From assembly GCF_038006205.1 (NCBI RefSeq), contig NZ_JBBOUU010000001.1:1490001-1554000 (forward strand): a stretch of 64,000 nt of DNA, in the 5' to 3' direction. The notes below the pieces were generated by a model that was given only the letters and a program-made list of their open reading frames with translations, was not told the origin of the DNA and did no database searches. The stretch comes from Solibacillus sp. FSL R7-0668 (GTDB lineage Bacteria > Bacillota > Bacilli > Bacillales_A > Planococcaceae). Positions 1 through 64,000 of the stretch are shown one piece after another; the stretch's first letter is position 1, and each line of letters starts with the position of its first letter. The position numbers were made by a program, and so were the translations under genes.

Positions 1-3
1 GAA

Positions 4-1407
4 ATGCGTAACGCAACAAAGGATGTTGCAAAGGAAGTAGAAAAGAATTGGGTGCTTGATTATGAAGGACATAAAATTGAATTTATTAATAAAATGCTAG
101 AAGAAACCTTACTTGTTGACGGTGAAATCATCGCGCAGCATATTCGCCAATCGATTTGGTCACATATTAGGCCCTATTCAAAATTAAAGGGCACATTTGT
201 CGGCAATGACGGCAAAACACATAAGGTGTATGTCAAAGTAGGCGGCTTTATAAAATTAAATGTCATAATCAAAGTCGATGGCCAAAAACTTTTAGCTGAA
301 ACACAGGCCTTAACGATGATTCCTTGGAAAAATAAGCAAGCAATTATTCCTTTTTTACAGCAGCAAATTATAGAGCACGGCAAGCTTGTCAATAAGGAAT
401 TGCCAGATGATGAGTATTTATACGATGACAATGAAATGAAACTAGCTCCCGGGTTTGCCGATCAGCTTGTAAACGAACCGGTGCTGTTGTCCTATCCGAA
501 AAAGCTCGTGAAGCTGTTGATCACACAAAGTGAGCATCCGACCGAGGCGAATCGTAAAGCAACCTACGAAAAAACTCAGGAAGAAAAGGTCATTTCGTAT
601 TTCCATGAATTTCTCGTGCAATTTGCAGAGGTAGAAAAAGATGAAGCGCTTGTGCAGCAGGAGGCGCTGTGGCTATTAGAGCATGCCGCCCATCGCGAGG
701 TCGTTAAATTTGCATTGGTTGTGTTAGGGGCGACAAACTGTGAAAAGCATAAGGAGCTTTTAAAGCAAATCGCCTTGCATGAGGAATTTACTGGAGTGGC
801 GTTATTTGCGTTATCAAACGGTATGCCGAGCGCCAATGATGCTATTTGGGACGTCGCAAAAAATGTTTCAGACTGGGGCAAAATCGAGGCACTAAACTTT
901 TTAGAGCCGGAACGAGAAGAAATCCGTCATTGGTTTTTAACAGATGGCATCGTCAATATTGTGCCGGGGGTTCACGCTGCATTACAATGTGCAGATAAAG
1001 GGAAGCTAGATATTGAGCTGCATGAGGATACGATTAGTGATGTGCTATTTGATGGGGCGAGTAAGTTGATTTTGGCCATGCTTTATGAGGGTCAATACCG
1101 TGAAATCGACGAATATGAATACGCGGGGCAAGTATGCATGCGCTATACAAAGCATGCTAAAACACATTGCCAAACGCTGCATCATTTTTATACACTCACT
1201 AAAATTGCTGAGTATTTGAATGAGGATGAAGAGATTTGGAATGGTCGCTTTGAATACAACTGGAAGCCACATGAAAAGCTGGCGACTGAAACAGCGATTG
1301 AAGAAATAAGTCGCGAGTTGAAATGGTTGGAAGAAGCGAAAGAGCTGCTTGTAGACCAACCAGACAATGAAGGTGCGCTAGCGATCGTCAATTATTATAA
1401 AAAGTAA
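4..1407 (+). CDS. Hypothetical protein, 467 aa
   Basis: I do not recognise this family. The protein has a mixed N-terminal half rich in beta-strand-like sequence (residues 10-110, including a KVYVKVGG/KLNVIIKVDG stretch) and a helical, Leu/Ala/Glu-rich C-terminal half that could form HEAT-like helical repeats. No signal peptide or membrane segment is visible, so a cytoplasmic location is inferred. The reading frame is still open at the first base of the window (gaa-ATG), so the true start could lie upstream. It ends just before the promoter of the T-box leader, so it is not part of the metG unit. No function is assigned. Confidence 0.75.
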   Translation: MRNATKDVAKEVEKNWVLDYEGHKIEFINKMLEETLLVDGEIIAQHIRQSIWSHIRPYSKLKGTFVGNDGKTHKVYVKVGGFIKLNVIIKVDGQKLLAETQALTMIPWKNKQAIIPFLQQQIIEHGKLVNKELPDDEYLYDDNEMKLAPGFADQLVNEPVLLSYPKKLVKLLITQSEHPTEANRKATYEKTQEEKVISYFHEFLVQFAEVEKDEALVQQEALWLLEHAAHREVVKFALVVLGATNCEKHKELLKQIALHEEFTGVALFALSNGMPSANDAIWDVAKNVSDWGKIEALNFLEPEREEIRHWFLTDGIVNIVPGVHAALQCADKGKLDIELHEDTISDVLFDGASKLILAMLYEGQYREIDEYEYAGQVCMRYTKHAKTHCQTLHHFYTLTKIAEYLNEDEEIWNGRFEYNWKPHEKLATETAIEEISRELKWLEEAKELLVDQPDNEGALAIVNYYKK

Positions 1408-1421
1408 AATGACAAAATTCC

Positions 1422-1450
1422 TTGAAATGGGTCCTTTGTTATTGTAGAAT
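1422..1450 (+). promoter_or_regulatory. Sigma-A-type promoter of the T-box leader
   Basis: TTGAAA (1422-1427), a 17-bp spacer and TAGAAT (1445-1450) form a good sigma-A promoter directly ahead of the T-box leader. The inferred transcription start is near 1457. Confidence 0.7.
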
Positions 1451-1456
1451 GGCACT

Positions 1457-1731
1457 AATTAAGAAAAGCGTTGATAAGGAAGAGTACGTAATACGGCGTT
1501 ATATAGAGAGCTTTTGATGGTGGAAATAAAGCAAACAACGTTTACCGAACATGGCCTTTGAGCAAAAGTACCGAAAACGGAGTAGGCTACTTTCGAGAGA
1601 TGCACTCGTTACAACAGCAGCAGTATGAACACGTACTGACTTGAGGCAAATAGTGTGAGCTATTTGTAAATTTAGGTGGTAACACGAATGATTCGTCCTA
1701 ATCGCATTATGCGGTTGGGGCGTTTTTTTTT
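1457..1731 (+). promoter_or_regulatory. T-box leader, methionine-specific
   Basis: The T-box sequence AGGTGGTAACACG lies at 1674-1686. It is followed by a GC-rich hairpin (arms about 1694-1707 and 1709-1722) and a U-run at 1723-1731, which is the terminator. Upstream is the stem I start (GAGAGC..., about 1506) and a specifier-loop context, gaacATGgcctttgagc, placing an ATG specifier at 1551-1553. ATG matches tRNA-Met and the downstream methionyl-tRNA synthetase. Uncharged tRNA-Met would stabilise the antiterminator and allow read-through; this is the known T-box mechanism. Confidence 0.9.
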
Positions 1732-1816
1732 GCAAATAGGAAGTGAGGGGTCATATTTGCAAAAGAATTCGTACATCTCTACGCTTTTTGGAATACAATT
1801 TTAGGAGGAAATGTAA

Positions 1817-3451
1817 ATGGCAATTTTAATCGGAGGGGCTTGGCCTTATGCAAATGGTTCACTTCATTTGGGGCATATCGCGGCCTTATTACCTGGAGAT
1901 ATTTTAGCGAGATACTATCGATTGAAAGGTGAGGACGTCCTGTACGTTTCGGGGAGTGATTGTAATGGTACCCCGATTTCGATTCGGGCAAATCAGGAGC
2001 AAACAACGGTTACAGCGATTGCAGATCGTTATCATCAGGAGTTTATTGAATGCTTTCAGAAGCTTGGCTTTACGTATGATTTATATACGCGTACCGATGC
2101 CGAACATCATCACAAATCCGTTCAAGCAATTTTCTTGAAGCTTCTAGAAAACGGTCATTTGTATACGAAAAAAATCGAGCAAGCGTATTGTACGGTAGAT
2201 AAGCAGTTTTTACCTGATCGCTTTGTGGAAGGAATCTGTCCGAACTGTGGGGCAAAAGCGCGTGGTGATCAATGTGATAATTGTTCGGCGATTTTAGACC
2301 CACTGGATTTACTGGAGAAGCGCTGTAAAATTTGTGGGACGGAGCCGGAAATTCGTGAAACTGAGCATTACTATTTTGCATTTAGCAAATTCCAGCAGCA
2401 GCTTGAGCGTTATACAGAACATGCGGAGCAAACTAATGCTTGGCGAGACAATGCGCTTCAATTAACGAAGCGCTATTTAGCAGAGGGGCTGCCTGATCGC
2501 GCGGTTACACGTGATTTACCAAATGGGATTGATGTTCCGGTAGCCGGCTTTGAGGGCAAGAAAATATATGTGTGGATTGAAGCGGTTGCGGGCTATTATA
2601 CAGCAAGCGTGGAGTGGGGGAAGGTAAACGGTGTTGATATGATGAAGTGGTGGAATGCCCAAACGACTTCGTATTATGTGCATGGAAAGGATAATATTCC
2701 GTTTCATAGCGTGATTTGGCCAGCCATTTTACGCGGCTTAAACAGTGAGGCTTTACCAACGCATATTGTGTCGAATGAATATTTAACACTCGAAAAACGA
2801 AAGCTGTCCACGAGTCAAAATTGGGCAGTTTGGGTACCCGATATTTTACAGCGCTATCATCCGGATTCTTTGCGCTACTTTTTAACGATCAATGCACCTG
2901 AAACGCGCGATGCCGACTTTTCATGGCGTGAGTTTATTTATAGTCATAACAGCGAGTTGCTCGGGGCATTTGCGAATTTTGTGAATCGCACGTTGAAATT
3001 TATTGAAAAGTCGTTTGATGGCAACGTGCCACAAGTAGATGTCGAAGAAGGGAAAAAAGCGCAAGTTGCGGAATTATATAAAGTGGTCGGACAAAAAATT
3101 GAAGCGGGTTCGAGTAAAGCGGCACTTGATGTGATTTTTGAATTTGTGCGTGCGGCTAATCGTTATTTTGATGAAGAAAAACCGTGGATTACAGTACGTG
3201 AAGATCTCGCTGCCTGTGAAAAAACACTCGCGACCTGTACATGGCTCATTCAAAATTTTGCGGTGCTATTAAAGCCGTTTTTACCCTTTGCCAGTGAAGC
3301 GATTGAAGGCATGCTGCAAGTGCGCGCGGAATCTTGGAAGCCACAGGAAGCTTTAGCGCAAAAGGTCGTGAATGTCGTGCCTCTATATGAGCGCATTGAT
3401 GTGAAGCAAATTGATGAGGAGCTAGAAAAGTTAGCAGCGAATGAAAAATAG
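1817..3451 (+). CDS. metG: Methionyl-tRNA synthetase
   Basis: Charges tRNA-Met with methionine in the cytoplasm. The class I HIGH signature is HLGH at residues 17-20 and the KMSKS-type loop is KLSTS at about 329-333. A zinc-knuckle insert has paired cysteines at C141/C144, C153/C156 and C170/C173, which is the double-knuckle MetRS1 layout rather than the short B. subtilis-type form. At 544 aa it stops after the anticodon-binding helices and lacks the C-terminal tRNA-binding domain of longer MetRS. The ribosome binding site TTAGGAGGAAATGTAA precedes ATG at 1817. The T-box leader upstream gives methionine-responsive control. A second, housekeeping MetRS elsewhere in the genome is possible but not visible here. 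Confidence 0.95.
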
Positions 3452-3459
3452 GGGGACTT

Positions 3460-4023
3460 ATGACCATCGTTTATTTTGTGCGCCATGCACATTCCGTATA
3501 TACACCAGATGAATACAATCGTCCAATTTCTGAAGCGGGGCGAGTGGAAGCTTTAAAGTTAATCAAGCTCTTTGAAAATATTGACGTGCAGGCAATGTAT
3601 ACGAGTAGTTACTTGCGTGCAATACAAACGATTGAGCCGATTGCACAAGCCAAAAATTTAAGTATTACGCAGATGGAAGCATTAAATGAACGGCTATTAA
3701 GCAATGCACCAATTGAAAATTTTGCTGAAGCGATTTTGAAGGTATGGCAAAATCCAACGTTCGCCTATCCGGGTGGAGAATCCAATATTGCGGCACAAAA
3801 TCGTGCAGTGCCAGTATTAAAGGAACTATTAAAACAGCATGAACATGAAGTGATTGTCATTGGTACACACGGCAATATATTAACACTTATGTTACAGGCC
3901 TTTAATACACAATATGGATTGGCGTTTTGGAAGGGGCTAGCGATGCCGGATGTCATTAAGGCTGAGTTTTTGCATAATGAGCTGGTATCTGTAGAAAAAA
4001 TAGCCATAACGTCAAAGGATTAA
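3460..4023 (+). CDS. Histidine phosphatase family protein (PGAM-like)
   Basis: The N-terminal RHAHS motif (residues 8-12) carries the phospho-accepting histidine of the phosphoglycerate-mutase-like superfamily, and GTHGN near residue 134 carries the second catalytic histidine. At 187 aa it fits the small phosphatases of this fold rather than a glycolytic mutase. Substrate is not predictable. It starts 8 bp after the metG stop with a GGGGGAC ribosome binding site, so it is probably co-transcribed from the T-box promoter. A paralog lies at 59.4-59.8 kb. Confidence 0.88.
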   Translation: MTIVYFVRHAHSVYTPDEYNRPISEAGRVEALKLIKLFENIDVQAMYTSSYLRAIQTIEPIAQAKNLSITQMEALNERLLSNAPIENFAEAILKVWQNPTFAYPGGESNIAAQNRAVPVLKELLKQHEHEVIVIGTHGNILTLMLQAFNTQYGLAFWKGLAMPDVIKAEFLHNELVSVEKIAITSKD

Positions 4024-4113
4024 TCGAACAAGACGTGTGAAGTATGTACTCATAAGTTTTAAAAATACTGAAAAATTACCACATGATTGAATAATGATGA
4101 GGAGAGATTTGGC

Positions 4114-5058
4114 TTGGATAATATCGTTATTAAAAGTAATTTTGAAAAGGCGAAACTATTTATAAAAACAAAAGCTAGAGGATTAGAACGTTCTCGGTTT
4201 GAATATGAGTTTGAAAACGGTAATCAGGAAAATGTTCTAAGAGAGTTAAAAATGTATCAAAACAAGGATGGTGGCTTTGGAAATGGGATAGAGCCGGATT
4301 TTTGGTTACCGCATTCCTCTCCAATTGCTACCTGGACAGCAGGGCAAATATTAATGGACATTGGGGCTGATAAAGACGAGCCAATGGTAAAATCAATGCT
4401 AGCCTATTTAGTAAATACAAATCACCCCGAAACAGGAATGTGGGATACTGTGTTACCGGAGAACAATGAGTATCCACATGCACCTTGGTGGCATTGGCAA
4501 GAAAATATACAAGAAAATTGGATGTTTAATCCTGGTGTAGAATTAGCCGCATTTCTGGTACATTGGTCCTCCGAGAAAAGCGAATCTGCGGAAATTGGGT
4601 GGCGTTCGATTGCTAAAGCAGTAACGTATTTAATGAATAAGAGCGAGATGGATAAACATGAAATAAATAACTTTCAACAACTTATTAAAATAATTAGACC
4701 TCATGAACTAAGCTTTGAAGCTCGAACTAAATACCCTCTTCAAGTAGTTTCCGAAAAAATTATGGATTTTGCTGAAAAATGCGTAGATAAGGATACATCT
4801 ACTTGGATACATGGCTATAATGCTCTTCCATTAGATTTTATTGATCATCCGGATCATCCACTTTGTTTAAGGTTTGGTCAATTGCTTGAAAAAAATCTGG
4901 ACCTTTACTTGGAACAAACGACCAACGATGGACTTTGGGATATTTCTTGGAGCTGGGGAAGCTATCCAGAAGACTTCAAAGTAGCTAAGGAATACTGGAA
5001 GGGGATCCTTGCTGTTAACCGATATAAGCAGCTCAAGGCTTTCGGCTATTTGGAATAA
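4114..5058 (+). CDS. Hypothetical protein with prenyltransferase/squalene-oxidase-like motif
   Basis: About 314 aa and soluble. It has an NKDGGFGNGIEPDFW segment followed by a Trp-rich stretch (HAPWWHWQENIQENW); the DGGFG element resembles QW/prenyltransferase alpha-barrel repeats. No enzymatic residues can be assigned, so the substrate is unknown. I place the start at TTG 4114 because GAGGAGAG (4099-4106) lies 7 bp upstream. An in-frame TTG at 4087 has no ribosome binding site. The gene stands alone between the phosphatase and a DUF2812 gene. Confidence 0.75.
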   Translation: MDNIVIKSNFEKAKLFIKTKARGLERSRFEYEFENGNQENVLRELKMYQNKDGGFGNGIEPDFWLPHSSPIATWTAGQILMDIGADKDEPMVKSMLAYLVNTNHPETGMWDTVLPENNEYPHAPWWHWQENIQENWMFNPGVELAAFLVHWSSEKSESAEIGWRSIAKAVTYLMNKSEMDKHEINNFQQLIKIIRPHELSFEARTKYPLQVVSEKIMDFAEKCVDKDTSTWIHGYNALPLDFIDHPDHPLCLRFGQLLEKNLDLYLEQTTNDGLWDISWSWGSYPEDFKVAKEYWKGILAVNRYKQLKAFGYLE

Positions 5059-5161
5059 AACGTTTGATGTTCAACGAATGGAACTTTGGATGAATAATAC
5101 TCGCAGTTATACTTGATTGAAGTATTATCACTTTATATATTTATAGTCAATCTACAAGGGG

Positions 5162-6322
5162 GTGGAGATTATCGATACGAAAAGCAAGCTACTACGTCTA
5201 GCCTTCTGGGAAATTGGAAAAGTAGAGAGCTGGCTCATAGAACAAGCTCAGCAAGGCTTGATATTAGTAAAATTAACTGGCTATAAGGCAACGTTTCAAA
5301 TTGCAGAGCCACAACAGTTAGAATACCGAATGATCGTCATGCCTGAAAAAGATACCGTTCCTAAGAATCTTAAGGAACTCGAACAAGCAGGCTGGTACTA
5401 TGTGACGAGCTATCAGTATTATCATATTTTTTGCTCACAGCAGGCGGATGCGACGACGGAAATTGAAGAAGACTTCATGAAGCAATCAGAGTCCTTGTCA
5501 GGTATTTTGCTAGATTTACGTAAGCAGCTTCTGTTTAGTGTTTTGATGATTTTGATGTTTATTGGCTTAGTTATTTCTTTAGTTGTAGATACTCAGACGC
5601 CAGTGATGAGTATGATTGAAGGGAGTAGCATTATGGTGCTGCTTTTTATGTTTACAATCGGTTCTTCAGTTCTTACAAATTATCAAAATTATCTTAAGTT
5701 AATGCGCATCAAAAAGCAGCTTGCACAAGGAATTGCACTGGATCATCATGAAAATTGGCGTTCACCAAAATTGAAAAAATTCGGGTGGGGCTGGATAAAT
5801 TTTGCGCTCGCCACGATTTTAATATGGATGATTGTTATAAGTTTTACTAAAAGTGGCCATGAAACCTTGCCAAAAAACACTGAGCACTTACCCATTTTGC
5901 GTTTAAATATGATCGAGCCGCCTAAAGAAATGGAATTGAGTATAATCGATTATACAGATATCATGAATTCGTTCGAGCAAAACTGGTCAATATTTGCGCC
6001 GATTCAATATGAAGTAAGTGAACGCGTCAATATACCAACAGAAAATCAAGCAACCTATTCACCATGGCTTAATTTCCGAGTAATTGAATGTACTGTACCA
6101 AGCATAGCAAAGGCGTTGTTTAATGAGTGGGTAATATTTTATCGTTTTGAAAATGATACCAAGCTGTCGCACGCAGCATTTGATCAAGTGCTTGTGGAAC
6201 AAATTCATGAGGATTCTATCCGCATTTTAACGCGTAAGGACCAGCGTGTGCAGTATGTGGACTATCAGGGTGAGGCAAATGTCGAGACCATTTTAAGGGC
6301 ATTAGAAAATTTATTAGTATGA
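5162..6322 (+). CDS. DUF2812 domain membrane protein (paralog 1)
   Basis: The N-terminal ~110 residues match the DUF2812 pattern: ESWL, LEYRMIVM, and EQAGWYYVTSYQYYHIFCSQ. Two membrane segments follow (about residues 120-145 and 155-175), a third lies near 215-235, and a soluble C-terminal domain of about 140 aa completes the protein. Function is unknown; DUF2812 proteins are often found beside PadR-type regulators, but none is seen here. It is strongly similar to the protein at 11839-12987. The GTG at 5162 sits inside the ribosome binding site AAGGGGGTGGAG, so initiation may really be at ATT 5168 or ATC 5171. Confidence 0.82.
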   Translation: MEIIDTKSKLLRLAFWEIGKVESWLIEQAQQGLILVKLTGYKATFQIAEPQQLEYRMIVMPEKDTVPKNLKELEQAGWYYVTSYQYYHIFCSQQADATTEIEEDFMKQSESLSGILLDLRKQLLFSVLMILMFIGLVISLVVDTQTPVMSMIEGSSIMVLLFMFTIGSSVLTNYQNYLKLMRIKKQLAQGIALDHHENWRSPKLKKFGWGWINFALATILIWMIVISFTKSGHETLPKNTEHLPILRLNMIEPPKEMELSIIDYTDIMNSFEQNWSIFAPIQYEVSERVNIPTENQATYSPWLNFRVIECTVPSIAKALFNEWVIFYRFENDTKLSHAAFDQVLVEQIHEDSIRILTRKDQRVQYVDYQGEANVETILRALENLLV

Positions 6323-6340
6323 GGAAGAGGTCTGTATAAA

Positions 6341-6448
6341 GTGTTTTTACTTTTAACAGACGAATATAATAAATTTTCCGCATGAGTCATTGGAAACGAT
6401 GAAATACAGAAGATTATTAACGATGAAGTATCCAATGTAAAAAAATAA
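6341..6448 (+). pseudogene. Short coding remnant with in-frame TGA
   Basis: A 36-codon frame starts at GTG 6341 and is interrupted by TGA at 6383-6385. It then reads VIGNDEIQKIINDEV and stops at 6446-6448. The composition looks protein-like on both sides of the stop. No family is recognised, and it may be chance. Confidence 0.25.
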
Positions 6449-6460
6449 TATAACTAAAAT

Positions 6461-6496
6461 GGCGACGATCTCGAGTGGAGGAAGTCGCTTTTTTAA
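6461..6496 (+). terminator. Probable Rho-independent terminator
   Basis: GGCGAC (6461-6466) pairs with GTCGCT (6484-6489) and is followed by a T-run. The stem is short. Confidence 0.55.
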
Positions 6497-6502
6497 ATGC
6501 CA

Positions 6503-6856
6503 CTACCTTTTAAAAACGACATCGATAGTGCATGCGTGTGGAGGCTGTTCTTTTTCTGCATAGTTGTTGATGTAAAATGTAACTTTTACGTTGCCATAAA
6601 TATGCGTTTCTTCTTTTTCTGCATACACTTCAAAAAAATCAGCTGTATAATGCTTGTTTCCGTCTTTTTCCATGTAGCACCAAACTTCATCTGCTTTTCG
6701 TGGGTTGAGCCCTTTCGTAAGTAAAAACGAAACAAGCGCATCATTTTTCATAATTTGCTCTGCGTAAAAAACACAATCCTCACATATGCAATGTTCGGCA
6801 GTACCAGCAAGTTCTCTGTTCGCATATAATTGCTCATTTAATTGTTTTGTGTTCAT
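6503..6856 (-). CDS. Hypothetical protein, 117 aa
   Basis: A small soluble protein with a CICEDC motif near residue 30 that could hold a metal, followed by a C-terminal beta-rich half ending near IDVVFKR. I do not recognise the family. The start is ATG 6856, 5 bp after GGAGG; an upstream in-frame TTG at 6868 is part of the ribosome binding site region. It is convergent with the DUF2812 gene. Confidence 0.7.
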   Translation of the reverse strand: MNTKQLNEQLYANRELAGTAEHCICEDCVFYAEQIMKNDALVSFLLTKGLNPRKADEVWCYMEKDGNKHYTADFFEVYAEKEETHIYGNVKVTFYINNYAEKEQPPHACTIDVVFKR

Positions 6857-6926
6857 AATGCCCTCCAATGTCTATGGGGAAAAACCCAATTGCTTTGATG
6901 ATAACCATTTTATTTCTAATATGGTT

Positions 6927-6980
6927 GGCTCGTTTCAGCTAAAGTTCGGCTAATTTTGGCCTGCTTTTGGCTAGTTCCCG
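6927..6980. repeat. Short GGCT array in 10-11 bp steps
   Basis: GGCT recurs at 6927, 6948 and 6969 (21 bp apart), with AGCT at 6937 and GGCC at 6958 midway. The motifs therefore recur every 10-11 bp, in phase with the helix. It lies in the intergenic gap between a hypothetical gene and a lipoprotein gene. Function unknown. Confidence 0.45.
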
Positions 6981-7121
6981 CACTATCGTAATATTAATTG
7001 AATTATTACCAAATTAATAGACTTAATCGTACATAATAGTACGTGTTAATGCAGCAAGATAGATAGAAGGAATATTTCTACATGGGAAGAATAGAACTAT
7101 AAAAGGGAGGGATTGTGTTTA

Positions 7122-7580
7122 ATGTTGAAGAGGCTTGGTATTTTCATTTTTTCTAGTATTCTTTTACTGGGGATATCTGGGTGTGATGATGCGGTTGATG
7201 ATAAGAATGAAATATGGGAGCAGAGTCCTGTTTTTGAATCAGGTGGTTACACAATGATTGGGGAAGAAGGGCGTTTGGGTTTTATTTACGATGAAAGTGA
7301 AGTAATGAAATTCTATCCAAATAAAACGCAAAAGTACATGTGGCATTTTTGGGGGGATGAGCAAGAGCTTGATGGTAAATTTACGGTTATGGCTACTAAC
7401 CAAGATGACGGAGAACAAGTTCCTTTGCTAACAGTAGATCATCTTAGTGGACCAAATAATGGTGCAGATCGACATATACCCTCACATTTGACTTTGCCCA
7501 AAGAAGGTATGTGGAAACTGGATGCTTATATAGAAGAAAAGCTTTTTGGGACGATATATGTTGAAGTTCATAAGGAATAA
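7122..7580 (+). CDS. Lipoprotein, DUF4871-like
   Basis: A type II signal peptide with lipobox LGISGC (about residues 16-21) predicts anchoring to the outer face of the membrane. The mature part ends with a beta-rich, Ig-like pattern (MWKLDAYIEEKLFGTIYVEV) resembling DUF4871 / B. subtilis YhfM-type lipoproteins; no catalytic residues are seen. The start is ATG 7122, 10 bp after GGGAGGG (7105-7111). An in-frame TTG at 7113 is too close to the ribosome binding site. Confidence 0.75.
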   Translation: MLKRLGIFIFSSILLLGISGCDDAVDDKNEIWEQSPVFESGGYTMIGEEGRLGFIYDESEVMKFYPNKTQKYMWHFWGDEQELDGKFTVMATNQDDGEQVPLLTVDHLSGPNNGADRHIPSHLTLPKEGMWKLDAYIEEKLFGTIYVEVHKE

Positions 7581-7767
7581 AAAGAATGTTCAGCGATGTG
7601 AATTCTTAAATAAATTGATTCAAGAAGGAGACTATTGTGAAATATTTGTTTGTTGGTTAGGTAATGAAAGTGAACCACTGGAGCATAAAGAATTCAGTGA
7701 TTTAAGGAAACCTGTTATAGAACCATTAGAACGCGATGAGCAGTGTTATATTATATTTAACAAATAA
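7546..7767 (+). CDS. Small hypothetical ORF or gene fragment
   Basis: A 73-codon frame overlapping the end of the lipoprotein gene. Its C-terminal 45 residues look protein-like (EIFVCWLGNESEPLEHKEF) and end right before a good terminator. No convincing ribosome binding site or start is present. I read it as the tail of a gene that has lost its 5' end. Confidence 0.3.
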   Translation: MGRYMLKFIRNKKNVQRCEFLNKLIQEGDYCEIFVCWLGNESEPLEHKEFSDLRKPVIEPLERDEQCYIIFNK

Positions 7768-7804
7768 AACGGACTTGTTTAAATTAATTAAACAAGTCTG
7801 TTTT
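7767..7804. terminator. Bidirectional terminator hairpin
   Basis: AAAACGGACTTGTTTAA (7767-7782) pairs with TTAAACAAGTCTGTTTT (7788-7804). The stem is 16-17 bp and has T/A runs on both sides. Confidence 0.8.
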
Positions 7805-7856
7805 AGTCCCAAATATGGCATTGGAATCGTTATTTTGAATAGCTTTAGTAAATGCA

Positions 7857-8080
7857 TTAATTCAACTTACTGTTACGTTTTGCTAGAAACAAGGTAAATA
7901 TACCTCCGATTACTATTGAAATTACTATTTTGGGAAAGTAGTTAGTTGTAAATCCTTCTATCACATATCCTTTAAACTTTTGATAAAATGTCGCTTCTGT
8001 TACCCAATTCCCAATATCGCAGGTAGGCTAATCAATATATATATAACTATAAAACCAAGAAGAAATGTCTTAAGTATCAT
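7857..8080 (-). pseudogene. Small two-TM membrane protein, single frameshift
   Basis: ATG at 8080 follows GAGGGTGA and opens a membrane segment (MILKTFLLGFIVIYILI), but the frame hits TAA at about codon 27. Shifting frame at the GGGAATTGGG run (about 8003-8012) restores NWVTEATFYQKFKGYVIEGF, a second membrane segment and a natural stop at 7857. The total of 224 nt is one base short of 75 codons, so a 1-nt deletion in the repeat is the simplest explanation. The family is not recognised. Confidence 0.65.
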
Positions 8081-8239
8081 AATAGTCACCCTCAAATCCT
8101 TTTGAAACTTCGAATTATGGATTTAAAGTTTTTCGACAAAATAGACTTACATTCCTTCAAACCTTCCCAAAGTGTCGTTTACGAAAAGACACATTTACGT
8201 ACTTATTCCTAAAGGCATCTATCCTCTGACTAATACAAG

Positions 8240-9064
8240 CTATCCCTCCACTTCCACCATAATTTTAGTAACATAATGCTCCTCGCCAGTTACCGAGATT
8301 TCGTCTAATACATATTCCTCATAAGCATAGTTGCCAAGCGTGATTTGCTGTGCGTCGATAAAGTTCATTATTTTTGAATACGTTTCTGAAATATTTTTAT
8401 CGCTGCCTAGGTGGTACGCAACGACGTAAAGACCGCTTTGCTTTGTGTAAAGAGGTACATTCTCGGCATCCTCGGCGATTTTCGTATACAAGTATGCGTA
8501 ATTGTCATAGTCCTCTTGCAATAGTTTTTCTTTACTGATGACTGCACCAATCGGGTATCCGATATCTAATTCCTTCGTGTATAAATAATCGATAAATACC
8601 GATACCGATTTTAAAAATTCCTTATCCGAGCAATCTAAAATAGAGTCGCTTAAAAACAATTGCTCCTGCTGCTGTTCAACAAGCTGAATTTGAGAAAAAT
8701 CAATTGTTAGTGCATGTTCCGTTAAGGCAATTTTTGTGTCAATAATCTTTTGGATTTGATGGAGATTTTGAATTTTTTTTTCGATTTCTAAAGACTTGCC
8801 TTTCAGTAGGTCGATTAGTTCAGTTGGCGTTTTTGTGCGCAAAAATAATTTAATGTCCTTTAACGGCATGTCCACTTCCTTAAGCAATTCAATGACATTA
8901 AATACATCAAATTGATGGTAGGAATAATAACGATAGCCCTTCTCAGTTTTTATTTCGGGGGAGAGCAGCCCAATTTCATCGTAATGAAAGAGTGTTTGCT
9001 TTTTTACATGGCATAGCTTGGCGAATTCACCAGTTGTAAAGTATTTACGTAAATTTTCATTCAT
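8240..9064 (-). CDS. MerR-family regulator with effector-binding domain (BltR/BmrR-like)
   Basis: An N-terminal winged HTH (FTTGEFAKLCHVKKQTLFHYDEIGLL, residues about 9-34) is followed by a MerR dimerisation helix to about residue 120. A C-terminal ~150-aa effector-binding domain of the GyrI/BmrR type, which in that family senses cationic drugs, completes the protein. It is divergent from a BltD-like acetyltransferase, with a MerR-type promoter between them. By analogy with BltR it should activate the acetyltransferase-efflux operon when a ligand binds. The start is ATG 9064. Confidence 0.88.
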   Translation of the reverse strand: MNENLRKYFTTGEFAKLCHVKKQTLFHYDEIGLLSPEIKTEKGYRYYSYHQFDVFNVIELLKEVDMPLKDIKLFLRTKTPTELIDLLKGKSLEIEKKIQNLHQIQKIIDTKIALTEHALTIDFSQIQLVEQQQEQLFLSDSILDCSDKEFLKSVSVFIDYLYTKELDIGYPIGAVISKEKLLQEDYDNYAYLYTKIAEDAENVPLYTKQSGLYVVAYHLGSDKNISETYSKIMNFIDAQQITLGNYAYEEYVLDEISVTGEEHYVTKIMVEVEG

Positions 9065-9080
9065 TTTTAAAACATCCTCC

Positions 9081-9111
9081 TTGACTATATGGTTACCGTA
9101 TACTTTAAGCT
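9081..9111 (+). promoter_or_regulatory. MerR-type promoter/operator of the blt-like operon
   Basis: TTGACT (9081-9086) and TAAGCT (9106-9111) are separated by 19 bp, the over-long spacer typical of MerR-activated promoters. The spacer holds a near-perfect dyad, TATATGGT-T-ACCGTATA (9086-9102). It faces the acetyltransferase gene. Confidence 0.75.
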
Positions 9112-9193
9112 GTTACTATACCACAAAATTATCCTCACATGAGGGACGTTACTCACTTAACTTAAGGAGAACGAAAGAAAGGATTTGATAGTC

Positions 9194-9667
9194 GTGGATA
9201 TTACTATTCATGACGTAACGCAAGAAAATGTACAGGCAATTTTAAATTTACGAGTAGGAGCGGCGCAGCAGGGCTTTATCGAATCAACACAGCAATGCTT
9301 AGATGAAGCGAAAGAATGTGCGAATTACAAACCAGTTGGCCTTTATGTGGATCATGAGCTCATCGGATTTTCGATGTATGGCTATTTCCAAGAGCGAGAG
9401 GGAGATGGGCGTGTTTGGCTGGACCGCTTTTTAATCGATGCCAACTATCAAGGCTTTGGCTACGGAAAAACGATGCTAACCGCGATGATTGACAAATTAG
9501 TCGATGAATTTGCATGTGAAACGATTTATTTAAGTGTATATGAGGATAATAAAGCTGCCATCCACTTATATGAAAAATTCGACTTTCATTTTAATGATGA
9601 ATTGGATGAAAATGGCGAAAAAATTATGGTGAAAAACTTTCAAAACATAAACGGACAACGACAATAA
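9194..9667 (+). CDS. bltD: Spermine/spermidine-type N-acetyltransferase (BltD-like)
   Basis: A GNAT acetyltransferase of 157 aa. It matches the B. subtilis BltD layout closely: an ECANYKPVGLYVD segment, FSMYGYF, VWLDRFLID, an acetyl-CoA loop YQGFGYGKTML, IYLSVYEDNKAAIHLYEKF, and a DENGEKIMVK tail. BltD acetylates spermidine/spermine. GTG 9194 is preferred because AAAGGA ends about 10 bp upstream and the TTG at 9185 is too close. The MATE gene follows 27 bp later, so polyamine acetylation and export are probably coupled. Confidence 0.82.
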   Translation: MDITIHDVTQENVQAILNLRVGAAQQGFIESTQQCLDEAKECANYKPVGLYVDHELIGFSMYGYFQEREGDGRVWLDRFLIDANYQGFGYGKTMLTAMIDKLVDEFACETIYLSVYEDNKAAIHLYEKFDFHFNDELDENGEKIMVKNFQNINGQRQ

Positions 9668-9694
9668 CTCAATAAAAAAGCAATAGGTGAAAAA

Positions 9695-11053
9695 ATGAAT
9701 GAAACATCTACAACATTAAGAACTACCCCCACGAAAAAACTATTTATCTCGTATTTAATCCCTTCAATTATCGGCATGCTGCTGATGGCAGTGAACATAT
9801 TAGTTGATGGCATCTTTGTTAGTAATGGAGTTGGACCTGAGGCATTAGCAGGTGTCAATATTGCGGTGCCAATATTCTCTATTTTACTGTCGATATCCCT
9901 TTGGATTGGTATGGGAGGAGCAACGCTTTATTCTATTGCGCTTGGACAAAATAATCCCAAAAAAGCACAATCGATTTTTACGCAATCCTTCTTCCTTGCA
10001 ACGTTTATTGTCGGCATTTTAGTTGTACTTAGCCTATGGAAGCAAAAGGAGCTTGCCTATTTATTTGGCGCCAGCGATGAAATCTTTCCTTATGTGAAGG
10101 ATTATCTTCAAATCATTCTAATATTCGGTATCGTCTACGTTGTCGAAAATATTTTAAGTATTTTTATAAGAAATGACGGTAATCCAAGGCTCGCAATGAT
10201 TGGGCTTGGTGTTACTTCTATACTGAATATTGTATTGAACTATATCTTTATTTTCATGATGGATATGGGCGTAAAAGGCGCGGCTTACGGTACTGGTATT
10301 GCGACTTTGATTGGTGTTTTTGTTTTACTAATGCACTTCTTCCACAAAGAGAGTATTTTGAAATTTACGAAGCTCCAGTTTGAAATGAAAACAGTGAGCG
10401 AAATTTTGAAAATTGGTTTGCCAAGCTTTATTGTCGAGGCATCCGCAGCGGTGACAGTTATTGCCTATAATATTACGTTTATGCATTTTGTCGGTGCAAT
10501 CGGGGTGACAGCCTACGCGGTTGTAAACTACATGCATGCCGTTTTCCTGATGCTGTTTATCGGAATTGGCGCGGCACTGCAACCAATTGTCAGCTATCAT
10601 TACGGGGCGAAATTATATAGTCGCTTGCAGCAATTTTTAAAGCTGGGCGTCATTACCGGCATTTTGTTTGGGATTGGTATTTGGTTTGTTGGCTGGAAAT
10701 TTAGCGAAACCATTGTGGCGTTATTCGGCGAGATGCCAGAGGACGTTTTAGCGTATACAACGAACGGAATTCTGCTGTACTTCATCGGCTATTTATTTTT
10801 AGGCTTTAATTTAGTTTACGCAGAATACTATCAGGCCATTAAAAAGATCAAGCTTTCTTCTATTATAATAGTAACGAGAAGCATCATACTCTTTTTACCG
10901 CTGCTATGGCTGCTACCAACCTACTTTGGTGGGGACTATATTTGGCTCGCATTCCCGATAGCAGAAGGGCTTACTGCTATTGGCTTAATCATCGCGCGGA
11001 AGAAATTACGCGTTTTGAAAAAGGAAGCATCCGAATCAATGCTTACGGCGTAG
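9695..11053 (+). CDS. MATE family efflux transporter (MepA-like)
   Basis: 452 aa with 12 hydrophobic segments in two MatE halves (about residues 15-220 and 235-440). It is membrane-located and expected to export cationic or aromatic compounds using a Na+ or H+ gradient, as MepA-type proteins do. Hallmarks include DGIFVSNGVGPEALAGVN after TM1 and a matching helix pattern in the second half. It is probably co-transcribed with the bltD-like gene under the divergent MerR regulator. In B. subtilis the pump at this position is the MFS protein Blt, so the transporter family differs. Confidence 0.92.
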   Translation: MNETSTTLRTTPTKKLFISYLIPSIIGMLLMAVNILVDGIFVSNGVGPEALAGVNIAVPIFSILLSISLWIGMGGATLYSIALGQNNPKKAQSIFTQSFFLATFIVGILVVLSLWKQKELAYLFGASDEIFPYVKDYLQIILIFGIVYVVENILSIFIRNDGNPRLAMIGLGVTSILNIVLNYIFIFMMDMGVKGAAYGTGIATLIGVFVLLMHFFHKESILKFTKLQFEMKTVSEILKIGLPSFIVEASAAVTVIAYNITFMHFVGAIGVTAYAVVNYMHAVFLMLFIGIGAALQPIVSYHYGAKLYSRLQQFLKLGVITGILFGIGIWFVGWKFSETIVALFGEMPEDVLAYTTNGILLYFIGYLFLGFNLVYAEYYQAIKKIKLSSIIIVTRSIILFLPLLWLLPTYFGGDYIWLAFPIAEGLTAIGLIIARKKLRVLKKEASESMLTA

Positions 11054-11071
11054 AGGAATAATGATTAAAAT

Positions 11072-11103
11072 AAAAGCGCACTTACTTCGATGAGTGCGCT
11101 TTT
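11072..11103 (+). terminator. Rho-independent terminator
   Basis: AAAAGCGCACT (11072-11082) pairs with AGTGCGCTTTT (11093-11103) right after the MATE gene. Confidence 0.85.
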
Positions 11104-11169
11104 GTCGTGGGTTGGAGGGTAGCCCTAGTCTTCTCGGTCTTTTTGATAGATAATAAGCATTGAATTAAT

Positions 11170-11574
11170 TTAATCTACGATAATCGCTGAGATGGAAGGA
11201 ACGCCTATTTCGTTCATTCCCTCATATGTACCGTAAACTGTAATTTCAGCCCCATAATTTGTGTTAGCTAACGGGTAATTTTCGATGGCGTAGGCTTCAG
11301 ACACTTCTTCATTTCCTACAGTAAGGAAAAACTCAAAATCATATTTTTCTTCCGTTACGAATCTAGATACTGTCCCTTTCGAAACAACTTTCGTACCAGC
11401 TTTAACTTTACCTTCGTTAACATCAGCAAAATCGAGTTCAATTGCTTCACTTTTCAATTTTTCTTCTTCACTTACTTCTACTGGTGCAGATTCAGTTGTC
11501 ACCAACTCTTTTTCTTCGTCGCATGCTGTAAGTAGTAATGCTGACAATGCCCCTAAGTATAATAATTTTTTCAT
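11170..11574 (-). CDS. Putative lipoprotein with OB-fold-like domain
   Basis: A signal peptide with lipobox LLTAC (residues 14-18) is followed by an acidic linker (DEEKELVTTESAPVEVSEEE). A ~90-residue beta-rich domain follows (KVVSKGTVSRFVTEEKYDFEF ... AEITVYGTYEG), whose pattern suggests an OB fold such as that of tRNA_anti-like secreted proteins. No function can be assigned. ATG 11574 has an AAAGGAAG ribosome binding site. Convergent with the MATE gene. Confidence 0.7.
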   Translation of the reverse strand: MKKLLYLGALSALLLTACDEEKELVTTESAPVEVSEEEKLKSEAIELDFADVNEGKVKAGTKVVSKGTVSRFVTEEKYDFEFFLTVGNEEVSEAYAIENYPLANTNYGAEITVYGTYEGMNEIGVPSISAIIVD

Positions 11575-11838
11575 ATATAAAAACTTCCTTTCTTTTACAA
11601 TCTTATAGTATTACCTGAAATAAATACATGATATGTAATTATTTGTATAATAAGGAATCTATTTACATGGTGATATATGTGAGCGGAAATTAAAAGTCCG
11701 TCTCGATTCGTTCTTTTTTTCTTACGCGATCAAACTTTTCTATTTCACCAAAAAAATCTTATATGAGATGGTGCATTGACTTTTCAGATTGAACTACCTC
11801 CACCACTATTTTACAATAATAGAAAGGAGGCTGATGTC

Positions 11839-12987
11839 TTGGGCAAAAAACGAAAGCTTGTGCCAGTGAAATTATGGCAGCGTGGTCAGATGGAGAGTTG
11901 GCTTTCCGAACAGGCACAGCACGGGCTAAAGCTTGAAAAATTTAATAACTTTATCGCGACATTTCAAAAGGCAGAACCCCAAAGTCTTGAATATCGCATG
12001 ATTGTCATGCATGAAAAAGATAGTTATCCAGCAAATACAAACGAGCTGGAACAAGCGGGCTGGGACTATGTCGCGAGCTATCAGTATTATCATATTTTTT
12101 GCTCGCAGCAAGCGGATCCGTTAAGTGAGATTGAGGAGTTATCTGAACAAGCAGCATCATTTGATGGGATTTTAAAGCAGACCCGCAACCAAATACTTAT
12201 CTATAGTTTTTCTATCGTTGTGTTGTTTGCTATGGCATTACTATTTTTTAGGGATAACCCAAAACCAATTACGAATCTCATTGAAGGCTATTTATTAAGC
12301 TCGTTGTTCATTATTTTTATCAATAGTTGGATTGGCATTGCTTTCCTTTATGAATTCTTGATGATTCGGCGCGTCAAAAAGCAGCTAGAACAAGGGATTG
12401 CATTGGATTACCGAGCGAGCTGGCGTTTGTCGGGTGTGAAAAGATATTTTTGGAATAGTAGTTACTATGTAATTACCGTGGTAATTGCGTTTACGTTAAT
12501 CAAGCAAGTGAATAATCAAGGCTACGAAACATTAGCAGAAAACACCGAGGATTTACCGCTTTTGCGATTGGTTATGATTGAAGCGCCTGAAACAAGGATC
12601 AAGATTGAAATGGAGGCAGAAGAGGTAGGTCGTCAAAATTCACTTATGAAAAACTGGACTTTTTTTGCGCCCGTTCAATATACAGTACAGGAATCCGTAG
12701 TAATAGCAAGAGAAAATAAACCCTTCTATAATCCACAGCTCGAATACCAGATCATTGAATGTACGGTGCCAAGCTTAGGAAAGGCATTGTTTGAGGAATG
12801 GGCAACGTATTATGAAGTACATAAAGAACCCCATTTCTCGCACACGGCGTTTGATCGAGTGCTTGTGGAAAAAATATATGAGGATACTGTTCGCATATTA
12901 ACAATAAAAGATAATCGGGTGCAGTATGTCGATTATATTGGTGAAGCAAGTATCGAGGCCATTTTGGAAGCTTTAGAAAATTTATAG
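11839..12987 (+). CDS. DUF2812 domain membrane protein (paralog 2)
   Basis: 382 aa from TTG 11839, which lies 8 bp after AAAGGAGG (11823-11830). An earlier in-frame start at 11776 has no ribosome binding site. It has the same architecture as the paralog at 5162-6322: DUF2812 segment (EQAGWDYVASYQYYHIFCSQ), two or three membrane segments, and a C-terminal soluble domain ending QYVDYIGEAS...ALENL. Function unknown. The two copies sit 5.5 kb apart with unrelated genes between, which points to an old duplication. Confidence 0.85.
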   Translation: MGKKRKLVPVKLWQRGQMESWLSEQAQHGLKLEKFNNFIATFQKAEPQSLEYRMIVMHEKDSYPANTNELEQAGWDYVASYQYYHIFCSQQADPLSEIEELSEQAASFDGILKQTRNQILIYSFSIVVLFAMALLFFRDNPKPITNLIEGYLLSSLFIIFINSWIGIAFLYEFLMIRRVKKQLEQGIALDYRASWRLSGVKRYFWNSSYYVITVVIAFTLIKQVNNQGYETLAENTEDLPLLRLVMIEAPETRIKIEMEAEEVGRQNSLMKNWTFFAPVQYTVQESVVIARENKPFYNPQLEYQIIECTVPSLGKALFEEWATYYEVHKEPHFSHTAFDRVLVEKIYEDTVRILTIKDNRVQYVDYIGEASIEAILEALENL

Positions 12988-13013
12988 GTTTAAAGTGAAC
13001 ACAGTAAGTTGGC

Positions 13014-13047
13014 GGAGTTGTTTGGAAGGGGATTTCCTAACAACTCC
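13014..13047 (+). terminator. Probable terminator
   Basis: GGAGTTGTT (13014-13022) pairs perfectly with AACAACTCC (13039-13047); the T-rich tail ATTTTGTTT is imperfect. Confidence 0.65.
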
Positions 13048-13064
13048 ATTTTGTTTGAGCAAAA

Positions 13065-13589
13065 TTATCGGAAAGTGTTTATCCATTTTTCTACATCTTG
13101 TTTGTTATAGACGATTATTCGTTTTTCCTTATGTATCTCTGTCATTTGTAAAAAACGTATTTTGTCTACTTGTTCAAAATGATTATTCCATTTAAACATA
13201 TTCAAAAATAACTGAAGGGTTGGCTGATAATTTGATTTTTCAAAGCCTAACTTCTGCTTAATGAATCGTTTCATAATTCGCGACGTTCGAGTGGAATAAC
13301 CCGTATTGAGAAATAATATGACATCCGCGTGCTGCCAACTTTGATGTACCCAATCCTTCGTATGTACGCCTTCGATTATCCAGCTTTTTGATTGAACGAT
13401 TGCTTCTAAGTTTCGTTCAATTTCTTGGTCAGTTCTTCGGATATCTCCAGAGGGATTTCTGATCCATACAGCGTTATCGATTTCATAATATGGGATTCCC
13501 GTTATTTCAGATAATTTTTTCGCTAATGTTGTTTTGCCACTCCCAACCGAGCCATAAATATGTATTTTTTGAGTAGGTTGATTCTTCAT
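13065..13589 (-). CDS. P-loop kinase-like ATPase (FlaR/adenylate-kinase-like)
   Basis: A Walker A GSVGSGKTT motif near residue 14 starts a small (174 aa) nucleoside-kinase-like fold. Other motifs are EIDNAVWIRNP, SWIIEGVH (strand and lid approach) and an Arg-rich lid (RTSRIMKRFIKQKLG). This resembles the proteins annotated as topology modulation/FlaR-type kinases. Substrate unknown. The start is ATG 13589 after AAAGGGGAAG; an upstream in-frame ATG at 13625 has no ribosome binding site. Confidence 0.8.
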   Translation of the reverse strand: MKNQPTQKIHIYGSVGSGKTTLAKKLSEITGIPYYEIDNAVWIRNPSGDIRRTDQEIERNLEAIVQSKSWIIEGVHTKDWVHQSWQHADVILFLNTGYSTRTSRIMKRFIKQKLGFEKSNYQPTLQLFLNMFKWNNHFEQVDKIRFLQMTEIHKEKRIIVYNKQDVEKWINTFR

Positions 13590-13886
13590 AACTTCCCCTT
13601 TATTTTTTTGTCTAATAGTATCCATTCTCTATTGGAACATGAATTTCCTTTAATTTTGATGTTGAGTGATTCTAATTAATACCTACATTTTTATGTAGTA
13701 AGGAGATTCATAGAAAGATGCCTTTTCGTAAAAAAAAGTCTCTTAGAATTTGCAAAGGGGAATCATTCACGCTTTTTTTAGCGTTTCCATTTTAGATGAT
13801 CCTATGGGGATTTTTGTAATGAAATAGCGAAATTCTGTTTCAACTAGCAAACTTCGACTTCCCTTTAAGAGAGCACTCACTCATAT

Positions 13887-13917
13887 AAGTTAACCTAATA
13901 TAAAAATAGGTTGACGT
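13887..13917 (+). promoter_or_regulatory. BirA-type biotin operator 1
   Basis: AAGTTAACC (13887-13895), a 13-bp spacer and GGTTGACGT (13909-13917) match the Firmicutes BirA dyad (TTGTTAACC-N13-GGTTAACAA in B. subtilis bioW). It overlaps the -35 box of the bioY promoter. Biotinyl-AMP-loaded BirA should repress here. Confidence 0.85.
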
Positions 13918-13939
13918 AAAAAAGCTGATACTTTATATT
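13911..13939 (+). promoter_or_regulatory. bioY promoter
   Basis: TTGACG (13911-13916), a 17-bp spacer and TATATT (13934-13939). It is flanked and overlapped by the two BirA-like sites. Confidence 0.75.
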
Positions 13940-13940
13940 T

Positions 13941-13971
13941 ACGTTAACCATAAAAATATTTAAGTTAACTT
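13941..13971 (+). promoter_or_regulatory. BirA-type biotin operator 2
   Basis: ACGTTAACC (13941-13949), a 13-bp spacer and AGTTAACTT (13963-13971) have the same half-site and spacing as operator 1. It lies just downstream of the -10 box and abuts the bioY ribosome binding site TAAGGAGGGG. Confidence 0.75.
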
Positions 13972-13985
13972 AAGGAGGGGACATT

Positions 13986-14579
13986 ATGGAATCAGTATCA
14001 CGTTCAAACGCATCATGGAAGACGATTGATTTAGTGTATTGTGGTTTATTTGCAACACTGATGATGATTGGCGCAAATATTACGTCGTTTGCACCATTTT
14101 TAACAGTAGGGGGTGTACCGATTACGTTGCAAACCTTTTTCGCGGTGCTTGCGGGCTTAGTGCTTGGCAAAAAGCGCGGGGCAATTGCTTGTACCGTATA
14201 CATGCTCATCGGCTTGGCAGGGGCACCTGTGTTTGCAAAGTTTAGTGGAGGATTTTCAGCCATTTTATCACCGACATTTGGCTTTATCGCAACGTTCATC
14301 TTAATTGCCTATGTGGCAGGCGTTATTGTAGAAAAGTATCAAACGCGCATCGCCTTTATCGTGGCTGCGTTAGTGGCTACGGTATTAAATTATATTTTGG
14401 GGACGAATTGGATGTACGGCGCTTATAAATTCTGGGCAAGTGCACCAGATGAATTCTCATATGGTATGGCTTGGTTATGGATGATTCCACCGATGCCAAA
14501 AGATTTCGTATTAGCAATCTTTGCGGGGATTTTTGCATATCGCTTACAAAAAGTATTGAAAATTTTACCGGTGAAGTAG
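13986..14579 (+). CDS. bioY: Biotin ECF transporter S component BioY
   Basis: A membrane protein with six hydrophobic segments and the BioY hallmark PITLQTFFAVLAGLVLGKKRG near residues 43-65, followed by a G-rich FAKFSGGFSAILSPTFGF segment. It binds biotin with high affinity and imports it with the shared ECF A/A'/T module, which is encoded elsewhere. ATG 13986 follows TAAGGAGGGG. It is the first gene of a bioY-bioB pair 6 bp apart, under two BirA operators, so expression should rise when biotin is scarce. Confidence 0.95.
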   Translation: MESVSRSNASWKTIDLVYCGLFATLMMIGANITSFAPFLTVGGVPITLQTFFAVLAGLVLGKKRGAIACTVYMLIGLAGAPVFAKFSGGFSAILSPTFGFIATFILIAYVAGVIVEKYQTRIAFIVAALVATVLNYILGTNWMYGAYKFWASAPDEFSYGMAWLWMIPPMPKDFVLAIFAGIFAYRLQKVLKILPVK

Positions 14580-14585
14580 GGGGCA

Positions 14586-15587
14586 ATGAATATGAATTGG
14601 GTACAACTAGCAGAAGAGGTTCTTGAGGGGAAATTATTAACAAATGACGAAGCATTAGCAATTTTACACGCTTCAGATGATGAATTATTACCATTAATGC
14701 AAGGCGCGTTTACGATTCGCAAACATTATTATGGCAAAAAAGTAAAATTAAATATGATTATGAATGCCAAGAGTGGCTATTGTCCTGAAAACTGTGGCTA
14801 CTGCTCGCAATCGTCCATCTCGACAGCGCCTATCGAAAAATATCCGTTTATTACAAAAGACGAAATTTTAGCAGGGGCCAAGCAAGCTTTTGAAAATCAA
14901 ATTGGTACGTTTTGCATTGTGGCAAGTGGACGTGGACCGACGCGCAAAGATGTCAATGTTGTCAGTGAAGCAGTTCAGGAAATTAAAGAAAAATACGGCT
15001 TAAAGGTATGTGCTTGCTTAGGGCTATTAAAAGACGAACAGGCCGATCAGCTAAAAACAGCAGGCGTTGATCGTTACAATCACAATTTAAATACGTCTGA
15101 AAAGCATCATGATTATATTACGACATCGCATACTTACCAAGACCGTGTCAATACGGTTGAAATTGCGAAAAAGCACGGGATGTCACCTTGCTCGGGAGCG
15201 ATTATCGGCATGCGCGAAACGAAGCAAGATGTTGTCGATATCGCCTATGCACTTCATGCACTTGATGCCGATTCGATTCCGATCAACTTTTTAAATGCGA
15301 TTGATGGTACAAAGCTGGAAGGCACGAAGGAATTAGATCCACGCTATTGTTTAAAAGTTTTAGCATTATTCCGCTATATTAATCCAACGAAGGAAATTCG
15401 CATTGCGGGTGGACGTGAAATTAATCTAGGCTCCTTGCAGCCACTGGGAATGTACGCAGCAAATAGTATTTTCGTAGGAGACTATTTAACAACAGAGGGG
15501 CAAGAGGAAAATGCGGATTATGCAATGATTCGCGATTTAGGCTTCGAAATTGAAGTCAATGATAAGCAAGCAGCCTTACAAGGGTAA
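14586..15587 (+). CDS. bioB: Biotin synthase
   Basis: A radical SAM enzyme inserting sulfur into dethiobiotin. The SAM-cluster cysteines are C66, C70 and C73 (GYCPENCGYCSQS). Other family segments are YNHNLNTSEKHH, PCSGAIIGMRET and IRIAGGREINLG, which carries the Arg that ligates the 2Fe-2S cluster. The length of 333 aa is normal. ATG 14586 and ATG 14592 are both possible; GGGGG lies 2-8 bp upstream. No bioA, bioD, bioF or bioW is nearby, so the substrate must come from elsewhere in the genome or from outside. Confidence 0.96.
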   Translation: MNMNWVQLAEEVLEGKLLTNDEALAILHASDDELLPLMQGAFTIRKHYYGKKVKLNMIMNAKSGYCPENCGYCSQSSISTAPIEKYPFITKDEILAGAKQAFENQIGTFCIVASGRGPTRKDVNVVSEAVQEIKEKYGLKVCACLGLLKDEQADQLKTAGVDRYNHNLNTSEKHHDYITTSHTYQDRVNTVEIAKKHGMSPCSGAIIGMRETKQDVVDIAYALHALDADSIPINFLNAIDGTKLEGTKELDPRYCLKVLALFRYINPTKEIRIAGGREINLGSLQPLGMYAANSIFVGDYLTTEGQEENADYAMIRDLGFEIEVNDKQAALQG

Positions 15588-15592
15588 ATGAC

Positions 15593-15634
15593 AAGATGTA
15601 TTCCACGAAAGCAATCGCGGAATACATCTTTTTT
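15593..15634 (+). terminator. Terminator after bioB
   Basis: A perfect 12-bp stem AAGATGTATTCC (15593-15604) / GGAATACATCTT (15619-15630) followed by a T-run. Confidence 0.9.
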
Positions 15635-15641
15635 CATTCCT

Positions 15642-16439
15642 TCACTCACAATGATGGCGTCCAATAGGTAAGATGAGAGGCGTATTGGACACCGGATCAG
15701 TAATGACCGAGCATTCTAATTGAAATGTTTCTCGTATTAAAGTGCTCGTAATAATATCCTGTGGCGTACCTTCTGCAATGAGACGCCCATTTTTCATCGT
15801 AAATAAATAATCGGCATAGCGTGCGGATAAATTAATATCGTGCAATACCATCACAATGGTTGTGCCATACTTTTTATTTAAGTCGGTGAGTAAATCTAAT
15901 ATTTCGACCTGATAGGTAATATCTAAAAAGGTCGTTGGTTCGTCTAAAAATAGGATGTCGGTTTGCTGGGCAAGCGCCATCGCAATCCACACGCGCTGAC
16001 GCTGACCGCCCGATAATTCATCGATATTTCGATCAGCGAACTCCGCAATATTCATCATTTCAAGTGCTTCCGAAACGGCTTCATAGTCCTTTTTCGACCA
16101 GCTTCCAAAAAGTGTTTGGTGTGGGAAACGCCCACGACCTACTAAATCCGCTACGGTAATGCCTTCAGGGACGACAGGGGATTGCGGTAAAAGCCCAAGC
16201 GTTTTGGCCAGCTGCTTTGGTGGCATTTGATGGATCGATTTTCCATCGAGCACCACCTCACCATTTGTAGGCTTAATGAGACGCGCCATCGTTTTGAGCA
16301 GCGTCGATTTGCCACAACCATTTGCCCCGATAATGATGCTCATTTTATTTTGTGGGATGCTTAATTGAACATCGTTTAAAATCATTTTTTGTTCATAGCC
16401 GGCCTGTAAATTTTGTGCCTGTAATGTATGGTGCGTCAT
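15642..16439 (-). CDS. Iron-siderophore ABC transporter ATP-binding protein (YusV/FecE-like)
   Basis: Energises ferric-siderophore import at the inner face of the membrane. It has Walker A GANGCGKST (residues about 39-47), signature LSGGQRQRVW, Walker B DILFLDEPTTFLDI and switch VLHDIN. The length of 265 aa is typical. It is the last gene of a four-gene Fur-controlled operon and its ATG abuts the stop of the upstream permease. The closest B. subtilis counterpart is probably YusV, which serves several siderophore systems. Confidence 0.94.
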   Translation of the reverse strand: MTHHTLQAQNLQAGYEQKMILNDVQLSIPQNKMSIIIGANGCGKSTLLKTMARLIKPTNGEVVLDGKSIHQMPPKQLAKTLGLLPQSPVVPEGITVADLVGRGRFPHQTLFGSWSKKDYEAVSEALEMMNIAEFADRNIDELSGGQRQRVWIAMALAQQTDILFLDEPTTFLDITYQVEILDLLTDLNKKYGTTIVMVLHDINLSARYADYLFTMKNGRLIAEGTPQDIITSTLIRETFQLECSVITDPVSNTPLILPIGRHHCE

Positions 16440-17471
16440 TTAGATATCTCCTTTACGATTGATGCGAATTAATAAGTAAATCAAGTACGGTGCGCCGATA
16501 ATGCCGGTCACGACACCTACTGGATATCTCGTCGTAAAGGCAAATTGACCAATTAAATCAGCCGCCAATACTAAAATGACCCCGATAAAGCCGGCTGGAA
16601 TGAGCGCAGAAAAGTTACTGCCAACAAGGCGTTTGGCAATCGGACCCGCTAAAAAGGCAACGAATGCAATCGGACCTGTCACAGCAGTTGCGAGGGCAAT
16701 CATCAACACCGCGCAAATAATTAACAAAATACGCGTTTTATTTGTATTTACACCGAGCGTAGTGGCCATTTCTTCGCCAAGCTCCAGCATTTCAAGACGC
16801 TTCGAAAAAATGAGTAATAGCGGTGTGAAAACAATGACCGTAATCATTAATGGCGTCAATGTTTCCATTTTCACCCCGTTTAAGCTGCCACTTAACCAGC
16901 GTAGGGCAGTCGGAAGATCATGCGTTTTCCCGATAAGCATTAAATAAGAAATAAACGCGTTCAGCATCGCTTGAATCCCAATGCCGATTAAAATTAAACG
17001 TCCAATTGAAAAACTCGAACCCTTTGCTAAAAAATAAATGAATAAGGTCGTGCCTAAACCACCAACGATTGAGGCGATGGACACAACGGTATTACTCGCA
17101 TGCAGCACGATAATGCAAAATACCGCTGCCGCACTTGAGCCAGCCGTAATTCCAATGACATTTGGGTTTGCTAGTGGGTTACGTAGCATCGTTTGGAATA
17201 CATAGCCACCGACACCAAATGCAAAGCCAGCAAATAAGCCAGCTAGCATACGTGGAAGGCGGATGGTCCCAACGGCAAATGTAGCGCCCTTTACCTCTTC
17301 ACCTAGCAATACAGCTATAACATCCTTTACCGGATAGATTGTGTTCCCAAGCATCAGCATCGTTGCACATAAAGCTAGTGTTAGTAATACTAGAATGGAA
17401 GTGGTCAGCACAAATCGTCGCTTGCGCTGCTGTCTTGCTTTCATAATAGAAGTCAATGTTTCGTTGATCAT
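16440..17471 (-). CDS. Iron-siderophore ABC transporter permease (FecD-like)
   Basis: 343 aa with about nine or ten membrane segments and FecCD family signatures (RLPRMLAGLFAGFAFGVGGYVFQTMLRNPLANPNVIG and GPIAFVAFLAGPIAKRLVG). It forms one half of the membrane channel for a ferric siderophore together with the adjacent upstream permease. Its start overlaps the stop of that gene by 4 bp (ATGA), indicating translational coupling. Confidence 0.93.
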   Translation of the reverse strand: MINETLTSIMKARQQRKRRFVLTTSILVLLTLALCATMLMLGNTIYPVKDVIAVLLGEEVKGATFAVGTIRLPRMLAGLFAGFAFGVGGYVFQTMLRNPLANPNVIGITAGSSAAAVFCIIVLHASNTVVSIASIVGGLGTTLFIYFLAKGSSFSIGRLILIGIGIQAMLNAFISYLMLIGKTHDLPTALRWLSGSLNGVKMETLTPLMITVIVFTPLLLIFSKRLEMLELGEEMATTLGVNTNKTRILLIICAVLMIALATAVTGPIAFVAFLAGPIAKRLVGSNFSALIPAGFIGVILVLAADLIGQFAFTTRYPVGVVTGIIGAPYLIYLLIRINRKGDI

Positions 17472-18505
17472 AGGCTACGCACTTTCGCTTTCATTGTAAT
17501 GTAGATTAAAATCGGTGCTCCGACAAATGCGGTTAAAATGCCGACTTGTAGCTCGCCTGGACTTCCAAGTAGACGACCACATACGTCCGAAATCATGAGC
17601 ACAATGCCACCAGTTAATGCAGATAACGGAATGAGTACGCGTACATCTGGCCCAATGACAAGCCGTACTAGATGAGTAGCTAACAGTCCGATAAAGCCGA
17701 TTGGACCGGCCAGTGCTGTTGCTGCACCACATAATAGCACACCACCAAGGGAAGCAAATAATCGAATGGTCCCAGTGCGCACACCTAGACCGGTCGCCAC
17801 TTCATCTCCTAAAGCCAGTGCGTTGAGGGCAGGGGCAGTAAATAGGGCTATAAGTAGTCCAATGATTAAAAATGGGATAAATAACGAAATCGAATCCCAA
17901 GAACCGGAGCCAACACTCCCCACTTGCCAAAAACGGAACTGATCCATAACATTCGAACGTGGAATCATCACCGCTGTCACAAGAGAGGATAAAATCGCAC
18001 TCGTCGCAGCACCGGCAAGGACGAGCTTCAGTGGAGTTGCGCCACTAGCCCCCATTGAGCCGATGCCAAAGACAAAAATCGCCGTAAGAATCGCCCCTAC
18101 TATCGCTAAAAAGATATATTCATTGGCAAAGCTAATATTGAAAAAAGCAATCCCGCAAACGACAAATAGCGATGCCCCCGTATTAACCCCTAAAATACTT
18201 GGGTCGGCTATTGGGTTGCGTGTAACGGACTGCATCAGTGCACCAGAAACGCCTAGTGCAGCGCCCACCATAAAGCAAAAAATCGTTCGTACAATTCGCT
18301 GACGTACAACATTGGCCTCGTGTGACTGAACGTCAGGATGAAGTAATCCATCCATTAGTCCAGTCATGCCAATCGTACGAGAACCGAATACGAGCGATGC
18401 GATGATGCTAAGCGCAAGTAATAGAATAAGAACAACGACTACTTTTACCATATTTTTCGGGAGTAATTGCTTCTTATGTTCGGAAATCTGTAAATCGTTC
18501 ATCAT
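17468..18505 (-). CDS. Iron-siderophore ABC transporter permease (FecC-like)
   Basis: 345 aa, a FecCD-type permease with the signature RQRIVRTIFCFMVGAALGVSG...MQSVTRNPIADPSILG and a later GPIGFIGLLATHLVR coupling loop. It partners the following permease. It starts at ATG 18505, which shares a base with the stop of the binding-protein gene (TAATG); a second ATG lies 3 bp later. Similar in order and sequence style to B. subtilis yfiZ. Confidence 0.93.
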   Translation of the reverse strand: MMNDLQISEHKKQLLPKNMVKVVVVLILLLALSIIASLVFGSRTIGMTGLMDGLLHPDVQSHEANVVRQRIVRTIFCFMVGAALGVSGALMQSVTRNPIADPSILGVNTGASLFVVCGIAFFNISFANEYIFLAIVGAILTAIFVFGIGSMGASGATPLKLVLAGAATSAILSSLVTAVMIPRSNVMDQFRFWQVGSVGSGSWDSISLFIPFLIIGLLIALFTAPALNALALGDEVATGLGVRTGTIRLFASLGGVLLCGAATALAGPIGFIGLLATHLVRLVIGPDVRVLIPLSALTGGIVLMISDVCGRLLGSPGELQVGILTAFVGAPILIYITMKAKVRSL

Positions 18506-19557
18506 TACTGAATGTTTTTCGCAACATCCGAAATTAATGTTAAGTACTCATCAATTGTGTACTTAATAGATAGCGGGTTAGGGTTACCAGCTGCTGCAAG
18601 TGGTGTGTTGTCTTCTACAATGATAACATTGCCTTTTTCGATGGCAGGAATTTTACCTAAAATCGGATCCGCCTGTAATGCTTTTACCGTGTTTGTATCT
18701 CCATATGCGATGAAGATTTCAACATCCGCTAATGCATCTGCATGTTCAGCAGATAATTCGATGTAGAAGCTGTCGTCTTTATTTAATGCTTCTAAGCTTT
18801 CTGGATATGCCATGCCTAAATCTGTTAAGAATTCACCGCGTGGATCACCAGGTGTGTAAATGTAGAATTTTGATAGGTCTGTTACATTGAACATACCGAA
18901 TGCTGCTTTTTTGCCTTTGATTGCAGCATATTCATTGGCTTTATCGGCAATTAATTTTTCTGTGTCCTCGATTAATTGTGCGCCCTCAGCTTCCATACCC
19001 ATACCAGCTGCGTTTAATGTGACTTGTTCGCGCCATGAAGTTACCCAAGGTGTTTCTTTGTAGGCGATTACAGGAGCGATTTGGCTTAGCGTATCGTACT
19101 CTTCTTGTGTAATACCAGAGTAGGCAGCTAAGATCACGTCTGGATTTGAATCGGCAATGGCTTCAAAGTCTAAGCCGTCTGTATCTTGGTAGATATTCGG
19201 CTTTTCTTCACCTAATTTTTTTAATGCTTCGGCCGTCCAAGGAAGCATCCCACTTTCATCTTGTACACCGTAGTTCGCTGCAGAGAACCCTACAGGAACT
19301 GTGCCTAAAGCAAGCGCTACGTCATGGTTTGCCCACGCGATTGTTGCTACGCGTTCTGGTTTTTCCTCAATCACCGTTTCACCAAAAGCATGCTGTACGG
19401 TAATTGGATATTTTTGTTCAGATAAGTCAGTTGATGCTGTGTCATCTTTTTTGTTGTCTGTTGTTGCTTTATCATCAGATGAATCTGAGCAAGCGGCTAA
19501 CACGATTGCCATGAAGCAGGCAAGTAGTAGCGTTAATAATGATTTTTTGTTCTTCAT
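18505..19557 (-). CDS. Iron-siderophore ABC transporter substrate-binding lipoprotein
   Basis: 350 aa. A lipoprotein signal with lipobox VLAAC (residues 18-22) and a Ser/Asp/Lys-rich linker precede a FecB/FepB-type class III binding fold. The fold shows the usual segments KPERVATIAWANHDVALALG and PDVILAAYSGITQEEYDTLSQIAPV. It captures a ferric siderophore outside the membrane; by similarity to YfiY it may be a hydroxamate/citrate type such as schizokinen, but the ligand is inferred. A Fur box and sigma-A promoter lie directly upstream. Confidence 0.92.
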   Translation of the reverse strand: MKNKKSLLTLLLACFMAIVLAACSDSSDDKATTDNKKDDTASTDLSEQKYPITVQHAFGETVIEEKPERVATIAWANHDVALALGTVPVGFSAANYGVQDESGMLPWTAEALKKLGEEKPNIYQDTDGLDFEAIADSNPDVILAAYSGITQEEYDTLSQIAPVIAYKETPWVTSWREQVTLNAAGMGMEAEGAQLIEDTEKLIADKANEYAAIKGKKAAFGMFNVTDLSKFYIYTPGDPRGEFLTDLGMAYPESLEALNKDDSFYIELSAEHADALADVEIFIAYGDTNTVKALQADPILGKIPAIEKGNVIIVEDNTPLAAAGNPNPLSIKYTIDEYLTLISDVAKNIQ

Positions 19558-19589
19558 ATTATTTTACCTCACATAACTTCTGTTCTAGT

Positions 19590-19608
19590 GATAAAGATTC
19601 TCATTATC
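19590..19608 (-). promoter_or_regulatory. Fur box for the siderophore operon
   Basis: Read on the minus strand, GATAATGAGAATCTTTATC matches the Fur consensus GATAATGATAATCATTATC at 16 of 19 positions. It lies just downstream of the operon's -10 box. Confidence 0.85.
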
Positions 19609-19620
19609 ACTGATAATCAA

Positions 19621-19648
19621 ATATTACGCTAATTTTCAATAATGTCAA
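19621..19648 (-). promoter_or_regulatory. Promoter of the siderophore operon
   Basis: On the minus strand TTGACA (19648-19643), a 16-bp spacer and TAATAT (19626-19621). Confidence 0.7.
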
Positions 19649-19688
19649 TATTAAATTTGTGCGAGAAACAAATAAAGGAGATGGAATA

Positions 19689-19717
19689 TTGACAAGTTAT
19701 TGGATAAACGGTATTTT
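19689..19717 (+). promoter_or_regulatory. Promoter of the reductase gene
   Basis: TTGACA (19689-19694), a 17-bp spacer and TATTTT (19712-19717), immediately followed by a Fur box. Confidence 0.75.
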
Positions 19718-19720
19718 AAT

Positions 19721-19739
19721 GATAAAGATTCTCAATATC
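19721..19739 (+). promoter_or_regulatory. Fur box for the reductase gene
   Basis: GATAAAGATTCTCAATATC differs by one base from the Fur box of the divergent siderophore operon (plus-strand reading). Its position right after the -10 box fits iron-dependent repression. Confidence 0.8.
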
Positions 19740-19795
19740 ATTTGTATCTAGAGTTATATCGGTATAATAAAAATGAATGGAACGGAGCGATCAAT

Positions 19796-20824
19796 GTGGA
19801 AGTTTATGATGTAACGATTGTTGGTGGGGGTCCTGCTGGCTTATATAGTGCGTTTTACAGTGGTATGCGTGATATGAAAACTAAAATTATCGAATTCCAC
19901 CCGTATTTAGGAGGGAAAGTGAATATCTTCTTAGAAAAAATACTATGGGATATTGGCGGGCAGCCACCGATTGTTGCAGAAAAGTTTATTGGACAATTAA
20001 TCGAGCAGGCAATGACTTTTGAGCCAACTGTTTGCTTAAATTCAAAAGTAGAGCATATTGAAAAGCAAGAGAATGTATTCGTCATTACAACAAATAATGG
20101 GGAAAAGCATTATTCGAAAACCGTGATTATCGCAATTGGCGGTGGTATTTTCCAACCGATCAAGCTTGAAATTGAAGGGGCAGAAAAATATGAAATGACC
20201 AACCTACATTATACAATTAACGGGATGGAACGCTTTGCTGGTAAGGATATCCTCATTTCAGGTGGGGGCAACGCGGCAATCGACTGGGCAGTGGAGCTAT
20301 TACCGATTGCGAAAAAGCTGACGGTTATTTATCGTAGTGACGAATTAAAAGCCCATGAAGCACAGATTAAAAAGCTAAAAGCGCATAACGTAGAAATTTT
20401 ACTCCATACCGAAATTCAGTCGCTAGTTTCTAATGATGAAAAAACAGCGATTGCGCATGTTATCATTCGTAAGGGGGATGTGGAGAAATCCGTCACAGTG
20501 GATGATATTATTATTTGCCACGGCTATAATCGCGAAGTGTCACTCGATTTTGCGCAAGGAATTATACCCAAGCGCAATGAGCATCAGCTTTTTGAGAGTG
20601 AGGGACAGTGTCATACAACAACACCAGGTATTTTTGCGGTAGGGGATATCGTTGCTTATTCGGACAAGGTGTATTTATTAGTCGGAACATTTAACGATGC
20701 GGTGCTAGCGGTTAATGGCGCTAAGAAATATTTGGAGCCCGAGGCCAATAGCTATGCGATGGTGTCTTCGCATAATGAGAAGTTTCGAGAGCGTAATCAT
20801 AAAATTTTAGTGGACATAAACTAA
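19796..20824 (+). CDS. Ferredoxin-NADP reductase, thioredoxin-reductase-like (YcgT/YumC type)
   Basis: 342 aa. FAD-binding GGGPAGLYSAF sits near the N-terminus, the NADP-binding GGGNAAIDWAVEL (about residues 160-172) lies in the middle, and FAVGDI is near the C-terminus. The CxxC redox pair of true thioredoxin reductases is absent, as in type 2 ferredoxin-NADP reductases. It supplies electrons to ferredoxin/flavodoxin; a role in ferric-siderophore reduction is inferred from the Fur box and the divergent importer. B. subtilis ycgT is also Fur-controlled. GTG 19796 is 8 bp after CGGAG and matches family length; the Fur box lies within the longer frame from 19700. Confidence 0.88.
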   Translation: MEVYDVTIVGGGPAGLYSAFYSGMRDMKTKIIEFHPYLGGKVNIFLEKILWDIGGQPPIVAEKFIGQLIEQAMTFEPTVCLNSKVEHIEKQENVFVITTNNGEKHYSKTVIIAIGGGIFQPIKLEIEGAEKYEMTNLHYTINGMERFAGKDILISGGGNAAIDWAVELLPIAKKLTVIYRSDELKAHEAQIKKLKAHNVEILLHTEIQSLVSNDEKTAIAHVIIRKGDVEKSVTVDDIIICHGYNREVSLDFAQGIIPKRNEHQLFESEGQCHTTTPGIFAVGDIVAYSDKVYLLVGTFNDAVLAVNGAKKYLEPEANSYAMVSSHNEKFRERNHKILVDIN

Positions 20825-20826
20825 TC

Positions 20827-20870
20827 AAAAGCTCCAAGCGGCGTAATTTTCCCCGCTGTTTGGAGCTTTT
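20827..20870. terminator. Bidirectional terminator
   Basis: AAAAGCTCCAA (20827-20837) pairs with TTGGAGCTTTT (20860-20870), between convergent genes. Confidence 0.88.
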
Positions 20871-20871
20871 G

Positions 20872-21666
20872 TTATTCCATAATAGAAGTAATAATATAGC
20901 CGTTTTTGTTGTCACCCGAAACGTTGAAGTTGTCCGTGTTTGGGATGTTGACGGTTGACATGTCCGTCGTATATTGGACGAAATACGTTGACCCATTTAC
21001 TTTTGTCGTATAGGATTGTTCCTTTTTGACAAACTGAATGTATTCTTCAAGCACCATATCCTTTTTTTGCATCGTCACACTATGTGGTAAGCCCACGTAG
21101 CGGAAATGCCACGGCTCATAATTGATGCCTGTTACGTCCACTTTATGCTTCGGATAGCGTAGAATAAATCCGTATTTTGGGGCATTTTGCTCAAGCCATT
21201 TCCCTTCAGCGACGTTTTCCATTTTTCCAGCTGTAGATCCGATATCGAGGGATAGCCCGGTTTGATGCTCGCTGTAGCCAGATGGAAGTGCATAGTCCGC
21301 GCCATTCTTCTCGAATAATTGCTGCTGTAATTTTCCGCTTCGATAAGCACTGTTAATAATAAAATGATGAATGTCATCTTGCTGTGCCGCCTCGAAAAGC
21401 TGCTTTAATGGCTGTATCGCTTGATTTTCTAATAGGAAGGTAGAATCGACAATGACGTTTGCTGCGATGTCCATTGGGATTTGTGCTAAATTTGTCGGGT
21501 CTTGCTGTAGCTCGATATCTCGATTGACTAAGACAAGATCGCCACTGGATATGGCATAGTGTTCAAGTGAAATGGTTTGAGGCAAGTCAGGTGCTGCGAC
21601 TTGCTCCTTTGTAAAAAATTGATAACCAATAACGGCAATCAGTATCGCGAATAATAGTTTTTTCAT
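20872..21666 (-). CDS. D-alanyl-D-alanine carboxypeptidase, VanY/M15B family
   Basis: 264 aa. A single N-terminal membrane anchor or signal (KKLLFAILIAVIGYQFF) precedes a zinc peptidase domain with INSAYRSGKLQQQLF, SGYSEHQTGLSLDIG (zinc-ligand His and Asp) and EPWHFRYVG (catalytic Glu and zinc His). It trims the terminal D-Ala of peptidoglycan peptides outside the membrane. ATG 21666 has AAAGGAG upstream; the longer frame to 21768 has no ribosome binding site. Confidence 0.9.
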   Translation of the reverse strand: MKKLLFAILIAVIGYQFFTKEQVAAPDLPQTISLEHYAISSGDLVLVNRDIELQQDPTNLAQIPMDIAANVIVDSTFLLENQAIQPLKQLFEAAQQDDIHHFIINSAYRSGKLQQQLFEKNGADYALPSGYSEHQTGLSLDIGSTAGKMENVAEGKWLEQNAPKYGFILRYPKHKVDVTGINYEPWHFRYVGLPHSVTMQKKDMVLEEYIQFVKKEQSYTTKVNGSTYFVQYTTDMSTVNIPNTDNFNVSGDNKNGYIITSIME

Positions 21667-21880
21667 AAGTAATAATGCTCCTTTAACACAAGCATAAAAT
21701 ACAAAACTTAATTTTATGTGATGGAAATTCTTAAGAAATTCTGAAGATGTGTGGTCATTGTCGTCCAAATTCGTAATGTTGATACGTTTAAATAATTTTT
21801 CCTACTATCTATAGAAACAGTACGGAAGCGTGAAAAATGGTAAGCTAATGAATGTAATGAAGTCAATTAGAGGTGAATGT

Positions 21881-24283
21881 ATGAAGCATATTGTAATCGA
21901 AAATGCATACGAAGGAAATTTAAAAAATATTTCAGTCACGATTCCACGCAATCAGCTTGTTTGTGTGACGGGGGTTTCGGGCTCAGGAAAATCAACATTG
22001 GTGCTCGATACATTATACCAGGAATGTCAGCGTCAATATTTGGAGGCAATTGGTTATCAGGGCATTCAAAAGCCTGGTGTGGAGGCAATTCGCAATATTT
22101 CGCCCGCGATTCAAATTAATCAGCATTTAACAAATAAAAACCCGCGTTCCACAGTCGGTACGCTGACGAATATTTATACCGATTTGCGTATGGTTTACGA
22201 AAAAGTGAGTGAGCGCCCATGTAGTGACTGTGGCAAAATGTTCGCGCAGCATGAGGGCAAAGAGGTAACAGAAAATATTCATGGGGAATACACAACATTT
22301 GTGCATTGTCCGCATTGTGATAGCAAGCAGCTCAAGCTAACTCGCGCGCATTTTTCCTACAATAAAACGGATGGGGCTTGTCCAACATGTTCAGGTTTAG
22401 GTGTCGAGGTGTCGCTTGATTGGGATAAGGTGCTAGATGAAACGAAGACTCTAGAAGAGGGCGCGGTGCACTTTTTAGATAAAGGCTATCTAAGCTATGT
22501 GCAAGGCATTTTAAAAAATGCGTTCACCTTTTATGAATTGGGCGATGTGCAAAATGTACCGTTAAAGGATTGGAGCGAAAAGCATCGTGCTATCTTAATA
22601 AAAGGGGCTGAGGCGGCCAATGTTGATCCAGAAAAAGGTGTGCCGAAAAATGTAACTAAGGGGCGCTTTGAAGGGGTTGAACCATTATTATGGCGTCGCT
22701 TTACCGAAAAAAGTGGTGATTCGGAAGTGGAGTACTATTTTAAGAAAACGACTTGCTCAAGTTGTGATGGCGAGCGTTTACGTGAAGAGAGCCGTCAAGC
22801 GATTGTGAATGAAAAACGTTTACCAGAGCTGTCGAATTATTCATTAGAGCATTTAGCTGCTTGGATTGATGCATTAAATGCAAAACTATCGGAGAGCCAG
22901 CGTGCTTATATCGGTCATTTTATTTTGGATATGACGACGAAGTTAGCGCGTTTAATCAAGGTGGGTGTCGGCTATTTAACGCTAGACCGTCAAACGATTA
23001 CATTGTCAGGAGGGGAACAGCAAAAAATTAAGCTTTCTGCGACATTAGATTCAGAGCTAACAGGCGTCATTTATTTACTGGATGAGCCGACAAGTGGGCT
23101 GCATCCGAAAGACACGCTTGGCATGATTGACATTTTAAAACGCATGCGTGATTTAGGTAATACGGTCATTGTTATCGAGCATGATACCGATGTGATGAAG
23201 GCGGCGGACATGATTTTGGATATTGGTCCTGGCGCGGGGACATTTGGTGGTGAGCTGATTGGATTGGGGACGCTCGAGCGGCTGATGGACATGGAAACAT
23301 CTGTTACAGGCAGCTATTTGAAAAAGCCGACTGTTTTAAATACAAAGCCACGTCAAGCGAATGGTCATATTACAGTAGCCAATGTATCAGAAAACAACTT
23401 GCAAAATGTCACGGTGCAATTTCCAAAGCAGTGCTTTACGACAGTAGTAGGTGCTTCAGGTTCGGGGAAATCTACCTTAATCTTTGATGTCCTAGCGGAT
23501 GAAACATTTGATGATTTCGACCAAGTCATTACGGTGCAGCAGGCGTCGATTTCACGGATGCGTCGCTCGAATATTGCGACCTATACCGATGCGTTTACCG
23601 TCCTACGTAATTCATTTGCGAAAGAACCATTAGCAAAGGAAAAGGGCTTTACGAATAAGCATTTTAGCTTTAATACAGCAGGTGGACGCTGTGATAACTG
23701 CGAAGGTCTTGGAGTGGTACCAAGCAATATGATGTTTTTCGATAATGTCGAGCTTGTATGTCCGGTATGTAATGGTAAGCGGTTCAAGGACGAAATTTTA
23801 GAAGTGACCTTGCACGACTATTCGATTTCAGAAATTCTGGATCTATCCATTGAAAAGGCAGCAGAAGTATTAAAGGCAGATAAAAAACTGACGAAAATTT
23901 TCTCGTTATTAATGGAAGTAGGTTTGGGCTATATTACGCTGGGACAATCATTGACGACTCTTTCTGGTGGTGAGGGACAGCGCTTGAAGCTGGCAAAAGA
24001 GCTTCTTAGCGTAAAAGGGCAGCAAAATCTCTTTTTAATTGATGAGCCTTCAACTGGTCTACATCCAGTAGATATTGAAAACTTTATCATTTTGCTAAAC
24101 AAAATGGTGGATGAAGGGCATACCGTTATTGTCGTCGAGCATAATGAGCAAATTATTCGTGAGGCGGATTATTTGATCGAGCTTGGTCCAGAAGGTGGCG
24201 ATAAGGGGGGCACCGTTATCGCGACAGGAACACCTGAGGAAATTAAAAACAATAGCGCATCCATTATGCGTGATTATTTGTAA
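21881..24283 (+). CDS. UvrA-like excinuclease ABC subunit A paralog (class II)
   Basis: 800 aa with two ABC modules: Walker A GVSGSGKST near residue 34 and GASGSGKST in the second half, with signatures LSGGEQQKIKL and LSGGEGQRLKL and Walker B LLDEPTSGLHP / LIDEPSTGLHP. Three CxxC-type zinc modules are seen (CSDCGKMF...CPHCDSKQ; CSSCDGERL; CDNCEGLGV...CPVCNGKRF). It is shorter than the ~950-aa UvrA of nucleotide excision repair, which fits the UvrA2 group linked to drug or DNA-damage tolerance. ATG 21881 follows AGAGGTGA. Monocistronic. Confidence 0.9.
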   Translation: MKHIVIENAYEGNLKNISVTIPRNQLVCVTGVSGSGKSTLVLDTLYQECQRQYLEAIGYQGIQKPGVEAIRNISPAIQINQHLTNKNPRSTVGTLTNIYTDLRMVYEKVSERPCSDCGKMFAQHEGKEVTENIHGEYTTFVHCPHCDSKQLKLTRAHFSYNKTDGACPTCSGLGVEVSLDWDKVLDETKTLEEGAVHFLDKGYLSYVQGILKNAFTFYELGDVQNVPLKDWSEKHRAILIKGAEAANVDPEKGVPKNVTKGRFEGVEPLLWRRFTEKSGDSEVEYYFKKTTCSSCDGERLREESRQAIVNEKRLPELSNYSLEHLAAWIDALNAKLSESQRAYIGHFILDMTTKLARLIKVGVGYLTLDRQTITLSGGEQQKIKLSATLDSELTGVIYLLDEPTSGLHPKDTLGMIDILKRMRDLGNTVIVIEHDTDVMKAADMILDIGPGAGTFGGELIGLGTLERLMDMETSVTGSYLKKPTVLNTKPRQANGHITVANVSENNLQNVTVQFPKQCFTTVVGASGSGKSTLIFDVLADETFDDFDQVITVQQASISRMRRSNIATYTDAFTVLRNSFAKEPLAKEKGFTNKHFSFNTAGGRCDNCEGLGVVPSNMMFFDNVELVCPVCNGKRFKDEILEVTLHDYSISEILDLSIEKAAEVLKADKKLTKIFSLLMEVGLGYITLGQSLTTLSGGEGQRLKLAKELLSVKGQQNLFLIDEPSTGLHPVDIENFIILLNKMVDEGHTVIVVEHNEQIIREADYLIELGPEGGDKGGTVIATGTPEEIKNNSASIMRDYL

Positions 24284-24309
24284 ATGGTAATCGAATGATG
24301 AACAGGGTG

Positions 24310-24354
24310 AGCCCCAGATAGGAAACACTGAAAACAGTGCTTCTATTTGGGGCT
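24310..24354 (+). terminator. Terminator after the UvrA paralog
   Basis: AGCCCCAGATAG (24310-24321) pairs with CTATTTGGGGCT (24343-24354). Confidence 0.8.
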
Positions 24355-24375
24355 TATCTGTTTAATACAAGTGCT

Positions 24376-25065
24376 TCATTCCAAATAATCATACTTCCGT
24401 GCTTCATCTGCATACTGCTGTGATATTTGGCCGTTTAATTGATCTTCCTTTGAGACATGTAATATTTCGAGAGCTGAATACATATCCTCGCCGTCTTTGT
24501 CTTGATACAATTCATTATAATGCTCATAGTCACCTTCAAAGTCTGAAGGCGTATCGGAATTGCCGTATTGCGCAACGACTTGGAAGGAGTCCTCATTATC
24601 TTGTAATTCATCATCTGCCTCTCTGCCTGAGAATGAGTTATCCACAGGCGGCAGGATGCTCTGTTCCTCGATAGGACGGTCGGTTGGTACGTATTTTGCT
24701 TCACTATGGTCGATGCAAAACGCGGTATACGGTACGGCGCTTAACCGATCATACGGAATGGCTTCATGGCATTTTTCACAAACGCCATATGTTCCGTTTT
24801 CCATCCTTTCAAGCGCTGCGTCTATTTGGTCTTTCATATCTTCACTATGCACCTCTAACGCCATATCCTTTTCGCGATCGTATAGTTCGGTTGCTAAATC
24901 GGCCGGGTGATTGTCAATTGTTGATAATTCATCGGTCGCATCACGTAAGCTGTATGGCGATTTCACACTGTCTTCGTTTCCATCAGTGACTCCGCTTAAT
25001 TCCTTTTTTTGTTCGATTAGTTTCTTTTTTAGTCTGGCTAATTGTTTGTCGTTTAGCATTGGCAT
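24376..25065 (-). CDS. YteA-like TraR/DksA zinc-finger protein
   Basis: About 229 aa. An N-terminal coiled-coil (LARLKKKLIEQKKEL) and an acidic helix with a DRE/LE-rich stretch precede a DksA-type finger CEKCHEAIPYDRLSAVPYTAFCIDH. The fourth ligand is His rather than Cys. A long acidic C-terminal tail is typical of the Bacillus YteA family. Role unknown; in other DksA proteins the finger and coiled-coil tip enter the RNA polymerase secondary channel. ATG 25065 sits behind GAAAGGAA; ATG 25059 is an alternative. Confidence 0.82.
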   Translation of the reverse strand: MPMLNDKQLARLKKKLIEQKKELSGVTDGNEDSVKSPYSLRDATDELSTIDNHPADLATELYDREKDMALEVHSEDMKDQIDAALERMENGTYGVCEKCHEAIPYDRLSAVPYTAFCIDHSEAKYVPTDRPIEEQSILPPVDNSFSGREADDELQDNEDSFQVVAQYGNSDTPSDFEGDYEHYNELYQDKDGEDMYSALEILHVSKEDQLNGQISQQYADEARKYDYLE

Positions 25066-25148
25066 CAATTCCTTTCAATTGTAGTATGAGCGGAATGAGG
25101 AGAAATCATTTAGGGAATGACATTTGGAAGTTATGATGATTTATGGAT

Positions 25149-25260
25149 ATTTGCAAATATATGTTGAATATCGCAAATATCTTCAAAATTTCGCAAATAA
25201 AATCTAAAAGTCGCAAATATCCCCGAGATTTCGCAAATAAAAATTAAAAGTCGCAAATAT
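25149..25260 (-). repeat. 20-bp-period ATTTGCGA array A (six cores)
   Basis: On the plus strand TCGCAAAT starts at 25171, 25191, 25211, 25231 and 25251, and the variant TTGCAAAT at 25151: six cores at exactly 20 bp. The intervening 10-mers differ from one another. Read on the minus strand, core order and most spacers match array B at 35407-35516. No coding frame or promoter explains it. Confidence 0.85.
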
Positions 25261-25356
25261 ATTCGCACATGTTTCGGTGATGATTCAATTACTTAGTGAA
25301 TATATGGTAAAATTTCTCTGGAGAGTGGAATTTAATAACTCAGGAGGATGAAACCT

Positions 25357-25761
25357 ATGCAGTATAAAACTTGGAACGGTGCATCTGCTATTGTCATTAA
25401 GGATAATTGTGCGCTAATGGTACGTACAAAAAAATCGACTAGTTGGAGCGTGCCTTCTGGTGGAGTAGAAGTTGGCGAAACAGCAAAAGAAGCCTGTGTC
25501 CGAGAAATTTTAGAAGAAACAGGTTATGAAGCTAAGGTCGTAAAAGAATTACATACTAAAAAGACAATTATCCAAGATTATTTGGTGACAACTCAGTACT
25601 TCTTATGCGAAATTACGGGTGGTAACATTCAATTTCATGATCCTGATGAAGAAATTGAAGAAATTTCGTGGAAAGATCGCAACGAAATTTCAAAACTCAA
25701 TCATACTTATCCCGAAGACCAAGAAATTATTGAACAATTTTTATTAAATATACTTTCTTGA
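25357..25761 (+). CDS. NUDIX hydrolase
   Basis: 134 aa. The Nudix box is complete: GVEVGETAKEACVREILEETGY (Gx5Ex7REUxEExGU). It hydrolyses a nucleoside diphosphate linked to another moiety; substrate unknown. ATG 25357 is 9 bp after AGGAGG (25342-25347); ATG 25348 is too close. It is the first gene beyond array A, on the same strand as the methyltransferase that follows. Confidence 0.9.
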   Translation: MQYKTWNGASAIVIKDNCALMVRTKKSTSWSVPSGGVEVGETAKEACVREILEETGYEAKVVKELHTKKTIIQDYLVTTQYFLCEITGGNIQFHDPDEEIEEISWKDRNEISKLNHTYPEDQEIIEQFLLNILS

Positions 25762-25823
25762 AAAGGTACCTGAATTATGAGCATTTCACTGACTAATCTA
25801 TTTCATAAAAAGGGGTTCAACTG

Positions 25824-26576
25824 ATGTTTAACAATGAATTTAGCGATAATTTATCCAAATATGCAAATCCAGGTGAATATGATAAGACGTATAAAGGCTA
25901 CACAGCAGACTTAGCGTTTATCGAGGCTCATTTAGCAGGGAATCCTCAAGCAATTATTGAGCTTGCTTGTGGGACAGGACGCTTAGCCATACCTCTAGCC
26001 AAGCAAGGACACACTGTATATGGTGTCGATATTGATGCAGGCATGTTGAAATTTGCACAAGAAAAGGCTACTGCTGAAAATCTTAACATTCATTTAAGTT
26101 TGCAAGATTGTACACAATTAAATTTACCAATTCAATCCAATTTTATATACATGACGGGGAATTCCTTTCAACACTTTTTAACAAATGAGAGCCAAGATGC
26201 ACTTTTCGATGCAGTTAAAAAACACTTGAACCCAAATGGCGAATTTATTTTTGATACAAGAAATCCGATTTTACATGAACTTGTAGAGGGTGATTGTTCA
26301 GAAGAAGCTATTGTTCAACAGGGGGAACTAACGAAGGTCATTAGTCGGGAAATCTATAATCCGTTGACCCAAATTCTAGAATGTACGTCAACATATATAA
26401 CTTCCAAAAATGAATATCAAGATCATATTAATCTTCGCTATACATATCCATTGGAGCTAAAACGACTATTGCACCAGCATGGATTCGAGCTGATCGCATT
26501 ATATGGTTCTTGGAAAAAGGAAGTATTTGATGAAAAGAGTGTTTCAATGGTTGTTCATGCGCAATTAAAGTCATAG
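25824..26576 (+). CDS. Class I SAM-dependent methyltransferase
   Basis: 250 aa. Motif I ELACGTGRLAIPLA (about residues 42-55), motif II YGVDIDAGML and the motif IV region FIYMTGNSFQHFL place it among the small-molecule methyltransferases. The substrate cannot be told. AAAAGGGG precedes ATG 25824. The C-terminal GSWKKEVFDEKSVSMVVHA stretch is common in the Methyltransf_25/YcgJ-like group. Confidence 0.88.
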   Translation: MFNNEFSDNLSKYANPGEYDKTYKGYTADLAFIEAHLAGNPQAIIELACGTGRLAIPLAKQGHTVYGVDIDAGMLKFAQEKATAENLNIHLSLQDCTQLNLPIQSNFIYMTGNSFQHFLTNESQDALFDAVKKHLNPNGEFIFDTRNPILHELVEGDCSEEAIVQQGELTKVISREIYNPLTQILECTSTYITSKNEYQDHINLRYTYPLELKRLLHQHGFELIALYGSWKKEVFDEKSVSMVVHAQLKS

Positions 26577-26591
26577 AAATGGTCCCATATT

Positions 26592-26629
26592 AAAAAACGA
26601 AATTGCGTATAATCGGCAATTTCGTTTTT
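26592..26629. terminator. Bidirectional terminator
   Basis: AAAAACGAAATTGC pairs with GCAATTTCGTTTTT (26616-26629) between convergent genes. Confidence 0.88.
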
Positions 26630-26655
26630 GTTATGGTCAAATCGTCAGTAAATCA

Positions 26656-27303
26656 CTACTTTAAAAATTTCCCGAATAATCCTTTAGCTTGTTTTTCGGC
26701 TGGTTGCTCCGTAGCTGTTGTTAGTTCCTGCTGGGCGACGTTGAGTTTGTTTAAAACATTCATAATGGCGCTGTTTTGTTGTTCGACACGATCGAGCTGA
26801 CGTTGATGCGCGGCATTTGGTTCGTTTGCCTGTTCTAAAATATGCTGCATCATCGCGCCAAGCTGTTGCTTTAACGTGTAGTTTTGGTCGATTAGCAGCT
26901 CATTTTGTGTACGCTGTTCCTCGATTAGCGTTAAGAGCTGCTGGTTTTGCTGCTCAATCCCATGAACATGTGTGGCAAGGAGCTGCATGGAGTTGGATAA
27001 ATCTTCGAATTGTGAAACATGTGGTGGAGCAGGAATGATCGTGTGCTGTAAAAAGTCAGCTGGCTCAAAAGTCGGCTCTGTTACCATTTGTGCCGCTTCT
27101 TTTAACTTGTAGCCACGCTCTTTATTTAGTGTTAAAAAGGCACGAAGCAAAATAAAATCTTCCTCTGAAAATTGGCGATGCATGCGGCTATTGCGGCGTA
27201 CCTTGTAGCCATGGTCTTCTAAAATTGTCATGTAATGTTGTAACGATGCTTTGCTAATGCCAAGTTGCTCAGCAATTGCACCAGTCGCATAAATCGCGGG
27301 CAT
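26656..27303 (-). CDS. MerR-like HTH DNA-binding protein with coiled-coil (DUF3967-like)
   Basis: 215 aa. An N-terminal winged HTH (YATGAIAEQLGISKASLQHYMTILEDHGY and a wing RRNSRMHRQFSEEDF) is followed by a Gln-rich coiled-coil from about residue 100 to 190 and a short basic tail KGLFGKFLK. The layout resembles RacA/plasmid-type DUF3967 proteins that bind DNA and multimerise. The tail could be a membrane- or partner-targeting signal, which is inference. Single gene, role unknown. Confidence 0.75.
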   Translation of the reverse strand: MPAIYATGAIAEQLGISKASLQHYMTILEDHGYKVRRNSRMHRQFSEEDFILLRAFLTLNKERGYKLKEAAQMVTEPTFEPADFLQHTIIPAPPHVSQFEDLSNSMQLLATHVHGIEQQNQQLLTLIEEQRTQNELLIDQNYTLKQQLGAMMQHILEQANEPNAAHQRQLDRVEQQNSAIMNVLNKLNVAQQELTTATEQPAEKQAKGLFGKFLK

Positions 27304-27590
27304 AGTAAAAACTCCTTAAATATCAAAAAAATAATATATTCCACTATAATTATACGCATAAAGTCATGTAGGTGTGAAGGGAAAGGTCGAATGGTTTTCT
27401 ATAGGGGTAGATTTGAATAAAAGATTGCTCATTTTTTGAAAGTATGTTACTCCATAATGGCCCGATTATTGTATAATCCACGGCATCAAATTCGTGCATT
27501 TACAAGGTTTAGCACAGCAAAGTTTCTAAATAATGGAGGGGATAACGAGGCTATGTAGAATATTATTAAGGTAGGAAAAGGAGTAATTAA

Positions 27591-27833
27591 ATGAGTAAAC
27601 GTGGAAGTGGTGTTGCTTTTATAGCAATAGCTGCATTTTAATTTTCAGCAAAATACACTAGTGCAGCAATCTTTGGTTCTGGTGTTTTAAGTTGGGACGA
27701 AGAATTATTTAATGCAATGTTAAGCTACATAGGCATTCCTTTAAGCATGTCTAGTATGATTGCTTTAATAATAGGTGTAGGATACATAGCTTGGGGAGAA
27801 TATGAAGAATTCAAAATAAAAAGCAGTGATTGA
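27591..27833 (+). pseudogene. Small membrane protein gene with in-frame stop
   Basis: ATG 27591 follows AAAAGGAG. The frame reads MSKRGSGVAFIAIAAF, then TAA at 27639-27641, then continues open for 63 codons (FSAKYTSAAIFGSGVLSWDEE..., with a hydrophobic helix MIALIIGVGYIAWG) to a natural TGA at 27831. A single-base change from a sense codon would explain it. Family not recognised. Confidence 0.65.
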
Positions 27834-27873
27834 GGATTGATACCCATTTGCAATGTTAAGGTGATAAATGCAT

Positions 27874-27889
27874 CTAAATCCCGCTTTGG
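27874..27889. repeat. Hairpin motif CTAAA-N6-TTTGG
   Basis: CTAAA-TCCCGC-TTTGG, one G-U pair. It is one of five related small hairpins between 27.8 and 35.8 kb. Confidence 0.4.
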
Positions 27890-27905
27890 AAAGGGGAGAG
27901 TTGCT

Positions 27906-28142
27906 TTGTTAAGGGTTTTGCAAATTCTATTTTCAATTATTACTTTAGCTTTTGCAGGGTATGGTCTATTCACAAAGGATTTTCAATTTCAAGCATATAT
28001 GATTTTGTTCTTAGCATTCACAATGCTCGTTGTAGGGCTGCAAGAATTCAAAAGAAATAATAAAATTATAGGCTGGCTGCTATTGGGGGTATTTGCATTT
28101 TCAATATTCGTAGCTATCCAAAGTTTTATGTTGAATAACTAA
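27906..28142 (+). CDS. Small membrane protein, DUF3953-like
   Basis: 78 aa with three predicted membrane segments (residues 4-22, 29-47, 55-75) and a short loop QEFKRNNK, matching the DUF3953/YczI type. TTG 27906 lies 7 bp after GGGGAG; the longer frame from 27837 overlaps the preceding pseudogene end. Function unknown. Confidence 0.72.
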   Translation: MLRVLQILFSIITLAFAGYGLFTKDFQFQAYMILFLAFTMLVVGLQEFKRNNKIIGWLLLGVFAFSIFVAIQSFMLNN

Positions 28143-28275
28143 TACATAAAAATATACCTAAATAACCTAATGGTAGCTACCGTTCGTTTTTATGGAATCA
28201 GGTATACAAAGAAGTGATTAATAATTATAAAAGAGAACACAAATCGATTAAAAAGTAATTAAAGGAGATATTCGA

Positions 28276-28842
28276 TTGAAATTAGCAGAGAAAAAATTCG
28301 AATGTAATACAGAAACAGAAAGATTAATTATACGACCGTTAAAAAATGTAGACTATGAAAATTGGTTGAAGGAATTTCAGAATCGCCTTCCATCTCAATA
28401 TCACCACGATCAAGGAAAAATAGATATGAGCGAATGTACATTAGAATGGTTTGAAAACCTATTAAACAAACATCAGGAATTAGCACGTACAGATGCTGCT
28501 TACATATTTGGGATATTTAGCAAAACTGAAGGTACACATTTAGGTATGGTTGATTTTTCAACCTTAGCAAGAGATGACTTTCAATGGGGGAGAATTGGAT
28601 ATACCATTCATAATCAGTATTGGAGAAACGGTTACGGGAAAGAAGCGGTAAACGCAGCACTTACGATAGCTTTTGAACAGTTAACATTTCATCGTATTGA
28701 AGCTCATATTAATATTGATAATTTGCCCTCTATTAAGTTAATTGAAAGCGTAGGAATGGAATTTGAATGCATCCGTAAAGCTTTTATATACGAAAATGAT
28801 GAATGGACTGATAATTTAGTTTATTATAAGAATTCAATTTAA
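28276..28842 (+). CDS. GNAT acetyltransferase, RimJ/RimL type
   Basis: 188 aa. Acetyl-CoA binding segments are IGYTIHNQYWRNGYGKEAVNAAL and the family motif IEAHINIDNLPSIKLIESVGMEFE, typical of ribosomal-protein/aminoglycoside-type GNATs. The acceptor substrate is unknown. AAAGGAG precedes TTG 28276. It belongs to a run of small, same-strand, functionally unrelated genes. Confidence 0.85.
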   Translation: MKLAEKKFECNTETERLIIRPLKNVDYENWLKEFQNRLPSQYHHDQGKIDMSECTLEWFENLLNKHQELARTDAAYIFGIFSKTEGTHLGMVDFSTLARDDFQWGRIGYTIHNQYWRNGYGKEAVNAALTIAFEQLTFHRIEAHINIDNLPSIKLIESVGMEFECIRKAFIYENDEWTDNLVYYKNSI

Positions 28843-28935
28843 TCTTTATCAACAGTGGAGCAATATTCAAAAATGGAACTTCAAAGAGCAAAGTTCTCCT
28901 TTTATTTGAAGTTGAAAATATAGGAGGTGACAGCC

Positions 28936-29208
28936 TTGCAACGTAAACGGAGTGTAGGAATGCTTTCTTTTATTAGTTTGATTATCGGACTTATTTTCTT
29001 GGGCGTCTATATTTTTACTGGTAATTCTTTGATAAATGACAACATAACAATGCTACTTGGTTTTATCCTTCTGGCACTTTCTTTTGTTTTATCATTGTTC
29101 AGCAAAAAGGACAAATTCGGAAGGATATCACTATATGGTTTTCCGATACTTGTGGTCATTTATTTATTGTTTTTTGGAGTGATGTCTTTATTTTGGAATA
29201 TACCCTAA
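28936..29208 (+). CDS. Small hydrophobic membrane protein, 90 aa
   Basis: Three membrane segments separated by short polar loops (a SKKDKFGR loop precedes the last). TTG 28936 is 8 bp after TAGGAGGTGA (28921-28930); the GTG at 28927 is within the ribosome binding site. Family not recognised. Confidence 0.65.
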   Translation: MQRKRSVGMLSFISLIIGLIFLGVYIFTGNSLINDNITMLLGFILLALSFVLSLFSKKDKFGRISLYGFPILVVIYLLFFGVMSLFWNIP

Positions 29209-29321
29209 TAATTCAATTACACAAACGGACGCGATTCTTGAATAAGCTTAATTTTTATTCTTCAAATAATTGGAGATCTAATACAACTAGAACTAATAAT
29301 GGGTACAAATTAAATCCAAAT

Positions 29322-29349
29322 AACGTTCCTATACATATAGGGAACGTTC
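29322..29349. repeat. Inverted repeat in the 29.2-29.5 kb gap
   Basis: AACGTTCC and GGGAACGTT flank a 10-bp AT loop. It has no T-run; it could be a weak terminator or an operator. The rest of the 310-bp gap shows no gene. Confidence 0.4.
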
Positions 29350-29405
29350 AATCTAACAACTAAGATTTTCAACCATTCTTAGCTGCTTTTTATTTCATTA
29401 GGTTA

Positions 29406-29421
29406 CCAAACACCGCTTTGG
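29406..29421. repeat. Hairpin motif CCAAA-N6-TTTGG
   Basis: Perfect CCAAA-CACCGC-TTTGG, about 100 bp before the HIT gene. Related to copies at 27874, 33202, 33909 and 35755. Confidence 0.45.
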
Positions 29422-29520
29422 GAAGGGTATTTATAATGTTTTGGAAAGTATGCAAAAATTTATGGCGATTATTATAAAATAAAAGTAAGAAGAAATTTAT
29501 GATAAAAAGGGGAGCTAAAA

Positions 29521-30000
29521 TTGTATTCTCATAAACCACAGGATTACGAGTGTCCATTTTGTCGAATTGTATCAGGCAAAGAAAAACAAAATAAGGGTAC
29601 AAAGCAAAAAGATATTATCTATCAAAATAAAGACGTAACAGCATTTATTGCGAGTAAATGGTGGCCAAATAATAAAGGGCATGTTTTAGTGGTTCCAAAC
29701 GAACATTTTGAAAATATATTTGAACTTCCAGCAGATATAGCTGCAGAGATACACCGTATAGCTCAATTAATAGCTTTTGCAATGAAAGATACATACAACT
29801 GTGATGGAATCTCGACTCGTCAACATAATGAACCTGCTGGTAACCAAGATGTATGGCACTATTATCTTCATGTGTACCCAAGATATAACGGAGACAATCT
29901 TTATATGACTAAGGGAGAATATACAGAACCAAATGAACGTCCCTTCTACGCTGAAAAGCTACGTTCATGGATAAATGAAAATTCACAAAAATATTTTTAA
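29521..30000 (+). CDS. HIT family protein, nucleophile His replaced
   Basis: 159 aa. A CPFC pair at residues 11-14 and the GHVLVVPNEHFENIFELP core place it in the Hint/Ap4A-hydrolase-like HIT family. The H-x-H-x-H-x-x signature reads H113-Y-Y115-L-H117: the middle histidine, the nucleophile in characterised HIT hydrolases, is tyrosine (codon TAT). A CAT/CAC to TAT change would do this. The protein may be inactive or have altered chemistry. TTG 29521 follows GGGGAG. Confidence 0.82.
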   Translation: MYSHKPQDYECPFCRIVSGKEKQNKGTKQKDIIYQNKDVTAFIASKWWPNNKGHVLVVPNEHFENIFELPADIAAEIHRIAQLIAFAMKDTYNCDGISTRQHNEPAGNQDVWHYYLHVYPRYNGDNLYMTKGEYTEPNERPFYAEKLRSWINENSQKYF

Positions 30001-30078
30001 GCAAATCTATAAAATATTATTTGCGTTGCATTAAAATTTTAGTTAGTTGTCAAAAGAGACCAAATACCTACCTCAATC

Positions 30079-30228
30079 TTATTTCGGAATTTTTTGAATA
30101 AGCAATCTTCCGTCATTGGAAAAAAGCTCATATGGACCCGTACGCCTGCTTTTGTTTTCCGAAACGTCGCCTAAGGGGATTTGCTCAGACACATCGTAGA
30201 AGAATTGTTTACAAGTAATTTCCCAATA
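30079..30228 (-). pseudogene. C-terminal coding remnant, unknown protein
   Basis: An open frame without a start reads EITCKQFFYDVSEQIPLGDV...ELFSNDGRLLIQKIPK and ends in TAA at 30079-30081. It looks like the tail of a real protein and follows transposase debris on the same strand. Family not recognised. Confidence 0.35.
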
Positions 30229-30253
30229 TCACGAAGAAATGGTGCGTTCCTTT

Positions 30254-30530
30254 TCATTTCGCCTGAATGGAAACAGCGAGATGGCGAAAGACTTTTTCAA
30301 AAATTCCCGGCGTCAGACAAGATTGTTTACGCGAAAGCTGCGACGAACTAATGGCATCCCTTTGAATAGATGTTTGAAGTTTATCTGTATCTTTAAGCTG
30401 TTTCGCTAACTTATAAAACGATTTTTTATTCAAATGTGCAATGGTAAAAAGCTGAAGAAATTTGTACACAGTCAACTTTTTAATGTAAGCGTCGAAATTT
30501 GAAACGTTCGCAATTTTTAAATCTATGTAA
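30254..30530 (-). mobile_element. IS4-type transposase N-terminal remnant
   Basis: The frame contains DAYIKKLTVYKFLQLFTIAHLN, KLAKQLKDTDKLQ and RDAISSSQLSRKQ...PGIFEKVFRHL, the N-terminal pattern of IS4-family transposases of Bacillales. It stops after about 90 residues, and no catalytic DDE region or inverted repeats are present. A dead fragment. Confidence 0.65.
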
Positions 30531-30658
30531 TATGGATTTAATGCTATATTAAGCTAATTGAATCGAAATAAAAGTCCTAATGAAGTTTGCGTCAAAAGGG
30601 CGCAACTTTTAATAGAGACATTCGTATGCTTAGAATTAACTAATGCAATCCATAATTA

Positions 30659-31384
30659 TCAGATTAAATCTCTTTTGTGGAAAATAATAATTCCAACACT
30701 ATACGACACTGCACAAAAAATATTTAATACAATGACCGATGAAAAGGAATAATGTAACTGATTAAATCCGTTTGTGACAACATAAAACGGCATCGATTCC
30801 ATTACATTTTTCATTTCTACTGAGCCTCGATCCATTGCCTGAGCAGCCAATTCTCCAATAAAAATAAATGCAATATAATTACAAATTATTAAATAAAATT
30901 TATTTAAAAACAAGGCAGATAAAAGAACTGAAAATGCATATAAGCTCCCCATATATAAACCATATACAAAAATTAGTTGAATAAAGTCGGAGAATAATTG
31001 TGTAACATCCAACCTCGAAGTAGACATAAGTTCAATTGACCCACCAATCACGACATTTAGCAATGCCAAGGTAACACACAAGCAAAGTAAAAATTCAGCC
31101 TTCATTTGAAGGATTTTTATACGAGAACTTGTGCCTGTATAAATGGATTTAGATGTGCCTAAATGAAAATCAGATGTAATCGATATACTAGCTAGATAAA
31201 TAAAATAAAGCTGGGTTAAAAATAGCGATAATCCAAAATTACCCACGAGTAAATCGGGCTTACCTACATTTAGGCGTATATATATAATATTATCTAACAC
31301 AGTAAATACGATAAAAATAGCAAGAAATGCGTACATCGATTTACTATGTAATTTCTTTAACTCTAATGTCCAAATATTTCGCAT
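30659..31384 (-). CDS. ABC-2 type permease subunit
   Basis: 241 aa with six hydrophobic segments and no ATPase motif. It is the third gene of a BcrA/LanFEG-type ABC exporter, 12 bp after its sister permease. In such systems the two permeases and the ATPase protect against bacitracin or lantibiotics; the substrate here is unknown. ATG 31384 is preceded by AAAGGTGG. Confidence 0.82.
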   Translation of the reverse strand: MRNIWTLELKKLHSKSMYAFLAIFIVFTVLDNIIYIRLNVGKPDLLVGNFGLSLFLTQLYFIYLASISITSDFHLGTSKSIYTGTSSRIKILQMKAEFLLCLCVTLALLNVVIGGSIELMSTSRLDVTQLFSDFIQLIFVYGLYMGSLYAFSVLLSALFLNKFYLIICNYIAFIFIGELAAQAMDRGSVEMKNVMESMPFYVVTNGFNQLHYSFSSVIVLNIFCAVSYSVGIIIFHKRDLI

Positions 31385-31396
31385 GAGTAACCACCT

Positions 31397-32131
31397 TTAT
31401 TGAATTTCCTTTTTAAAAAGAAGTATTACTGTTCCAACACCTATAAACAAAGTAGTCATCAGTAAAATAAAACTATCCACTATTGTAATAGAGCTATACT
31501 GCAAGCCTTGTGCCGCAATATTGATTGGGTTATGTGTTATAAATTTTTTTACATAATTTTGTGGAAACAATAATAAAATAAAACCTCTCAAATACTTTTC
31601 AACAATGAAAACAGTCATTACGGTAATCATTGTCGCCATTCGACTATAGGTTAACAGCGTAATGAAAAAAGCCAATATACAGATAAATAAACCGACAATC
31701 ACATACACAACAATCGTTTGTACAAAATTCTGCAGTAGCACATCCATTGAAAATATACGTTCGTGATACATCAGCAAACTATTGGCACTAAATCGATGGA
31801 CAACACTTACCAATGCGTAAAATATAAGCATCGAAAAAAATTTGCTGCTTAAGATGATTCGCCTTGGATACGGGCCTGTGAAAAGAATACGCGTTGTTTT
31901 AAATGTATACTCTTTCGATAGTGTTACAGCCGGCAGTAAAATGAGGACATAAAATAAAAGGTCATGAATTAACTGATAAAAAAATTCAGTGGTATATGAA
32001 GTTTCACTATCTAGCGTAAACGCAAACATACCTAGTGTATAAATACTAATGATTCCTAGTGCTATCCATAATTCTTTTGTCTTCACGACATATTTAAAAT
32101 CAACCAATGTTAACCGAAATAAATTAGCCAA
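31397..32131 (-). CDS. ABC-2 type permease subunit
   Basis: 244 aa with six membrane segments and a conserved-looking ATRILFTGPYPRRIILSSKF loop typical of lantibiotic-immunity permeases (the actual stretch starts TFKTTRILFTGPYPRR). TTG 32131 overlaps the stop of the ATPase gene by 8 bp and follows GGAGG at 8-bp spacing, indicating coupled translation. Confidence 0.82.
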   Translation of the reverse strand: MANLFRLTLVDFKYVVKTKELWIALGIISIYTLGMFAFTLDSETSYTTEFFYQLIHDLLFYVLILLPAVTLSKEYTFKTTRILFTGPYPRRIILSSKFFSMLIFYALVSVVHRFSANSLLMYHERIFSMDVLLQNFVQTIVVYVIVGLFICILAFFITLLTYSRMATMITVMTVFIVEKYLRGFILLLFPQNYVKKFITHNPINIAAQGLQYSSITIVDSFILLMTTLFIGVGTVILLFKKEIQ

Positions 32132-33017
32132 TTTTATTGCCTCCTAATAAATCGAAAAACTTCGCTTCTAAATTTTTCTCTACCGGATAGACGGTAGAAA
32201 TGCGCCCTCCCATTTTCACCACTTGAATAATTAATTCTTCCATATCGTGAGCTTTCGATTCAAAATGGATGGCATTTGTCGTTGTATCTTTTATGGATAC
32301 ATGTAACTGCAGGAGTATTTGTTTCAACTTATACGTATCTGTTGATTCCATTTTATAAGAGCATATTTCCGTGATAGATGAGTCCTTTAAGTCCAAAATT
32401 TCAAGTAATCGACCATTTTGAAGAAAGGCAACTCTATCACAAATGATCTCAATCTCTGATAAAATATGACTCGAAATTAGGACCGAAATTTGAAGTTTCT
32501 CGACAACCGTTTTAATGATATTGCGAATTTCCACGACACCTTCTGGATCGAGTCCATTTGTTGGCTCATCTAATATTAATAGCTGTGGGTCATTGAGTAA
32601 TGCTTGAGCTAAGCCTAAACGTTGTTTCATTCCAAGCGAGTAATTTTTCACTTTTTTATGAATAAATCCATCCATATTTAATAGTTCAATAATGTCTAGA
32701 ACTTCTTTTTTGTTATAGCCTCCTGAAAACTCAGCAAAGTAACGCAAATTCTCAATGCCTGATAAATTTGGATAAAAACTTGGATTTTCAATGACACATC
32801 CTACAAAGCGCTTATTCGTAGCATTCGTCTGAATAGAAACATTCCCTTTGTATTTGCGTGTAATGCCGACGATAATTTTCATTAATGTAGTCTTACCTGC
32901 ACCATTTGGACCAACTAAACCTAGCACTTCACCTTTTTTAATCGCTAAATTAATGTGTTGAAGTGCAGCTTTGCCTTTAAAAATTTTTGTAACATCCTGC
33001 ATTTCTAAAACATTCAT
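32124..33017 (-). CDS. ABC transporter ATP-binding protein (BcrA/lantibiotic-immunity type)
   Basis: 297 aa. Walker A GPNGAGKTT, signature YSLGMKQRLGLAQALL, Walker B LLILDEPTNGLDPEG and H-loop ISSHIL are intact, and a C-terminal ~80-aa domain is typical of BcrA-like ATPases. ATG 33017 follows AAGGGAGTG; a longer frame to 33053 has no ribosome binding site. It leads the three-gene exporter operon. No two-component system is adjacent, but a repeated TTGTCAC motif lies upstream. Confidence 0.88.
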   Translation of the reverse strand: MNVLEMQDVTKIFKGKAALQHINLAIKKGEVLGLVGPNGAGKTTLMKIIVGITRKYKGNVSIQTNATNKRFVGCVIENPSFYPNLSGIENLRYFAEFSGGYNKKEVLDIIELLNMDGFIHKKVKNYSLGMKQRLGLAQALLNDPQLLILDEPTNGLDPEGVVEIRNIIKTVVEKLQISVLISSHILSEIEIICDRVAFLQNGRLLEILDLKDSSITEICSYKMESTDTYKLKQILLQLHVSIKDTTTNAIHFESKAHDMEELIIQVVKMGGRISTVYPVEKNLEAKFFDLLGGNKIG

Positions 33018-33094
33018 TATAAACACTCCCTTATTCCTTACACTGCTTACCATTTATTGTAGACAAGCAATTAAAGGAAATCGTTTGATATATG

Positions 33095-33129
33095 TGACAA
33101 AACTCCATTCGTAAGTGACAATTTTGTCA
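33095..33129 (-). promoter_or_regulatory. Possible operator of the ABC exporter operon
   Basis: On the minus strand TTGTCAC recurs after 21 bp, and TGACAATTTTGTCA (33116-33129) is a perfect palindrome. The site is 80-110 bp upstream of the ATPase start. Confidence 0.45.
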
Positions 33130-33201
33130 TATTAAGGTATTTTTGAATGAATAGAGATGTAATTCGTTCTGAATATTTTAAATTTAAATATTAGAACATT
33201 C

Positions 33202-33221
33202 TCCAACACCGCTTTGGGAGT
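33202..33221. repeat. Hairpin motif CTCCAA-N6-TTTGGGAG
   Basis: Loop CACCGC is identical to that at 29411. The stem carries one bulged base. Confidence 0.45.
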
Positions 33222-33280
33222 GTTTGAAAGGAATTTTAAAAACTAAATCGAATGTAAATAATTATTATTGGGGGTGCCAT

Positions 33281-33712
33281 ATGAAAAAATGGATTATTAT
33301 CGTATTTTGTTTTTTATTAGTAGCATGTGATAACAATGCAGCTCTTACAGCTGAAACGCCAGAAAAAGCATTACTATTACTTGAATCTCAAAAGGATTAC
33401 CCAAGAATTGTAAAATTATTAAATTCGATTGAAATAAATGAGGAGCAAGTAATTTATGTTTTTGAAGGTGAAATAAATAATCAATCAGAATGGTTTGTTG
33501 CAAATATAGAAAAAGTAGGAGAGTCTAAATGGCTTGTTAAGGAGTCCATAAATGTTGGATTACCAAACAGTGAGGCTAAAAAATATTCTGCTGGAACAAA
33601 TACTTTTACCGCAGGGGTTAGTAATGTTCCATTAAAAAAACTAGACGATAGAAAAGTTGTTACTATTCCTGACCATGAATATTTTGTTTGGATTGAGTTA
33701 AATAAAGATTAG
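33281..33712 (+). CDS. Putative lipoprotein, 143 aa
   Basis: Lipobox LLVAC (residues 12-16) ends a short signal peptide, so the protein is probably membrane-anchored outside the cell. The mature part (ALLLLESQKDYPRIVKLLNS, a beta-rich middle, HEYFVWIELNKD at the end) matches no family I know. ATG 33281 follows GGGGGTG. It stands alone. Confidence 0.7.
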   Translation: MKKWIIIVFCFLLVACDNNAALTAETPEKALLLLESQKDYPRIVKLLNSIEINEEQVIYVFEGEINNQSEWFVANIEKVGESKWLVKESINVGLPNSEAKKYSAGTNTFTAGVSNVPLKKLDDRKVVTIPDHEYFVWIELNKD

Positions 33713-33742
33713 AAACTATTTGAATTGGTTTGGGTCTTTTAA

Positions 33743-33877
33743 TGCTTATACAGTCAAAATGTTGATATTTACAATCTGATAAACATTTTTACGATTTTCA
33801 CGTTGTTAGGTATTGTAATTTCAATCCTTTCATTCATCTTTTTATGGTTGTCAAAAGAGAAAAGTCATTTGTGCTGA
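33743..33877 (+). pseudogene. Small membrane protein remnant without start
   Basis: A frame bounded by stops reads VDIYNLINIFTIFTLLGIVISI followed by LSFIFLWLSKEKSHLC. It encodes one clear membrane helix and a basic tail, but has no start codon or ribosome binding site. Probably a 5'-truncated gene. Confidence 0.35.
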
Positions 33878-33908
33878 ATTAAAATTCATTACCATTCAAA
33901 ATAAGGTT

Positions 33909-33928
33909 CCCAAATGGCACTTTGTGGG
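33909..33928. repeat. Hairpin motif CCCAAA-N6-TTTGtGGG
   Basis: Loop TGGCAC; the right arm carries a bulge. Related to the other CCAAA-N6-TTTGG motifs of this region. Confidence 0.4.
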
Positions 33929-34011
33929 CGTTGACCAAGCAATTAAAATAAATAAAAATCACTGTCTAATTCATATGAATCGATATTGATTCTAAAGATG
34001 GAGGAATCGTT

Positions 34012-34449
34012 CTGAAAAAAATATGGCTAGTACCTATTTATATAATCTTCATTGTCATGATGTTTACAGTTTATCAACAACAACGAGTAATTAACGATTA
34101 TCGTAGTTTACTTTTTGAAGAATTGGAAAAGTTAAATACTCAATTTGAGCGTTTTTTGGTTTTTCATAAGGAATCAGAAAAGTATGATGAAAAAGAACGC
34201 AATGAAAAGCTTCAACAATTAAGAACCACTTTTTCAGATTTTTTTTACTATACCGGGGACATTTTAAAAGTAGAGTCTGAAATACGAGAAAACTATTTGA
34301 TTACCTATCAACAGACGAAATTTGACCTTTCTAAACTTCTAGATAGCTATATAGCTGCAGCAACAGCAGAAGAACGTAATAGAATTTATAAAGAAATAAA
34401 TGAACTTTATAGTGTTTACAATGAATTCCTTGATTCTTCTGAAGTGTAA
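34012..34449 (+). CDS. Hypothetical membrane-anchored protein, apparent CTG start
   Basis: 145 aa: an N-terminal membrane segment (KKIWLVPIYIIFIVMMFTVY) followed by a charged, helical, coiled-coil-like domain. There is no ATG, GTG or TTG in frame between an upstream stop and ATG 34057. The only good ribosome binding site, GGAGGA (34000-34005), sits 6 bp before CTG 34012. Starting at 34057 would cut the membrane anchor and leave no ribosome binding site. Family not recognised. Confidence 0.65.
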   Translation: MKKIWLVPIYIIFIVMMFTVYQQQRVINDYRSLLFEELEKLNTQFERFLVFHKESEKYDEKERNEKLQQLRTTFSDFFYYTGDILKVESEIRENYLITYQQTKFDLSKLLDSYIAAATAEERNRIYKEINELYSVYNEFLDSSEV

Positions 34450-34805
34450 TTAATTAATCATTTTGAATAAAAATTTCATACAACTCTATAACTAATAATA
34501 TTTCCAAATTAAAGTTTGGAAACATACTTAAAAGTCACAATCGCTGATTTGACAATGTTTGTGGCTTTTCTGGTGGAACATTTTTTATATAGCTTTTTAT
34601 ACAAATGGCACAAACCATTGTTATGGTTGCATTTAAACTTGCTAGGCTTGCTCAATGGCTTGCATAAAACATTGTATAACCTTTTTTTTATTGTCGACGC
34701 AATCCCATAAAAATGTTATTTCACAATACCGATTAATTATTGAATAAGTAATTTCAGTTTTTTTAAGCGTTATTCAACGACCACAATAACTGTCGTTGGT
34801 TCCAT
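34450..34805. other. Intergenic stretch, no gene supported
   Basis: About 350 bp of AT-rich DNA. A 64-codon plus-strand frame (34516-34710) has no ribosome binding site and a skewed Leu-rich composition; I do not accept it. Nothing else is recognisable. Confidence 0.5.
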
Positions 34806-34991
34806 CTACTTCACTAAGCCAGCTGCATAAAATGGACCGCGCATTGCTGATTGATTACTTTTTGAGCTCAAAAAGGCTTTTAACAGGACACGTTGCTCGT
34901 ATAAATAGTTATAAATTTCAATTGCAATGGGTATTTGGGGCATCTGGCTTTTCACAATCGAAAATATGTCGTTAAAAGATACTTCTAAAAT
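34806..34991 (-). pseudogene. TetR-family regulator, C-terminal remnant
   Basis: A startless frame reads VSFNDIFSIVKSQMPQIPIA, then EIYNYLYEQRVLLKAFLSSKS and a MRGPFYAAGLVK end. The IYNYLYEQRVLLKAFL pattern is that of TetR C-terminal ligand domains of the YhgE-associated kind. The HTH and all upstream sequence are gone. It is divergent from a YhgE remnant. Confidence 0.55.
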
Positions 34992-35064
34992 TTAGAAGCT
35001 ATATAATCGACAATATGAGAGAATCTGTCTACGATGAATACAAATATGCGCACCCGAAATTTAG

Positions 35065-35319
35065 AGGGCTTTGCGGCACAAAAAATTATTTGGCGCACCA
35101 TTATTGTCATTCGCACCTGAAATGTTATGGGATTTTTATCATAATTGGGTGTACTCATGGCTGCCAATGCCCTTTATGGTCGATGGGTTACGTGAAATCT
35201 TCTTCTTCGGTACTGGTGTGACATGGGGTAATACACAAGTACTTGTTTGGATTATGATTGTCAGTATCATTGTGATTGTATTATCCGCATTAATTCCGAA
35301 AAAACAGGTGGAAGAATAA
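35065..35319 (+). pseudogene. YhgE/Pip-domain membrane protein, C-terminal remnant
   Basis: The frame opens after a TAG at 35062 and reads LFGAPLLSFAPEML...MPFMVDGLREIFFFGTG, then a last membrane helix (IMIVSIIVIVLSALIP). These are the C-terminal features of YhgE/Pip proteins, which are about 700-900 aa when complete. About 90% of the gene is missing. A terminator follows. Confidence 0.6.
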
Positions 35320-35330
35320 GTTGAATGGAA

Positions 35331-35358
35331 GCACCGAGTTCCGCGCTCGGTGTTTTTT
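35331..35358 (+). terminator. Terminator after the YhgE remnant
   Basis: CACCGAG (35332-35338) pairs with CTCGGTG (35346-35352), followed by TTTTTT. Confidence 0.88.
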
Positions 35359-35406
35359 GTGACTGGGGGATGATTTTGTATTTTATTTGGACGGGTGAGC
35401 AGGGAT

Positions 35407-35516
35407 ATATTTGCGACTTTTTGATTTTATTTGCGAAATTCTCGGGATATTTGCGATTTTAAAAGTTTATTTGCGAAAATATGAAGATATTTGCGATATC
35501 CCACATATATTTGCGA
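35407..35516 (+). repeat. 20-bp-period ATTTGCGA array B (six cores)
   Basis: ATTTGCGA starts at 35409, 35429, 35449, 35469, 35489 and 35509, exactly 20 bp apart. The flanking dinucleotide alternates AT/TT. Core order and spacers (for example AATTCTCGGG, ATATGAAG, CCACAT) match the reverse complement of array A. Located between the YhgE remnant and a small secreted-protein gene. Confidence 0.87.
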
Positions 35517-35754
35517 ATCCCCAAAAATCCCCATTATTTTCCCGATTTGAATTCACTTTTGACTAGAACGGCACGCCGTCCCTGAATTAGGGTGATACAC
35601 CTAAATTATGGTACAATTTAAAAAGAGCTGAATTGTCGGTTATTCTATTATTGATACGAAAAATCCGCTATCTAGCAGTGTGAACGAAATTTATCAGTCA
35701 GGAAACGCATCATCCTTTGGGCCAAATTATAGCGTGGTTCTAAACTTACATATC

Positions 35755-35779
35755 TTCAAATGGCACAACAGGGCTTTGA
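35755..35779. repeat. Degenerate TTCAAA...CTTTGA hairpin
   Basis: TTCAAA-TGGCAC... pairs with CTTTGA at 35774-35779; TGGCAC is shared with the copy at 33909. The loop is longer than in the other copies. Confidence 0.3.
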
Positions 35780-35820
35780 GAGAATTGGTCTTGGAAATAA
35801 TCATTTAAGGTGGTGTTTAA

Positions 35821-36159
35821 TTGAAAAAAATATCTCTAGTGATCATCGTTGCTGTTGTGTTCGGATTTTTCTATGTTTATAAAACGCCTGTCATTAGTAC
35901 ACAAGCAGCGTTAATTCATGCAGAAAAATATCTTTTAAATCCGCCAGAAGAGTGGGGAGATTCTATTATTTTTAATGGGCTAGAGGGGATTCCAGAAGAA
36001 AATATACGCGTGAATCTTTCGCAACAACACGGGTTTTGGCATGAATTAACGAATAGCATGCAATGGGAAGTGACGATAAAATCTCCAGAAAATGAATCTA
36101 CTGTCATCATGGATGCACACACAGGTGAGTTTATTGAAATCATAGGGGCGTTTAGTTAA
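35821..36159 (+). CDS. Small exported/anchored protein, PepSY-like tail
   Basis: 112 aa. An N-terminal hydrophobic signal or anchor (SLVIIVAVVFGFFYVY) precedes a short domain ending WEVTIKSPENESTVIMDAHTGEFIEI, which has the look of a PepSY-type repeat (DAxTGEFI). Function unknown. TTG 35821 follows AAGGTGGTG. Confidence 0.68.
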   Translation: MKKISLVIIVAVVFGFFYVYKTPVISTQAALIHAEKYLLNPPEEWGDSIIFNGLEGIPEENIRVNLSQQHGFWHELTNSMQWEVTIKSPENESTVIMDAHTGEFIEIIGAFS

Positions 36160-36194
36160 GAGAAAAGTTAGGATGGAAAAAAGTGAGGAATCGT

Positions 36195-36524
36195 ATGGAG
36201 CAATTAACATTTAGTGAATTACAACATTACCTAGCATTAAAATACAAAGAAGGACGTACTTCTTCTGCATTATTCATGAAATTAGTAGAGGAAATTGGTG
36301 AGGTTGCAGAAGTATTAAATCAATTAGAAGGTCGCAAGCAGCTGACTTCAGATGCTTCCTTAGAAAAAGAATTAGTTGATGTTTTACATTATGCGATCGC
36401 TATTGCTAGTGTAAATAATATTGATTTAACAAAGGCAATTATCGAAAAAGATAGGGAAGCAGCAATAAAATATAATCAAACGCCAAATTTAGAGGAATTT
36501 TTAGTAGCACATAAAGTAAAATAA
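36195..36524 (+). CDS. MazG-like nucleotide pyrophosphohydrolase domain protein
   Basis: 109 aa, all helical. KLVEEIGEVAEVLNQLEG (EExxE metal-binding pattern) and ELVDVLHYAIAIA (ExxD) match the MazG-like superfamily, which hydrolyses NTPs to NMP and pyrophosphate. The nucleotide specificity is unknown. ATG 36195 follows GTGAGGAA; the GTG at 36183 is part of the ribosome binding site. Confidence 0.85.
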   Translation: MEQLTFSELQHYLALKYKEGRTSSALFMKLVEEIGEVAEVLNQLEGRKQLTSDASLEKELVDVLHYAIAIASVNNIDLTKAIIEKDREAAIKYNQTPNLEEFLVAHKVK

Positions 36525-36552
36525 CGATTTTCAACTTAAACAACACCAAACC

Positions 36553-36590
36553 AAACACGAAAAGCGAATCTAAAAGCGTTTCGTGTTTTT
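36553..36590 (+). terminator. Rho-independent terminator
   Basis: AAACACGAAA (36553-36562) pairs with TTTCGTGTTT (36579-36588), in a T-rich context. Confidence 0.8.
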
Positions 36591-36665
36591 GATTAACCAT
36601 TATTTCGCAAACCCAAAATCAACGCGACTTATTGTAAAATAATAGAAAGAAAGGTGGAATCATAA

Positions 36666-37400
36666 ATGTTTTTAAAATCCGCTACGATCAAAAGAGAAAT
36701 CATCCCAAATTACGAGGAATACCCGTTTTCTATTCCGTTTGTGCGCGCTTTGGATGAGCTGGATTTAGATACGCCGATTACGTTTTTTGTAGGGGAAAAT
36801 GGCGCGGGTAAATCGACATTACTTGAAGCCATTGCCGATCAAATTGGCTTTAATCCAGCAGGGGGGAGCACGCAAAACTATCGAGTGTTTGACGTTCATA
36901 AATCTGAAGCCGCGCTTGGCGAATATGTCAAGCTTGCGTGGTGGCCAAAAGTGACGAACGGCTTTTTCTTACGCGCGGAAACGTTTTATCAATTTGCCTC
37001 ACATGTGGATGAAACGGATGTGTATGGCTACCCATCCTATGGTGGGAAATCACTGCATCAGCAATCACATGGCGAATCGTTCTTTTCGTTATTCCAGAAT
37101 CGCTTTCAAGGTAATGCCATCTATTTATTGGACGAGCCTGAAGCTGCACTTTCTCCGACGAGACAGCTGGCATTTCTGACGTTATTACATGACTTATTAA
37201 AAGAAGGGAATGTGCAGTTTATTATCGCTACCCATTCGCCGATTTTGCTTGGCTATCCGGATGCTCGAATTTATCATTTTCATGAAAAAGGTGTTGAAGA
37301 AATAGAATACGAACAGACGGAGCATTATCAAGTGACCTCATATTTTTTACAGCACCGCGAGAAGATGTTGGCCCAATTATTTGAGGAAGAAGAGGAATGA
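36666..37400 (+). CDS. AAA/ABC-type ATPase
   Basis: 244 aa. Walker A GENGAGKST at residues 43-51, a signature-like HGESFF at 135-140, Walker B LLDEPEAAL at 154-162 and H-loop IIATHSPIL match the small stand-alone AAA_21/ABC-like ATPases related to SMC/RecF. No membrane partner is encoded nearby, so it is unlikely to be a transporter subunit. It heads a same-strand run with AIM24 and coiled-coil proteins. Confidence 0.85.
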   Translation: MFLKSATIKREIIPNYEEYPFSIPFVRALDELDLDTPITFFVGENGAGKSTLLEAIADQIGFNPAGGSTQNYRVFDVHKSEAALGEYVKLAWWPKVTNGFFLRAETFYQFASHVDETDVYGYPSYGGKSLHQQSHGESFFSLFQNRFQGNAIYLLDEPEAALSPTRQLAFLTLLHDLLKEGNVQFIIATHSPILLGYPDARIYHFHEKGVEEIEYEQTEHYQVTSYFLQHREKMLAQLFEEEEE

Positions 37401-37453
37401 TTTGAATCTTTCGATAATGCTGAACCGTATATGAATAAAGGGGCGTGAATGTT

Positions 37454-38146
37454 ATGGGAAAATATTCATTAACACAATTTGTACAAAAAACGAAGCAGGA
37501 TGAACACGAAAACGAATTTTTTGAACTCGAAACCGAGCGCGTATTAGAGGTCAATTTGAACGGTGAGGTATGGGCAAAGATGGGCTCGATGATTGCGTAT
37601 ACAGGCTCGATTAAATTCGAACGTGAGCGAATGCTGGAGCATGGGGTTGGCAAACTGTTTAAAAAGGCATTAACAGGTGAGGGTACACCACTGATGCGCG
37701 CAAAAGGCAATGGTCGCCTGTATTTAGCCGATCAGGGCAAAAAGGTAACGATTTTTGAATTGAATGGGGAAAGTCTATGTGTCAATGGTAATGATTTACT
37801 GGCATTTGAAAATCGGATAAACTGGGATATTCATTTAATGCGTAAAATGGCAGGTATTATGGCGGGTGGTTTATTTAATGTGACCCTACAGGGGACTGGC
37901 ATGGTCGCGATTACAACGCATTTTGAGCCACTAACCTTACTCGTTAAGCCGGGAGAAAAAGTGTACACCGATCCCAATGCTACCGTTGCGTGGAGCGGTA
38001 ATTTAACGCCAGAATTTACAACGGATATTACAATGCGCACACTGATTGGTCGTGGCAGTAATGAGTCGATACAAATGGCATTTTCAGGCGAGGGCTTTGT
38101 CATTATTCAACCATTTGAGGAAGTATATCTAGCTTCACAGCAATAA
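37454..38146 (+). CDS. AIM24 family protein
   Basis: About 230 aa of beta-rich sequence with the AIM24/TIGR00266 features: EVWAKMGSMIAYTGSIKFER near the N-terminus, repeated short Gly-bearing strands, LFNVTLQGTGMVAI, and a C-terminal SIQMAFSGEGFVIIQPFE. Molecular role unknown. ATG 37454 is chosen over GTG 37445, which lies only 2-3 bp after AAAGGGG. It follows the ATPase gene by about 50 bp. Confidence 0.85.
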   Translation: MGKYSLTQFVQKTKQDEHENEFFELETERVLEVNLNGEVWAKMGSMIAYTGSIKFERERMLEHGVGKLFKKALTGEGTPLMRAKGNGRLYLADQGKKVTIFELNGESLCVNGNDLLAFENRINWDIHLMRKMAGIMAGGLFNVTLQGTGMVAITTHFEPLTLLVKPGEKVYTDPNATVAWSGNLTPEFTTDITMRTLIGRGSNESIQMAFSGEGFVIIQPFEEVYLASQQ

Positions 38147-38200
38147 GCTTAGACAGTTCCCAAATTTCGGTATAAACTAAAGCTAAGAGGGGGCGTTGAC

Positions 38201-39181
38201 ATGGAGTGGCAACAATTACAGCTGATGACAGAAAACTACAAGCTACAACTACTTGAAGCCGAGAAACTACATAAAAAGCAAACAACCGTAGAACGTTTAA
38301 TCCAACATGCAGAACGTGAAATTGAGCATTTTGAACAAGAAATGCAGCAGGCACGTAAAGCATTAAATAAATTAGAGCAGTCATCGTTCATCAATTTATT
38401 CCGCAATTGGTCAGGCAAGCGCGATGAACTCATCGAGCAAAATTTAGACCGAGTTGCTGTTACCGAATTAAAGCTGATCGAAGCACAATTAATGCTTGAG
38501 GATTTACAGGACGATGTAGTCGATATTGTTCATAAGTTAAATGCCATCAATGAGCCGTATATTGAACAGGAACTTCAAAAATTAACGAACGAAAAGAAGC
38601 TGTGGCTAGCAGAGCATGCCCCACAGCTTGCGGAAAAGCTAACAGCCATTGCCGAACAGCAAACATTATGCAAGCAGCTTACAAAGGAAATCCAGGAGGC
38701 TATTGATGCTGGGAATGCTGCGTTAAGCGCATTAACTGATGCTGGCTTTGCGTTACATGAGGCAGATTCGTATTCAACATGGGATACCTTTTTAGGTGGG
38801 GGCTTTATGGCAACAGCGATGAAGCATGAAAAGCTAGAAATGACTAACAGCTATATTCATAGCGCACAAATGGCACTGCAACGCTTTAGCAATGAGCTGT
38901 TAGACGTCAAGGATATGCGCAATGAGACAATTGAGATTGGTACAGACGGCTTTGTAAAATTTACTGATTTCTTCTTTGATAATATTTTCACGGATTGGTC
39001 CATTCATTCGAAAATTACAACCGCCATGAACCAAATTTCACGCGTACAAGATGATGTCGCAAACACATTGCGCGAATTGCAGCAAAAATTAACGGTCACG
39101 CTGAAAAAAGAAGCCGAACTGATTGCAGCGCGTGAAGCGATTCTTAATACCGACACGTCAGCATTGTTTTTTGAAAAATAG
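38201..39181 (+). CDS. Hypothetical coiled-coil protein, 326 aa
   Basis: No signal or membrane segment. Long heptad-like coiled-coils (about residues 10-65 and 110-180) frame a middle segment with DTFLGGGFMATAMKHEKL and DFFFDNIFTDWSIHSKI; the C-terminus is again coiled. I do not recognise the family. It follows the AIM24 gene by about 55 bp and may act with it and the ATPase, which is inference from position only. AGGGGGCGTTGAC precedes ATG 38201. Confidence 0.75.
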   Translation: MEWQQLQLMTENYKLQLLEAEKLHKKQTTVERLIQHAEREIEHFEQEMQQARKALNKLEQSSFINLFRNWSGKRDELIEQNLDRVAVTELKLIEAQLMLEDLQDDVVDIVHKLNAINEPYIEQELQKLTNEKKLWLAEHAPQLAEKLTAIAEQQTLCKQLTKEIQEAIDAGNAALSALTDAGFALHEADSYSTWDTFLGGGFMATAMKHEKLEMTNSYIHSAQMALQRFSNELLDVKDMRNETIEIGTDGFVKFTDFFFDNIFTDWSIHSKITTAMNQISRVQDDVANTLRELQQKLTVTLKKEAELIAAREAILNTDTSALFFEK

Positions 39182-39251
39182 GGGCGTACAATAAGGCGTA
39201 TATTTTATTTAAAGTTCTTGTAGTAGAACCAAATCAAAGGAGTCTTTTAAC

Positions 39252-40361
39252 ATGAGTCGTTTAGTAGAAGAATTTTTAGAATTAGTGCAAATTGATTCTG
39301 AAACAAAGCATGAACAGGTAATTGCACCAATTTTAGTGCAAAAATTAGAGGCAATGGGCTTTGAAGTATTCCAAGATGATGCCCACACACGCAATGGTCA
39401 TGGTGCGGGCAACATTATCGCAACATTAAAAGGTGATGAGTCTATCGAGCCAATTTACTTTACGGTGCATATGGATACAGTTGTACCGGGCGTTGGCATT
39501 AAGCCTGAAATTCGTGAAGACGGCTATATTTACTCGGACGGCACAACGATTTTAGGAGCAGACGATAAAGCAGGGATGGCGGCAATTTTCGAAATGGCCC
39601 GTCGCATCAAGGAAAAAAATATTGCACACGGCACAATCCAGTTCATCATTACAGCAGGTGAAGAAAGTGGCTTAGTGGGTGCGAAGGAATTAGATCCAGC
39701 ACATATTATCGCAAAATACGGTTTTGCGGTAGATAGCGACGGTAAAGTAGGGGGCATTGTTGTCGCAGCGCCATTCCAAGCAAAAGTGAATGTCAAAGTA
39801 TTCGGTAAAACAGCACACGCTGGTGTTGCACCTGAAAAAGGCATTTCTGCGATTACCGTAGCAGCAAAAGCCGTAGCGCAGTTAAAGCTAGGCCGTTTAG
39901 ATGAAGAAACAACGGCAAATATCGGACGTTTCGAGGGCGGAAAAGCTACAAACATCGTCTGTGATGAAGTAACGATTTTTGCAGAGGCACGTTCAATTGA
40001 CGAAGCGAAACTAAATGCTCAAACAGCACATATGAAAGAAACATTCGAGCGTGTCGCAAAGGAAAACGGCGCACGTGCAGAAGTAGAAGTTGCCTTATCA
40101 TACCCAGGCTTCCGCGTAACTGAAGCAGATAAAGTTGTACAAATCGCACTAGCTGCAGCGAAAGCAGTTGGTCGTGAGCCACAGCTAGGTATTTCAGGTG
40201 GCGGTAGTGATGCCAATGTTATCGCAGGCTTCGGAATTCCTACCGTAAATTTATCGGTTGGCTATGAGGAAATCCATACAACAAACGAAAGAATGCCAGT
40301 ACAAGAGTTAGAAAAATTGGCAGATTTACTTGAGCAAATTATTATTGAAACAGCTAAATAA
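39252..40361 (+). CDS. M20 peptidase, peptidase T-like (YqjE type)
   Basis: 369 aa zinc peptidase. Metal-binding segments are TVHMDTVVPG (His/Asp), GADDKAGMAA (bridging Asp), TAGEESGLVGAKEL (catalytic Glu pair) and FAEARSID. SGGGSDANVI near the C-terminus holds a late segment of the M20 fold. The dimerisation domain lies at about 175-285. It probably cleaves small peptides in the cytoplasm. AAAGGAG precedes ATG 39252. Confidence 0.92.
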   Translation: MSRLVEEFLELVQIDSETKHEQVIAPILVQKLEAMGFEVFQDDAHTRNGHGAGNIIATLKGDESIEPIYFTVHMDTVVPGVGIKPEIREDGYIYSDGTTILGADDKAGMAAIFEMARRIKEKNIAHGTIQFIITAGEESGLVGAKELDPAHIIAKYGFAVDSDGKVGGIVVAAPFQAKVNVKVFGKTAHAGVAPEKGISAITVAAKAVAQLKLGRLDEETTANIGRFEGGKATNIVCDEVTIFAEARSIDEAKLNAQTAHMKETFERVAKENGARAEVEVALSYPGFRVTEADKVVQIALAAAKAVGREPQLGISGGGSDANVIAGFGIPTVNLSVGYEEIHTTNERMPVQELEKLADLLEQIIIETAK

Positions 40362-40372
40362 GAGGTGATTTT

Positions 40373-40855
40373 ATGGGCTTTGAAAAAGCAGTTGTTTTTT
40401 TATGTGGCACGGAAGAATATGCGGTACCTGTTGACCAAGTTGTTTCAATTGAAAAGCTTGAGCGGGTTACACCGATTCCGCATTTGCCGAATTACTTGTT
40501 AGGCTTTACACGACTTCGCGGTGAATTAACACCGGTGATTGATTTTGGGCGCATTTTATACAATAGCCCAACAAATACCGCTACATCAAAGGTCATCGTA
40601 TTATCGACAGATGTTGTCAATTATGGCTTGCTGGTGGCAGATGCGCGGGAAATTATTGATTTAGAAGCGGATGTACTTAAGCAAATGGGGCTTGTGAATT
40701 ATGAGAAGACGAAATATTTCACTGCGGTTGCCAATTTAGAGGACCGTATGATTTCATGCGTCGATCCAAGCATTTTAGTGAATTCATTAGAGGGTATTCG
40801 AGAAATTATCGAATACTTACATAAAATGCTGGAAAATGAGGAAGCGAAGGCTTAA
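40373..40855 (+). CDS. CheW-domain protein
   Basis: 160 aa covering a whole CheW SH3-like fold: VVFLCGTEEYAVPVDQVVSIEKL, TPIPHLPNYLLGFTRLRGELTPVIDF and a second half with ADAREIIDLEADVL. It should link chemoreceptors to CheA, but no CheA or receptor gene is in the window. It follows the peptidase gene by 11 bp with AAGAGGTGA before ATG 40373, so the two are co-transcribed. Confidence 0.9.
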   Translation: MGFEKAVVFLCGTEEYAVPVDQVVSIEKLERVTPIPHLPNYLLGFTRLRGELTPVIDFGRILYNSPTNTATSKVIVLSTDVVNYGLLVADAREIIDLEADVLKQMGLVNYEKTKYFTAVANLEDRMISCVDPSILVNSLEGIREIIEYLHKMLENEEAKA

Positions 40856-40863
40856 AACAAAAT

Positions 40864-40900
40864 AAGGAGTACAAAATCAGGGGAAGATTTTGTACTCCTT
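40864..40900. terminator. Bidirectional terminator
   Basis: A 15-bp perfect stem AAGGAGTACAAAATC (40864-40878) / GATTTTGTACTCCTT (40886-40900) between convergent genes. Confidence 0.9.
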
Positions 40901-40903
40901 TAT

Positions 40904-41554
40904 TTATGCGGAACCATGTGTATTTTTCTTTGCTTGTTTGCGGTAAGCGAGTCCCGTAATCGCAAAAACGAATACGGAAATAATACTTAATGTTAACACT
41001 AAATTATCTTCCACCCAGGAAATATTGCCTAATATGAAGCCACTACCTAGCCAGACCGTTGTCCAAAGTACAGCGCCAATAAAGTTATAGCGCAAAAATG
41101 TGCCATAGGAAAAGTTTGTATAGCCAGAAATAAATGGTGTCATCGTGCGCATTAATGGGACAAAGCGAGAAAAGGTAATGGCGGCACGGTCATATTTCTG
41201 CAAAAAGTTTTGCGCCTTTTGCGTCGATTCCTCTGAGACAATACGCAGGAGAATATTGCGCTTCGGTGGAATTTTTCGCACAGAACGCCCAATCAAATAG
41301 TTACTACTATCGGCAAGCGTAGTCGCCACAATAAATAAAAAGAATAAAATCAGAAAGTCTAGTTTTCCAAGGGCTGCCAATGTTCCACTCGTGAAAACAG
41401 TGCTATCTCCTGGTAAAAATGTTAAAATTACAAAGGCCGTTTTCGTAAAAACAACGGCAAATAGTAGAAAATAAATATAGAAGCCAAGCTCCTTTATATA
41501 ATAGAAAATAATTTGGTCAATTTCACGTAAAAATTGAATGAAGTCTATAAGCAT
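40904..41554 (-). CDS. DedA family membrane protein
   Basis: 216 aa with four to five membrane segments and DedA/SNARE-associated signatures: FLPGDSTVFTSGTLAALG, a basic KYDRAAITFSRFVPLMRTMTPFISG helix and YNFIGAVLWT. DedA proteins support membrane lipid (undecaprenyl phosphate or phospholipid) transport and proton homeostasis. ATG 41554 follows AAAGGA. Confidence 0.92.
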   Translation of the reverse strand: MLIDFIQFLREIDQIIFYYIKELGFYIYFLLFAVVFTKTAFVILTFLPGDSTVFTSGTLAALGKLDFLILFFLFIVATTLADSSNYLIGRSVRKIPPKRNILLRIVSEESTQKAQNFLQKYDRAAITFSRFVPLMRTMTPFISGYTNFSYGTFLRYNFIGAVLWTTVWLGSGFILGNISWVEDNLVLTLSIISVFVFAITGLAYRKQAKKNTHGSA

Positions 41555-41703
41555 AGGAAAATCCTTTCAACCGAGATATTAGTATTATAGCCGAAATCGC
41601 CAGCTTTTCGTATGGTTCAATACGATTAGAACGTAAAAATGACTTTCGCATGAAATGAAGGCGAATCTAAGCCACCAGCTCTATGAAATAGGAGGATAAG
41701 ATA

Positions 41704-42204
41704 ATGGATATTGAAAACCGCCCAAAATTAAAAATCCCAAAAACAAAGATGGAATGGCTAGCGGATGGCATTGGCTACTTGTCACTGTTATCCATGTTTG
41801 CTATTTTGATTATGCAATGGGGGGCTTTGCCAGAGGAGATACCCGCTCATTTTGGTGCAAATGGCGAAGTGGATCGCTGGGGTTCCAAATGGGAGCTCTT
41901 GATTTTACCAGGTATTGCGATTGGCTTGAATATTTTTCTCATGATATTTGAAAAATTTCCGCAAGTACATAATTATCCAGAGCGATTGAACGAATCGAAT
42001 GTGGTCGCATTTTATACTAATAGTCGGCAAGCCATGAATTATATGAAAAATATTATTAACCTATTATTTACCTATCTTGTGTATAATACGATTTCGATTG
42101 CGTTGAGTGGGACTGATAAACTTGGCTGGCCATTTTATTGTATACTAGGGCTGTTATTTGTGGTGCTCGGCTGGAAAATCGTAAAATCGATGAAAATAAA
42201 ATGA
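41704..42204 (+). CDS. DUF1648 domain membrane protein
   Basis: 166 aa with four membrane segments. The DUF1648 pattern WGALPEEIPAHFGANGEVDRWGSK follows the first helix. Related proteins (SdpI-type) include immunity factors, but the short single-domain form is of unknown function. GGAGGATAAGATA precedes ATG 41704. The next gene starts 13 bp later. Confidence 0.85.
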   Translation: MDIENRPKLKIPKTKMEWLADGIGYLSLLSMFAILIMQWGALPEEIPAHFGANGEVDRWGSKWELLILPGIAIGLNIFLMIFEKFPQVHNYPERLNESNVVAFYTNSRQAMNYMKNIINLLFTYLVYNTISIALSGTDKLGWPFYCILGLLFVVLGWKIVKSMKIK

Positions 42205-42217
42205 TGAGGTGTATGAA

Positions 42218-42697
42218 ATGAAAGCGTATTTAGCAAATGGACTATTTTCAATTGGAGACCGCTATGTCAATGAGGTCATTGCCCGTGAATTGCGCGCGGC
42301 GATTCCACAAATTGACTTGTATGTCCCGCAGGAAAATGATGCCATTAACGATAAAAATACCTATGCAGATAGCTTAGCGATTGCAGAGGCTGATTTAAAT
42401 AGTTTAAAGGAAAGTGATGTTTTAATCGCAGTGATTGACGGTGTGGAAATCGATTCGGGCGTTGCCGCTGAAATTGGTGCGTTTTCGATGCTTAACCGTC
42501 CAATTGTGGCACTGTTTAGTGATGTACGCCAGCAAGGTCGAACTAATAGCAAGAAAATTGATGCGCTCATTGCAGATGGCACAGAAAATCAGTTCATTTA
42601 CCGCAACTTATTTGTCGTAGGTTTGATTAAGCAAAATGGCGTTATTGCCTCGACAATTGAGGAAGTTGTGGAGCAGGTGAAGAAAGTAAGAAAATAA
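42218..42697 (+). CDS. Nucleoside 2-deoxyribosyltransferase
   Basis: 159 aa with YLANGLFSIGDRYVNEVIA, a nucleophile-bearing DSGVAAEIGAFSMLNRPIVALFSD segment and a QFIYRNLFVVGLI end, the pattern of the family that exchanges bases between deoxynucleosides. ATG 42218 lies behind GATGAGGTG; the GTG at 42209 overlaps that site. Confidence 0.88.
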   Translation: MKAYLANGLFSIGDRYVNEVIARELRAAIPQIDLYVPQENDAINDKNTYADSLAIAEADLNSLKESDVLIAVIDGVEIDSGVAAEIGAFSMLNRPIVALFSDVRQQGRTNSKKIDALIADGTENQFIYRNLFVVGLIKQNGVIASTIEEVVEQVKKVRK

Positions 42698-42704
42698 TAG
42701 AGGG

Positions 42705-42736
42705 AGCTGTGTTTCTTAGGAGATGCAGCTTTTTTA
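42705..42736 (+). terminator. Probable terminator
   Basis: AGCTGT pairs with GCAGCT over a 14-bp loop and is followed by a T-run. Confidence 0.6.
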
Positions 42737-42816
42737 TTTCTGTGAAAAAATATTTATAGAAAAACTTACATATTTATGGCATTTGTTCGTCTAGTAGGGT
42801 AAGAGAGGTGACGCAC

Positions 42817-43314
42817 ATGGATTTTGAGAAGCTGTACAGCGACGAGTTTCATTCGACCTATGTATTTATACGCTATATGGTGGGGAATGCGGAGCTTGCA
42901 GAGGATTTTACACAGGAAACATTTCTACGTATTTTAAAAGCGAAAAATTTAGCGTTGGTTACGAATGCCAGTGTTTATACTCGGCAAATCGCCCGTAATC
43001 TTGTCTATGATTATTATCGAAAAAAAGCACTTATTAAATGGTTGCCGTTTTCAGCATCGAATGAGCAGCACGAAATTACGTATGTTCCAGAGGATTGGCT
43101 CGTGCAGCAAGAGCAGCGGAAAATGTTGTTTGAAGCATTACAAAAGCTAAAGCCATTACAGCGCGAAATTATTATTTATCGCAAAATTGAAGAGCGCTCG
43201 ATTGAAGAAACATGTAACATATTGGGACTTACGGCGATGAAGGTTGCTAACACACAGCGAAGTGCGATGAAAAAACTCGAACAATTACTAGGAGGTGTAC
43301 GTGATGAAGCTTGA
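42817..43314 (+). CDS. ECF-type RNA polymerase sigma factor
   Basis: 165 aa. Region 2 (STYVFIRYMVGNAELAEDFTQETFLRIL) and region 4 (LKPLQREIIIYRKIEERSIEETCNILGLTAMKVANTQRSAMKKL) are present without regions 1 and 3. It directs transcription of a stress regulon held in check by the membrane protein encoded next, whose start overlaps this gene by 11 bp. ATG 42817 follows GAGAGGTGACG. I could not identify a clear autoregulatory -35/-10 pair. Confidence 0.9.
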   Translation: MDFEKLYSDEFHSTYVFIRYMVGNAELAEDFTQETFLRILKAKNLALVTNASVYTRQIARNLVYDYYRKKALIKWLPFSASNEQHEITYVPEDWLVQQEQRKMLFEALQKLKPLQREIIIYRKIEERSIEETCNILGLTAMKVANTQRSAMKKLEQLLGGVRDEA

Positions 43315-44188
43315 TGAACGATTAACAGATCTTCAAAATCACCCAGAGGATGAACAGTTAAAACACAGCATTCGCGAAAAATTAGATATGGGCGATAAGC
43401 GAAAACAGTGGAATTGGTTAGGTAGTCGTTTTGGTGAGGTCAGCTTTGGGCTACTAATCCTATTTTTAGGTAGTTTTTTGCTCTATACCTCGATGCAACC
43501 AACCCATCAAGCAAGCTCTGAATCGATTCAAGCGATTTATTCGTATAAAAGTAAAGATGCGGATGTAGCTTTTCGCGCGAAGCCATCAGTAAATTATATA
43601 GGCATGGAAAATGTGACGACAGAAAACCTTGTCCTCCTATTTGAAACCCTAAATGAGCTCCCTGAAATTTCACCGCAAACAAAAAATTATGGAGATTATG
43701 AATTGGTGGTCGTTTATGAAAATGGAGAACAGCGCCGATTTGAATTGGATGCAAGTTATTTATATGATGTTGATGAGGATGTTTATTATCCAGGCTACAA
43801 TCAAATGTCCGCTAAGATAGATTCGGATCTTTATGAAGCGCATTATGAGAATAAGCTGCCGATTTATCTCATGACGCCTCTAATATTTCTATTAATTGGC
43901 GGGATCGCTTTGTTTTATAGTCGAAGAAAAATAGAACTGCCAAAGCCAAGTAAATCGAGGTATGTGGTATTAGTTTCGTACACACTGACCATATTGGGGA
44001 TTTTCTTATATGCATATAATAATGGTCTACTGTATTTCCCGTACCTTTTACTTGTCATTTTCGCATTGGCCTACATGATGTGGTGGTCTATAAAGCGTGA
44101 TGTGACCAACCCAGTGATTTTAAAGGTAGAGAAATTTAGAATGATCGCGCTTGTCGTAATTGTGGTAGTATTTTTGTTGTGGGGGTAG
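43304..44188 (+). CDS. Putative anti-sigma factor, membrane protein
   Basis: 294 aa. A ~45-aa N-terminal cytoplasmic segment (KLDERLTDLQNHPEDEQLKH) could bind the sigma factor. A membrane helix near 50, an extracytoplasmic domain of about 130 aa and three more membrane helices follow. It is assigned as anti-sigma because of the overlap with the sigma gene and this topology; the sequence itself is not a family I know. ATG 43304 follows AGGAGGTG. Confidence 0.75.
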   Translation: MKLDERLTDLQNHPEDEQLKHSIREKLDMGDKRKQWNWLGSRFGEVSFGLLILFLGSFLLYTSMQPTHQASSESIQAIYSYKSKDADVAFRAKPSVNYIGMENVTTENLVLLFETLNELPEISPQTKNYGDYELVVVYENGEQRRFELDASYLYDVDEDVYYPGYNQMSAKIDSDLYEAHYENKLPIYLMTPLIFLLIGGIALFYSRRKIELPKPSKSRYVVLVSYTLTILGIFLYAYNNGLLYFPYLLLVIFALAYMMWWSIKRDVTNPVILKVEKFRMIALVVIVVVFLLWG

Positions 44189-44195
44189 GTAAATC

Positions 44196-44396
44196 ATGAT
44201 TTCAGAAAAACAATGCCCAATTTGTCAGGGCAACAACGCATGTAATGTAGCAGATGCACAAAATTGCTGGTGCATGACTGCAAAAATCCCTCAGCTGGTG
44301 AAGGATCAAGTGCCGACAGAGCTGAAAGGCAAGAGCTGCATTTGTGCCGCTTGTGTGGAGAAATACAGTATAACAAACGAAACACCTAGTCGATAA
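44196..44396 (+). CDS. Cysteine-rich CWC family protein
   Basis: 66 aa with eight cysteines in a CPICQGNNACN, NCWCM and CICAACVEKY arrangement, the CWC pattern. It probably binds metal; function unknown. It starts 7 bp after the anti-sigma stop and ends inside a terminator hairpin, so it is the last gene of the sigma operon. Confidence 0.85.
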   Translation: MISEKQCPICQGNNACNVADAQNCWCMTAKIPQLVKDQVPTELKGKSCICAACVEKYSITNETPSR

Positions 44397-44411
44397 TGGC
44401 TAGGTGTTTTT
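44381..44411 (+). terminator. Terminator of the sigma operon
   Basis: AACACCTAG (44381-44389) pairs with CTAGGTGTT (44400-44408) and a T-run follows. The left arm overlaps the CWC stop region. Confidence 0.85.
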
Positions 44412-44418
44412 GCTTAAC

Positions 44419-44757
44419 TTATAATTTGCGGTACTTTTTCTGAGCCAATAAATTTAAGACAATAAATGCAAGGATAAAGCCGATTAAAATAACAATATGC
44501 TTTGTATAATCACCTAAGCCTTGCCCCATATGCATAATGCCCTTTAAAGCATCCGCCGTGTAATACAGTGGCATCAAATAGGAAAGATTCTTCAGCCAAT
44601 TTGCCATGCCATCCATTGGAAAAATACCGGAAAAGAAAATTTGTGGCTCAATGACAAGCGGTATAAATTGAATCATTTGGAATTCAGAGCTTGCAAATGT
44701 TGACAAGAGAATCCCAGGTGATATTTTTACAAAAATGTAAACAATTATAAATTATTC
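44419..44757 (-). pseudogene. ABC-2 permease, C-terminal remnant
   Basis: A startless open frame of about 110 codons reads ISPGILLSTFASSEFQMIQF, PQIFFSGIFPMDGMA, MPLYYTADALKGIM and a last membrane helix. This is the C-terminal quarter of an ABC-2 type permease. There is no ribosome binding site, and the sequence beyond 44757 is non-coding. Confidence 0.6.
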
Positions 44758-44856
44758 TTACCTGCTACTTAATATAAAAAGTGAAAAAAAGGGAACAAAA
44801 TTTATGACAAAGAGTCTAAATAGTCAGAGATGTTTAATAAAGAAGGTGGGATTTTG

Positions 44857-45222
44857 TTGAAACGAAATAAAGTCATTTCCATTGTACTGATTGTGCTGCT
44901 TTCAATTATGGGGGTGATAAGCTACGGGATTTATTGGGCTTTTTTTGATATGAATCGCTTACCATCAGGGGAGTATTTAACAGAAGCCACCTCACCTGAT
45001 GGCAAGTATACCGTAAGAGCCTATGTTTCAAGTACGAGTTTAAGTGCAGATGCGGTGAGAGGCGAGCTTGTGTTTCATGAGAAGAAGGGAAAAACGAAAA
45101 ACATTTATTGGAATTACCGAGAGTCGCATGCAACCATCGAATGGTTGGATCACCAAACGGTTGTGATCAATGGACACAAGCTACATGTGCCTGGTGATAA
45201 ATATGATTTTCGGAGGGAATGA
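44857..45222 (+). CDS. DUF5412-like protein
   Basis: 121 aa. One N-terminal membrane helix (VISIVLIVLLSIMGVISYGIYW) is followed by a beta-rich domain with LTEATSPDGKYTVRAYV and IEWLDHQTVVINGHKL, matching the DUF5412 type. Function unknown. TTG 44857 follows AAGGTGGG; the ATG at 44830 has no ribosome binding site. Confidence 0.75.
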   Translation: MKRNKVISIVLIVLLSIMGVISYGIYWAFFDMNRLPSGEYLTEATSPDGKYTVRAYVSSTSLSADAVRGELVFHEKKGKTKNIYWNYRESHATIEWLDHQTVVINGHKLHVPGDKYDFRRE

Positions 45223-45364
45223 TCAGCCTAATCCCGTAACATGGCGTTGATCACCTCAATCGATTGCTTTGGTGGCTATGAGGGGTGTGGTGTTAATATA
45301 GCTTTGTCATATAGTTTGATCAAAAATATTTCAGAAACCAGCGTTTTTCTATAGATAAAAGGGG

Positions 45365-45397
45365 CTCCATTTTGAAAAAAGACTGATCAAAATGGAG
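45365..45397. terminator. Bidirectional terminator-like hairpin
   Basis: CTCCATTTTGA (45365-45375) pairs with TCAAAATGGAG (45387-45397), between convergent genes. Confidence 0.65.
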
Positions 45398-45409
45398 ACT
45401 TCCAATGCT

Positions 45410-45967
45410 TTATTCCACGCCTTTTAAAAATATTTGTGAAAAACGCTCCATAAGCTCCATTCTCTTTTTAATATCAATTTTATTGGTAAAGGTAATAATT
45501 CCATTGATCGTTGTCGCTGCAATTTGACTAACAGATGCTACATCTTCAATAGCCCATTCATTTTCCTTATTTCCAGCACTAAATATTTCGTAGTAAGTGT
45601 TTAAATAGCGTTGTTCAAGCTCATTTATTTTTTCTTCAATTTGTTTTGATTCGTGTTCTCCAGTGTAAAATTCCATAATTGCTGTTTGTAGCGGATAATA
45701 GAACTCGGTTTTCACAGATAATTCGTTATATAGATAAAATTTTTCTCGATTGCTCTTGCATTTTTTCTCTTCCTCACGCCATGTTGCATACCATTCTACA
45801 TCTTCCATATTAAGAATTTCCAAAAAGAGATTTTCTTTTGTTTTAAAATGATAATATAAATTCCCTTTACTGCTGCCAGAATATTTTACAATATCCCCAG
45901 TTGTAGTAGCGTTATATCCATTTTTAATAAATAGTTCTTTTGCTGTCTTTAATATCTTTTCTTTCAA
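45410..45967 (-). CDS. TetR family regulator of the adjacent MFS pump
   Basis: About 185 aa. An N-terminal HTH ([43 protein letters not shown]) precedes a ligand-binding helical domain. TTG 45967 is 8 bp after AGGAGTG. It is divergent from a drug-type MFS transporter whose promoter carries a dyad, so it probably represses that gene, and possibly itself, until a toxic ligand binds. Confidence 0.88.
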
Positions 45968-46087
45968 CTTTTTCACTCCTACTATGAAGAAATTATCATT
46001 CATTATAACATATACAATTAACAATTCATTTTATAGCTTACCCCAGCTTGTATTTCCGTTTCCCATCTAAAATCGAGTAAGATTCAC

Positions 46088-46142
46088 TTGAAAAGATAAA
46101 TCGTATAAGTTATACTCCTGAACAGACCGTACAGTCGGTTTG
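46088..46142 (+). promoter_or_regulatory. MFS promoter with TetR-type operator
   Basis: TTGAAA (46088-46093), a 17-bp spacer and TATACT (46111-46116) are followed by the dyad CAGACCG-N6-CGGTTTG (46123-46142). The dyad covers the expected transcription start. Confidence 0.78.
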
Positions 46143-46176
46143 TAAAATAGCTGTATTTTAAGGAGGAAAAATTAAG

Positions 46177-47727
46177 ATGACTTCATTTTTTTCGAAAACG
46201 TCAAATATGATGACAACAAAGCAACGATGGACTGCTTTGATTGTTCTTGCGGCTAGTTTATTCGTAGTGATGATGGATATGACGATTCTAATCATGGCTC
46301 TACCCGATCTTGTAAGAGAATTACAGCCTACAGCAACTCAACAGTTATGGATTGTTGATATCTATTCACTCATTTTAGCTGGTTTTATTATTCCTATGAG
46401 TAATCTTGCTGATAGATGGGGGCGTAAAAAGGCTTTACTAACCGGATTTACTCTATTTGGCTTAGTATCTTTACTCATATTTTTTGCAGAAAGTGCATCC
46501 TTTGTAATCGCTATTCGATTTCTTCTCGGAATTGCGGGGGCTCTAATCATGCCAACGACACTTTCTATGATTCGTGTAATCTTCGAAAATCCTAAGGAAA
46601 GAGCAACGGCATTGGCTGTATGGTCGATTGTTTCTTCTGTGGGTGCTGTATTTGGCCCAATTATTGGAGGGGCTTTACTTGAAAAGTTTTCATGGCATTC
46701 AGCCTTTTTAATTAATGTTCCATTCGCTATACTCGCTGTCGTTGCGGGTCTATTCTTATTGCCTGAATCTCGGGTAGTAAAATCACAGTCTCATAGTTGG
46801 GATATACCGTCTACTTTTTTATCTGTCACAGGTATGATTGCATTTGTTTGGAGTATTAAAGAATTTTCAAAAGAAGGGCTTTCTGAATTAACACCATGGA
46901 TTGTTATTGTAGTTGCCTTCGTTATGCTCATATTGTTTGTAAGACGCAATTTATCAAGCTCTGAGCCAATGCTTGATGTAAGGCTATTTAAGAGTCGATC
47001 ATTTTCAGCTGGTACGATTGCGGCATTCATGACTATGTTTGCAATGGCTTCTGTTCTCTTATTAGTCGCGCAATGGTTACAGGTCGTTGAAGGACTTTCA
47101 CCATTTAAAGCAGGATTCTATCTGTTACCAATGGCATTAGGAGCAATGATTTTCGCTCCAATCGCTCCGGGATTAGCCACACGTCTAGGGGCAAGAATTG
47201 TACTACCAATTGGAATTGGAATTGCAGCTATTGGCATGTTCGTTATGTATTTCTTTGGACATCCGTTAACCTATCCAACTTTAGCTATAGCATTATTATT
47301 AGTCGGAGCTGGTACTGCTTCGTTAGCTGTTGCTTCGGCACTCATCATGTTGGAAACACCCACATCAAAAGCTGGAAATGCTGCAGCTATTGAAGAGTCC
47401 ATGTATGATCTTGGAAACGTGTTTGGTGTCGCTATTCTCGGAAGTCTTGCATCATTGCTTTATCGCTCCTATTTAGATATTGCAGCATTTTCATCCAATG
47501 GAATTGTTGGTGAATTAGCGCATGTAGCTAACGAATCTGTTGTAGGAGCTGTTGAGGTGGCTAAGATAACGGGCTTGACTCAGCTTGCTACAGATGCAAT
47601 CGCCGCGTTTAACGACTCTTTTATAACAGCAGCCCTAATCGGTGGAATTATCATGATGATTGTAGCAGTTATTGCCTTCTTTTTAATTCCTAAATCCCTG
47701 GATATTACGAAGCAAGGAGATCATTAA
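46177..47727 (+). CDS. MFS multidrug transporter, DHA2 (14-TMS) family
   Basis: 516 aa with 14 hydrophobic segments. Motif A is LADRWGRKKALLTGF, motif C-like is IVSSVGAVFGPIIGGALLE, and MDMTILIMALPDL is the TM1 motif D1 region of QacA/SmvA-type exporters. It should expel cationic biocides or drugs using the proton gradient. TAAGGAGGAAAAAT precedes ATG 46177. It is controlled by the divergent TetR gene. Confidence 0.93.
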   Translation: MTSFFSKTSNMMTTKQRWTALIVLAASLFVVMMDMTILIMALPDLVRELQPTATQQLWIVDIYSLILAGFIIPMSNLADRWGRKKALLTGFTLFGLVSLLIFFAESASFVIAIRFLLGIAGALIMPTTLSMIRVIFENPKERATALAVWSIVSSVGAVFGPIIGGALLEKFSWHSAFLINVPFAILAVVAGLFLLPESRVVKSQSHSWDIPSTFLSVTGMIAFVWSIKEFSKEGLSELTPWIVIVVAFVMLILFVRRNLSSSEPMLDVRLFKSRSFSAGTIAAFMTMFAMASVLLLVAQWLQVVEGLSPFKAGFYLLPMALGAMIFAPIAPGLATRLGARIVLPIGIGIAAIGMFVMYFFGHPLTYPTLAIALLLVGAGTASLAVASALIMLETPTSKAGNAAAIEESMYDLGNVFGVAILGSLASLLYRSYLDIAAFSSNGIVGELAHVANESVVGAVEVAKITGLTQLATDAIAAFNDSFITAALIGGIIMMIVAVIAFFLIPKSLDITKQGDH

Positions 47728-47778
47728 CAAACGACTATATACATCTAATGTTTTTTTGGAGAACGTCTTAATTTGCAT
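47728..47778 (-). pseudogene. MerR-family regulator, start-only remnant
   Basis: On the minus strand GAGGTGATGAAT leads to ATG 47778 and MQIKTFSKK, the typical first residues of a MerR regulator. After that the sequence loses similarity and runs into the MFS stop. Only about nine codons seem to survive. Confidence 0.4.
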
Positions 47779-47796
47779 ATTCATCACCTCAAGTAA

Positions 47797-47827
47797 ACGA
47801 TAATATTGGAGTGCACTCTAAGGTCAA
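47797..47827 (-). promoter_or_regulatory. Orphan MerR-type operator/promoter
   Basis: On the minus strand TTGACC, a 19-bp spacer and TATCGT; the spacer begins TTAGAGTGCACTCCAA, the classical MerR/AdhR-type dyad. It now drives no intact gene. Confidence 0.65.
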
Positions 47828-47961
47828 GTGAAGATAGTTAAATTTGGATATATTGTGAATTATTTAAATACCAAAGATTAATAGGAACAAATTGTAAGTG
47901 ATAGCGTTTCATCAATGAAGGAGGTAAAAATCAGACAAATAAACTACATGAGGTGAGTATT

Positions 47962-49116
47962 TTGGATTCACAACAATTATTAACTATTAGTAACAATTTA
48001 CTTCTTGGTGGCTTTATCTTATTGCTAATCGCGATTGTTCCACTCGGGCTCTCTGTCAAATCAAACAAAGCACTATTTGGGAAGCTGGGCATTGTGATTA
48101 CGTATGCAGCATTTATTTTACAGCTTGGTTATTTTAGTACGAGATGGGTCGCTGTCAAGCATGCGCCTGTAAGTAATATGTTTGAGTTTGTAACATTTTT
48201 TGGGATCATGCTGATTGGCGGCTTTATACTAATTTATCACATGTATAAGCAAGTGATCGTCGGTTTATTTGTTATTCCGATTTCACTCATCATTATTGGC
48301 TACGGCAGTGCTTTTTCTAGTGAAGTTTCGCCATTAGTGCCATCATTAATTAGTAATTGGCTTACGATTCACGTTATTACGGTTGCCATTTCGAGTGCCA
48401 TATTATCGATTTCGTTTGCGACTGGGATTATGTATCTTTTAAAGGTGCTCGATGTGACGAAAAAAACAATCAGCACACGTGCATTAGAATTCGTGCTGTA
48501 TTGTTTAGTTGTGGTCATTGGCTTTGTTGGTGCATCGACGGTATTTGGCTTTGCAATGGAGCCTGTTACAATTACGTACAAGGATGTACAAGAAAAAGAA
48601 AGTACCGCGATTTATGAAATGTATCCGCTCATTGTGAACGAAAATCCGGAACAAATAGGGCTTATGACAATTACGAATAAGATTGATGCAGCAAAACTAA
48701 ATTCCATTGCATGGGCTTTTATTGTCGGAACAGTGTTGTACATAATGCTCCGTCTGATCACAAGAAAGAGTATAAGTATGCTGTTAAAACCTCTAACAAA
48801 ACGGGTAAATGCTAATTTGATGGACGAAATATCATACCGTGCCGTTGTCATTGGTTTCCCACTATTTGCTCTTGGTGGCTTATTATTTGCGATGATTTGG
48901 GCGCAAATTGCATGGGGCAGATTTTGGGGCTGGGATCCTAAAGAAGTATGGGCGCTCATTACGTTTCTGTTTTATGCAGCAATGTTACATTTACGATTAT
49001 CGAAGTCATGGGAAGGTGAAAAGACTGCATGGATGGCGATTATCGGATTTAGTATTATTGTATTCAATCAAGTTTTCGTAAACCTTGTTATCGCAGGGCT
49101 TCATTCGTATGCATAA
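47962..49116 (+). CDS. Cytochrome c biogenesis protein CcsB/ResC-like
   Basis: 384 aa with eight membrane segments. The haem-handling WWD motif WGRFWGWDPKEVWALI lies near residues 312-327, with flanking conserved histidines (VKHAPVSNMFEF and LHLRLSKSW). It delivers haem to apocytochromes at the outer membrane face, together with ResB. No resA or resB is adjacent here. TTG 47962 is about 7 bp after ATGAGGTGA; the GTG at 47953 overlaps that site. Confidence 0.9.
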   Translation: MDSQQLLTISNNLLLGGFILLLIAIVPLGLSVKSNKALFGKLGIVITYAAFILQLGYFSTRWVAVKHAPVSNMFEFVTFFGIMLIGGFILIYHMYKQVIVGLFVIPISLIIIGYGSAFSSEVSPLVPSLISNWLTIHVITVAISSAILSISFATGIMYLLKVLDVTKKTISTRALEFVLYCLVVVIGFVGASTVFGFAMEPVTITYKDVQEKESTAIYEMYPLIVNENPEQIGLMTITNKIDAAKLNSIAWAFIVGTVLYIMLRLITRKSISMLLKPLTKRVNANLMDEISYRAVVIGFPLFALGGLLFAMIWAQIAWGRFWGWDPKEVWALITFLFYAAMLHLRLSKSWEGEKTAWMAIIGFSIIVFNQVFVNLVIAGLHSYA

Positions 49117-49155
49117 CTTTGAGTAAGCGCAATTTATTTTAAAGAAACAAAGAGA

Positions 49156-49185
49156 AGCGTCAGAAAGTTAAATTCTTCTGACGCT
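49156..49185 (+). terminator. Probable terminator after the ccsB-like gene
   Basis: Perfect 10-bp stem AGCGTCAGAA / TTCTGACGCT; the T-tract is weak. Confidence 0.65.
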
Positions 49186-49225
49186 ACTTTATTGACATGG
49201 CTGCTAAAAACCATCACTTTTTAGC

Positions 49226-49765
49226 TTAATTTTCAGGAATAATCGTTATTGCAACAGTTCTAGTTGGTGCTTCTGGATTATTACTTGGTGCGCGGAAATA
49301 TTTAGTCATTAATTCATTGAGCTCGTTTTGGAATTGAGTGAAATGGTTTTCATCTATCTTTAATTCCACTACAGAAAAGGTGGATCGATCCTCTCGAGAA
49401 TTTTCTTCCTCTAATTTTTCAAGATAATCTTTGTATTGAGTCATAAGTAATAATTGATAGTAAGAAATGTAATTTAGCTTTTCCTCGGTAGATACTTGAT
49501 TCCATTCATCACCATCAATTTTAATCTCATTTTCATTAATAGCGTAATATTTTTCAGAAACAGATTTCACTTTTTTTTCTTGAATGATGCTAATGATACT
49601 AGCATCAACTAAAATTTGGATTTGTCTATATAATGTGGCTTGGGGGACATCTTTGAGCATTTTCACCATCTCTAATGGGGTAAGCCCGTGTTCTCTGTTA
49701 CGAAGCAGTGCTTGGCAAATTTTAATTCTTACAGGATGCATTAAAATATCAACTTTATTTTTCAT
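49226..49765 (-). CDS. HTH transcriptional regulator (ArsR/HTH_20 type)
   Basis: 179 aa. A winged HTH (HPVRIKICQALLRNREHGLTPLEMVKMLKDVPQATLYRQIQILVDASII) is followed by an effector or dimerisation helix and an SVVELKIDENHF domain. ATG 49765 follows AGGTGA; the longer frame to 49828 enters the promoter region. It is divergent from the YxlE-F-G-like ABC operon and is the likely regulator of it. Confidence 0.85.
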   Translation of the reverse strand: MKNKVDILMHPVRIKICQALLRNREHGLTPLEMVKMLKDVPQATLYRQIQILVDASIISIIQEKKVKSVSEKYYAINENEIKIDGDEWNQVSTEEKLNYISYYQLLLMTQYKDYLEKLEEENSREDRSTFSVVELKIDENHFTQFQNELNELMTKYFRAPSNNPEAPTRTVAITIIPEN

Positions 49766-49810
49766 CGAATCACCTATTTTTATTATCATTATAAATAATA
49801 AGAATAATGA

Positions 49811-49855
49811 TTGCAATTTTCCATTCAATTCATTATCATTATTGATAATGATAAT
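49811..49855 (+). promoter_or_regulatory. Promoter and palindromic operator of the ABC operon
   Basis: TTGCAA (49811-49816), a 17-bp spacer and TATCAT (49834-49839). A near-perfect AT-rich palindrome (49832-49855, ATTATCATTATTGATAATGAT...) covers the -10 box. It resembles a Fur-type sequence but more likely binds the divergent HTH regulator. Confidence 0.6.
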
Positions 49856-49871
49856 ATGGGAGGTGAAATCA

Positions 49872-50111
49872 ATGCAATTACATTACGGTATAGACGATTT
49901 GATGAAAATTGATATTTGGTCTTTTTTACCGATTATTTTACCGATTTTAATAATAGGTGCACTTTTAATCTTCATTGCTTTAGTTGACTTGTTTCGACAT
50001 AGAGACACTCGAAAAAATGTTCTGATCTGGACATTTGTGATTCTATTTGTTAATACATTAGGACCGATTTTGTACTTTATTTTAGGAAGAAAGGATCGTG
50101 AAACGCTTTGA
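49872..50111 (+). CDS. PLDc_N-type small membrane protein (YxlE-like)
   Basis: 79 aa with two membrane helices (FLPIILPILIIGALLIFIALVDLF and VLIWTFVILFVNTLGPILYFIL) separated by RHRDTRKN, ending GRKDRETL, the PLDc_N layout. In B. subtilis YxlE the same small protein precedes an ABC transporter (YxlF-YxlG) and acts in negative control of SigY. GGGAGGTGAAATCA precedes ATG 49872; the next gene overlaps by 4 bp. Confidence 0.85.
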   Translation: MQLHYGIDDLMKIDIWSFLPIILPILIIGALLIFIALVDLFRHRDTRKNVLIWTFVILFVNTLGPILYFILGRKDRETL

Positions 50112-51013
50112 AATTAGAGATTAAAAATATTTCAAAAGCATTTAATGAAAAAATGGTAATCGACAATTTTTCGATGGAATTAGAAAGAGGAGAATGTGTC
50201 GGTTTAATTGGTCCTAATGGCGCTGGAAAATCGACTTTAATAAAAATTATTTCAGATGTCATTTATCCAGATAAAGGGGAGGTCCTATTAAACGGCGTAA
50301 ATGTGTCAAAGATGAAGGAAGAAATCGGTTACTTACCACAATATCCAAACTTTTTTCATTGGATGACAGCTCAAGAAACGCTAATGTTCATGGGGCAACT
50401 TTCAGGTTTGAAAAAAGAAGCATTAATAAAGATCATTCCAGAAATTTTAGCTAAAGTTGGACTAAAGGAAGAAGGAGAATCTAAAGTCGGTAACTTTTCT
50501 GGGGGAATGAAGCAACGATTGGGGATAGCACAAGCATTAATACATAAACCATCATTACTAATAATGGATGAACCTGTATCTGCATTAGATCCAGTTGGGC
50601 GCAGAGAGGTGCTAAATCTTATCGAAGAAATAAAACAAGACACAACCATCTTATTATCCACCCACATTTTAAGTGATGCTGAGGAAATCTGTGAACGCTT
50701 TATCATGATTAAAAAAGGTATGAAAGTAGAGGATGCGCCGATAACAGAGCTTTTAGGACGCAATAGTAGTAACCAAATTCATTTAACCATTACTGCAAAT
50801 GATGTTAATTGGATTGATACTGTAAGAAGCTTGCCTTATGTAGAATGGGTTGAAGTGGTCGGGCATAAAGCCAAAATTCAAATTAGTAATATCGAAAAAA
50901 ATAAGAATAGTTTACTTGAAAATGCGCTTTTGCACAATGTGAATTTAATTCATTTTGAGATTTATAGTGAATCCTTAGAAGATATCTTTTTAAAATTGGT
51001 GGTGCAAAAATGA
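50108..51013 (+). CDS. ABC transporter ATP-binding protein (YxlF-like)
   Basis: 301 aa. Walker A GPNGAGKST, signature FSGGMKQRLGIAQAL, Walker B LLIMDEPVSALDPVG and H-loop LLSTHIL are intact; a C-terminal domain of about 80 aa follows. It pairs with the ABC-2 permease encoded next. The TTG start overlaps the YxlE-like stop (TTGA). Substrate unknown. Confidence 0.9.
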   Translation: MKLEIKNISKAFNEKMVIDNFSMELERGECVGLIGPNGAGKSTLIKIISDVIYPDKGEVLLNGVNVSKMKEEIGYLPQYPNFFHWMTAQETLMFMGQLSGLKKEALIKIIPEILAKVGLKEEGESKVGNFSGGMKQRLGIAQALIHKPSLLIMDEPVSALDPVGRREVLNLIEEIKQDTTILLSTHILSDAEEICERFIMIKKGMKVEDAPITELLGRNSSNQIHLTITANDVNWIDTVRSLPYVEWVEVVGHKAKIQISNIEKNKNSLLENALLHNVNLIHFEIYSESLEDIFLKLVVQK

Positions 51014-51798
51014 GCAAATGGATCGTGCTAATGAATAAAGAATTTAATCAAATGGTTCGTGATTTTAGAATCATTTGGCTTCCAATCACATTTATGTTTT
51101 TAGGCGCAACGCAACCATTGGTCAATTATTATTTACCCTCAATATTAAAGGCTTTAGGAGGTAGTCAGGGAATTACAATTGACCCAAACATGGCTCAGCT
51201 AGAGGGAGGTGAAGTATTAGCGAGTACGTTAGCTTCACAATTTGATCAGCTTGGAATCATGATATTGGTTATGGCTATTATGGGAATTATTCAAACAGAT
51301 AAGTCAAACGGAATGCTGGCCTTCATTTTAACCCGACCTGTTGCAGTAACCTCTTATATTGCGAGTAAAATTGTTGCAAACTATCTATTAGTGGCCTTTA
51401 GCATTGCAGTTGGCTATTTTACTTCAAATATTTATGTAAATTATCTCTATTCTTCGGTTCCATTTTCACATGCTATGATTGGATTTATTTTTTATCTTGT
51501 ATGGGCCTTATTTATTGTAATTTTCACAACATTGATTAGCACTATTTTCAAAAGTCAGGGTGTTATTGCGTTAATTTCAATTGGAACTCTTCTAGGCTGT
51601 AGATTAGTTATTGGTCTAAGTCCGATAGTAGATTTAGTAAATCCTGCTGTAATGAGTAAATATGCAATCGAATACTTGAGTAATGGGGTGAGTTATTCGA
51701 ACATATTGAGTGGAAGCCTTTTTACGTTTGCATGGCTATTCGTAATACTGATTACGATTCATTATTGGATTTATAATAAAAAATTTATTATCGAATAA
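51010..51798 (+). CDS. ABC-2 type permease (YxlG-like)
   Basis: 262 aa with six membrane helices and an extracytoplasmic loop after TM1, plus the loop QTDKSNGMLAFILTRPVAVTSYIASKI common in YxlG-type permeases. Its ATG overlaps the ATPase stop by 4 bp. Export of an unknown substrate is expected. Confidence 0.88.
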   Translation: MSKWIVLMNKEFNQMVRDFRIIWLPITFMFLGATQPLVNYYLPSILKALGGSQGITIDPNMAQLEGGEVLASTLASQFDQLGIMILVMAIMGIIQTDKSNGMLAFILTRPVAVTSYIASKIVANYLLVAFSIAVGYFTSNIYVNYLYSSVPFSHAMIGFIFYLVWALFIVIFTTLISTIFKSQGVIALISIGTLLGCRLVIGLSPIVDLVNPAVMSKYAIEYLSNGVSYSNILSGSLFTFAWLFVILITIHYWIYNKKFIIE

Positions 51799-51815
51799 TG
51801 AATTTTTTATAAGGG

Positions 51816-51852
51816 AAGTGGCATGCGTCTATATCGGGCTATGCCACTTTTT
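51816..51852 (+). terminator. Terminator of the YxlE-F-G-like operon
   Basis: AAGTGGCAT (51816-51824) pairs with ATGCCACTT (51841-51849), followed by TTT. Confidence 0.82.
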
Positions 51853-51873
51853 AACGTTACAAAACCAATCATG

Positions 51874-52893
51874 TCATAATCCGTGTTTCCAGTAAAAATA
51901 CTTCCCATGACCATCTGTTTGCTGCAGTGTTTTCTTTGATTGGGTAACCCCTTGATTAATGAAATCTACATGCAAATCCGCATCATATATATTGTTATAA
52001 ATATGATAAATGCTGTGCTGGTTACTCATTTGTGCTAGCAGCTCGAGTAAATCCGCTTTGAGCTGTGTTGGAAATTGATTCGCAACATGGGTGTGGAAAA
52101 TGACGATTTGTGTTGCTTTGTAAGCTTCATCTACCAATAGTTTGGGTAAGAGCGCGGTGAAATCTCCCGTTAGTAATTGTTTTTCGCATTGTTGGTGAAT
52201 TCTGCGAGCGATTGCTAGATTTACTTTTCGCTCGATAAGCTCTGGCCAGATTAAACTTTGTAGCCATTGATATTGCGCCTCATCATGTAAGTTAATAATA
52301 TTTAAATCGATGCCAATGCGGTTTTGGATAATTGGCTTTTGCGTGAAGACAATCGGTTCTCCCAAATTTTTAGCTTGTAGGGTTAATGGACTTGTTTGGT
52401 CACCCAACGTAATCGTTTCACCTTGATGAATACTGTAATGATAGTGATCTACATTTAATAATAAACCGGCGCTTGTTCCGATTTCGATTAATGTTAATGG
52501 TTTTTTTGCTTGTGCTGAAATTTCAGACAAAAGGGGGTATAAATAGCTTGCTCGCTGGACTTCATTTGTTTGGACGAGCTTCGTTTGAAAGAGCTGTAAA
52601 AGTTCCTGTTGATACTCTGCACAAAAGGCAATAAGTAGTTGAAAGCTTTGTTCTAGATTTGCGTCTTGTGGTTTGTCAAAGACTTGTTTCAACGGTGTTT
52701 CTTTTTGCATCGCTAAGTGTTGAACTGATGCAAAAAATAGATTGGGCTTTGGCTGTGTGGGTGGAATATGGCTAATCAAGTTTAAAAGGGGCTCATTTGT
52801 AACAATCTGCCGGCACCAATAGGCATATATTGGACTTTTTCCTTGCGCCTCCTGTTCAGCAAAGCGTAAAAAAGTTGCGATAATTTTTTCCAT
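51874..52893 (-). CDS. DUF2332 domain protein
   Basis: 339 aa, soluble. The DUF2332 layout is clear: SPIYAYWCRQI near the N-terminus, an LTLIEIGTSAGLLLNVDHYHY motif that looks like a SAM-binding motif I, GIDLNIINL, and VIFHTHVANQFP. A methyltransferase-like fold is inferred; activity is unknown. ATG 52893 is preceded by AAATGAGGTG. Divergent from the LysR gene. Confidence 0.85.
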   Translation of the reverse strand: MEKIIATFLRFAEQEAQGKSPIYAYWCRQIVTNEPLLNLISHIPPTQPKPNLFFASVQHLAMQKETPLKQVFDKPQDANLEQSFQLLIAFCAEYQQELLQLFQTKLVQTNEVQRASYLYPLLSEISAQAKKPLTLIEIGTSAGLLLNVDHYHYSIHQGETITLGDQTSPLTLQAKNLGEPIVFTQKPIIQNRIGIDLNIINLHDEAQYQWLQSLIWPELIERKVNLAIARRIHQQCEKQLLTGDFTALLPKLLVDEAYKATQIVIFHTHVANQFPTQLKADLLELLAQMSNQHSIYHIYNNIYDADLHVDFINQGVTQSKKTLQQTDGHGKYFYWKHGL

Positions 52894-53006
52894 AAGGACA
52901 CCTCATTTCGTTGATGAAGTTATTGTATAATGGATATTAGATTAAATAAATTAATAAAATTTAATGTATTTGATTAATGATATTAATCAAAAGGGGTGGC
53001 TAGAGG

Positions 53007-53885
53007 ATGGATTTAAAATGGCTAAAAACATTTGTAACGGTCTATGAAGAAGGGAATTTTCGTGCTGCGGCAGAAAAGTTATTTATCTCACAGCCAAGTA
53101 TTACGGTCCATATCAAAGCATTAGAAGAAGCGTTACAGGTGGCGTTATTTCAGCGTGAACATACGAAAGTAAGCGTTACGACAGTTGGCGAACACTATTA
53201 TCCGATTGCGAAAAAAATCCTAGCGCAAGTAGAGGCAAGTAAAACGGAGATTCGTACCGTGGCAAGCAATCAGAAAACGCGACTCGTTATCGCACTTTCT
53301 TCCGCGCTCATTTCAACTGATTTATTGAAGGTGATTCATGATTTCATTGAATCACACCCAAATTATGAGGTTGAAATGATGATGCAGGATGGCAATTATT
53401 TAGATGGACTATTGAAAAGTCAGCAGGTCGATGTCGTCATTAGTTTACAAAAAACAAAGTCAAAGGACCTGCATTCGGAGCGACTGATTCGTTCTCCGAT
53501 GAAGCTTGTTTATTCGACCAAACTACCTTTAGAAGGCCATCATTATGATCAGCAGCTAAAGTGGCTATTCGAAAATTATCCGCTCTATATGGGGTATTTA
53601 GATGAACATGCGCCCATTGTAGAAAGCTTGGAAAGTGAGTATTTCGTAAGGCGTTATAATAAGGTGCATGACAGTATTTTTGCGATTAAGCTTATTAGCG
53701 AAGGGCTAGGGATCGGGCTATTACCGGAATTTCAAATCAAAACCGAAATAGCAGAGGGCAAGCTAAAGGTGCTCGATATCGGCACAATTGCTTCTATATA
53801 TTCGGTTGATATTTATATGAGCCATTTGCGGAATCAAGTGAAATGGAGTGAGTTTTTTAGTTATTTGAGAGAGCGGTTTGGGTAA
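53007..53885 (+). CDS. LysR family transcriptional regulator
   Basis: 292 aa. The LysR HTH is FVTVYEEGNFRAAAEKLFISQPSITVHIKALEEAL (residues about 8-42). The effector-binding domain spans 90-290. It is divergent from the DUF2332 gene, with a 113-bp AT-rich gap, and could regulate it; the ligand is unknown. AAGGGGTGGCTAGAGG precedes ATG 53007. Confidence 0.92.
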   Translation: MDLKWLKTFVTVYEEGNFRAAAEKLFISQPSITVHIKALEEALQVALFQREHTKVSVTTVGEHYYPIAKKILAQVEASKTEIRTVASNQKTRLVIALSSALISTDLLKVIHDFIESHPNYEVEMMMQDGNYLDGLLKSQQVDVVISLQKTKSKDLHSERLIRSPMKLVYSTKLPLEGHHYDQQLKWLFENYPLYMGYLDEHAPIVESLESEYFVRRYNKVHDSIFAIKLISEGLGIGLLPEFQIKTEIAEGKLKVLDIGTIASIYSVDIYMSHLRNQVKWSEFFSYLRERFG

Positions 53886-53980
53886 GTATAACCTATTTTG
53901 AGGTTCATCACCGACATAAGGGGTGGATTTTTACAATTGTCTATAGATAGGCGGTATGAATGACCACTTTACGTGGAAAT

Positions 53981-54040
53981 ATGCTCGATATTTGATTTTT
54001 ATGCTCGGTTTTATGTTATTTGTGAGGTTAGTATAAATAA
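53981..54040 (+). repeat. 20-bp-period array C, left half
   Basis: ATGCTCGA at 53981, ATGCTCGG at 54001 and a degenerate TGTGAGGT at 54021, 20 bp apart, in AT-rich spacers. The IS3 element begins at its right edge. Confidence 0.5.
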
Positions 54041-54100
54041 TGGACACGTAATTGCGAGCGTATGTATGATAAGACTAATACATTAAAGGACGTGTTCAAA

Positions 54101-54394
54101 ATGAGTAAAAGACCCACACCAGAGTACAAAGAGTATGTCATAAAGCTTGTAGTGGAAGAAGGGAAAAAAGCCACTCAACTAGCCTATGAGTTAGGAATTG
54201 GAGAATCTTCTATTCGACGCTGGGTAAAAGAATATCGCGATCAAAAGGCAGCCGAAACAGAGGGTATTCAGTATGTCACACCGACAGAGTTAAAACGAAT
54301 GCAAAATGATTATGAAAAGAAATTGTGTGCACTCGAGGAGGAAAATGCCATCTTAAAAAAGGCGATGCACATCTTTGCGAAAAACCAGCCGTAA
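54101..54394 (+). CDS. IS3 transposase OrfA
   Basis: 98 aa. An N-terminal HTH ([37 protein letters not shown]) is followed by a leucine-zipper-like helix to [18 protein letters not shown] 54101 follows AAAGGACGTG. The slippery heptamer A-AAA-AAG at 54355-54361 lies in frame for a -1 shift into OrfB, producing the full transposase as in other IS3 elements. Confidence 0.9.
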
Positions 54395-55290
54395 TTTATA
54401 CCTTTATTCAAGCACATGTAGGTGAATTTACGATTGTAAAGATGTGTGACGTACTTGGTGTCTCCAAAAGTGGCTACTATAATTGGCTTCAGAAACAATC
54501 CGCTCCCCTAACAGAACGAGAAGAAAAGGAAATTGAAATTACTCAAAAGGTACATCAATCCTTTCATGAAAGCTATGGTACATATGGTAGCCCTCGTATT
54601 CGAAAGGATTTACAAGAATGGGGATATGTTTTATCTCAAAAGAAAATCGCGAATTTGATGCGAGAGCTCGGTCTATGTGCTGTGATCCCTAAACAATATC
54701 AACGAACAACCAATTCCGATCACAACCACTTTATTTATCCTGATTTAGTGAAGCGTGACTTCGATGTGAAAGAGCCAAATCAAGTGTGGGTGGCGGATAT
54801 TACGTATATACGTACGATGCAGGGGTGGCTTTATTTGGCGAGCATTATGGATTTATACTCACGCAAAATTATTGGTTGGGCAATCGCTGACCACATGAAA
54901 GAAGCATTGGTTTTAGAGGCATTGGAAAAAGCGTTACTAATAAGAAAACCACCAGCAGGTTGCATTCATCATTCCGACAGAGGGGTACAATACTGCTCAA
55001 ACGCGTATACCAATCGATTAAAAGAACACCAGATGGAAATAAGCATGAGTAAAAAAGGAGATCCTTATGATAATACCTGCATCGAGTCATTCCATTCGAC
55101 CATCAAAAAAGAATGTATTTATCGTCAACGATTCCAAACAAAACACGAGGCCAAGCAAGTAGTTCAAGCCTATATCATTGAGTTTTATAACAAGAAAAGA
55201 CGTCACTCTACATTGGGATATGTGTCTCCCAATCAATATGAACGAATCAACAACCCAAAAGACACATCTAGCCGCTCAAAATCCGCTTAG
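54325..55290 (+). CDS. IS3 transposase OrfB (DDE integrase)
   Basis: 321 aa in the -1 frame. An HTH_21 segment ([31 protein letters not shown]) precedes an rve catalytic core: the first Asp in WVADITYI, the second in [11 protein letters not shown], and the Glu in [14 protein letters not shown]. All three DDE residues are present, so the element may be active. Confidence 0.92.
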
Positions 55291-55391
55291 AGGTAGTTGT
55301 ATCGTTAAGCTCCATTTTGGAGGTTAACGATACAACTACCAGACCAACCGAAGGGCGGTAGTAATAAAATGCTCGATTTTTTATGTCCATT

Positions 55392-55451
55392 TTATTGACT
55401 TAAGACCATTTGTGATCGAATTTTTAGTTTTATGCTCGATTAACCTTATTT
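55392..55451 (+). repeat. 20-bp-period array C, right half
   Basis: GTGATCGA at 55412 and ATGCTCGA at 55432, 20 bp apart, with a very degenerate unit at 55392. Removing 1351 bp (54041-55391) puts these cores in register with those on the left, making six units. Confidence 0.45.
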
Positions 55452-55611
55452 TACCATTATTTTCAGTATAAACGCACATAATAAAGCATTTTGAAACGAA
55501 TTGAATGCACAGAGGAATGAATTTACATGTCATCCTCAACTTATGATAGATTGGCCTAATTCAAGGTTTATATGTTAAAATATAACTATCTTATTGAAAG
55601 GCGTGATTGAA

Positions 55612-55739
55612 ATGGAAAATACGTTTAATTTGTATCAGTATAGTCATTTTAATGGAGGACATTGCGAGTAACTCATCAAATCGAGGAATTTTTTGAATGC
55701 TTGCAAATTAGAAACGTATTGGGGGAGCATTCATGTTAA
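55612..55739 (+). pseudogene. BtrH-N-like remnant with frameshift
   Basis: ATG 55612 follows AAAGGCGTGA and reads MENTFNLYQYSHFNGGHCE before TAA at 55669. In the +2 frame it continues THQIEEFFECLQIRNVLGEHSC to a stop at 55739. HFNGGHCET resembles the active-site Cys region of BtrH_N/C39-like proteins; a 2-nt insertion would explain the break. The rest of the gene is missing. Confidence 0.4.
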
Positions 55740-56347
55740 GTAATCAGGGATTTAATTTGTGGGCAGATGAATATGATAAAACAGTTCAGTTAAGTGAGGA
55801 AAATAATCTCTATCCTTTTGCAGGCTATAAGGAAGTATTAAATGTGATTTTTAACGAAGTCATGCAAAAAGATAATTCAGAAATTTTAGATATCGGTTTT
55901 GGGACAGGTGTATTAACAAGCAAATTGTATGCAAATGGACACCAAATTGATGGCGTGGATTTTTCATCGAAAATGATTGCCATTGCACAATCGACTATGC
56001 CCGATGCCAATTTGATGGAATGGGACATATCAATGGGTCTCCCTCCACAGGTACTTGGCAAAAAGTATGATGCTATCATTAGCACGTATGCATTGCATCA
56101 CTTAACAGACGAAGAGAAAATCGCATTCATAGCCAAATTAAGACCTTTGCTCAAGGAAGATGGCAAAATTTTTATTGGTGATATTGCTTTTGAAACAAGA
56201 GAGCAGCATAAGCAATGTCGACAAGAAAGTATTGAATATTGGGATGACGATGAATTTTATTTTGTTTATGAAGAAATCCGTTCCTTATTGGAAGATGAGT
56301 GTGACTTTTATCCAATTTCACATTGTGGTGGGGTATTGATTCTTTAA
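55733..56347 (+). CDS. Class I SAM-dependent methyltransferase
   Basis: 204 aa. Motif I ILDIGFGTGVLTSKLY (about residues 50-65), VDFSSKMIAIAQ and YDAIISTYALHHLTDEEK place it with the UbiE/YrrT-like methyltransferases. Substrate unknown. GGGGGAG precedes ATG 55733, which overlaps the remnant upstream. Confidence 0.88.
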   Translation: MLSNQGFNLWADEYDKTVQLSEENNLYPFAGYKEVLNVIFNEVMQKDNSEILDIGFGTGVLTSKLYANGHQIDGVDFSSKMIAIAQSTMPDANLMEWDISMGLPPQVLGKKYDAIISTYALHHLTDEEKIAFIAKLRPLLKEDGKIFIGDIAFETREQHKQCRQESIEYWDDDEFYFVYEEIRSLLEDECDFYPISHCGGVLIL

Positions 56348-56364
56348 ATAAATACGCAATATAT

Positions 56365-56400
56365 GGGAGTGGCAAGATAACTTTAGCTACTCCCTTTTTT
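56365..56400 (+). terminator. Terminator
   Basis: GGGAGTGGC (56365-56373) pairs with GCTACTCCC (56386-56394), one mismatch, followed by TTTTTT. Confidence 0.85.
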
Positions 56401-56488
56401 GCGATTTGTGGTGGTTTCTCAAAAAAGGATAAGCGGAATGGGAAATAGAAATTGTATAATGAAAAAAATTATACTGGAGGATTACAGG

Positions 56489-57004
56489 ATGAATTCAAAT
56501 GTGAGGGATCTATTCAAATCGATTGAATCAAATGACGTGGAAGCATTACACAAAGTACTTATTTCAAACCCTGCCTTAGCCAATAAAGAAAATGAGCAGG
56601 GGTTAACGCCTTTAGGATTTGCTGCGCATTTTGGAAATAAGGATATTGTACAACTTCTATTAAATTTCAATGCAGATATAAATGCTGTTTCCCATTCTAA
56701 GATAGAATATATCCCATCAAATACAGCTCTGCATGCAGCCATTGCAGGAACACGAAATTTAGAAGTCATTGAACTACTTTTAAATAATCAAGCGAACACA
56801 AATATCTTTGATAGCAATGGTCATACAGCTATACATACGGCTGTGTTTCATGATGATAACATCGAACTAATTAACCTTCTTATTAAACATGGGGCCTCTG
56901 TTCAAGCAAAGGCTGAAGGTGGAAAAACGGCATTAGAATTAGCAATCGAGCTAGGGAGCCATCAAGTAGCTGAAAAATTACGCCACGTTATTGAAACTGC
57001 CTAA
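56489..57004 (+). CDS. Ankyrin repeat protein
   Basis: 171 aa made of four to five ankyrin repeats: LFKSIESNDVEALHKVL, GLTPLGFAAHFGNKDIVQLLL, NTALHAAIAGTRNLEVIELLL, GHTAIHTAVFHDDNIELINLLI and GKTALELAIELGSHQVAEKL. It is a protein-interaction module; the partner is unknown. ATG 56489 follows CTGGAGGATTACAG; a longer frame from 56399 lacks a ribosome binding site. Confidence 0.9.
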   Translation: MNSNVRDLFKSIESNDVEALHKVLISNPALANKENEQGLTPLGFAAHFGNKDIVQLLLNFNADINAVSHSKIEYIPSNTALHAAIAGTRNLEVIELLLNNQANTNIFDSNGHTAIHTAVFHDDNIELINLLIKHGASVQAKAEGGKTALELAIELGSHQVAEKLRHVIETA

Positions 57005-57021
57005 TTTCTTTGAGGAGATAT

Positions 57022-57564
57022 TTGGAAAAATATAAAAACCTAAAGCAAGGGGAAATTCATTTGAAAGTCCGTCTGTCAGAGTATGATGAAAATTGGAGAC
57101 GAATGTTCGAAGAGGAAGCTCAATTTTTAAGAGAACTATTTAGTGATGAAATTATTGAAATTGAACATTTTGGTAGCACCTCTGTACCAGGCATGAAGGC
57201 AAAACCTGTTATTGACATGATGTGCCTTGTTCAGGACATCAAGAAAATGGATGCGTTCAATGTTCAAATGAAATTGCTTGGATATGATGTTGCAGGTGAA
57301 TGGGGCATACCCGGCAGACGACTATTTAGAAAAGGTGGAGAAACGAGAACCCATCATATCCATGTTTATCAGTACGATAATCTTCAAATTAAACGACATT
57401 TGGTGCTACGAGATTATTTAAAAAAGCATCCAGAAGAGGTTAAACAATATAGTAGTTTGAAAGAAGAATTGGCTCAACGCTTTGAAGATACGGCTTACTA
57501 CAGCAAAGCGAAAAAACCTTACGTGAATGAATTGGAACAACGGGCATTGAATTGGTTTGAATAA
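57022..57564 (+). CDS. GrpB/UPF0157 family protein
   Basis: About 180 aa. VRLSEYDENWRRMFEEEAQFLRELF, IEHFGSTSVPGMKAKPVIDMM (nucleotidyltransferase-like GS motif) and RTHHIHVYQ, then HLVLRDYLKKHPEEVKQYSSLKEELA, fit the GrpB family of the nucleotidyltransferase superfamily. Function unknown. TTG 57022 follows GAGGAGAT; TTG 57061 behind AAGGGG is an alternative that better matches usual family starts. Confidence 0.85.
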   Translation: MEKYKNLKQGEIHLKVRLSEYDENWRRMFEEEAQFLRELFSDEIIEIEHFGSTSVPGMKAKPVIDMMCLVQDIKKMDAFNVQMKLLGYDVAGEWGIPGRRLFRKGGETRTHHIHVYQYDNLQIKRHLVLRDYLKKHPEEVKQYSSLKEELAQRFEDTAYYSKAKKPYVNELEQRALNWFE

Positions 57565-57718
57565 CAAGGAACATAGATGATATTTTAGTCGGTGTTCCAG
57601 AAACGAACTAGATACATTTACTTGTTTAGCATTATTTACCGGTGAACCTTATTATAAGTGTTCGTAGAAAATAAAATGGAATGTACGCATTGTAACTGGA
57701 AAAATAGGGGGCTAGGTT

Positions 57719-58414
57719 ATGAATACTTCTGCATGGCAGCATGATAAATGGACGTGGAAGGAATTTACGTTATTGTTATTGCTCGAATTCATTTTCGTCA
57801 TTGTGGTTGTTAAATACGGCGTCCAATCGCTATATCAAACTTGGTTTAATAATACCTTATATTCAGGAACACTGACTGGACTAACCATAGCGATTGTACT
57901 GATGGTGGGATTGTATTTTATCGCCCTGCGCCCGCAAAAGCTTTCCTGGGGGGAAGTCGGGATAAAAAAATTTTCCGCAAAGTATTGGTGGAAGATCCTG
58001 ATATGGTTATTAATAACGGTTGTTTTAAGTGTCGCAGTATTAGTACTAACAAGCGCATTAGGGAATAGCATAGACAATAGCAAGACCGAAAGCCTCCAAC
58101 AAAATATTAATTGGTTTACGATTCTCATTGGAATTATTTCTGCGGGCATCATCTCACCAATTTACGAAGAGATATTTTATCGGGGGTTTATTTACCGCTG
58201 GATAAGAGTAAGGCTTGGTGTGAAATGGGGGATTTTGCTTAGTTCACTAATCTTTACAATCGCGCATTTTCCAACTTTAAATGCAATGCCAGTGAATTTT
58301 ATCACCGGTGTGATGTTTGCATGGGCATATGAAAAGACGGGTTCTGTAATTCCAGCGATGATTATTCATGGGGTATTTAATACGATAGCCGTTTTATTGA
58401 CAGTTACAGGATAA
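57719..58414 (+). CDS. CPBP family intramembrane metalloprotease
   Basis: 231 aa with six to seven membrane helices. Catalytic motifs are EExxxR at residues 150-155 (YEEIFYRGF), FxxxH at about 179-183 (IAHFP) and HxxxN at 217-221 (IHGVFN). In bacteria such proteases process or modify membrane peptides, often in bacteriocin immunity; target unknown. GGGGGCTAGGTT precedes ATG 57719. Confidence 0.9.
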   Translation: MNTSAWQHDKWTWKEFTLLLLLEFIFVIVVVKYGVQSLYQTWFNNTLYSGTLTGLTIAIVLMVGLYFIALRPQKLSWGEVGIKKFSAKYWWKILIWLLITVVLSVAVLVLTSALGNSIDNSKTESLQQNINWFTILIGIISAGIISPIYEEIFYRGFIYRWIRVRLGVKWGILLSSLIFTIAHFPTLNAMPVNFITGVMFAWAYEKTGSVIPAMIIHGVFNTIAVLLTVTG

Positions 58415-58536
58415 GATTGGCTATGAAGATTATTGATTGCTATTCTTTATTTAGGATACGTTCATCGTCCTTTATTTAATTATAAAGGTTGGATGAGAAA
58501 AACGGTGAGTCGTATCATAAGTAAGTGCGGTCACAT

Positions 58537-58571
58537 AAAAACGAAGGAATTCAATTAGATTCCTTCGTTTT
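58537..58571. terminator. Bidirectional terminator
   Basis: AAAACGAAGGAAT (58537-58550) pairs with ATTCCTTCGTTTT (58559-58571); the minus-strand HepT stop is inside it. Confidence 0.82.
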
Positions 58572-58953
58572 CTGTTTGAATGATTTCTAATTTACCCTGT
58601 GATTGTTCAATGTCTAGTTGAGCCAGTAAGTAATCTTTTACAATACTTAAAATATCATTTTCATTTAACCTGAAATAGTTATGCTTCAAGCTGTAACACG
58701 ACCTTCGTAAAATTTTTAAAATCGTCGATATGTTCATTAATGTATTTGTCAAATTCGCATTGATGATTCCCGCTTTTTGTAATAACTTAAAACTTACATG
58801 GCGAGCTTTTGGAACACCAAGTTTTTGTTCACTTACAATATGCATCGCTAAATCGATACTTGCTTCACAGGCACGCTGAATATTTAAGATGATACTTTCT
58901 TGTTTTGTGAGCTCTCTTAGGTTGTCGGGATTACCCTCATGAATTCGGTTCAT
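58555..58953 (-). CDS. HepT-like (HEPN/DUF86) toxin, N-terminally shortened
   Basis: 132 aa. NLRELTKQESIILNIQRACEASIDLAMHIVSEQKLGVPK is the family core. The HEPN motif R-x6-H-x-Y survives as RSCYSLKHNY. Typical HepT proteins have about 15-20 more residues before NRIHE, so the N-terminus is cut, and the motif region is diverged. HepT is an RNase toxin neutralised by the nucleotidyltransferase MntA; here MntA is a fragment just upstream. Activity is doubtful. Confidence 0.7.
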   Translation of the reverse strand: MNRIHEGNPDNLRELTKQESIILNIQRACEASIDLAMHIVSEQKLGVPKARHVSFKLLQKAGIINANLTNTLMNISTILKILRRSCYSLKHNYFRLNENDILSIVKDYLLAQLDIEQSQGKLEIIQTENEGI

Positions 58954-59003
58954 TCATCGCTATAAACACTTCCCAGTTCTTTAATTGATTCTATTATCCT
59001 TAA

Positions 59004-59150
59004 TCATTTGTCGCAGAAATAAGCTAGATCAATATCACTTTCATGATGATTTGTTCCTTTTACATTAGAGTCAAATAAAATGATGAAGCAAGGATTAAGT
59101 GCATGATTTAAATGTTCAAATAGTTGCTGCTGAGTTTCTTGCTTGAACAT
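59004..59150 (-). pseudogene. MntA-like nucleotidyltransferase antitoxin, truncated
   Basis: Only 48 residues remain: MFKQETQQQLFEHLNHALNP, FIILFDSNVKGTNHHESDIDLAYFCDK and a TGA. The GSx10DxD signature has become DSNVKG...DID: the Gly is lost while both Asp remain. The C-terminal two thirds are gone. The gap to the hepT frame is 50 bp, so one deletion may have removed the end of mntA and the start of hepT. Confidence 0.65.
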
Positions 59151-59356
59151 GCTAGCACGGTCTTTTCTTTATTATATACGTAGATGAAAAAAACGTAATT
59201 ACAATAGTAAGTAAAACCATATCACTGGTGATGGTAAGCAATTAATTAGAACTACCTATTTTTAACAAGTCATTCGCCAAATTAATCAAACCCCGGTTTC
59301 CTTCATCACCGCCAAATCCTCTCATAAAGTGCTCCACCCGAATCTATTTGAATCAT

Positions 59357-59845
59357 TTAAACATCAGGATTCGTTAATTGCGCCCATTGTTCAAAACCAA
59401 AATTTGATGAAAGTAGGTTTAACAGTAGTGCGCTAAGATTGCCGTGTGTCACCAGTGCAATTGTTTGGATATCTTCAGTATTTAGCTCATAAAGCAAGGA
59501 AAGAATGCGCGTGGTCGCTTTCAGGCTCGATTCGCCACCAGGAAATTCTAGATGCATATCCTTAAAGCTGCGTTGTAATTTGTCTTTCCAATCGGGTAGA
59601 TGCTTTGCGCTTAAGACCCGTTCCTTTAAACGATCATCGATTTCAATGTGAAGATTATGTTTTAGCGCATAAGGCGTAATGGTATGGATTGTTCTTGTAA
59701 AAGGGCTGGAGATGATTCGGTCAATCGGGTACGTTTCTAGAAAATCGGCTAATTGCTGTGCTTGTTCCAATCCAGCTTCTGTTAATGCTGCTTCGGGTTC
59801 TTGTCCTTCTGCTGCGCAATGTCTAATTAATAGGAACTTGGTCAA
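59357..59845 (-). CDS. Histidine phosphatase, truncated by a nonsense codon
   Basis: 162 aa with the LIRHCAAEG catalytic motif near residue 5, a phosphate-binding SSPFTRTIHT and LVTHGN carrying the second histidine. It ends at NPDV-TAA. After that stop the same frame continues MIQIDSGGALYERIWR to TGA at 59306, matching the usual strand after PDVY, so TAT to TAA is likely. The catalytic core is complete and may still work. TTG 59845 follows GGAGGG. Paralog of 3460-4023. Confidence 0.8.
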   Translation of the reverse strand: MTKFLLIRHCAAEGQEPEAALTEAGLEQAQQLADFLETYPIDRIISSPFTRTIHTITPYALKHNLHIEIDDRLKERVLSAKHLPDWKDKLQRSFKDMHLEFPGGESSLKATTRILSLLYELNTEDIQTIALVTHGNLSALLLNLLSSNFGFEQWAQLTNPDV

Positions 59846-59935
59846 ATTGTATCCCTCCAAATTGAAATTTAGTAGCTGTATTATTCAAACTATACTCCTT
59901 AAACGGATGCCCGAACAATGTAACGGGAAAAGCAC

Positions 59936-60715
59936 CTACTTTTTAGATTTCGCTGAATCTGCCTGTTTCCTTACTAAAAAATAGGCAGTAATATAAGCCG
60001 TAATTGGAATAACGAGTGTAACGCCAATCGCTGCACAACAAATCGTAATCAATTCACTGCTGAATACTTTTGAATTGACGATTTCCCCTAATGAATAAGA
60101 AAGATCCTTAAACCAGATCAGTAAGGCTAAGTAACCACCAAAAAAAGCGAAAAATAAGGTATTGGTACTCGTCCCTAAAATATCTCTCCCTATACTTAAA
60201 CCAAATCGAAATAGCTCTTTTCGGTCAATATTTGGGTGATGATAATGCATTTCTCGCATAGGTGAAGCAATGGCGATCGCTGCATCTGTAATGGCACCAA
60301 TCGTACTCATAATAATGACGGATACCGCGATTTTGACAAAATCAAGCCCTATATAAAATGAAAACATGCCCATTTCCTCGGTTTCCTCTTCACCAAAGCC
60401 CTGTATCATCGCGCTATTTGTGATTATAGAGATTAAGATGACTAATACAATGGTCGTCAGTATCGTTGCTAAAAAGGCTGTTTTCGTTGTCCAGTTTACT
60501 TCATTAATGTAAAAAAGGTTAATACAGCTAATGAATACACAGGCAATTAATGTTAAATAGACCGGATTGATAGTAGGGTCATTCATAAAGAACAAGGTGA
60601 TGATTATAACACCGAAATTTAGAAACAAGGCAATAAATGACCGAATCCCTTTTCTCCCACCGATGATTGCCATAAATACGAATAACAGTCCGGCAAGTAA
60701 AACTAATACATTCAT
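59936..60715 (-). CDS. YibE/F family membrane protein
   Basis: 259 aa with about seven membrane helices. The YibE/F signature GLDFVKIAVSVIIMSTIGAITDAAIAIASPMREM is followed by GRDILGTSTNTLFFAFFGGYL. Transport function unknown. It overlaps its upstream partner by 4 bp (ATGA), so the two are co-translated and probably form a complex. Confidence 0.88.
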   Translation of the reverse strand: MNVLVLLAGLLFVFMAIIGGRKGIRSFIALFLNFGVIIITLFFMNDPTINPVYLTLIACVFISCINLFYINEVNWTTKTAFLATILTTIVLVILISIITNSAMIQGFGEEETEEMGMFSFYIGLDFVKIAVSVIIMSTIGAITDAAIAIASPMREMHYHHPNIDRKELFRFGLSIGRDILGTSTNTLFFAFFGGYLALLIWFKDLSYSLGEIVNSKVFSSELITICCAAIGVTLVIPITAYITAYFLVRKQADSAKSKK

Positions 60716-61851
60716 TGCTGCGCCTTCTTTCTAATCACAAAAAATATTGCGGTATAAAGACCAATTGGAATCGTAAGGACAATTCCAATGCCACCTGCTA
60801 GTGCACGTACTAACTCAAGAGATAGATTCAGTGAAAGTGTATAGCCAAACGTAGACGCATTTTTGAAATAAAGTAATAGGATAGGGATCGATCCACTAAC
60901 ATAGGCAAAGAACAAAATATTCGTCATTGTACCCATAATATCCTTTCCGATTTCCAAGCCTGATTTTGTAAGAGCTTTAACTGAGATCGTCGGGTCTTTT
61001 TCATACAACCCAAAAATCGAAGAAGACATCGTAATCGCAACATCCATGACAGCCCCTAAAGCGCCGATAATTAAGCCTGCTAAAAAGACCGTTTTATACG
61101 GGCGCGATATAAACTGCAATTCCTCATAACGAAGGCCATTTTCGCCCGTAATGACTAAAGCGATATATGTAATGAGAAGCGATGTAAACGTCCCAATCAA
61201 TGTGGCAATTATCGCAGAGAATGTTTTTTCGTTTCGACCATTTACGAGTAATAGAGAAACGACGGTAAATACAATAACGCTAGCCCCACAAATCCATAAT
61301 AAACTTTGATTGGCCGATTGAATATAAATATCGAGTGCAAACCAAAGGATCGCCGCGTTAAAGGCTAAACTTAAAACCGATAATAAACCTTGTCTTTTGC
61401 CGACGAGCAGCAGTACAAAAATAAATACCCATGCAATGAGGACTAAATATTTATCCCGCTTCACACCAGTAATCGTACCGCTTTGCTCCTGACTTGCTTG
61501 CAATTGTGTATCGAATGAAACGAATACTTCGCTGCCTACCTCAAACTTTTGGTCAAATGCTTGAGATTTAGAATAGTCATTTGTTAAATGGATGAGCGTG
61601 CCTTTTTCAACACCGTTTTTCACCTTAGCGATTAACTGCTGCGTATATAAAACGTCTTTGTTTTGAAAATTATCTTCTACATTTGTTGTACTGACTATTG
61701 TTACATCAACCACCTCTGCAATTGTGCTTTTATAGAAGGCATAATTGTGATGAACAAATACAAGCGAGCCGATGAATAAAACGATGAGCACAAGCGTAAA
61801 TAGGCGTTGTTGCCAGGATGTTTTTTGATAGAGCGGTTGAAGCGACGGCAT
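60712..61851 (-). CDS. YibE/F family membrane protein
   Basis: 379 aa. One N-terminal helix, an extracytoplasmic beta-rich domain of about 110 aa (VTIVSTTNVEDNFQNK ... VFVSFDTQL), then seven membrane helices with AGLIIGALGAVMDVAITMSSSIFGLYEKDP and GKDIMGTMTNILFFAYVSGSIP. ATG 61851 lies behind AGGAGGTG; the ATG at 61857 is inside that site. First gene of the pair. Confidence 0.88.
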   Translation of the reverse strand: MPSLQPLYQKTSWQQRLFTLVLIVLFIGSLVFVHHNYAFYKSTIAEVVDVTIVSTTNVEDNFQNKDVLYTQQLIAKVKNGVEKGTLIHLTNDYSKSQAFDQKFEVGSEVFVSFDTQLQASQEQSGTITGVKRDKYLVLIAWVFIFVLLLVGKRQGLLSVLSLAFNAAILWFALDIYIQSANQSLLWICGASVIVFTVVSLLLVNGRNEKTFSAIIATLIGTFTSLLITYIALVITGENGLRYEELQFISRPYKTVFLAGLIIGALGAVMDVAITMSSSIFGLYEKDPTISVKALTKSGLEIGKDIMGTMTNILFFAYVSGSIPILLLYFKNASTFGYTLSLNLSLELVRALAGGIGIVLTIPIGLYTAIFFVIRKKAQQ

Positions 61852-61981
61852 GTGCACACCTCCTGTAAATAATATAGGTAACAGTTCACACTATACCAAA
61901 AAATGATGGAAATAGCGCAAAAGAAGCGATGTTTACGCATCATTACTAAGAAAAAGGTGTAGAAAACCAAATATTCACTAG

Positions 61982-62281
61982 TTATCTTCGTTCTATATTT
62001 TGAACCTCTTTGGCTGTAAGTGTAACATCCTTAATAAACATGCCTTTGTTTAATTTGTAGGTGATTGAGCTGATATCTTCGCCTGAAATTTTTAGCATAA
62101 CATCTGTAAAAATTAAATTATTGCCATTCCCATTCCGACTTATACTCTTGATCATTCCTATTCTATCTGCAGGGAATAATTCGAATGTAGCTTTATGGGT
62201 TGAAAGATTGGTATGAAGCAGATTGCCGTTCGTGTTGTTTGCATAAGCAGTGATGATGAAATTTAAACCATCGTCTATCAA
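61982..62281 (-). CDS. Hypothetical protein, 99 aa
   Basis: Soluble, beta-rich sequence with no family I recognise (SISRNGNGNNLIFTDVMLKISGEDISSITYKLNKG). TTG 62281 follows AAAGGGG. It may be a fragment of a larger gene, since no terminator or hydrophobic segment is present. Confidence 0.5.
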   Translation of the reverse strand: MIDDGLNFIITAYANNTNGNLLHTNLSTHKATFELFPADRIGMIKSISRNGNGNNLIFTDVMLKISGEDISSITYKLNKGMFIKDVTLTAKEVQNIERR

Positions 62282-62420
62282 CCCCTTTCACTATAAACAC
62301 ACCCGAGCATACCATTTGGTGAATTTTGAATTGAAGTAATTTTAAGTGATGGATTCATTATATTTATTGATTATCAATTTGGTATATACTTACAATATAA
62401 ATCTATTTTTTGGTGAAGGC

Positions 62421-62903
62421 ATGTCAATTAAAGCAATTACGATTCATAATCGAGACCGCATGATCCAATTTTTTGAAGAGCATTGGTGGAGTTCGCAAAT
62501 GATTATTTCTTCTGGAATATATAACTGTGACCAATTGGACGGGTATATTTACGAAGAAGCTGAAGAAATTTTAGGCTTACTTACCTATGTATTCCATGAA
62601 GAGGCACTCGAGGTGATTTCATTGGATAGTGTCCAAGAGGGGCAGGGAATTGGCTCGAAGCTAATGCAAGCAGTCGAGTTATTAGCGAAGCAAAAAGGGC
62701 TGTTAAAAATTACGTTACTTACTACAAATGATAATTTAAACGCGTTGAAATTTTATCAAAAGAGAGGCTATCGCATCGTAAAAGTCATACCAGATGCGGT
62801 AACGAAAGCGCGGGCGATAAAGCCTTCCATTCCGTTGATAGGTGATGAAGGGATACCTTTACATGATGAACTACAATTGGAAAAATTGTTAGTTGATTAT
62901 TGA
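62421..62903 (+). CDS. GNAT acetyltransferase
   Basis: 160 aa. SIKAITIHNRDRMIQFFEEHW opens the fold; the acetyl-CoA loop VQEGQGIGSKLMQAVELLAKQKG and NDNLNALKFYQKRGYRIVKV are clear, followed by IPLHDELQLEKLL, common in stand-alone GNATs with a C-terminal beta-strand. Acceptor unknown. ATG 62421 follows GGTGAAGG. Confidence 0.87.
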   Translation: MSIKAITIHNRDRMIQFFEEHWWSSQMIISSGIYNCDQLDGYIYEEAEEILGLLTYVFHEEALEVISLDSVQEGQGIGSKLMQAVELLAKQKGLLKITLLTTNDNLNALKFYQKRGYRIVKVIPDAVTKARAIKPSIPLIGDEGIPLHDELQLEKLLVDY

Positions 62904-63116
62904 TAATTAAGTATGATTAAAATCATTCTTTATTTGTAAATTCCCGAGAGATTAGAGGATTCTTTGTTGGATATTTATGTTGATTTAACTATGAAGATTG
63001 TGAGGACATATAGTTAGACGAAAGGGGCAGTTTAGTTTCAATAAATATTACTTTGTCTGATTGTAAGATTTAAGGGATAGATAATTTCGAGCTGGGATTA
63101 AAAGGGGATGTAGTGA
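62904..63116. other. Intergenic stretch, nothing recognised
   Basis: About 210 bp of AT-rich DNA with no supported gene, terminator or operator. Confidence 0.5.
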
Positions 63117-64000
63117 GTGGTAGATGCTCAAAAATTAGTTTCGTATGTAGATGATATAAAGGAACGCAATAATAGCAGTGCATCTTCATTAGTTATAATA
63201 AAGGACAATAGTATTGTATTAGAACATTATAGTGGATTTCATTCCAACTCTAATTCAAATTCTATACCTATTTCTGAAACCTCACAGTTTAACGTTGCAT
63301 CTGCAAGAAAAAGCTATTTAGGTTTAGCAATAGCCTATGCTTTATATGAAGGTAAAATTAAAAGTCTGGATGACTATGCACTCGATTACTTTGACAGTTT
63401 TGATAAGGGACTCCTTGCAGGAACAACTTTAAGGCATCTTGTTACTCACTCACATGGATTAAACGAGAGAAGTGACGGGATTATTTTTAGAGAATTTGAT
63501 CCCGGAGAGGGTTGGGCATACAGAGGAATTAACATTCTAATGATGACAAAACTTATAAATAAACTGTATGATAAAAGTTTCCCTGAATTGCTTAAAGAGA
63601 GGGTATTCCTACCATTAGGTTTTAAAGAAACTGCTTGGCATACAAGACCAAATGAAAAGTTGGTTCAAGTAATCGATAAACCTAACGATATTGCTACATA
63701 TAAATTAGGTAGTTCAAATGATGGTTTTGACTCTAATCTCCATACCTCGGCTCGAGAATTTGCTTTATGGGGAAGTCTTCATTTGAATAATGGATTAGTA
63801 AATGGGAAGCAAGTTGTTCCAAAAGAAGTCATTCAAATAGCTACCCGAGTACAAAACCCAGCTTATAAAGATCAAAATTTACCACAAAACGGATTGTTTT
63901 GGTATGTAAATGATACACCCTCATTAAGAAGCGAAATTGGAGAAAGAGTGCCTAAAGGTTCCTATTCAAATATTGGGTGTAACGGGTCCGACTTTATTAG
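63117..64000 (+). CDS. Serine beta-lactamase-like hydrolase (partial, runs off the window)
   Basis: At least 294 codons. VASARKSYLGLAIAYAL carries the S-x-x-K catalytic pair, YRGIN stands in the Y-x-N position, and LLAGTTLRHLVTHSHGL and LKERVFLPLGFKETAW are standard class C/esterase-like segments. There is no signal peptide, so a cytoplasmic hydrolase is likely. GTG 63117 is preceded by AAAAGGGG. The C-terminus lies outside the window. Confidence 0.85.
   Translation, partial: MVDAQKLVSYVDDIKERNNSSASSLVIIKDNSIVLEHYSGFHSNSNSNSIPISETSQFNVASARKSYLGLAIAYALYEGKIKSLDDYALDYFDSFDKGLLAGTTLRHLVTHSHGLNERSDGIIFREFDPGEGWAYRGINILMMTKLINKLYDKSFPELLKERVFLPLGFKETAWHTRPNEKLVQVIDKPNDIATYKLGSSNDGFDSNLHTSAREFALWGSLHLNNGLVNGKQVVPKEVIQIATRVQNPAYKDQNLPQNGLFWYVNDTPSLRSEIGERVPKGSYSNIGCNGSDFI

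Follow-up and report, generated by a model that had tools for sequence, protein, structure and literature searches.

Phased arrays of an eight-base word as copies of a dispersed repeat in Solibacillus sp. FSL R7-0668

Two arrays and their repeat family

Two inverted rows of an eight-base word lie some 10 kb apart in the 64,000-nucleotide stretch of the Solibacillus sp. FSL R7-0668 chromosome analysed here (the window), and they raise the question of whether they form a unit that brackets the DNA between them, as a first-pass annotation had it, and what a word repeated in this way might do. In this study, we show that a short dispersed repeat accounts for arrays A and B, which are two among its several dozen copies. 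Their features are as follows.

25128 to 25270, minus strand: whole element at array A by sequence model (G000:C1:1515128-1515270), 3' tail on the low-coordinate side; E 1.6e-32, with A among the ten copies used to build the model
25151 to 25258, minus strand: array A, six words (five exact ATTTGCGA and one ATTTGCAA) in exact steps of 20 bp, separated by five 12-nt spacers; exact words at plus-strand coordinates 25171, 25191, 25211, 25231 and 25251, the ATTTGCAA variant at 25151
35395 to 35540, plus strand: whole element at array B by sequence model (G000:C1:1525395-1525540), 3' tail included; E 3.6e-35, B being another of the ten copies
35409 to 35516, plus strand: array B, exact ATTTGCGA at all six positions (word starts 35409, 35429, 35449, 35469, 35489 and 35509), in exact steps of 20 bp, separated by five 12-nt spacers

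The six-word arrays with an exact 20-bp period, as first described, are thus real, with the one variant word in A. Exact pairs of words separated by 12 nucleotides occur nine times in the window and were absent from 100 shuffles, and Tandem Repeats Finder reports a 40-bp period at both arrays and a 20-bp one at A as well. The spacers of A, read on the minus strand, and of B come in the same order, as had been noticed; the alternation of AT and TT ahead of each word extends over five of the six units and breaks at the last, the dinucleotides being AT, TT, AT, TT, AT, AT in both arrays. The description of a word the size of a protein site, spaced by two helical turns, is also supported. The other strand of A and B reads TCGCAAAT. 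The words are direct repeats, which removes the earlier suggestion of a palindromic repeat. We agree that the arrays are not a CRISPR, given words of only 8 bp instead of long identical repeats and spacers that resemble each other from locus to locus (50 to 66.5% by position) rather than unique, and that A and B are apparently not coding repeats, since no ORF of at least 60 aa overlaps either one.

The chromosome as a whole carries 84 exact pairs of words with the 20-bp step, lying in 26 places by our own grouping of exact pairs, against none for a reversed-pattern control, so that the octamers are more periodic genome-wide than chance; the sequence model gives 45 matches at E<1e-4. The element, apparently non-coding, measures about 145 bp and consists of six words, five position-specific spacers and a conserved 3' tail. 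Between ten six-word copies the words are 98.8% identical, a figure inflated by the selection of these copies for intact words, and the spacers 58.0%, where 34.8% is expected at random. Differing spacers of the family are only 44-53% alike, and the words are therefore not kept alike by whole-unit copying. The step is 20 bp in 100 of 108 cases, 21 in seven and 19 in one. Weaker copies carry decayed or different words.

The arrays are found in convergent, divergent and tandem gene settings, and because all three occur they are not a promoter feature. Twelve of 27 arrays have no ORF of at least 60 aa, and at the other 15 a mechanical ORF of 64-195 aa overlaps the array, though the longest of these ORFs (195 aa) touches its array only at the edge; when the longest ORFs are kept first, the 27 arrays are intergenic but for a single overlap, involving a 77-aa ORF, and a single contact at an edge. 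A step of 20 bp is not divisible by three.

The DNA between arrays A and B

The idea of A and B as a matched inverted pair, acting as transposon ends or recombination sites of the 10-kb interval, draws on their inverted orientation and on arms of 135 nt that are 83% complementary. The relatives G002 and G015 contradict it. In both genomes the stretches that hold A and B are absent separately, and the MerR-like gene that lies between the arrays (window 26656-27303) is conserved. There, the MerR-like gene stands close to a UvrA-like gene (named by eye) and to the one at 36.67 kb; in G002 a GNAT gene is also part of this group. A and B therefore belong to two separate insertions. With 45 model matches in addition, the view of A and B as one unit around 10 kb is not supported; the accessory nature of their surroundings is borne out. 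Near neighbours are also common in the family: 14 pairs of elements are no more than 10 kb apart (mean expected 5.0, maximum 16 in 1,000 placements). With single copies by the dozen in the chromosome, a backbone gene inside the interval and no recombinase domain in 17 ORFs, we regard the matched pair as having practically no chance of being right. Transposon ends are rejected on the same ground, there being no paired ends around a single insert, and an invertible segment between A and B is ruled out by the dispersed copies and by the relatives' layout.

Among the 17 ORFs chosen in and beside the interval, Pfam found none with a transposase, relaxase, Rep or Par domain. The interval had been called rich in orphan and broken genes; this is right in part, as six of the 17 have no Pfam match, but genes of NUDIX, methyltransferase, GNAT, HIT, ABC ATPase and MazG-like type can be recognised.

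Possible roles of the phased words

It seems somewhat more probable than its opposite that the dispersed elements of about 145 bp are phased sites for a predicted sequence-specific protein that binds them cooperatively and organises or marks the chromosome. On one and the same face of the helix the 8-bp word would recur every two turns, six times in all; a putative protein would bind this asymmetric word and line up cooperatively along the array, with all copies pointing one way, and the resulting complex would organise or mark the chromosome. The protein, its cooperative binding and the role of the arrays are all predictions from the layout of the DNA. The conservation of words over spacers, the strict step, the dispersal, the varied gene settings, the recurrence of ATTTGCGA arrays in other Bacillales genera and the existence of sister families with other words are consistent with this reading. 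Pointing the other way are the weaker copies with decayed or different words, the inflation of word identity by the choice of intact copies, the 15 arrays that overlap a mechanical ORF and the fact that sister genomes carry, and live with, few such elements.

A non-autonomous mobile repeat, in which enzymes encoded elsewhere copy the unit into further intergenic sites, is in our opinion unlikely. Its words would serve copying and not the host, and it would be compatible with protein binding. The 45 dispersed model matches, the conserved 3' tail and the placement of A and B within accessory stretches fit such a repeat, as do nine sites whose flanks align to G002 or G015 with no counterpart element at E up to 1 (insertion joints were aligned with G002 at eight sites, and at L033 with both G002 and G015) and one nearly clean empty site, L032. 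However, no terminal inverted repeats and no enzyme were found, the words of G032 stand in long tandem arrays and not in unit copies, and the spacers of the copies are too different for a recent burst. Nor was a target duplication demonstrated: the intergenic DNA is too diverged at most sites, and L032, the sole site aligned well enough, shows no clear one. We give little credence to a neutral minisatellite or to intrinsically curved DNA, that is, A/T-rich blocks every two turns without a specific reader. Tandem growth in G032, the same array having six words there and 17 in Metasolibacillus sp., and the unit consensus, TTTATTT every 20 bp, speak for this reading; against it, the word is conserved letter by letter and not just in its A/T versus G/C class, and the spacers of dispersed copies diverge. 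It is very improbable that the arrays act as transcribed RNA, as a sponge or antisense, an idea raised in the available text of PMC8161180 mainly for 52-nt repeats. Array B folds no better than shuffled sequence on either strand (z-scores -0.31 and -0.02), and Rfam at gathering thresholds gives no match at the arrays; a structured RNA was rejected on these two results. The arrays also keep no constant side relative to genes, and strict helical spacing is a trait of DNA rather than of RNA.

Some plasmid iterons and par centromere repeats have steps of about 20-22 bp. Their protein sites recur in direct orientation about two turns apart, which makes them a model for the cooperative binding of a protein to phased sites. 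The present elements differ in having dozens of chromosomal copies and no Rep or Par domain among the 17 ORFs; a plasmid collection gave no match to the arrays. REP and BIME sequences are short dispersed bacterial repeats with many copies per genome and a palindromic unit. Our elements are equally short, dispersed and numerous, but their words are direct and in strict phase, with no palindrome or stable fold (array B). KOPS and SRS-type sequences are oriented octamers. They resemble the asymmetric octamer seen here, and ATTTGCGA arrays elsewhere lean to one strand by GC skew; unlike them, the words are clustered in strict phase and not scattered singly, and there is no significant bias in this genome and none for related words.

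Related words in other genomes and the 20-21 nt repeat class

Outside this genome, 49 of 56 ATTTGCGA arrays lie on the C-rich strand, presumably the lagging strand. The corresponding counts here are 17/26 and 28/45, neither significant. Related words lie on the C-rich strand in 17/30 (p 0.585) and 15/21 cases, and a general replication-strand rule was rejected on the first of these counts.

Within its genus, a three-word search found the near-intact ATTTGCGA family only in this genome, and ATTTGCGA arrays with the same step occur in several other Bacillales genera, B. infantis included. This genome also has a second family with its own word, ACGTGCGA, and variants of it; steps of 21, 21, 20, 20 and 21 are common to L219, L220 and the final six units of L232. 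Among 20 weaker matches there are at least two word types besides ATTTGCGA. ATGAGCG is the word in three genomes of another genus, and G002 elements show ATGTGCG-type words. A wholesale switch to ATGTGCG in sister species was discarded, as the exact 20-bp ATGTGCG pair occurs once in 16 genomes of the genus. The pattern AT-NN-GCG fails as a family-wide frame, matching 54 of 261 genomes where its reversed control matches 26 by our count, often as strongly; some of its matches (L180, L191) resemble coding sequence. A rule of TT two positions after the word does not hold across genera.

Non-coding tandem repeats of 20-21 nt with a short conserved signal have been described in Bacillus (Subirana and Messeguer 2021, PMC8161180), and the elements at A and B belong to this class. 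The two share a constant 20-21 nt step, a mostly non-coding location and several families of the same length per genome, and the short signal, TCGCGG in B. weihaiensis (Table 2) and TCGCAAAT here, has TCGC in common; 12 repeats of 20-21 nt are given there for B. infantis. Unlike in the class as presented in that paper, most elements of this genome have a fixed form of six words in about 145 bp, with position-specific spacers and a tail, and are dispersed over the chromosome, and whereas the authors stress species specificity and no sequence conservation, we find the same word and step in several genera. A search of the paper for strand or orientation gave no statement on how the repeats are oriented. 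Added here are the fixed six-word dispersal, the sister families within one genome and the ATTTGCGA strand bias outside it. A literature search, largely outside subscription journals, found no paper on the ATTTGCGA word, the available parts of PMC8161180 and PMC6749651 included.

It is conceivable, though we hold it to be quite improbable, that these families make up a "word and reader" system, in which a fast-evolving putative protein reads rows of an asymmetric, two-turn-spaced word in many Bacillales and assembles directionally, each family or lineage keeping its own word and the ATTTGCGA type assembling against the replication fork. The related words without strand bias make this less likely. 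If it were true, word and reader would evolve together, with ATTTGCGA and ACGTGCGA here and ATGAGCG in another genus. The function of the 20-21 nt class is without test in the available text of PMC8161180, and the uniform six-word elements with diverged spacers lend themselves as a compact bait, about 110 bp long, for finding the protein, with a scrambled word and an altered step as controls. Should the ATTTGCGA strand bias be confirmed in closed genomes, this type would be linked to replication or chromosome handling.

Arrays A and B and their copies on the chromosome

The first-pass annotation had described two inverted arrays (A and B) of the 8-bp word ATTTGCGA at a 20-bp step, with spacers in the same order in both. 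The word positions confirm the two arrays, as do nine exact word pairs separated by 12 nt in the window against 0 in 100 shuffles, and the shared spacer order is borne out by spacer comparison. A lone octamer has an expected count of ~1.35 per strand, so the signal lies in the spacing. The features concerned, together with two side observations (a leader and an accessory stretch), are the following.

1462-1703, plus strand: T-box leader (Rfam RF00230, 108.5 bits)
25151-25258, minus strand: array A, five exact ATTTGCGA and one ATTTGCAA
26656-27303: MerR-like gene, between the array-A stretch and the array-B stretch
28927-36159: accessory stretch encoding a HIT protein and an ABC transporter set, alongside several ORFs that lack a Pfam match
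35409, 35429, 35449, 35469, 35489 and 35509: array B, six exact ATTTGCGA

The whole-genome search for 20-bp-spaced words that the annotation had also proposed returned 84 exact pairs on the chromosome contig (48 forward, 36 reverse), falling by our grouping into 26 places, against none on either strand for the reversed-pattern control. R1, a sequence model derived from ten six-word copies including arrays A and B, gave 66 matches at E<=0.1 and 45 at E<1e-4 after merging one split match. Element pairs less than 10 kb apart numbered 14, against a mean of 5.0 and a maximum of 16 in 1,000 uniform placements.

The annotation had further held that A and B bracket a 10-kb accessory region, and this did not survive comparison with the sister genomes G002 and G015. 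In both, three genes lie within ~3.5 kb: one that is UvrA-like (named by eye), the MerR-like gene and the one at 36.67 kb; in G002 a GNAT gene sits between the last two. The array-A stretch (~24.3-26.6 kb) and the array-B stretch (~28.8-36.7 kb in G002) are absent separately from these genomes, and some genes of these stretches have relatives at other places there. This separate absence, together with the dozens of copies on the chromosome, indicates that the bracketing is a coincidence.

Anatomy of the element and related word families

The element runs from a loose 5' edge through six words, set 20 bp apart by five 12-nt spacers, to a tail like ATnCCCAAAAATCCCCATTATTTT. Among the ten six-word copies, against 34.8% expected at random, identity was 98.8% for the words (inflated, as copies were picked for intact words), 58.0% for the spacers (50.0 to 66.5% by position), 53.8% for the 30-nt 3' flank and 32.3% for the 30-nt 5' flank; non-corresponding spacers of the element are 44-53% alike. 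Word steps in the window's genome (G000) were 20 bp in 100 cases, 21 bp in 7 and 19 bp in 1. Twelve of 27 arrays, A and B among these, are free of overlap with ORFs of >=60 aa; each of the other 15 overlaps a mechanical ORF (64-195 aa), the 195-aa ORF being touched at its edge only. Convergent, divergent and tandem gene settings all occur around the arrays.

R1 matches are fewer in G002 (7) and G015 (13), where elements include words such as ATGTGCGA at steps of 20 and 21 bp. No R1 counterpart was found at E<=1 in the fetched G002 or G015 DNA at nine flank-aligned sites (L031-L037, L053, L054), the flanks of L054 lying on two different G002 stretches and the DNA between those of L031 and L035 being otherwise rearranged; L032 is the only nearly clean empty site among eight aligned sites.

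Among 20 weaker R1 matches fetched from G000, six (L219, L220, L221, L222, L227, L232) form a second element family with the words ACGTGCGA/GCGTGCGA/ATGTGCGG at mixed 20/21-bp steps. L219, L220 and the final six units of L232 have in common the step pattern 21,21,20,20,21 and resemble one another in spacers and tail. L233 carries words like ATGATCGA/ATGCTCGA, and with L228 it possibly represents a third family of such words. The chains in these weaker matches were scored with a preference for AT-NN-GCG, so that the register may shift in poor copies.

Distribution and strand bias

Of the 261 family genomes, 4 carry ATTTGCGA three times in succession (G000 and three members of genus g18), as do 2 of the 398 class genomes (G000 and G032); R1 has matches in 62/261 family genomes (E<=1e-5, stricter filters). 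In a scan of named genomes, 52 stretches came up, of which 46 bear Bacillales labels (including Bacillus infantis, Robertmurraya, Cytobacillus, Gottfriedia, Halobacillus and Metasolibacillus), four cyanobacterial, one from Prevotellaceae and one from a goat-jejunum bacterium. The 20-bp arrays of Nostoc, Mojavia and Tolypothrix (L114, L121, L124) combine the word ATTTGCGA with spacers like GTCAGAAACTTA, and are perhaps of independent origin. The viral contigs searched gave no match to the exact three-word pattern, and a plasmid collection none to array B or to one G032 array at E<=1e-5.

Tandem arrays in G032 reach 51 words, or 40 by a stricter chain. By their leading spacers, G032:C1:743646 (6 words) and G115:C3:43798 (17 words) are the same array, and thus unit number varies. 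Outside the imposed word, T is the commonest letter directly before it in 8/9 locus groups and at unit position 10 in 7/9. Three phased AT-NN-GCG words (e.g. ATGAGCG in G199, G217 and G236) occur in 54/261 family genomes, the reversed control also matching in 26 by our count. These three genomes, which belong to a different genus within the family, have rows of ATGAGCG/ATGGGCG at 20-bp steps (L195-L214), with as many as 19 pattern matches in a single G217 array and 294 three-word matches in G236.

Local GC skew (<=8 kb each side, less in 8-kb named stretches) served as proxy for replication direction, the leading strand of these bacteria being the G-rich one. The C-rich strand carried ATTTGCGA in 66/82 arrays from 14 genomes (G000 17/26, G032 8/8, the rest 41/48). 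Outside G000 the count was 49/56 (p 7e-9); for G000 alone p was 0.17, and its R1 matches gave 28/45 by hand count (p 0.14). The arrays are not independent, at least 5/6 from Metasolibacillus sp. being orthologues of G032 arrays by shared flank letters; with these six removed, 43/50 remain on the C-rich strand outside G000. Per genome, the C-rich strand had the majority in 11, the opposite in one and a tie in two (11/12, p 0.006). Neighbouring gene direction fails to explain the bias, since, among the 73/82 arrays with usable neighbours, 28/34 between convergent or divergent genes and 5/5 between tandem genes on the presumed lagging strand were on the C-rich strand. Related words gave 17/30 (p 0.585, 1.5-kb flanks), and their clusters in three genomes 15/21 (p 0.078, two inside ORFs); the bias is therefore a property of the sampled ATTTGCGA arrays and may not extend to the whole repeat class. 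The GC skew of G000 changes sign between ~1.79 and 1.97 Mb, and a dif-like site at 2.378 Mb (G000:C1:2377665-2377692, 3 mismatches to the consensus) lies ~0.4-0.6 Mb from this switch; a rearrangement near the terminus is possible.

Class and mechanism

For the 20-21 nt repeats of Bacillus, the published account proposes that proteins polymerise on the DNA, or that the repeats have roles as RNA (PMC8161180). The RNA fold of array B was no better than that of shuffled sequence on either strand. The present elements resemble those repeats in their step, in keeping a short signal conserved and in forming more than one family in a genome, but differ in being fixed six-word units, dispersed and with a tail; they are a variant of the 20-21 nt repeats (PMC8161180). 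Putative phased protein binding is the mechanism with most support. In addition, the elements have likely spread by some copying mechanism, and phased protein binding and dispersal by copying are mutually compatible.
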